Below, piece after piece: positions 1-24,457 of a stretch of DNA of 24,457 nt (the stretch's first letter is position 1; the number at the start of each line of letters is the position of its first letter). The position numbers were made by a program, and so were the translations under genes. Location of the stretch: positions 1-24,457 of the IMG/VR virus record IMGVR_UViG_3300027779_000151, one strand, 5' to 3'. This DNA comes from a virus. Under the pieces are notes generated by a model that made no database searches, was not told the origin of the DNA, and was given only the letters and a program-made list of their open reading frames with translations.

Positions 1-1
1 A

Positions 2-460
2 TTTGATGCTTTTATGGATGCTCAAGGATTCGATAGGATTGAGCAAAAAGAGCGTAAAGAAATGTATCGTAAAGGTAAATTTAATGCTGAATCAGGAGAA
101 TACTATTATGAATATATGATGGATAGTGAACACGCGCCGGGATGTAGAATACGTGTTTATTCATCTATATCTATTCACAAGGCTAAAGGCCGTAGAAACG
201 GCACAGATGCCATTAGAATTGTATTAGTAGATCCCAATAACAATATCTTTCATAGTGGGTTCAAAAGAACGCATAGAGTAGATGGTTGGAGACTTAACTT
301 ACTAAAGAAGTATGAAGAGGTAATTCACAATCCAAAGGAGTACAAGTGGCTACCATCGAAGCCATGCTCATGTGGAGGTACTTTGTCTACCAAGTATGGA
401 AAGAATGGTTTCTTCATGGGTTGTAATAGATGGATGCAACATGTCAAGGAGGTTCAATAA
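2..460 (+). CDS. Protein with truncated topoisomerase-type zinc ribbon, 5' partial
   Basis: The reading frame is open to the left edge and the first ATG (position 14) has no Shine-Dalgarno before it, so the gene probably begins outside the window. Numbering from that ATG, residues 40-105 form a basic beta-rich domain (GCRIRVYSS, then KRTHRVDGW) that I associate with conserved hypothetical proteins of haloarchaea and their viruses. The C-terminus (118-138) has CSCGG followed by GFFMGC, which looks like the zinc-ribbon units at the end of type IA topoisomerases but has only three cysteines. The whole topoisomerase is absent. A nucleic-acid-binding role is inferred. The last codons (KEVQ) and the following ribosome binding site are repeated exactly at 2234-2254. 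The gene ends 1 base before the next start. Confidence 0.75.
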   Translation, partial: FDAFMDAQGFDRIEQKERKEMYRKGKFNAESGEYYYEYMMDSEHAPGCRIRVYSSISIHKAKGRRNGTDAIRIVLVDPNNNIFHSGFKRTHRVDGWRLNLLKKYEEVIHNPKEYKWLPSKPCSCGGTLSTKYGKNGFFMGCNRWMQHVKEVQ

Positions 461-466
461 TATGGT
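446..466 (+). repeat. 21-bp direct repeat at a gene junction, copy 1
   Basis: A 21-base stretch starting AAGGAGGTTC and ending ATATGGT is identical at 446-466 and 2234-2254. In both places it encodes the C-terminal KEVQ and stop of one gene, contains the GGAGG ribosome binding site, and includes the ATG of the next gene. The shared context suggests either duplication of a gene-junction cassette or recombination at conserved junctions. Confidence 0.85.
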
Positions 467-743
467 AGATGATGTTAATTTATTAGATGCAGATATTATT
501 GATTATCATGTGACTATTCCTTTAATGGATATTCCAGAAAATAAGGCTACTGAATTATTCGTATTAGAGGGGCGCATGAGGAATGATGGAATAACCTTTG
601 ATACTGGTTTTGGGAAAGATGGAAGAGAGTGGTTTTTAGATTGGTCAGCGAAAGGCGCAAGCCCTCAAGTTATAATGAACAAGTTAAGAGATACAGAGAT
701 TAAATTTTTTGTTGAAATGAAAGTTAGAGAGAGGGATGAATAA
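462..743 (+). CDS. Small protein of unknown function (93 aa)
   Basis: I do not recognise this protein. The start is placed at 462 rather than at the longer in-frame ATG at 372, because AAGGAGG lies 8-9 bases upstream of 462 and because the longer form would overlap the preceding gene by about 90 bases. It is acidic, with predicted alternating beta strands (residues 12-20, 26-34, 80-88) and no cysteine, signal peptide or membrane segment. It shares the TAATG junction (stop and start overlapping by one base) with the next gene, so the two are probably translated from one message. Confidence 0.75.
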   Translation: MVDDVNLLDADIIDYHVTIPLMDIPENKATELFVLEGRMRNDGITFDTGFGKDGREWFLDWSAKGASPQVIMNKLRDTEIKFFVEMKVRERDE

Positions 744-1033
744 TGGCAAAACAAAATTCCGGGCCAAGATTCTGTGTGTTTGAAAAGAGGCCGTCACGCT
801 CACAAAAAAAGTCTAAGCAGGTATGGATAGGGGCACAGTCATTGTTCGGCCACCTACCCGTTTCTATGACCATGATACCAAGCAATAGTAAATACAATGG
901 TGAACTCTTAGCGACCACTAGATGGATTATAGAAAAGATAAATGATGATCCCAATCCTGTGGTGATAGATGCTCCCGCTTCTAAAGCGTATGAGTTATTA
1001 ATAGAAATGATGAGGGTTGCACATAATGAATAA
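743..1033 (+). CDS. Small basic protein of unknown function (96 aa)
   Basis: No family is recognised. The N-terminal third is strongly basic (around residues 8-26, rich in K, R and S), which would fit nucleic acid contact; the rest is mixed alpha/beta. The start overlaps the upstream stop by one base (TAATG) with GAGAGGGATG just before it. The stop overlaps the next gene by eight bases, which points to translational coupling in one operon. Confidence 0.7.
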   Translation: MAKQNSGPRFCVFEKRPSRSQKKSKQVWIGAQSLFGHLPVSMTMIPSNSKYNGELLATTRWIIEKINDDPNPVVIDAPASKAYELLIEMMRVAHNE

Positions 1034-1649
1034 TTTTCCAGATGCGCCTTCAATTCCTATCATAATATCTATTGTCAAATTTACAGAATCAATGATGATG
1101 ATGGATAGTAAATCAGGAGATTTAATATTAGGAAAACATACTGATACTTATGATGATTCTACATGGGATTTTAAAACTCCTAAATTATTATTTCCTTATC
1201 TTAACACTCCTAATAGAATAGCCAAGAAAAATGGTATAACACTATTCGATCCTATGACAGGTCAAAAGGGATGGGTAGTGCCAGATGCAATATTGAATAA
1301 CATGATTATCCTTAGTGCGCATGATTTAGAAATAGCAGAATTTGCTTTTAATTTAGATGCAGTATTGTCTGATAATAATTGGGAAGGTATATTCTTAGAT
1401 GAAACTGAAATGCATGAACATATAGTTTTAATCAGTGGAATGATTCACAAGAAAATAACTCCTATGTTTGATGCTATATCCTCTCTCTTTGGAACTGGAC
1501 ATGAATGTGATGTGTGTGGATGCCCTTACGAAGAAAGAGATGCAGGGGTATGCCATGGGTGCGGCATAGATATTCCACCTTCTAAAAATAAAGCAAATAA
1601 CGCATTAGCAGATATTGTAGAATATAACCTTGGTAAAGAATGGGAGTGA
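1026..1649 (+). CDS. Protein with C-terminal zinc ribbon (207 aa)
   Basis: The start is set at ATG 1026, preceded by GAGGG about 9 bases upstream; an in-frame TTG at 1017 is less likely. Most of the protein (1-155) is unrecognised, with hydrophobic strands near the N-terminus (PIIISIVKF, residues 11-19) and a helical middle. Residues 161-180 carry CDVCG and CHGCG, a clear four-cysteine zinc ribbon (C161, C164, C176, C179), followed by a short helical tail. Such C-terminal ribbons are common in small archaeal viral regulators and DNA-binding proteins. A regulatory or DNA-contacting role is inference. Confidence 0.75.
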   Translation: MNNFPDAPSIPIIISIVKFTESMMMMDSKSGDLILGKHTDTYDDSTWDFKTPKLLFPYLNTPNRIAKKNGITLFDPMTGQKGWVVPDAILNNMIILSAHDLEIAEFAFNLDAVLSDNNWEGIFLDETEMHEHIVLISGMIHKKITPMFDAISSLFGTGHECDVCGCPYEERDAGVCHGCGIDIPPSKNKANNALADIVEYNLGKEWE

Positions 1650-1650
1650 G

Positions 1651-1667
1651 GGATTATAACATAATCC
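1651..1667. other. Perfect 7-bp inverted repeat in an intergenic gap
   Basis: GGATTAT-AAC-ATAATCC is a perfect palindrome with a 3-base centre. It begins two bases after the stop of the upstream gene and lies 16 bases before the ATG at 1684, a gene with a weak ribosome binding site. It is one of the few non-coding gaps in the left arm. It could be an operator or an RNA hairpin that affects expression of the downstream gene. Confidence 0.5.
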
Positions 1668-1683
1668 GTATTCCATTTGGGAT

Positions 1684-1989
1684 ATGGCAGATCATAAAAG
1701 TAAGGCTTACGCAATTGAAAGAAGATATAGGATGTTAATCCAACCATGGGTAGACATGCTTGCTGAAATAAGAACCGAGAGAGGTATGTTGTTAGGCTCG
1801 GCACAATATTTAGAAATGGTTGGTGTTGAAAAAGCCGAGGCATTAGATAAAGTGGATGAAAGACTTTTGAAGGCAGAAAATTGGTTAGAACATTATGGTG
1901 TCGAAAGAGTAAAAAATTTAAAATGGTCAGTACGAAGGTGGTTAAACGAAGCCGCCAGATTGAGTGATGAAGAATTGGAAGGTGCATAA
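1684..1989 (+). CDS. Helical protein of unknown function (101 aa)
   Basis: The protein is almost entirely charged helix (K, R, E rich; residues 5-30 and 43-97), consistent with a helical bundle or short coiled coil. There is no in-frame start upstream because a stop lies at 1657. The ribosome binding site is weak (TTTGGGAT directly before the ATG), unlike the strong sites of its neighbours, and a hairpin sits just upstream. It ends one base before the next start. No function is assigned. Confidence 0.7.
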   Translation: MADHKSKAYAIERRYRMLIQPWVDMLAEIRTERGMLLGSAQYLEMVGVEKAEALDKVDERLLKAENWLEHYGVERVKNLKWSVRRWLNEAARLSDEELEGA

Positions 1990-1990
1990 A

Positions 1991-2248
1991 ATGGTGGTAA
2001 TTGGAAATAAATTTAAAGTAACGACAAAGACAGGTTCGGCATCAATAGATATGAGAGATATCAGTGCATTGGTTGTTCAAAACTTTTTAGAAACCCTTAG
2101 AGAAGATGAAGATCAAGAGGTAAGTAAAATAAATATTCATATGAAAAGTGGAACTATATTCATTACAAAGTTAATGACTAGAAACGAAATTGACTTAATT
2201 GAAGATTCTTGGTTAAAACATACTGATGATAATAAGGAGGTTCAATAA
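1991..2248 (+). CDS. Small protein of unknown function (85 aa)
   Basis: The start at 1991 follows GGAAGGTG at good spacing; an in-frame GTG at 1964 would overlap the previous gene. The first half looks like beta strands (KFKVTTKTG, then INIHMKSGTIFITK after a helix at about 28-40), so a small beta-barrel or split-barrel fold is possible. It ends with KEVQ, encoded by the 21-bp repeat shared with the junction at 446-466. No function is recognised. Confidence 0.7.
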   Translation: MVVIGNKFKVTTKTGSASIDMRDISALVVQNFLETLREDEDQEVSKINIHMKSGTIFITKLMTRNEIDLIEDSWLKHTDDNKEVQ

Positions 2249-2254
2249 TATGGT
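2234..2254 (+). repeat. 21-bp direct repeat at a gene junction, copy 2
   Basis: This copy is identical to 446-466 and again spans the last codons (KEVQ), the stop, the GGAGG ribosome binding site and the ATG of the next gene. The flanking protein sequences are not alike, so only the junction is shared. Confidence 0.85.
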
Positions 2255-2447
2255 TGTTAAAGATAGAGATGGATGTTGGTGGTGCGGAGGCCGATTAATT
2301 TGGCAAGGAGATCATGATAAAGAGGATGTTATGGGAGTAGAGGGAATTATAACGCATTTGGTTTGTTCTTCATGTGATGCATTTGTAGAATACACATCTA
2401 CTGATGAAGAAGAAGAAGAAGAAGAAGAAGGAAGTAATAAAAAATGA
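2250..2447 (+). CDS. Small zinc-finger protein with polyglutamate tail (65 aa)
   Basis: The start at 2250 sits 8-9 bases after AAGGAGG; an in-frame ATG at 2226 would overlap the gene before it. Cysteines at CWWCGG (residues 9-14) and CSSC (about 39-42) form a four-cysteine zinc knuckle, with a histidine-containing loop (QGDHD) between them that recalls HNH-adjacent zinc sites, although no complete HNH motif is present. The C-terminus is eight consecutive glutamates encoded by a pure GAA repeat, then a basic end. The acidic tail could mimic DNA or recruit a partner; this is speculation. The stop overlaps the next gene's start by four bases. Confidence 0.75.
   Translation: MVVKDRDGCWWCGGRLIWQGDHDKEDVMGVEGIITHLVCSSCDAFVEYTSTDEEEEEEEEGSNKK
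2406..2429 (+). repeat. (GAA)8 microsatellite inside a coding region
   Basis: Eight perfect GAA triplets encode the polyglutamate tail of the zinc-finger protein. The repeat ends 14 bases before the next ATG (2444) and GAAGGAAG at its end may serve as that gene's ribosome binding site. Triplet slippage would change tail length without shifting the frame. Confidence 0.9.
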
Positions 2448-2593
2448 CTTCAGAAATAAAAAGAGATATTTGGTGTGACGGATGTGGAGTCATGATGATA
2501 GATAGTTCGGTAAAAAAGGATTTGATTAGTAAAACAATGAGGCCAACGGTTGAATGTAAAATGTGTAGAAAATGGGAATGGGATGTTAGATGA
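2444..2593 (+). CDS. Mini zinc-ribbon protein (49 aa)
   Basis: A 49-residue reading frame bounded by ATG at 2444 and TGA at 2591-2593. It contains CDGCG (residues 11-15) and CKMC (38-41), a complete four-cysteine ribbon with a 23-residue spacer, and ends in a W-rich tail (KWEWDVR). Its start overlaps the upstream stop and its stop overlaps the next start (ATGA), exactly as for the longer genes here, which supports it as real. A small nucleic-acid-binding or protein-docking role is inferred. Confidence 0.7.
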   Translation: MTSEIKRDIWCDGCGVMMIDSSVKKDLISKTMRPTVECKMCRKWEWDVR

Positions 2594-3093
2594 TTAGTGA
2601 AGATGAAGTAATTTGGGCAATAAGAACATTTACCTCATTGAGGATAGGCGGAAGATGGCACGTTAATGGGGTTGGCGTGTATGAACGAACAGGTGTTGAT
2701 GAACTAACATTGGTTGAGATACATCAAGGTAAGCCTAAGATATTAGATTACAATGAAATGTCATTATTTGAATCGCATGATCACTTACAATTACTTGCTG
2801 AAGAGTTAGGTTGGAAGATGATACAAAGCGTAGAAAAGGCATGGGATTATGATGGGAAATTAATGAATATCCCTGATGAGTTAATTGGTAGGGCCGCAGT
2901 TTGCGATGCTGATTGTGGCGTGATAGTTAGGGTTGAACCTGCTGAATCTGGTACAGTCCATGCTTTGATTGAAAATGGTATTTGTCCTTATTGTAATGAA
3001 AAAGGATTTACTAAGAAATGGAATGATGTATGGGTGGTTGTAGATGATACAGGTGCTAGATTAAAGATGGCTAAGAAAGAGGAGGAGGAGTGA
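2590..3093 (+). CDS. Protein with zinc-binding domain (167 aa)
   Basis: The start is fixed by the ATGA overlap with the mini zinc ribbon upstream. Residues 1-75 look like a small alpha/beta domain (helix 4-16, strands around 25-45, helix 64-75). Residues 105-135 hold CDADC and CPYC, a probable zinc site (C105, C109, C132, C135), then a short strand pair and an acidic, lysine-rich tail ending in EEEE. The tail codons GAGGAGGAG also supply the ribosome binding site of the next gene. I do not recognise the family. Confidence 0.75.
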   Translation: MISEDEVIWAIRTFTSLRIGGRWHVNGVGVYERTGVDELTLVEIHQGKPKILDYNEMSLFESHDHLQLLAEELGWKMIQSVEKAWDYDGKLMNIPDELIGRAAVCDADCGVIVRVEPAESGTVHALIENGICPYCNEKGFTKKWNDVWVVVDDTGARLKMAKKEEEE

Positions 3094-3380
3094 TGGCTCG
3101 TAAGGCCCATGATTACAATAACACTCTTCACAATACAATTCAAACTGGATGTCACATAGGAGAAGAATTACACGTTGTTACTACTAATGCTTTTGATAAT
3201 AGAGTATTGAATTTGAGAATGTATAAAGTAATGCCATCTAAGACTGGATATACAGGATATACTAAAGTAGGATTTTGGCTAACAAAAAATGAAGCAAGAG
3301 AATTAAGAGATGCTTTATCTGAAGTTATTGAAAACGAATCAGCATGGGATGTCATTGACAGTAATCCAATAAAGGAATGA
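3093..3380 (+). CDS. Small beta-rich protein, possible PC4-like fold (95 aa)
   Basis: The start at ATG 3093 overlaps the upstream TGA by one base and follows a very strong GGAGGAGGAG. The N-terminus is polar with histidines; the middle (residues 46-72) has strands with RMYKVMPS and KVGFWLT, followed by a helix (73-88, NEARELRDALSEVIE). This strand-strand-helix pattern loosely recalls PC4-type single-strand-binding transcription coactivators, but the match is only a pattern and I would not name it. The stop overlaps the next gene by four bases. Confidence 0.65.
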   Translation: MARKAHDYNNTLHNTIQTGCHIGEELHVVTTNAFDNRVLNLRMYKVMPSKTGYTGYTKVGFWLTKNEARELRDALSEVIENESAWDVIDSNPIKE

Positions 3381-3745
3381 AAAATATGAAGGAAGATATT
3401 GATGCAATCTGTGCTAACCTCATTGATAATTCTGAACCAGTATCTGAGATGGTATTTGATTTGTTTAATAGAACAAAAAAGTTTGCTAATAGGCGACCAT
3501 CTTCATTGATGGCAGATTGCATCTATATTATTATGAATGCAATCGGAAATCCTGTGTCAATAACATTACTATCATACATCATAAAAGAAACATTAGAATC
3601 TAAGAAAACAATACGAGCGATGCAAGTATATCCTAATACCGCAGATAAATGGTATATGACTCCAAGAGGGAAGAAAGCAATATTAGAAGTAATTGAAGAA
3701 GAAGATATTTACAATAGTGTTATGAGATTTCAAAATAAGGGATAA
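3377..3745 (+). CDS. TFB-like single cyclin-fold protein (122 aa)
   Basis: Residues 6-85 read like one cyclin repeat of archaeal TFB/TFIIB: an opening helix, then RRPSSLMADCIYIIMNAIG (39-57), matching the family's arginine-(any residue)-P-S helix and its IYIA helix, then a helix and KKTIR (76-80) in the place of the family's TIR end. A full TFB has an N-terminal zinc ribbon and two such repeats (about 300 residues); here there is one repeat and no ribbon. The C-terminal part (90-122) is an acidic helical tail. It may alter host promoter use or act as a decoy; that is inference. A start at codon 4 (3386) is also possible. A generic winged-helix protein is the main alternative. Confidence 0.6.
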   Translation: MKNMKEDIDAICANLIDNSEPVSEMVFDLFNRTKKFANRRPSSLMADCIYIIMNAIGNPVSITLLSYIIKETLESKKTIRAMQVYPNTADKWYMTPRGKKAILEVIEEEDIYNSVMRFQNKG

Positions 3746-3750
3746 TTACA

Positions 3751-5175
3751 ATGTTATTATATCGTTCTCTTGCAGAATCATGGAGAGTTATGTCAGAGTA
3801 CCGTGTAAGAAATCGAGGAGAAATTGTAGCAAATTGTATTAGAGCATCTATGCAAGATGCATGGTCAATCATATCATTTTTTTATCCTAAAGATGGTATT
3901 GGGAATAGACTCAGTGATGAAGATTTTAGAGAAATATTTTATCTTTTAACTGATGCCTATCCTGATGAAATAGAAAGCAATCCAGATCCAATTGATTTGT
4001 TAGTATCACTATCAGAAACAGAAGTTACAACAGGTCATGCTAAATCAATAGTAAGTCGTTTGCATAATATATTAGAGGCGGAAGATAATGAAGTAAGGTC
4101 ATGGCTGATAAGGCCGTTATTTGAAACAATAAATAAGCGTGATTTACATCCATTGTTTTTGAGGATGAGCGTTAGGGCTTCACCAATTAGGAGAAGAGAT
4201 GCAATCATGGCATTGGCTATGGCATATGAACATCCATTTCACCATGTGAGGACATCAGTTAATTTGTTAGGATTAAAAAACACAGTAAGAGATTTATCAT
4301 TGAATGGATTTAATTATTCTAAAATAAGGCCATTATGTTTTCAACCTTTGATGATTCCAATTCCTGTATTAGTAAAGTCACCAAGCGCAGTTACCTTCAC
4401 CAAATGTTATGCAGAGGAGGTCGAAGGAACATGGGTTACGTTACATCATGATAAGAAGAAAACCATGGTATTCGATTCATCTGGGGCAAACATACCTGAG
4501 ATAGAAGATATCAGATCTTGGGCCTTGAATATTAAATTACTAGATGGAGTGTATTTGTGCGATTATGCTGAGCGAAGGGATAATTCATTTTTATTAATTG
4601 ATTGGCTCAATCCTACTGATTCAAAATTGACTTATGCATCGAGAAGAAAACGATTTGATACATTGCCATCATGGGCAATCAAACCAATGATTGAAATGGA
4701 TTTACCTTATCATCCAGAATCATCTCCTTCACCATATTTACTTCGTAATGCTAGAGGCATACTAACTTATGAAAATACTATTGAAGAAGTCGTGTTACTT
4801 AATCCTCAAGTCAAATATAGAATATTAAGAGTGTTATCTGGTAAAGTAGTAAAATCAAACAGTGGAGGAGTTCCTACTATATTATGGAAATTAGGAGCAA
4901 GAGATGGATTTGATTATTATCCTGTATGTGAGTTAGAAAGTCCACATGATTTCTTAAAGGATATTAGGACATTTTTATCTCCATTCAAAAGACTTATTGG
5001 GGAGGCAATAAAAATTACATCTCCATTATTCGTTCAAGTAAATGTAATCACATCAGGGTGGGGCGACTTAGGATGCTATCTAAAAGGAGAGATAATCAAA
5101 ATCGAACCTAATGCAGGTATCTCTGATTGTTTAGGGGTGGAGGAACTAGGTTATGTCGAAGATGAGTCAGAGTGA
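3751..5175 (+). CDS. ATP-dependent DNA-ligase-fold protein with substituted active site
   Basis: The domain order and length match an archaeal ATP-dependent DNA ligase, though a usual one is 550-600 residues. Residues 36-190 resemble the N-terminal DNA-binding domain (SVRASPIRRRDAIMALAMAY at 140-159 lies where families show an R-I-G-V helix). FQPLM (197-201) is the RPMLA-like entry to the nucleotidyltransferase domain. The motif I site reads AEEVEG (221-226) where active ligases have K-any-D-G, so the lysine that takes AMP is glutamate 223. The motif with D-G-E reads LDGVY (264-268), losing its glutamate. The motif III region FLLIDWLN (280-287) and a following ERR-like helix are kept. Motif IV reads ARGIL (334-338). 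Residues 355-455 resemble the OB fold. I infer a ligase pseudoenzyme or scaffold. Alignment to ligase profiles would settle it. Confidence 0.75.
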   Translation: MLLYRSLAESWRVMSEYRVRNRGEIVANCIRASMQDAWSIISFFYPKDGIGNRLSDEDFREIFYLLTDAYPDEIESNPDPIDLLVSLSETEVTTGHAKSIVSRLHNILEAEDNEVRSWLIRPLFETINKRDLHPLFLRMSVRASPIRRRDAIMALAMAYEHPFHHVRTSVNLLGLKNTVRDLSLNGFNYSKIRPLCFQPLMIPIPVLVKSPSAVTFTKCYAEEVEGTWVTLHHDKKKTMVFDSSGANIPEIEDIRSWALNIKLLDGVYLCDYAERRDNSFLLIDWLNPTDSKLTYASRRKRFDTLPSWAIKPMIEMDLPYHPESSPSPYLLRNARGILTYENTIEEVVLLNPQVKYRILRVLSGKVVKSNSGGVPTILWKLGARDGFDYYPVCELESPHDFLKDIRTFLSPFKRLIGEAIKITSPLFVQVNVITSGWGDLGCYLKGEIIKIEPNAGISDCLGVEELGYVEDESE

Positions 5176-5509
5176 CAAAGACATCGTAATCTTGGCGTGT
5201 ACGGTCAGAGGGGGCATAAAATGCCTAAGAACGTCTGACAGGGCGTGTGGGTACACGATACGACCCGAACTATGGTTTAACGTCATGAATGGGGGATCTA
5301 GTCGTGCATTAATTGTAAAGGAAATACCTGTAAAAAATAAGTATTCAAATGTAGATGAGATAAAATCTATATTAAGCATAATAGAAGGCTTTGAAGAATT
5401 ATCTCCATCCCATGATGGATTGATGGAGGTTAAAAAATATAATGGAGTAATCAAACAACCTAAAACACATAGAGAAGTTACAGAACTACTTAGATTACTA
5501 GCCGAGTAG
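5153..5509 (+). CDS. Protein of unknown function (118 aa)
   Basis: The start at ATG 5153 lies inside the end of the ligase-like gene, 23 bases of overlap, with GGAGGAA about 7-8 bases upstream; a second ATG at 5162 is in the same frame. The protein starts with a beta strand (DIVILAC, residues 9-15) followed by a basic, cysteine-containing loop, a strand (ALIVKEIPV, 52-60) and helices at 66-78 and 106-118. No catalytic motif is seen. Base composition of its first 120 bases (more G and C, CGTACG-type words) differs from the AT-rich neighbours, which may reflect constraint from the overlap or a different origin. Confidence 0.75.
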   Translation: MSKMSQSDKDIVILACTVRGGIKCLRTSDRACGYTIRPELWFNVMNGGSSRALIVKEIPVKNKYSNVDEIKSILSIIEGFEELSPSHDGLMEVKKYNGVIKQPKTHREVTELLRLLAE

Positions 5510-5515
5510 AGAGTG

Positions 5516-5521
5516 TTTATA
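5516..5521 (+). promoter_or_regulatory. Candidate TATA-like promoter before the replication cassette
   Basis: TTTATA followed by CCC lies 54 bases before the SSB gene's ATG, in the largest gap of the left arm (5510-5574). An archaeal TATA box would start transcription about 25 bases downstream, giving a short leader with GGAGAT before the ATG. A similar arrangement (a TATA-like box, a CCC run, then ACCAAGT) precedes the gene at 13608. Confidence 0.35.
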
Positions 5522-5574
5522 CCCTTTACCAAGTTAGCAAGTAATCCCAAGAGGGCAAGGAGATAGTAAAATAT

Positions 5575-6900
5575 ATGAGTGAACTAAGATTGAAAGAGAT
5601 TGCAGACAAAACAGGTAAAACGATAGATGAGGTAGCGAAAGAATTTTCTACCTTTATACAGGAGTCATTTTCTGACGCTTGGAAAGATTCTCAAGGAATT
5701 TTATCCAACATAGAAGATGAAGATTTCTTCTTCTTTTTAGAAGCATATGATATACGAGAAATCAGGAAGAGAGGAAGTGGTGGCGGAAAGGGCCAAGATT
5801 ATGTTGGTATGGTTGTAGGTCTAAAAGGGACTAGAGATATCATGGCTAATCAGAGAAAGGTTGCTCAAGAATCAGCAGAAATTGATTTGGCTTCTACATT
5901 GAGGTATGGTATAACTCCATATCAAAATAAAGATATTACTGTTCAAGTAGGTAGAGTGCATTATGGAGATGGACATTGGATGGTATCTAATGGTTCTGAT
6001 CAAATAGTACATCGTGCTGAAGGTAAAGAAAATGAGTTACCTAAGTGGGTTATTGCAGTTCCAAATAAAAACTTCAATATTGCATTACTTGGTGCTAAAG
6101 GGCCAAAGGTTGCATATTCATACAAGAAGGAATATTATGTTGTAGTTAATACCCCTCAATCATTCTTGAAAGATGGGCCTTTACCAATGACAATATTAGA
6201 ATGTAATTTTGATGCGGCGGAAGTGGATTTGAAAATGAATGTGCCAATTAAATTTAAGGCAGATACAGATAAGTCATATTTATTTCCAGATGAGAATATC
6301 CTTACTGCAAATCAAATATATCCTGAATACGGATTGAATTGGGTTGATGATGCATACCTGTCTGTTGCAGAACAAATGTTCTCTCCTGACCAGTATTTAT
6401 CTCAATGCGTACCATTTGTTTCTGACCTATCTCAATTACATGATTATCATGATGCTAATCTAAAGACGAGTCCAAAGAATGGTAAAGAATATGGTCAAGT
6501 AGTTTGTATCAAAGGTGTTGTAGATTATATGGATCATGATGGTAAAGAAAATGCATATGCTGATGGTGGTTTCAATCATAATATGACTGTAAGTAGTCAA
6601 AGTCTTAGAAGAGAAAATAGTGATGCTAAATTATGGATAAAAGTATCGGCATCATTGAAGAATGATTACAATGCATTCAAGGGATTGAATGATGGTACAT
6701 GGACAGACTTTACATCTGGCACTCAAGTCTTTGTAGTCGTATCTACAAGCACATGGGAAAATCAAATGGGTGATATTAATCTTAACTTAGATGCTCATAA
6801 TGTTTGGCCTGTTCCAAGAAGAATCTTTTGGGCTGAAAAACCATCAGATGAGAGTAATGACCTAGGTGGCCTTGGAGGATTTAGGAGTGGTGGGCAATGA
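5575..6900 (+). CDS. RPA-like single-stranded DNA-binding protein
   Basis: I read this as a virus-encoded SSB. Residues 1-65 form an acidic helical N-terminal domain. From the glycine-rich linker (SGGGKG, about 68-73) begins an OB-like strand pattern (DYVGMVVGLKGTRD) of the kind seen in archaeal RPA proteins, and a second comes at about 304-415 (GQVVCIKGVVDYMDHDGKE). The C-terminus ends in an acidic residue cluster then LGGLGGFRSGG, a flexible tail as in many SSBs that recruit partner proteins. Supporting context is strong: it is followed, with a 4-base ATGA overlap, by a Sak4-like recombinase ATPase, a common pairing in viruses. The individual OB folds are weakly conserved, so the call rests on pattern plus context. 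Confidence 0.65.
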   Translation: MSELRLKEIADKTGKTIDEVAKEFSTFIQESFSDAWKDSQGILSNIEDEDFFFFLEAYDIREIRKRGSGGGKGQDYVGMVVGLKGTRDIMANQRKVAQESAEIDLASTLRYGITPYQNKDITVQVGRVHYGDGHWMVSNGSDQIVHRAEGKENELPKWVIAVPNKNFNIALLGAKGPKVAYSYKKEYYVVVNTPQSFLKDGPLPMTILECNFDAAEVDLKMNVPIKFKADTDKSYLFPDENILTANQIYPEYGLNWVDDAYLSVAEQMFSPDQYLSQCVPFVSDLSQLHDYHDANLKTSPKNGKEYGQVVCIKGVVDYMDHDGKENAYADGGFNHNMTVSSQSLRRENSDAKLWIKVSASLKNDYNAFKGLNDGTWTDFTSGTQVFVVVSTSTWENQMGDINLNLDAHNVWPVPRRIFWAEKPSDESNDLGGLGGFRSGGQ

Positions 6901-8123
6901 GTGGTTTCTTTGACAAATTTGAAAAGAAAGATACTGATGCAGTAATTCCTATTACCCCTGCGCCTCCTGTTGCAGTTTCTACTAATATATATGGAGAAAA
7001 ATTAGACTCAGAAAATAATCCTCCTTTTGATCCTAGTAAAAGTTTAGAGGAACAAGGAAACTTACCCTATGGGAATGCGGGACTGAAAAATGATACTCAT
7101 CCTATGACTCTTAAGCCGGAACCAATGCCACAACAGAATAGAGGAGAACAACCCTCGCCCATTAAAAAATCATCATCATGGATGCCCGCATCACAAAATC
7201 CCGCTTGGTTACAAATCAATGCGGCTAGAGCAAAGAACTTGTTAGATGAAAAGACTTACTATGTTCTTATGGGAATCGCAGGGCCACCAAAATCCGGTAA
7301 GTCTGGAAGCGTATTAGATAGCCTTACTGATGAAGAAAAGGACAACGGTGCAGAGATACATCATATTGATTTTGACTTAGGTGGAGAGACTACCAAAGCC
7401 GCACATCATAGTGGAACAAATAACATCGTAGTGTTGAATCCATGGGTGATTAATAGAAACCCAAGTAGAGTGCCTTATGATTTCCCTGCTACATATCAGA
7501 GAACCATTGATTATCTAAGGGCGGCAGTAGAAATGGCCGATGCTCAATTAGTGTATTTCAATGAACATGGAGTAATGCCTAGCCCTTATCTTAAGACAGT
7601 AGTTTTCGATGGTGCAGATCATTGGTTAAACATCTGTGAGACTGTAATGAAAGTGGATGACCTAAAACTAGGCCCAGATGGAATTGCAGTAGCAGGAAGG
7701 GATGCTACAACCAAAATTGGAAGGTTTAATTGGAACATCCGTAAGAACCGATATAACTCTGCTTTGACAGTATTACAAGAATTGTGTCGAAGAGGTATTC
7801 ATTGTTACCTCATCACTCATATGAAAACTGCATATGATTCTACTGGCAATGAGATACTCGGTGCAGAATCTCCTCATTGGTTGAAAGATACAGAAGGATG
7901 GCTACAACAAATGGCAATCTTTGAAGTTAATGAAGAACGTGATGAAAGAGGAGAATTAACCGGAGTTCTTAACTCCTATTCAATAGTAACGCAAAATAGG
8001 ACTAGCCTAAAATCTAGTGGCAAAATTCACATATTCCGTCGAGACAAAGAGGGTGGAGAATGGTTTGGATGGAAAGGACTTAGAGATGGTTCTTTAGAGC
8101 ATCCTGATGACCATGCTGAATAA
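6897..8123 (+). CDS. Sak4/RadA-like P-loop ATPase (recombinase)
   Basis: Residues 1-100 are a low-complexity, proline- and serine-rich N-terminal region. The ATPase core starts at about 105: GPPKSGKS (129-136) is Walker A, LKTVVFDGAD (232-241) is Walker B, and CYLITHMK (303-310) fits the strand with a sensor residue. The region between holds DFDLGGETT (158-166), and a conserved-looking RFNWNIRKNRYNSAL (276-290) precedes the last helix. This layout fits the AAA_24/Sak4 group of RecA-fold proteins that help single-strand annealing in viral recombination. RadA itself has an N-terminal helix-hairpin-helix that is absent here. Position directly after the SSB and before a RecB-type nuclease supports a recombination role. 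Confidence 0.75.
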   Translation: MSGFFDKFEKKDTDAVIPITPAPPVAVSTNIYGEKLDSENNPPFDPSKSLEEQGNLPYGNAGLKNDTHPMTLKPEPMPQQNRGEQPSPIKKSSSWMPASQNPAWLQINAARAKNLLDEKTYYVLMGIAGPPKSGKSGSVLDSLTDEEKDNGAEIHHIDFDLGGETTKAAHHSGTNNIVVLNPWVINRNPSRVPYDFPATYQRTIDYLRAAVEMADAQLVYFNEHGVMPSPYLKTVVFDGADHWLNICETVMKVDDLKLGPDGIAVAGRDATTKIGRFNWNIRKNRYNSALTVLQELCRRGIHCYLITHMKTAYDSTGNEILGAESPHWLKDTEGWLQQMAIFEVNEERDERGELTGVLNSYSIVTQNRTSLKSSGKIHIFRRDKEGGEWFGWKGLRDGSLEHPDDHAE

Positions 8124-8136
8124 GTCAGTTACTGAC
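8124..8136. other. Perfect 6-bp inverted repeat after the ATPase gene
   Basis: GTCAGT-T-ACTGAC begins immediately after the stop codon of the ATPase gene and lies 11 bases upstream of the next start. As DNA it is a compact palindrome, a possible operator or protein site; the one-base centre makes it a poor RNA hairpin unless the inner pairs open. Confidence 0.4.
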
Positions 8137-8147
8137 TACTATGGGGC

Positions 8148-9107
8148 ATGGTTATGGACGACTTAATGACAATTAGATCTGGTGCGGCATATGATGTACC
8201 TAATCGTGAAGGATTGAAGTCATCGTACCAATGGCATCCGGGGATGAAAGAGGACATAATATTAAGAGTGTCTAAATCATCTCTGGGTGCGTTCAAGTTT
8301 TGTTCCCAACAGTATTTTATCAAATACCCATTAAGAGTTAGAGAACCCTCTAATGATGATATGACGCGAGGGAGTAATGTTCATGATGCGGTTGAAGATT
8401 TTTATAATTCAGTAAGTGTGGGATATGCCGCATCTATGAAATCATATGGGTTCGATAATGTTGTTAAATATTTTAACGAATTTATCCCTACTGAAAATCC
8501 ACAGAGAGGGTTATTCACTTTGGGAGAAGATGAACATCTTAGGAGGTATATGCATGTTGAAGCACAGAGGTTCATGGATTGTGAAGATCCACAATATTTC
8601 TTACCAATAGTGAATGAAGTAACCTTAGATGCGGTTGTAGAGATAGAGGGGGTATTAGTCCACCTAACAGGAATTGTTGATAGGATGTTTGCAGATGAAT
8701 CAGGCAGGTGTCACATACATGAATTAAAAACTGGCATGTGGAAAAACAAACCTGTTAAATGGAATTCCATGAGAGAGGAAATGGCTTACTATGTGTATCT
8801 TTTAGATGAAGCAGAACATGATACTCTTGGCAATCTAAGTGCAGAGTATTGGGGTTGGGATCATACAGGAGGAGATTCACTTTTTAGAGGCAGAGAACCA
8901 GTAACAACAAAACCAATAGAGAATATGATGGATTCATTAAAAAGATTAGTTAGGACTCACAAGATGTATAAGGGCGATAACAATGGAAAGCATTTTCCTT
9001 TAATAGATAAATACATGATAAAAAGTGTTTGTGAGCCATGGTGTAGAATCAAGGGATTCTGTCCACGTTATGATAAGGTATTGTGGCCATATGGGGAGGA
9101 AGAGTAA
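8148..9107 (+). CDS. RecB/Cas4-type PD-(D/E)XK nuclease with Fe-S cluster
   Basis: The start is ATG 8148 (ATG 8154 is an alternative); a GGGG motif precedes it. The motifs are textbook: RGSNVHDAVEDF (74-85) carries the histidine of the RecB family; GIVDRM (175-180) has the metal-binding aspartate; HELKTG (191-196) is the E-X-K catalytic pair; MREEMAYYVYLL (208-219) is the QXXXY-type motif with Q replaced by E. Cysteine 52 in the N-terminal helix together with C295, C299 and C305 match the split four-cysteine iron-sulfur cluster of AddB and Cas4 nucleases. The enzyme probably resects double-strand ends to make single strands for the SSB and Sak4-like proteins encoded just before it. Cas4 adjoining CRISPR genes is unlikely because no cas gene or array is near. 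Confidence 0.85.
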   Translation: MVMDDLMTIRSGAAYDVPNREGLKSSYQWHPGMKEDIILRVSKSSLGAFKFCSQQYFIKYPLRVREPSNDDMTRGSNVHDAVEDFYNSVSVGYAASMKSYGFDNVVKYFNEFIPTENPQRGLFTLGEDEHLRRYMHVEAQRFMDCEDPQYFLPIVNEVTLDAVVEIEGVLVHLTGIVDRMFADESGRCHIHELKTGMWKNKPVKWNSMREEMAYYVYLLDEAEHDTLGNLSAEYWGWDHTGGDSLFRGREPVTTKPIENMMDSLKRLVRTHKMYKGDNNGKHFPLIDKYMIKSVCEPWCRIKGFCPRYDKVLWPYGEEE

Positions 9108-10208
9108 ATGTCTCATTTGTTTGAACATTTTCCTAGAGAAGTAAACATGAGAACTAGGAAAGTAGTCAAGTCTATGTATGAACTTCAAAAGTACATAGAT
9201 AATACAAATGGAAAAGACAATTTGACTACTACGGTGTATGGATTTAGAAATTTAAAACCAAAGGGAAATAGATGCGAATACAATACCGCAATCATCCCTC
9301 ATTTTGTAATAGACTTAGATAAGGGCAGAGCGGAGTTAGAAGGCATTGATACAGAATTAGGAGCAGGAACTAGATGCACTCAAGATACCTTGAATCTTGC
9401 AATATATCTGAAAGAGAATGATATTCGACATGCAATATGGATGAGTGGTGGCGGCTACCATATTTGGGTAATGTTAGACCAAGTATATGATATCCCTTCT
9501 AATGAGATGAGTAATCTTTTATTCTCTGGAAGGGCCATGATTAACAAATGGATTAATGACATGGATTTAATTACTGTTGATCCTGTTGTATCATTTAGAC
9601 CTGATAGGCATATAAGAATTCCAAATACTTACAATTCAAAAAGAAAACTTTGGAGCATCCCCCTTTCAATAGATGATTTATGTAAAGGATGGGAAGCAGT
9701 AAAAGTGATGGCAGGAAATCCATCTGGCGGGATGAAAACCTGTGGCAACAATGGCTTGAGTATTGACATAGTTGAATTTGATGAAAATAATCCTCACTTA
9801 GGCATGACTAAAATGTTTCAAAATTTTGATGCTGAAGATATCTCAATCAAGATGGATAATGTAGAAGGCATTCCTATGTTACCTTGTTTACAAGCGGCGT
9901 GTTGTGATAAAGGAAGTAACCCTCCTCACATATCTAGGTCTTATCTGATGATGTATCTATTAGACTATTATAGAGGCTTTGCGAGGCCACCGAGTTCTAC
10001 TAAAGCCCCAATCGCAGAAATTATCAATAAAGCACATTCCTTTATCTATTCTTTGGAGTGGTCTGACTACAAACCTAAGATTACACAAGAAATGTTAGTT
10101 CACGGAGCAAGCAGAGAGTACCTAACACCATCATGTCCTACAATTTATAGAGAGGGGTTATGTATTGGCCGTTGCCCATTCTATGATGGTAAGGGGGTCG
10201 GAACATGA
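9108..10208 (+). CDS. Archaeal-type primase: PriS catalytic domain fused to PriL Fe-S domain
   Basis: The N-terminal two thirds carry the archaeo-eukaryotic primase motifs: FVIDLDKG (66-73) with the two metal-binding aspartates (D69, D71), WMSGGGYHIW (111-120) with the nucleotide-binding histidine, and D158 followed by RHIRIPNTYNSK (167-178), the third motif region. The C-terminal third resembles the PriL iron-sulfur domain: PC (259-260), CC (265-266), a PPHISR start of a helical domain (272-277), PSC (341-343), GLC (350-352) and C356, with spacing like the four cysteines of PriL. In most archaea PriS and PriL are separate genes; a single 366-residue chain is compact. It lies between the nuclease and ERCC4 nuclease genes and would prime viral DNA synthesis. 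GGGGAGGAAGAG before the ATG fixes the start. Confidence 0.85.
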   Translation: MSHLFEHFPREVNMRTRKVVKSMYELQKYIDNTNGKDNLTTTVYGFRNLKPKGNRCEYNTAIIPHFVIDLDKGRAELEGIDTELGAGTRCTQDTLNLAIYLKENDIRHAIWMSGGGYHIWVMLDQVYDIPSNEMSNLLFSGRAMINKWINDMDLITVDPVVSFRPDRHIRIPNTYNSKRKLWSIPLSIDDLCKGWEAVKVMAGNPSGGMKTCGNNGLSIDIVEFDENNPHLGMTKMFQNFDAEDISIKMDNVEGIPMLPCLQAACCDKGSNPPHISRSYLMMYLLDYYRGFARPPSSTKAPIAEIINKAHSFIYSLEWSDYKPKITQEMLVHGASREYLTPSCPTIYREGLCIGRCPFYDGKGVGT

Positions 10209-10471
10209 GTGAAGAATTAAATAAAATAAGAGAAAGGCGAGCAAAGAAAAGATTAGAGGCATTAGATAGTGAAGATGAAGGAGTTAGACAAGAAGTAATG
10301 GACACATTACCTTGGGCTTTTAGATTAAATAAAACAACAGGATTTTTAGAGATATTACAAAACCAAGAAATGGTTGCTATAACTCAAGATCCCCGATTTG
10401 CAGAACTTGTTACTGACGTTCTTAATCGTATGAAAATAGCAGAAGAAATGTTTGGAGATGAAATGCCATGA
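10205..10471 (+). CDS. Small helical protein of unknown function (88 aa)
   Basis: It starts by ATGA overlap with the primase gene. Residues 1-35 are a charged helix (KIRERRAKKRLEAL), 40-58 a short hydrophobic segment with strand character, and 63-85 a helix. No known domain is seen. The tight coupling to the primase suggests a primase or replication accessory, but this is position-based inference only. Confidence 0.7.
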   Translation: MSEELNKIRERRAKKRLEALDSEDEGVRQEVMDTLPWAFRLNKTTGFLEILQNQEMVAITQDPRFAELVTDVLNRMKIAEEMFGDEMP

Positions 10472-10566
10472 GACAAGAGACTTGTACTTGTGGAAATAAA
10501 GCCGCATGGCACCATAGACATGGAATGTGTTTAGATTGTAAAAAACCAGTACCAAGGGCTGAATAA
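10468..10566 (+). CDS. Mini zinc-knuckle protein (32 aa)
   Basis: A 32-codon frame with CTC (residues 6-8), a histidine-rich middle (WHHRHG) and CLDC (21-24) followed by KKPVP. The four cysteines form a zinc knuckle like that at the N-terminus of archaeal ribosomal or regulatory proteins. The start overlaps the previous stop (ATGA) and it ends one base before the ERCC4 nuclease ATG. Its size makes it easy to miss; support comes from conserved-looking cysteines and the exact gene-junction geometry. Confidence 0.6.
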   Translation: MRQETCTCGNKAAWHHRHGMCLDCKKPVPRAE

Positions 10567-10567
10567 T

Positions 10568-11272
10568 ATGTCAAAAATTTTATTTATAGATCATCGTGAA
10601 AAATCAGGATTAGAAGAATTGGTAAAAAAATATTGTATCAAAAAAGGATTATTATTTCAAGAACGTGAAAATCTAATTACAGATTATGCTTTTGCAAATA
10701 TTGGTATAGAAGCAAAAAGCATTCCTGATTTTATGAGTAGTATGTATTCAGGGCATCTTGACAGGCAATTACAAAATCTTGATGATAATTATAATCAAGT
10801 CATACTTATTGTTTGGGGAACTATTGATAGTTACATATCCAAAGCAAGAAGAGGTGGGAAAAAATTATCGTTTCCCAAAGTGTTTGCAGGATATACGGGA
10901 GGACTAGCAAGATATTCTAATGATTATGATGCAAACATAATGACATTTCCAGATAAATCTACGGCGGCTCGTTTTATTTGTAAAAGATTTGAAAAACACG
11001 GAACACTGGGGAAATCATCTACATACAGGCTCTTGAGAAAGACCGCTTCTGAAGATAGAAGGATAGATATTTTGAGGGCGGCGGGTTGTAGTGAAATAAT
11101 AGCAAAAAGGCTTTTAGAAAACTTTGGCTCAATCAGCGAAATTACGTCATTATCTCCGGCAGAGTTACAAAGTATAGATGGGCTTGGAAAAATACGCACT
11201 CAACGAATACTGCATTGTCTCAACAGTGAAGATGCAGTACCTGATGAGAAAGTAAAAATGTCTAGGGCATGA
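10568..11272 (+). CDS. XPF/Mus81/Hef-type ERCC4 nuclease with helix-hairpin-helix
   Basis: The ERCC4 nuclease core is clear: IDHREKSG (7-14) with the first aspartate and the R-E pair, TDY (38-40) in place of G-D-Y, and EAKSIPDFMSSMYSGHL (48-64), where the family motif E-R-K-X3-D reads E48-A49-K50 with D54. The catalytic E, K and D are kept while the usual arginine is alanine. After a linker, residues 166-213 hold a tandem helix-hairpin-helix (AAGCSEIIAKRLLENFGSI, then IDGLGKIRTQRI), the (HhH)2 domain that binds branched DNA. There is no helicase domain, so it is the short nuclease form as in archaeal XPF. It probably cuts branched or flap intermediates during replication or recombination. Confidence 0.9.
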   Translation: MSKILFIDHREKSGLEELVKKYCIKKGLLFQERENLITDYAFANIGIEAKSIPDFMSSMYSGHLDRQLQNLDDNYNQVILIVWGTIDSYISKARRGGKKLSFPKVFAGYTGGLARYSNDYDANIMTFPDKSTAARFICKRFEKHGTLGKSSTYRLLRKTASEDRRIDILRAAGCSEIIAKRLLENFGSISEITSLSPAELQSIDGLGKIRTQRILHCLNSEDAVPDEKVKMSRA

Positions 11273-11281
11273 GGAAATAGT

Positions 11282-12736
11282 ATGATATTAAAACCAAACA
11301 CAAATGTAGAAAAAGAAAGACGATGGGATGATTACGCATTGGTGAATGCACCTTATGAAGGTAGTCAATATATAAGACAATATATTGAAAGATTTAACAC
11401 AGTATCTTACTTTAATGAGTATGCAGGGCTTCTATCTTATTTCTTTATTATAGGTCAGGTTTTGTGTCCCTATGTTAGAGTACCCATTCATGGTTCTTAC
11501 ATAGATTGTAGGCTTCATGTGTTTTGGATTCAACAATCCAGAACAGGTAAATCAATTGCGTATGAATTTACGGCTAAAGTTTTGAAAGAGTGTGGAGTAG
11601 AGACTGAGAAATTTAGTGCAGGTTCAGATGCTAAGTTAATTGGAACAGTCGATCAGAAGCCTGTTTTAGACGATAAAGGCAATGCCACAGGAGAGATGGA
11701 GAATATCGTTATACCGGGAATACTCAATGGCTACAAGACTCTTTTATTTGATGAAGGGAGTGTATTGTTGAATGACCAAAAAGCGTATTTTAGCGAGAAG
11801 ATTCTTTATCTCCAACAAGCAATGGCACCAATAGGTTCAGAGACTAATGTACTGGTTAAGCATCTTAAGGGAGGAACCGTATATACTCCATCAGGAGTGT
11901 CATTATGGGCAACCACTTTCCCTCCCAAGGACATCATGGCTCATGTACTTGAGAAGGGCTTCTTTCAACGTGTATTTCTATATCAAAATGATGTCAATAT
12001 CGAGACTAGGCAAACCACGAGTGAGCATAGAATATCTGGTGCATATATTCCTGTACCTGACCAAGTTTGGTCATATGAAATGCTTGCTAAAACTATACTA
12101 GAGATAAAATCAGATATTAAAGAAAGGCTGTTAGAGGCATGTGCGCTTAGTGAAGAAGATTATGATGCTTTAGATGATTCTTCCAAAGAAGATTTGGCCG
12201 TGAAATACTCCTATTCTTTATTCTCACCCGGCCCCTCCTATCATGCGGCATTGCTTTCAGCAGTAGATGATTATTATGCCTTGATAAAGGGTATTCAAGA
12301 TGTCACCATAAGAGAAACCGCTATGAGTTTCTTACCTAATGTAGAAAATTATACTATGATTTTTTCTAATTTAATTGCCGCTACAATGAGAACATCTGTT
12401 ATATCAGGAGATCATGTAATGATGGCAACAGAAATTATCTATGACAATCTACATAACTTAATTATTTGGCTTGAAAACAAACAAGATTACAGAGCAAGTA
12501 AGAAAAGAGATTTGGCTATTAGAGATTGGAAAGGAGCATACAACAAATGTCACAAAGTTATGCATGATAGATTACACAGAGAAGTAGTTAGGAAATCAGA
12601 ATTAGAACAAATATATTCAAATTTAAATCAAGTAAGTGTGAAAACTGCAAAGAGAAGAATGAAGGATTTAATAGATGCCAATTTAGCAAAAATAATTAAA
12701 GAAGGTAGAAATGCATTTATCATGTTGGAGGTATAA
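11282..12736 (+). CDS. AAA+/helicase-like ATPase with C-terminal winged helix
   Basis: The P-loop reads WIQQSRTGKS (82-91), with GKS kept and the first glycine of a usual Walker A replaced by Q. KTLLFDEGS (152-160) is Walker B with catalytic D-E. SLWATTFPP (207-215) fits a sensor 1 strand and GFFQRVFLY (226-234) an arginine-finger region, giving an order close to MCM or to the DUF3987-type helicase-primase-associated ATPases of phages. Residues 425-484 resemble a winged helix (LEQIYSNLNQVSVKTAKRRM, then a wing with AKIIKEGRNAF). It is the best candidate in the window for the replicative helicase. GAGGAA precedes the ATG. The specific family is uncertain because overall similarity is low. Confidence 0.65.
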   Translation: MILKPNTNVEKERRWDDYALVNAPYEGSQYIRQYIERFNTVSYFNEYAGLLSYFFIIGQVLCPYVRVPIHGSYIDCRLHVFWIQQSRTGKSIAYEFTAKVLKECGVETEKFSAGSDAKLIGTVDQKPVLDDKGNATGEMENIVIPGILNGYKTLLFDEGSVLLNDQKAYFSEKILYLQQAMAPIGSETNVLVKHLKGGTVYTPSGVSLWATTFPPKDIMAHVLEKGFFQRVFLYQNDVNIETRQTTSEHRISGAYIPVPDQVWSYEMLAKTILEIKSDIKERLLEACALSEEDYDALDDSSKEDLAVKYSYSLFSPGPSYHAALLSAVDDYYALIKGIQDVTIRETAMSFLPNVENYTMIFSNLIAATMRTSVISGDHVMMATEIIYDNLHNLIIWLENKQDYRASKKRDLAIRDWKGAYNKCHKVMHDRLHREVVRKSELEQIYSNLNQVSVKTAKRRMKDLIDANLAKIIKEGRNAFIMLEV

Positions 12737-12738
12737 TT

Positions 12739-13431
12739 ATGAATGATTTATCAGATTGGATGGCCTCTAACAACATCATATCTTTTAGATTATTTTCTGC
12801 TTCGGGAGTAAGTGAGTTACCCACAGGATGGGAAATACCTGAAGAGTTTGATTTAGATGGTGCAGTATTCTATACAGGTGATTGCATGGTAGTATTTACA
12901 GACGAAGTTCAAAAAGTCCTAGTTGATAATCAAAAGACACGAGTTTTTGGATTAAAAGATTTACAAGGATGGTTAGATCAATATAGTAGGGATAATTTTA
13001 CTTTAATTGGATATCATTCTGCTAAGTTTGATATTCCCTTACTTGCCAGAGATTATAAATTTAATTTAAATCATATTGATTTAGCAGATATTGTTTTTGA
13101 TGCATCTAAAGATCATTACTCTACTTATGGAAGAAGGTATGATATACACACATTATCAGAATTAAATAACACTACTCAATCAATATTGCCTGATTTATCA
13201 TTCATGCTCAAACCAATAACAAGATTATCAGATTGGAGAAGAGGACTTTCAAGAAATGTGCTAAGGACACTAGCAGTAGAATCAGAATTAATTGCTAAAC
13301 TATATTCCAAAATTCTCATACACGAAGAAATTAAGATAATAGATGAAAGAACTGAAAGACCTGTTACAATCTCATGTTCTAATGTAAGAGATTACATAGG
13401 AAATGATATAAGATTACAAGAAGAAGAATAA
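12739..13431 (+). CDS. DEDD/RNase-H-like exonuclease, motif I not apparent
   Basis: GYHSAKFDIPLLARDY (91-106) is a good match to motif II of DEDD 3'-5' exonucleases (N-X3-FD, with histidine or serine near the asparagine site). DIHTLSELNNTT (135-146) is where such proteins have a substrate-side helix, and NVLRTLAVESELIAKLY (173-189) resembles motif III helix with E in place of D. I cannot find the D-X-E of motif I near the N-terminus: the expected strand reads IISFRLFSAS (13-22). It may therefore be a catalytically weakened member or a structural partner of the ATPase gene 2 bases upstream. GGAGGT fixes the start at 12739. Confidence 0.6.
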   Translation: MNDLSDWMASNNIISFRLFSASGVSELPTGWEIPEEFDLDGAVFYTGDCMVVFTDEVQKVLVDNQKTRVFGLKDLQGWLDQYSRDNFTLIGYHSAKFDIPLLARDYKFNLNHIDLADIVFDASKDHYSTYGRRYDIHTLSELNNTTQSILPDLSFMLKPITRLSDWRRGLSRNVLRTLAVESELIAKLYSKILIHEEIKIIDERTERPVTISCSNVRDYIGNDIRLQEEE

Positions 13432-13439
13432 GTGATTTG

Positions 13440-13556
13440 ATGCCATGGATATGTTCTAATTCTAAATGCGGAAGAACAACAAAAGGATTTGCAAGGGGCA
13501 GAACTTTATGTTGGGTTTGCCAACAATGTAAAGATAGAATAACTACTAAAATTTAA
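13440..13556 (+). CDS. Mini zinc-ribbon protein (38 aa)
   Basis: A 38-codon frame starting 8 bases after the exonuclease-like gene. Cysteines occur as C-X4-C (residues 5-10) and CWVCQQC (25-31), with basic residues between (RTTKGFARGR). Five cysteines are present, enough for one zinc ribbon. No strong ribosome binding site is seen (AAGTGATTTG), so translation may depend on the upstream gene. The dense cysteine pattern in a tiny basic protein suggests nucleic acid binding. Confidence 0.55.
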   Translation: MPWICSNSKCGRTTKGFARGRTLCWVCQQCKDRITTKI

Positions 13557-13560
13557 TATA
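13552..13560 (+). promoter_or_regulatory. Candidate TATA-like promoter before the gene at 13608
   Basis: TTTAATATA followed by CCCCC lies 48-56 bases upstream of ATG 13608. Together with the ACCAAGT at 13582-13588 it repeats, with different spacing, the layout seen at 5516-5533 before the SSB gene. It overlaps the stop codon of the mini zinc-ribbon gene. Confidence 0.35.
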
Positions 13561-13582
13561 CCCCCGACCCCTAATTGGATTA

Positions 13583-13600
13583 CCAAGTAAGACTTGGAGG
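13583..13600 (+). promoter_or_regulatory. Hairpin overlapping the Shine-Dalgarno of the gene at 13608
   Basis: CCAAGT-AAG-ACTTGG (13583-13597) is a perfect 6-bp inverted repeat with a 3-base loop, and its last two bases are the first two of the GGAGG ribosome binding site at 13596-13600. If the RNA folds this way, access to the ribosome binding site would be reduced. An alternative reading is a DNA operator. Confidence 0.45.
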
Positions 13601-13607
13601 TTAAAAA

Positions 13608-13970
13608 ATGACAGAAAAAGAAATTAAGATATGGACAGAAAAATTAGGATGGAAATTAAAATATGAAAATGTAACCTTAGATGTTTACCCTGATAATGGA
13701 GATCAAACAAGATACATAGAATACTGTTTCCATCAAGGAGATCATAAAGATTGGAATACAGTAGGATTAGATTTTATTGCCGGTAAAGATTGGAGAGAAG
13801 TAAAGAAAATATTAAAAACTTGTATTGAGTATGCTAAAGAAGGAAAAATATACGAAGAAATACTTTGTATTGAAAAAGTGTGGCATGGAGTTGAAGATGG
13901 TTGGGAAGGTCACTCAAACCTATTCAATTTAAAAGATTTCAAAACATGGGAAGGTGTTGTATTTGGATAG
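13608..13970 (+). CDS. Protein of unknown function (120 aa)
   Basis: The start follows a strong GGAGG at 8-base spacing and a possible regulatory hairpin. The protein is small, tryptophan-rich (WTEKLGWKL, DWNTVGLDF, DWREVKKIL, KVWHGVEDGW, TWEGVVFG) and acidic, with beta strands in the first 60 residues and a helix at about 62-78. No family is recognised. It probably forms a two-gene unit with the next gene, which overlaps its end by eight bases. Confidence 0.75.
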   Translation: MTEKEIKIWTEKLGWKLKYENVTLDVYPDNGDQTRYIEYCFHQGDHKDWNTVGLDFIAGKDWREVKKILKTCIEYAKEGKIYEEILCIEKVWHGVEDGWEGHSNLFNLKDFKTWEGVVFG

Positions 13971-14316
13971 AAAAATAAGAATAACAGAAAAACAAGCATT
14001 ACTAATAGTAGATCGTTTTCAAACAGATGGTTTTTTAGATGACGGAAATAATTATGAATACGATGAATGCGATTTTAGTTACGAAGATATGATGAAAGCA
14101 CAAGAAATCGTATTACGTCAATGTAACAGAAAAGTGCTTGACAAATCAGAATGGAATAATGCTGTTTCTGAATTACTAAAAAATTGTTTAGAATACAGTA
14201 CCTATGTTTGCACATATGTTGATGAGCCGGAGTATAAAGGTCATGTTAAAACAATGAATGCTATTGAGAAAAAACTAGAACAATTAGGAATTATTGTATA
14301 TGGGGCGATTGCATAA
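13963..14316 (+). CDS. Protein of unknown function with TTG start (117 aa)
   Basis: There is no ATG near the start. GTG 13954 lies on top of the GGGAAGG ribosome binding site (13948-13954), so TTG 13963, with 8-base spacing, is the best start; TTG 13957 is also possible. The first helix (ITEKQALLIVDRFQTDG) and the second half (helices 60-75, 92-107) are charged and acidic, giving a helical protein with several cysteines not arranged as a ribbon. It is the last gene of the plus-strand block, 20 bases before the terminator. Confidence 0.7.
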   Translation: MDRKIRITEKQALLIVDRFQTDGFLDDGNNYEYDECDFSYEDMMKAQEIVLRQCNRKVLDKSEWNNAVSELLKNCLEYSTYVCTYVDEPEYKGHVKTMNAIEKKLEQLGIIVYGAIA

Positions 14317-14336
14317 TTTACATACATAACAAATTC

Positions 14337-14364
14337 GGGGGGCTTAACGGCCTCCCTTTTTTTT
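14337..14364 (+). terminator. Hairpin plus T8 terminator between the convergent blocks
   Basis: GGGGGGC-TTAACG-GCCTCCC forms a 7-bp stem (one G-T pair) followed by eight T residues, ending the plus-strand operon. On the minus strand the stem has no T run after it, so it mainly serves plus-strand transcripts. The T run alone would also fit archaeal termination. Confidence 0.8.
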
Positions 14365-14367
14365 GGT

Positions 14368-14625
14368 TTAACGCTTAGTCTCAGCACGTTCAGAACCCGC
14401 ACCTAATTGCCTTCTCATAGCGGGTCTAACATTGCCCCTTAATTTATCACGAGCATATCTTTTACGAGTCCTACCTCTTTTTACTTTACGAGATATACCC
14501 CAAACACGAGCCTTGGCTTGACGCTTCGCTCGATCACTTATTCTATTTTTTGAATAACCTTTGAATTTGCCTTTCTCTTCATTTTTAACCATAGACCAAA
14601 TGGTTTCAAAGATGTCATCATTCAT
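14368..14625 (-). CDS. Small very basic protein (85 aa)
   Basis: Residues 18-74 are dominated by arginine and lysine (RAKRQAKARVWGISRKVKRG and on), with little hydrophobic core, as in small nucleic-acid-binding or virion-associated proteins. The first 15 residues are acidic and helical. AAGGAG lies upstream of the ATG, whose first bases overlap the previous gene's stop (ATGA). It is the last gene of the minus-strand structural operon. Function is unknown; a DNA-condensing or scaffold role is only a guess. Confidence 0.7.
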   Translation of the reverse strand: MNDDIFETIWSMVKNEEKGKFKGYSKNRISDRAKRQAKARVWGISRKVKRGRTRKRYARDKLRGNVRPAMRRQLGAGSERAETKR

Positions 14626-14801
14626 TGCACCAACTCCTTAAGTTTGGGTTTTAGTTTCTTCCATATGGATGCACAATTAGGGCATTCCCATAAGAATATC
14701 CTATCTCTTGAACCTGCATAGAAACCATTGATACGAATAGCAAGAACCCTGTCTCCACAACTAGGGCAATCTTGACTAATCTTATCTCTATAATGATTCA
14801 T
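14622..14801 (-). CDS. Small zinc-ribbon protein (59 aa)
   Basis: The reading frame has CPSCG (residues 12-16) and CPNC (40-43), a complete four-cysteine ribbon with aromatic residues between, then a lysine-rich tail. Both ends show ATGA overlaps with the neighbours, which supports a real gene. In a structural operon, such a protein could help tail assembly or bind DNA; this is not determined. Confidence 0.75.
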   Translation of the reverse strand: MNHYRDKISQDCPSCGDRVLAIRINGFYAGSRDRIFLWECPNCASIWKKLKPKLKELVQ

Positions 14802-15895
14802 GGTGATACATCGCCTGTGTGTCCTGCATGGGTGTATGTAATTTTGACATGAGTTGGTGTCCCTGTATAACTTAAACTTGCAAGAAGAGTTACTACATTA
14901 TCAGCAACAGTATAATCTAATCCTTGAATAAGAACTGCGATGAATCTTTTTTTTGCTGATTTATACATGACCACTTCAATCATTCTTGTAGTTGCTTCAT
15001 CTTGAGATTCTAATGGAGTATATGCTAATGTTACATTTTTCTGAGAGCCAACATATGTATCTGTTTTTATTGATTGTCTATGAGTTGGAGTTATCTGATA
15101 TGCCCCTCCCATACCTGCTTGGTCAATTCTTAAATCAGATTGATAGAATAAGTGAGTACCTCCTCTGCCATCTGCATATGAACCAAGCCCCGCAGGATCC
15201 CTTGAAAATATAAATCCTAAATCGGTTATAGGTAAACTAGAATTACCATCTCCTGAGATAAATGTATTCGTAGGCATAGATGCATTGCCTGATGCATTAA
15301 TTAGAGATGATACAGGTAATGGGCCGGGCCTAACAAATACTCTCTTATCCTCTATGGATGCAATACGAATTTGACTACTACTGTAATGTAACCTTGCTGA
15401 TGCTAATACAACAGTTTGTTTCACTAGATGTCCAGTTGGACTTTGAGGATATCCTCCGGCAGATACATCTTGATTAGAGCCATATGTAAAACCAATTTTT
15501 CCAGATACCAATGGGTCGAAATAAACTAACAAAATTGCTTCATTAGTTCCAGATAGGGATGGTGCGCTTTCACTATGTAAACGATATACCCCTGAATTGC
15601 TTGTAACATTTACTGTTTGTGTAGATATAGCATGAAACATTCCATCTACTAAGATTGTTCCTGCCGCTATAACAATTGATTGATTGCTTGAAATAGAACA
15701 TGCACAATTTAATGTTTCAGTTGTATTTCTTGCAGTATCACTATACTTGTTTAATGTAATGGGGATTACTCCATTCATCAATCCCCTTTCATTTAAATTA
15801 GTCAAAGTAGGACTTGCTAATACATCCGTATCTCTCAATCCATCTGTTTGATATGACTTAACTGCCGTTTCATGCCCTTGCCCTAAACCTGCCAT
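14798..15895 (-). CDS. Tail-fibre/baseplate-like structural protein (365 aa)
   Basis: The sequence is rich in S, T, G, N and beta strands with no enzyme motif. Residues 78-190 have a layout common in phage tail-spike or baseplate head domains: IAAGTILVDGMFHAIS (76-91), a strand NEAILLVYFDP (118-128), VLASARLHY (163-171) and RIASIEDKRVFVRPGP (177-192). The second half (230-365) is more beta-rich and ends in strands TPTHVKITYTHAGHTGD. These features fit a trimeric fibre or baseplate attachment. It starts one base into the end of the gene encoding the 113-residue protein and ends with ATGA overlap. The exact role (fibre, collar or adhesin) is not resolved. Confidence 0.6.
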   Translation of the reverse strand: MAGLGQGHETAVKSYQTDGLRDTDVLASPTLTNLNERGLMNGVIPITLNKYSDTARNTTETLNCACSISSNQSIVIAAGTILVDGMFHAISTQTVNVTSNSGVYRLHSESAPSLSGTNEAILLVYFDPLVSGKIGFTYGSNQDVSAGGYPQSPTGHLVKQTVVLASARLHYSSSQIRIASIEDKRVFVRPGPLPVSSLINASGNASMPTNTFISGDGNSSLPITDLGFIFSRDPAGLGSYADGRGGTHLFYQSDLRIDQAGMGGAYQITPTHRQSIKTDTYVGSQKNVTLAYTPLESQDEATTRMIEVVMYKSAKKRFIAVLIQGLDYTVADNVVTLLASLSYTGTPTHVKITYTHAGHTGDVSP

Positions 15896-16236
15896 TACCT
15901 AACCTCCATTAATACATCCACCCTTATTTCATTTGTACTGCCTTTATTGATTGGCATAAAGGTAGCACGATATGCAGGAGTATCTAATGCAGTATCTCCA
16001 TGTAGTGCTAACTCTTTCAAATCTTGTGAGGATGTTTGTTGTGTGTTAAATATTGCAGATATAGCAACCGTCCTATCGTCTATCTTACTAACTTGAGGAG
16101 TTGTTGTAAGTTGTGGTGTACCTGCCCCTCCATCTCGGCTCGATGCATCACCACCACTTGATCCTAATGTCATACGTGTAACCATAGTGGATAGATGGTC
16201 TGCGAGTGCGGCTTTAAGTGAATCTAGTACAGGCAT
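15895..16236 (-). CDS. Tail-associated small protein (113 aa)
   Basis: The start is set at ATG 16236, which overlaps the upstream stop (TAATG) and follows GGAGAAGAG; a longer GTG form (16251) would cover that ribosome binding site. After an opening helix (MPVLDSLKAALADHLS), the chain shows MTLGSSGGDASSRDGG (27-42), then strands and DLKELALHGD (72-81) and RATFMPINKGSTNEIRVDVL (89-108). This order (a glycine-rich loop with D-T residues, strand, 'E-(variable)-L-(variable)-G' motif, R-any-F-any-P-I-any-K strand) is a pattern I know from phage tail-fibre and baseplate-associated proteins. Its place between tail genes agrees. Confidence 0.55.
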   Translation of the reverse strand: MPVLDSLKAALADHLSTMVTRMTLGSSGGDASSRDGGAGTPQLTTTPQVSKIDDRTVAISAIFNTQQTSSQDLKELALHGDTALDTPAYRATFMPINKGSTNEIRVDVLMEVR

Positions 16237-16931
16237 TAATCTCTTCTCCACATTTCTTTATCATCATATATACCATCTTTTTCTTTTACCTTTGAATCGG
16301 CATGAATGTCTAAATTATTTGGAGGAAAGTTACTGGAATCCTCTTCAACTGACGGCTCTTTTTTGCTTCTATCTCTATTAAGAAAAGCGTTTAACAAAAA
16401 TTTATTATTTGTGTTTTCAAAACTCAACATTCTTCTTTCTACTTCTTCTGACTCAAATTGTTCCGCATCGGGCCTATTCCTTCTTATAATATCGGACAAA
16501 CGTGAATCTTCTGTTGCCTTCAAACGGGCATAGGATCTCATCAAATCTGAAATACTTTTATGGCCTAAACCTGCTAAAAGCATTTCTAACGGATGTCGAT
16601 ATATGTCTCGTATGCTATCATATTCCGTTTTTTTATTAGGTAAATAACCTGCATCAGTACCGATGATATTGTTCTTTTCATCAATTATTTTTTGTGTAAG
16701 TTCTTCACCTCTTTTTTTATCCTCATCTTTCACTTTATTAGTTAGATAAAATTCTCTACCCTTTCTTTGTTTTGGATAGGCTATATATCCACAATTTTTA
16801 CAAGTCATATTGTCTAACCTTTGATTAATATTAGAAATATTAGGAACTAAATCAGGTTGGCCGCACTTAGGACAGGCAAATGCTTTGTATGGCATCTTTA
16901 CCACATCCCATGCTTGATTAAAAACATTCAT
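16236..16931 (-). CDS. Zinc-ribbon protein in the tail operon (231 aa)
   Basis: The start at ATG 16931 overlaps the stop of the giant gene (TGATG) with GAGGTGAAG upstream; a GTG three bases earlier is less likely. Residues 20-47 form a zinc ribbon: CPKCG (20-24) and CKNCG (44-48). The middle (50-150) is charged and helical with a stretch HPLEMLLAGLGHKSISDLM (116-134), and the last 60 residues are acidic and low complexity. It is not a known tail protein family to me. Zinc ribbons occur in some tail assembly chaperones and terminase-linked proteins; other roles remain open. Confidence 0.7.
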   Translation of the reverse strand: MNVFNQAWDVVKMPYKAFACPKCGQPDLVPNISNINQRLDNMTCKNCGYIAYPKQRKGREFYLTNKVKDEDKKRGEELTQKIIDEKNNIIGTDAGYLPNKKTEYDSIRDIYRHPLEMLLAGLGHKSISDLMRSYARLKATEDSRLSDIIRRNRPDAEQFESEEVERRMLSFENTNNKFLLNAFLNRDRSKKEPSVEEDSSNFPPNNLDIHADSKVKEKDGIYDDKEMWRRD

Positions 16932-19900
16932 CACTTCACCTCATAGAATCTGCTCTTACTTGTACCAATTGACCTAGCCCGCTTGTTCCCATCACGAACT
17001 CCTATCTTACCCATTCCATTTGTGTGTTTCGCTCCTATAATAAATCCTTGATTTGATACATTCCTAATATATACCTTATGAATTGCTACAACTTTTATTC
17101 CTGCTGACATAGATATTTCTGCAATATCTACAACACTTCCTGCGTTTTCATCTAAGGGTGCATTGTTTCCAGATACCGATTGTAAATCTGAAAGTAGCCC
17201 TGCAATTCCTTTGTCATATTGTCCTATAACAAAATTACTTTTTTGATTAATATAATCATGTTCTGCTTCAAATACTACAAACTCCCCTCTTAAACCATGC
17301 AGAGGTAAATCAATATTAACTATCTCACCCGGTTGAACTGAAGATGATTTTATTGCTCCTATCAATGTAATCAATGGCGCACCATTTTCAGATCTAGCCA
17401 AGATTGATTTTGCAAGTTTCAGTGCTTCATTATTAGTTTTTAGCCCCGGTATTTCTTGACGTAATGTTCTAACTAAATTGGAAGATGCTCCTTTACTACT
17501 TTCTTTTTTCATGCGTTCAACATCTCTTACTACAACATACACTTTTTCATTTCGGGCAAGAGAATCACCTATGATAACAATCTCATTCGGAGAGTCGAAC
17601 ATCTTACTAACTGTTACGGCCTGTATTCCACTACCTAAGTTAAATGATGATCCGCTATTTGTAAAGTTATTAGATGAATATACTAACGTGCCATTCTTTT
17701 CATTGATTAATTGTTTACCATCTATTTGAGTTAAGTTTCGTATTATCTCCATGATGTTTAATCCTCTTGTTTTTCTTGCGGTATAAACAGGAGAATGGTC
17801 AGATATGACTCTCAATGAAGGATGGGCATTTAAGGTAGATGATACCTCTCGATCTTTACCTATTAGTGCAGGAGTAGGAGTTACATTGAATCCTGCTAAT
17901 TCCGAACCTGCATCATTTAACAACATCATAGCGGCATCGGAAGTTCTTAATCCTACAAATCCTCTTTGACCCATTAACACTCGCCCCTTTGTCATACCTG
18001 CATTAGTTAGGCTATCTGAATCTATATTTCTAAACAATAAGGAAGTAGTTAACTCATCAATTTCAACTCCTCCAATTCTTAATGCAAATCCGTTTGAATC
18101 ATACAAGTAAGGAGGGAAATAAGATGAAGATAATTCTTTTCCATCAAACCTCAATGATGTAATTGAAGGAGATGCAGTTTTAATCAAAGCGGAAGTCTTA
18201 CCATTTTCTATAATCATTGGACGTTGATTAATCATCATAAAATCAGCAGGATCATATTCAAGCAATCCTCTATATGATAGTGTAGTTTGTTTTACAGTAT
18301 TAGCAGTTGAATCATATCTCTTCCATAACGCTGAAATTTGTTTAGACATGGTTATTGTGTTATCAATAAAAGTAGGGGCGATTAAATGAGGAATAGTTAT
18401 TGGACGTAAATCTGTAAGTTCAGATGGAGTTGCAGAGTCACTTGCGTTACTTGAATAATACCTCAATATACTTTCAGTTAAATCAGATACAGTCGTATCG
18501 TTAGTAACACCTGTTAATTTGTTTTTTGATTTACCAGTGTAATGTAACTCTCTTTTCCCTACTAAGAATAAAGTTCCTGCTGAAGGGAGTATAGAGGCAT
18601 CGTCAAGAACTACATTCGTACCATAATGTTTTATCACTTTAAACTGAGGATATAGCCTCATAGAACTTTCTAATTGCGTTTTAGATATTCCTTCAGGAGT
18701 AGTCTGCTTCACAAAATCACCTGCTATTCCTGTCCCATCGGCAATGTATCTTGTTTCCGATTGATGTATGATTTCTCCTCCACCGGGATGAGTAGTTTGA
18801 GAATATCTTGCTTCTATTTCTGGATTAAAATCTCCCTCTATTGTTTTACGAACAGCATCTGATTTGAAGAATTGTAACATGGATGAACTAGGTAAAAGAT
18901 GGTACACTACATCATGTTCATTGGCATCGGGATAAGCCATAGAAAAAGTTCCTTCTGGTGTTGTGATAAATTGTAAATTGCCTAGTGTTTCGTCTAAATT
19001 TGCTTCAAATACACCGTATCTATTATCTCTAGTAAATGGTTGAGATTCTAAGTTAGCATCTCCAACAGATGATTTAGCCCCTGCTAACCAACCATCTTGT
19101 AATAGGTCAGACGCAAAACCATACAGTTTCAAAGGTCGCATTGGTCTAACAAAATAATCAATATATTTTCTTCTTTGGTTAGATGCAGTTGCATTACCTT
19201 CTGTACCATCTACGGATGTAGAAAGTGACCCCGATTCAAACATATCCTTATCTTCTAAAGTTCTATTTAAGTATGTTTTACGAAGAATATATGTTCCCCC
19301 CCAAGGAGGCAAATCAGCAGATCCCCTTACTGACCACATATCTAAAGCATGAGTTTTTGGAGTTACTAATGGTGCATTAACAGAAGATACTTGTGCTAAG
19401 GTTGAGTTAATATTTCCACTAGAACCTGTTCCCGAACCATCTGTATTTGGGTTTGATATAACGATGCTCGGTGCAGAAGAATATCCTACTCCTCCTTGCG
19501 ATATTGTTACTGATGCAATTATCCCTCTTGTGGTGTTAATTGTTAAAGCCCCTGTATATCCTTCTGTGTTAGCCGCAGAAATAGCCACTGACCCTGCAAC
19601 ATTTGTAATGAGTATAGTAGGTTCAGAAGTATATCCACTTCCGGCATTGCTAATATTCCATGAAACAATTGGGAAAGTTGCACTATCAGTGGTTCTATTA
19701 TGAACAAGAGTTCCTGATGCATTACTTCCTCCTCCTCCTGTTGTTGTCCATGAAACTACTTGATTATCAGCATTGGTTAAATCGCCAAAATTGAGAGGTA
19801 CTAAATGTCCTCCTCTTGTTATTGTTTGTATGTATTTTGTTGGAGTAATTGCATATGTTCCGACAAATCCACTTCCACTACCTCCTCCTGTTGCAGATAA

Positions 19901-22900
19901 TGTTCCTGCTTGATATCCTGAACCTGCATTTGTTATTGCAAGAGATGCAACGGCCTGTCCTCCATCTCCCTTATCTCCTCTACTATCTGGACTCCATGTA
20001 GGTAATGTATATGGATTGGAAATAGTATGTGCATCAAAGTCAGTAGGATCTAATGTCATGTTTTTAAATTTAAAACGTGTATTAATACTCCATGAGGGCA
20101 ATACGGGAAAGTGTTGTCCTAATATCAAATCACTATGTAATGATACTGCTTTTGTAGAAGTTATAGCGTACTCTATATTCTTATTAGTTTGGCGTTCACT
20201 TTCAGTCTGTATAACAAATCCTAGTCTTGGTTCTGTGCGAGATTGAATTTGCCTATGGTCACTTACTTCTGATAATACGTTTGGTCTTATGTCATCAATG
20301 GTGGCGTTTGTATGATTTGCAATTCCCCAACCATGTGAAGGATAATGAACATTTGATGTATTAGAATGGTCAATTGCAGATGCATTGGTATGTAATGCAT
20401 TTCCTTTTAAATGATAAAAACCACCGCCAACGCCATATTGGGTAGAACTAATTGCTAACGGAGATTGAGATTGAGCGTATGAAGATGAACCCGTATATTG
20501 AGTTAAATCAATAAATGGGTCTGAACCTTTGTTGATTGGTATTGCTTGTAATGGTGCTGTATTTGCGGCATTGGGGTCTAATTCAGATTCCCATCCTCCG
20601 GCGGGCATACCTGTTGGCTCTACTAGCCCTGATGATTCTAATCCTAGAGTAAGTCCTATTCCAATAGGTTGTTCGGAAGGAAGTGTTTTGTTATTACTCC
20701 TTCTAATTACACTTGAAAAGGGCGTTGCTTCTGCTGTGTGGGCAGTTAATACCGTTCCAATCGGCATTGAACGCTCTACTCCTCCATAATCCGCAGGGAA
20801 ACTCCAATTTGCGCCATGAGTTGTTGCATTAGGAATTTTATTCATTGAATCGTGTATTCCTCCATCAAATCGTCCTTTTCCATATACTGGTTGATTTGCG
20901 GCTTGATTTTCATTGGGATCTCCTGCTAACATATCTAATGCATCAGAACCTGTCCTAAATCCCCATGCCCTTACAGGTAATCTTCTACTGAAATCATATG
21001 CCACCATATTATCTAATATAGATATATATTTTGTAAATACTATATTATCAGTATCTTTATCATATGATATGGTACCAGATGTTTTCTCAGGATTTATTCC
21101 ATCTCCTATACCTTCTCCTCTAGTATAGCGAGTGTTCTCATATATGGTATGTAACCTAAGTGTACCTTGTGCTTCTCTAACTGTACTATGTCCCATTAAT
21201 ACACTACCTGCGGATTTCAATCCTACTGCATTATAGTGTCCTCCGGCATTCAAACCATTATATGCATAGTTCTGCAACCATTGGGTAACATATAGTTTTT
21301 CAAAGGGTAATGAGTTTTCGGCTTGTCCTGTTGTAGTAGGGTTAGAATGATTGCGCAGAAACAATCCTTTTGTTGGAGGATAATTTAGTGACCTCGGCCC
21401 TCCAATCTCTCTATATCTGAATGTCATGAAGTGTTCTCGGCTAGTTCCAAGTAGTGCAGGGTGACTGTATTCAGCAAGCCAATTACACAAAAACGCATCC
21501 GGCACACATCCAGTTCCTGTGTTGGCTTTATTCAAAAGAGCAAAATCTCCGTTTGTAGCCGTTATACCATCAGCATTAGGAGTCCTTGCGGCCATGTTTA
21601 GATATTCTGGGTCGTGACACATAAGAGGAGGAATAGTGGCTAATTCAGTACCTGAGCGTGGATTTAATACTCCTTCTTCTAGTCCCGAAACAAAATAATC
21701 AGCAGAACCTGCACTAATTATAGGAGGAATTGGTCGTCCACCGGAAAGAGTGTAATCTCCTAAAATAAAACCATTTATCATAAATTCGCTTGCTGTGTTA
21801 TAACGACTTCCACCTGTCAATGCGTTAGCAAATGTAAGTCTTGTGGGGCCAGAAGATGAAGATATTGTACGACTCGATTCAGCCCTTCTGACTAAATGTC
21901 CTGCTCCGTCTGTTTCAGTATGTTGTTGTCCCGGTGCTATGAGATAATCGAAATCGGTTCTAGGAGTTACGCTAGAATACGTTGCTTTTATGTCTGGAAG
22001 CCTAAAACCATCCATTTCAGTAAGTGGCAACCCATCTGCTGAGAATGACCCATTCGCCATGTAACCGGACGTATCTTTAACTTCAAGAGTATCTAATTCA
22101 AAAACTGTCGAGGTGTTAGTGGATTTTCCAGAACCAAAACCAAAGTGCTTATGTTCTGTTTCTGCTTCAAAAAGCAAAGAATAAGCAGATCCATGACTTC
22201 TGTGTAATTGCCTCCTCATTGCAGATGGCGTACCTCTATGAGTCATCGGACTAACAAATGAATGCCCTTGACGACCAAAGCGTATTCTGTGATGTGGAAA
22301 AGGATATCCTGTTGCTGTGCCGTTATTGGTCTGTGTAAGGACAGAACCTCTCTCTGCGTGGTCAGTTATCCTATGAGCCGCATAGAGGCGTGTAGAACCG
22401 CTAGGAACAGCCCCTGCGGTAACATGAGGCGTTATTCCTTGTTTAGTAGTCATATCAGGATGTAGAATTCTTTGACAATGAAATATTAACATTCTATCAT
22501 GTGTATCGAACTGCGATGCTCCGCCCGATGCCTCTACAACTCCACTAGAACGAGGGTCAGGGGGAGTAAGTCCTCCAAGTCCCCAAGTCATGTTAGAATA
22601 GGCTTGAACTCGGTCATGTCCCGTCCTAACAAAGATTTCTCCCGGTATATCCGCAGGATCAGGCAATTCTAAAGCAAGATTAGGTGATAATTTACCATCT
22701 GTGGTGGATGGGCCTACTACTTCTTCTCCGGTTATAGAGTCTATGCGTGTATTTTGTACTTTGAAGTCTTTTATTACTACTCCAAGAGGTGAACGGCCAG
22801 TCAATGATAATATGTTCCCTGCATCATCTGTTGTCTGAATATCTTCAAACACCATATGTTCATTACTAATCTGAAGTCCTGCAACTCTTGAAGTGTTGAG

Positions 22901-24244
22901 AGTTTTAGAAGAGAATATGGGACGGGGAACATTAATGCTACCATCACCATCAATTCCTTTTGTTAAAAAGTTAGTACCATATGTTATATTACTCAATTCA
23001 TCAGTAGAATATGTGACCATATTATTAGAGTTGCTAGTTGCTGTTGCCCTATATCCGCTTTTTAGATGGAACATATCTCCTGCTGATGCTTTTAGGGTAG
23101 TACCATATTCTAATTTCTTTATTTTTATTATTCCTGTACTTCCAGATGCAGGAGTTGTTGAATTGGCCTCAGTGATTCCTGAAATGGAAGGTGTTGTTAC
23201 AGTGTAGTCAGGCGGCGGTAAATCCGGCAAATTACAAGAATTTAGTCCTTCTATGCTGAATCTAACATATCCATGTCCTGTTGAATGAGCAACAGCCGTA
23301 GAGCCTCTTGAATCATGATTAGTGGCGGGAAGTCCCATGTTACCTCCATCCATTGGTTTAGCAACAAGATTCCACATTGGAATAGAAGCCCCAAGACCTT
23401 GTATTACTGGCCCTGCGTTTGCCGCCGCCCAATAATCTCCTGCGGCATTAGGAGTCGTGGCCTCCCATGTCATTACGATAGTGTGTTTGGCAGGTTCTCC
23501 TGCAATAGTGATGGTAGCACCAGATAGGGCTTCGGGATAACTGCCTCCTACTTGTGTTATTTGTGATTGCAAAGTTGGGCTAGATACTGTAAAATCTGCA
23601 TAAGAATATTGATCTTCTACGAACCCATTCTGCATTTGTGCGCCTCTTCTAAATGCAGTAATAGCAGTATATGAAATGGATAATGCTGTATGGCCACCAT
23701 CTGTATAAGATAATGTACCTGTTTGTGGCAAATCAGAAGGATATCCGTGTTTGTATGCTCCGTCCCACTTAACTCTCAAGGTTTGGGCCGCTTTAGCAAT
23801 TGTAGCCGTACCTGTGTGTGTTGGCTTCCCTGACATTCTAACGTACCTTGCTCGCAAGTATCTAGTGACGCTATGCTCTCCTACCTGTTTGACTCTACGG
23901 CTGTTTATCTTAGCGGCTATGAGTCTTGTTGCCTCTTCAGTACCAAGATTGTATGTTTTACTATTTGTATCGTCAGTTGCCGCCTGTTTCAAATCTACTA
24001 CTATGACGTTTGTATCTTCGGCAGGTGCAGTAGATGTAGCAAGAGGAGTACGAACAATAACGGTTAATCCTTGCCTCCATTGGTCATTTGTATTTTCCCC
24101 ATATTCCCAATCAGTAACTGCATCTGAATATTCAGTATCTGGATAAGTGATATGCATTGCAAAATATCCACTTGCAGGATAGCCGCCGCTACTTGCTAAA
24201 GGTTGCACTTTAGCGGGATATACTTGCTTACGATATATCCCCAT
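16931..24244 (-). CDS. Giant tail/baseplate protein with hub-like C-terminus (2437 aa)
   Basis: The start is ATG 24244, overlapping the upstream TAA by one base (TAATG); an in-frame TTG six bases earlier would overlap it further. The protein is rich in S, T, G and N and has no signal peptide or membrane segment. Residues 1-1400 are beta-rich. Residues about 1430-1610 hold three glycine/tyrosine repeat units (AGSGY, AGSGYTSEP, GVGYSSAP), a motif shared with phage tail proteins. From about 2165 to the end it resembles a baseplate hub or tail-tip protein: NEIVIIGDSLA, then a helix pair ending LKLAKSILARS, then VQPGEIVNIDLPLHG and a beta-rich end, as in gp27/gp44-type hubs. Its length suggests a fused hub plus tail-fibre platform. 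The region's role is inferred from order and composition. Confidence 0.65.
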   Translation of the reverse strand: MGIYRKQVYPAKVQPLASSGGYPASGYFAMHITYPDTEYSDAVTDWEYGENTNDQWRQGLTVIVRTPLATSTAPAEDTNVIVVDLKQAATDDTNSKTYNLGTEEATRLIAAKINSRRVKQVGEHSVTRYLRARYVRMSGKPTHTGTATIAKAAQTLRVKWDGAYKHGYPSDLPQTGTLSYTDGGHTALSISYTAITAFRRGAQMQNGFVEDQYSYADFTVSSPTLQSQITQVGGSYPEALSGATITIAGEPAKHTIVMTWEATTPNAAGDYWAAANAGPVIQGLGASIPMWNLVAKPMDGGNMGLPATNHDSRGSTAVAHSTGHGYVRFSIEGLNSCNLPDLPPPDYTVTTPSISGITEANSTTPASGSTGIIKIKKLEYGTTLKASAGDMFHLKSGYRATATSNSNNMVTYSTDELSNITYGTNFLTKGIDGDGSINVPRPIFSSKTLNTSRVAGLQISNEHMVFEDIQTTDDAGNILSLTGRSPLGVVIKDFKVQNTRIDSITGEEVVGPSTTDGKLSPNLALELPDPADIPGEIFVRTGHDRVQAYSNMTWGLGGLTPPDPRSSGVVEASGGASQFDTHDRMLIFHCQRILHPDMTTKQGITPHVTAGAVPSGSTRLYAAHRITDHAERGSVLTQTNNGTATGYPFPHHRIRFGRQGHSFVSPMTHRGTPSAMRRQLHRSHGSAYSLLFEAETEHKHFGFGSGKSTNTSTVFELDTLEVKDTSGYMANGSFSADGLPLTEMDGFRLPDIKATYSSVTPRTDFDYLIAPGQQHTETDGAGHLVRRAESSRTISSSSGPTRLTFANALTGGSRYNTASEFMINGFILGDYTLSGGRPIPPIISAGSADYFVSGLEEGVLNPRSGTELATIPPLMCHDPEYLNMAARTPNADGITATNGDFALLNKANTGTGCVPDAFLCNWLAEYSHPALLGTSREHFMTFRYREIGGPRSLNYPPTKGLFLRNHSNPTTTGQAENSLPFEKLYVTQWLQNYAYNGLNAGGHYNAVGLKSAGSVLMGHSTVREAQGTLRLHTIYENTRYTRGEGIGDGINPEKTSGTISYDKDTDNIVFTKYISILDNMVAYDFSRRLPVRAWGFRTGSDALDMLAGDPNENQAANQPVYGKGRFDGGIHDSMNKIPNATTHGANWSFPADYGGVERSMPIGTVLTAHTAEATPFSSVIRRSNNKTLPSEQPIGIGLTLGLESSGLVEPTGMPAGGWESELDPNAANTAPLQAIPINKGSDPFIDLTQYTGSSSYAQSQSPLAISSTQYGVGGGFYHLKGNALHTNASAIDHSNTSNVHYPSHGWGIANHTNATIDDIRPNVLSEVSDHRQIQSRTEPRLGFVIQTESERQTNKNIEYAITSTKAVSLHSDLILGQHFPVLPSWSINTRFKFKNMTLDPTDFDAHTISNPYTLPTWSPDSRGDKGDGGQAVASLAITNAGSGYQAGTLSATGGGSGSGFVGTYAITPTKYIQTITRGGHLVPLNFGDLTNADNQVVSWTTTGGGGSNASGTLVHNRTTDSATFPIVSWNISNAGSGYTSEPTILITNVAGSVAISAANTEGYTGALTINTTRGIIASVTISQGGVGYSSAPSIVISNPNTDGSGTGSSGNINSTLAQVSSVNAPLVTPKTHALDMWSVRGSADLPPWGGTYILRKTYLNRTLEDKDMFESGSLSTSVDGTEGNATASNQRRKYIDYFVRPMRPLKLYGFASDLLQDGWLAGAKSSVGDANLESQPFTRDNRYGVFEANLDETLGNLQFITTPEGTFSMAYPDANEHDVVYHLLPSSSMLQFFKSDAVRKTIEGDFNPEIEARYSQTTHPGGGEIIHQSETRYIADGTGIAGDFVKQTTPEGISKTQLESSMRLYPQFKVIKHYGTNVVLDDASILPSAGTLFLVGKRELHYTGKSKNKLTGVTNDTTVSDLTESILRYYSSNASDSATPSELTDLRPITIPHLIAPTFIDNTITMSKQISALWKRYDSTANTVKQTTLSYRGLLEYDPADFMMINQRPMIIENGKTSALIKTASPSITSLRFDGKELSSSYFPPYLYDSNGFALRIGGVEIDELTTSLLFRNIDSDSLTNAGMTKGRVLMGQRGFVGLRTSDAAMMLLNDAGSELAGFNVTPTPALIGKDREVSSTLNAHPSLRVISDHSPVYTARKTRGLNIMEIIRNLTQIDGKQLINEKNGTLVYSSNNFTNSGSSFNLGSGIQAVTVSKMFDSPNEIVIIGDSLARNEKVYVVVRDVERMKKESSKGASSNLVRTLRQEIPGLKTNNEALKLAKSILARSENGAPLITLIGAIKSSSVQPGEIVNIDLPLHGLRGEFVVFEAEHDYINQKSNFVIGQYDKGIAGLLSDLQSVSGNNAPLDENAGSVVDIAEISMSAGIKVVAIHKVYIRNVSNQGFIIGAKHTNGMGKIGVRDGNKRARSIGTSKSRFYEVK

Positions 24245-24456
24245 TACCAAACCCCAATTGAGTTATATATTTCACTTTTTTCTGTGTCGGTCAATTTATG
24301 ATTAAAAACTGCAACTTCTGCTAATTGCACATTAAACAACCATGATTTATATGTACTTGCGTAATCCAGTATTCCTATCCCATTGGCCGCCCCTAAAGAT
24401 TCCACTCCGTCATGCGTTCCGCAATATGTGCTATCAGTAAAGAAACCTAAAGCCTC
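24244..24456 (-). CDS. LamG/concanavalin-like protein, cut by the window edge
   Basis: An open frame runs from the right edge to TAA at 24246-24244, giving the last 70 residues. The end reads LAEVAVFNHKLTDTEKSEIY (45-64) then NSIGVW. A strand with A-V-F-N, followed by a L-(variable)-D-E helix, is typical of the C-terminal end of LamG/concanavalin A-like lectin domains (usual form: 'I-A-any-Y-N-any-A-L-S-any-any-E-I'). Such domains recognise glycans or host surfaces in viral tail adhesins. Because its start is outside the window, size and other domains are unknown. It is translationally coupled (TAATG) to the giant gene. Confidence 0.7.
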   Translation of the reverse strand, partial: EALGFFTDSTYCGTHDGVESLGAANGIGILDYASTYKSWLFNVQLAEVAVFNHKLTDTEKSEIYNSIGVW

Positions 24457-24457
24457 T

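Follow-up and report, generated by a model that had tools for sequence, protein, structure and literature searches.

What would a virus gain from a protein that keeps the build of a DNA ligase but has lost the lysine at its catalytic centre? The question is raised by one gene in the window analysed here, whose 24,457 bases make up an entire virus record. The gene lies within a run of same-strand genes, and the initial annotation had read its product, from the letters alone, as a ligase-fold protein selected for a non-enzymatic role.

3751..5175, + strand: 474-aa protein with an inactive DNA-ligase fold (begins with ATG; coordinates include the stop codon; profile-profile match, AF2 and Foldseek)

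The gene is carried by uncultivated tailed viruses of archaea, which together form a large group. Close relatives of the 474-aa protein come from uncultivated viral contigs only, and a scan of cellular genome contigs returned no homologue.

A family profile reveals ligase ancestry

Searches with the single sequence (Pfam, PHROGs, NCBIfam, PDB sequences and phage records) gave no usable ligase match and alone would have pointed to ‘no ligase’; the relationship is visible only by family profile. Family HMMs likewise found nothing significant in Pfam, PHROGs, NCBIfam or the PDB. The family did not reach the curated cut-offs of the Pfam models DNA_ligase_A_N, DNA_ligase_A_M, NAD ligase or RNA ligase, the best score being E = 0.096 for DNA_ligase_A_N with one member.

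A thin profile of 12 close relatives compared with true ligases at P = 0.12 (about 0.1 across the first comparisons), and the register of this alignment already held through motif I. These non-significant values were overcome by adding deeper relatives, which were fetched through the neighbouring primase and helicase genes of related contigs and in which an HMM of the first family located a member at the expected place. The final family has 26 members with 33-66% identity to the window protein, near-identical rows having been removed. As reference we used 13 true ligases, namely those of Pfu, T. sibiricus and Sso (verified by comparison with the PDB) and ten from plasmid records. With hhalign, the 26-member family matched these 13 ligases at a probability of 86-87% and P = 3.6e-6 to 5.5e-6 over 460-468 columns. 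The match is colinear from end to end, pairing residues 2-474 with profile columns 42-587 (score 55, P = 5.5e-6), and a second ligase alignment from an independent run of the comparison tool gave 83% and P = 9.2e-6. In the controls, the highest score among 200 column or block shuffles of the ligase profile was 29.8; the reversed profiles scored 15.7 and 18.6, and none of the unrelated families from these viruses exceeded 22. The profile search that had been proposed thus returned a ligase match once the 26-member family was used, and the claim that the ligase domain order can be traced nearly end to end is borne out by the score of 55 against at most 29.8 in the controls, in agreement with AF2 and Foldseek. 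We regard the ligase ancestry of the family as established.

Among individual homologues, TTG or GTG starts are frequent (L003, L004, L009, L010 and L011). In L002:7159-7170 the expected start is CTG, with no in-frame ATG, GTG or TTG just upstream, leaving the true start uncertain. The homologue at G012:2785-4231 (L013/L028) is split into two frames with a break near residue 79, either a viral frameshift or a sequencing error.

Predicted structure and domains

Structure prediction and comparison, also suggested at the outset, led to the same family. AF2 run on four close relatives gave a pLDDT of 37, and on the 26-row family alignment, which contains no ligase sequence, 84.3. All of the best 50 listed Foldseek matches of this model in the PDB are archaeal or eukaryotic ATP-dependent DNA ligases, the best being 6wbo (E = 8.4e-18), and the named viral structural matches are mostly DNA ligases or capping enzymes. 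Global TM-scores against ligases are low, about 0.38, which means that the likeness lies in the set and order of domains and in no single fixed arrangement. By homology and fold, these are the helical DNA-binding, nucleotidyltransferase and OB domains of an archaeal-type ligase, in this order:

3751..4320, + strand: entirely helical N-terminal domain, residues 1-190, corresponding to the DNA-binding domain of ligases (predicted helices and alignment)
4321..4815, + strand: nucleotidyltransferase-like domain with degenerate motifs, residues 191-355 (borders approximate)
4816..5172, + strand: OB-like domain at the C-terminus, residues 356-474, without the motif VI residues (beta strands of the model; border approximate)

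In the helical domain, arginines R5, R12, R53, R60, R116, R138 and R148 are invariant or nearly so. A counterpart of the DNA-binding-domain Arg-x-Gly (Pfu R163/G165) is not claimed, as its mapping is ambiguous: hhalign places it at A143/P145, while by eye R138-M-S140 fits better.

Could an unrelated helical and beta protein simply resemble ligase motifs by chance? The empty single-sequence and family-HMM searches (Pfam, PHROGs, NCBIfam, PDB) and the low global TM-score would fit such a coincidence. An hhalign score of 55, with controls at 29.8 or below, and a Foldseek E of 8e-18 with ligases alone as top matches speak so strongly against it that we give it almost no credence.

Catalytic positions are lost throughout the family

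A functional ATP-dependent ligase carries K-x-D-G with the nucleophilic lysine in motif I, an acidic residue in motif III, E-G-x-x-x-K in motif IV, K-x-K in motif V and R-x-D-K in motif VI; a Glu upstream of the catalytic lysine contacts the nucleotide. When the family is aligned onto Pfu ligase, the motif I lysine and the functional residues of motifs III, IV, V and VI are missing. Four degenerate motifs can be located in the window:

4414..4428, + strand: degenerate motif I, E222-E-V-E-G226 (site without lysine in 26/26)
4543..4566, + strand: degenerate motif III strand, D265-G-V-Y-L-C-D-Y272 (all that remains is G266 and the strand, which is present in the model)
4729..4746, + strand: degenerate motif IV, S327-P-Y-L-L-R332 (no Glu; Arg in 14 members and Trp in 12 at the place of Lys)
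4789..4806, + strand: degenerate motif V, V347-V-L-L-N-P352 where ligases have WLKIKP (neither lysine remains)

In motif I, Pfu K249 falls in a one-residue deletion of the family alignment, and none of the 26 gathered homologues has a lysine at position 223. The site had been described as ExEG: E223-V-E-G without a lysine does hold for the window, but E223 itself is unconserved (E in 2/26, otherwise I, T, S, P, N, R, Y or H), and the pattern actually conserved is E222-x-[V/P]-[E/Q]-G226. Around the site, Pfu E247 corresponds to E222 (E in 23/26) and D251 to E225 (E in 24 members, Q in 2); R254 is replaced by W, R, F or Y, and G252 and H258 are kept in every member as G226 and H232. Motif III of Pfu, E297-G298-E299, falls in an alignment gap; the matching family strand reads xGI[YF]L, and in the window the D-G-E motif does read D265-G-V, as reported. 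The motif IIIa segment is shortened, with F312 unaligned and its Phe gone, and the counterparts of Pfu D340 and R357 are kept (26/26 each). In motif IV, E398 is variable, G399 becomes P, A or V, and K403 becomes R (14) or W (12); in motif V, W418 is mostly V, K420 is L in 23 and K422 is N in 17; and R531/D533 of motif VI are not retained. The initial annotation was therefore right that motif IV is changed and that several catalytic residues are replaced, and the loss goes beyond its list to motif V (WLKIK to VVLLN), the IIIa Phe and motif VI. Across all members, scaffold positions are retained and catalytic positions lost, and since the motif I lysine is absent in 26/26, loss of catalysis is a property of the whole family.

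One way to save an activity is to let the nucleophile migrate, for example to K311, the sole lysine invariant in all 26 members, or to assume another chemistry; the nucleotide-contacting Glu, kept as E222 in 23/26, would suit an active nucleotidyltransferase or ligase of this kind. However, K311 lines up (hhalign output, by eye) with a basic position of genuine ligases that lies outside the catalytic motifs, and the family has also lost the Glu and Lys of motif IV, the two lysines of motif V, and motif VI. We consider a retained activity very unlikely.

A conserved place in a replication and recombination module

Relatives share a gene order that begins with an Spt4-like ORF, two small ORFs, the ligase-like gene, a 118-aa ORF and a 441-aa gene, and continues with a Sak4/RadA-like ATPase, a PD-(D/E)XK nuclease, a probable AEP primase, a small ORF, a Hef/XPF nuclease and a P-loop helicase-like gene; the virion genes lie on the opposite strand. 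The ligase-like gene had been placed upstream of the replication cassette. It is better described as lying near the start of a conserved replication and recombination module. In the window, the members of this module are as follows:

2590..3093, + strand: 167-aa module ORF with a weak Spt4-like stretch
3377..3745, + strand: 122-aa ORF immediately upstream of the ligase-like gene, conserved in the module
5153..5509, + strand: 118-aa ORF, sharing 23 bases with the 3' end of the ligase-like gene
5575..6900, + strand: 441-aa module protein
6897..8123, + strand: Sak4/RadA-like ATPase (weak PHROG match)
8148..9107, + strand: PD-(D/E)XK nuclease
9108..10208, + strand: probable archaeo-eukaryotic primase (weak PriS match; D-L-D, SGGGxH and R-I-P-N motifs by eye)
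10568..11272, + strand: Hef/XPF (ERCC4-HhH) nuclease
11282..12736, + strand: P-loop helicase-like protein (the G009 homologue weakly matches a PHROG helicase; partly by eye)

A homologue of the 118-aa ORF is found in the same place wherever the relatives reach far enough. Its product is a possible, translationally coupled partner of the ligase-like protein. As a practical aside, the protein of 9108-10208 (366 aa) is conserved and primase-like yet missed by Pfam, and it is a very good hook for retrieving members of this virus group.

Purifying selection and a PolB-encoding sister group

Between close pairs, the ligase-like gene shows dN/dS of 0.02-0.08, so it is under strong purifying selection and is not decaying. 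Every related locus that extends 9 kb or more beyond the primase on the upstream side carries it (32/32). Both results support the early suggestion that the fold is selected for a non-enzymatic role, in the sense of ‘selected’ and not ‘decaying’.

A sister group (contigs L104, L106, L109, L113, L120 and L121, and also L100, L101, L105, L107 and L108) has a primase about 35% identical, encodes PolB, and contains PCNA and clamp-loader genes as read by eye. A protein of approximately 490 aa sits in the same position in 11/11 of its loci. It is colinear with the family at P = 0.0008 to 0.004 and matches ligases more weakly (P = 0.009), and it also lacks K-x-D-G, as in YAEVISHPRRYLHI. With moderate confidence, we take it to be the same gene, further diverged. 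PF00136 (PolB) matched in all four sister-group contigs tested. In 11 records of the window's own group, most of which may be fragments, there was no PF00136 match and hence no sign of the virus-encoded family B DNA polymerase that characterizes Magrovirales.

A second ligase-like domain in the head module

Might an intact ligase be encoded elsewhere in these genomes? Neither PF01653 (NAD ligase) nor PF09414 (RNA ligase) matched anywhere in 14 long contigs, and the first 13 records likewise gave no PF04675 or PF01653 match. Besides the ligase-like gene, PF01068 found a single other place, a stretch in a head-module reading frame of 1113-1956 codons that is carried by L014, L015 and L157-L162 (e.g. 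G009:64995-68336; G022 near 72243-72530). In the relative G009 this frame adjoins the head-maturation protease and shares a module with the portal and terminase genes. A profile of the domain matches ligases at P = 1.8e-6, and its motif I resembles QK[KM]P[KE]G[EK]R or SVMPEGER (e.g. Q-K-M-P-E-G-K-R), with no conserved lysine. Judging from its sequence, this ligase-nucleotidyltransferase-like domain is probably inactive as well. Its P-E-G-E-R string is reminiscent of distant members of the replication-module family. No intact ligase was thus detected in the long contigs with PF01068, PF04675, PF01653 or PF09414, a result that is not proof of absence, since most records may be fragments.

Proposed non-enzymatic role

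The computations yield a ligase fold and domain order, family-wide loss of catalysis, purifying selection and a fixed position in the module. Our preferred reading, to which we assign a rough probability of 0.6, is that the protein is an exapted, catalytically dead archaeal-type three-domain ATP-dependent ligase that serves as a non-enzymatic scaffold in replication and recombination. A lysyl-AMP intermediate would not form in such a protein, which would consequently neither activate nor seal nicks and would instead be a structural part of the viral replication and recombination machine. DNA would be brought in, probably through the arginine-rich N-terminal domain, and the likely partners are encoded alongside: the overlapping 118-aa protein, the primase, the helicase, the RadA-like ATPase and the nucleases. 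In that case, the nicks would have to be sealed by the host ligase. The data do not discriminate among the specific roles first suggested for the protein, namely nick binding, end protection, blocking of host ligase and partnership with a clamp loader.

By analogy, the protein may work much as the inactive ligase domain does in A20, the processivity factor of poxviruses. As A20 works with a viral polymerase and the window's group has no PolB match, a strict processivity-factor role would need the host polymerase. The A20-type arrangement, a ligase domain between a UDG-binding N-terminus and a polymerase-binding C-terminus, is not found here, the ligase domains filling all 474 aa. A D4-like uracil glycosylase was considered as an A20-type partner and dropped, with no UDG match in 14 contigs.

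Could the dead ligase instead act directly on DNA ends? It might enclose nicks, gaps or genome ends, shield them from host ligase and repair, and hold viral intermediates open for recombination or packaging. The full clamp architecture, including the helical DNA-binding domain with its conserved arginines, is retained, and recombination nucleases and a RadA-like ATPase are neighbours. However, the residues of motifs IIIa, V and VI are lost too, and the nucleotidyltransferase domain is net acidic, with a family mean of -7.9 compared with +3 in the Pfu enzyme. In overall acidity the protein is close to the average for proteins of this virus, and it exceeds the ligases of Pfu, Tsib and Sso as well as the co-encoded primase and ERCC4 nuclease. 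The acidity lends no special support to DNA clamping and makes a nick clamp a little weaker as an idea; on balance we find a guard of nicks and ends unlikely.

A ligase-like look could also serve deception: as a decoy, the protein would compete for the host ligase's partners, the sliding clamp or others, and redirect the host replication machinery, which would suit a virus group without a polymerase match of its own. Yet no PCNA-binding motif is conserved across the family, and universal retention in the replication module suits a core part better than a host-range factor, so that antagonism of host factors seems quite improbable to us. A PCNA-binding motif had been considered as a family feature in its own right and was rejected: the pattern occurs in only 10/26 members, at two different sites, and in none of the sister group.

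Relation to known ligases and viral systems

How does the scaffold that we propose compare with known systems? With archaeal and eukaryotic ligases (Pfu 2cfm, Sso 2hiv, Thermococcus 6wbo, LIG1) the family shares domain order, predicted fold and scaffold residues; it differs from them in lacking the catalytic lysine and other motif residues, in its shorter motif IIIa and in that no active member was found. Ligase folds of prokaryotic viruses, such as those of HGTV-1 and phages, also appear among the structural matches and are annotated as DNA ligases. Human LIG4 still promotes repair when catalytically inactive (PMC9638927), which likewise represents a ligase body aiding DNA transactions without catalysis. 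However, LIG4 is normally an active enzyme, whereas no active form was found in the viral family.

The closest parallel comes from vaccinia virus, where the middle domain of A20 is an inactive DNA ligase inside the polymerase holoenzyme (PMC11142717). Inactive ligase folds in viral replication are thus already known from poxviruses. Both cases involve a viral, inactive ligase fold (catalytic subdomain plus OB) with a structural role in DNA replication, a role that for the present family we infer. A20 itself lacks the ligase-type N-terminal DNA-binding domain, and its flanks bind the D4 glycosylase and the polymerase. The archaeal-virus family, in contrast, keeps the helical domain, lacks the A20 flanks, occurs without a detected uracil-DNA glycosylase and belongs to unrelated tailed viruses. 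What is new here is the host domain, the kept N-terminal ligase domain without A20 flanks, the wide viral spread and the presence of another degenerate copy within the head module. The proposed A20-like use in archaeal viruses has apparently evolved separately. If our reading is correct, it adds to A20 an archaeal-virus case of a replication enzyme kept for its shape over its chemistry, and it makes a testable claim on replication, namely that these viruses have no sealing activity of their own, depend on the host for ligase and use a structural hub within the replication module.

An ATP-dependent DNA ligase has been reported in magroviruses (Magrovirales; PMC10768690, PMC12999244, PMC10160649). 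Like the viruses studied here, these are marine archaeal tailed viruses with two opposed gene modules, an ERCC4 nuclease and a primase, and the PolB-encoding sister group resembles them. In the sister-group contigs examined, neither the protein at the position of the ligase-like gene nor the head-module domain has a conserved catalytic lysine. It is tempting to speculate, at somewhat less than even odds, that an order-level assemblage of archaeal tailed viruses has for very long carried a dead full-length ligase as a core non-enzymatic factor in replication or recombination, plus a second, inactivated domain in a large head-module protein; inactive ligase folds would then be a recurrent solution of viruses, arrived at separately in poxviruses and in archaeal viruses, and the magrovirus ‘ligase’ may often be inactive. 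If true, this would span viruses both with and without their own polymerase. It also advises caution, as the label ‘ATP-dependent DNA ligase’ in related viruses may name inactive proteins.

A further gene of these viruses deserves mention. G009:5442-7025 and its sister-group homologues encode a chaperonin that reads as an archaeal thermosome. A search of cellular genomes for the virus host by chaperonin similarity gave no match, and the phage collection gave only distant, GroEL-like matches to the G009 protein; the G009 chaperonin and the replication genes both read as archaeal.
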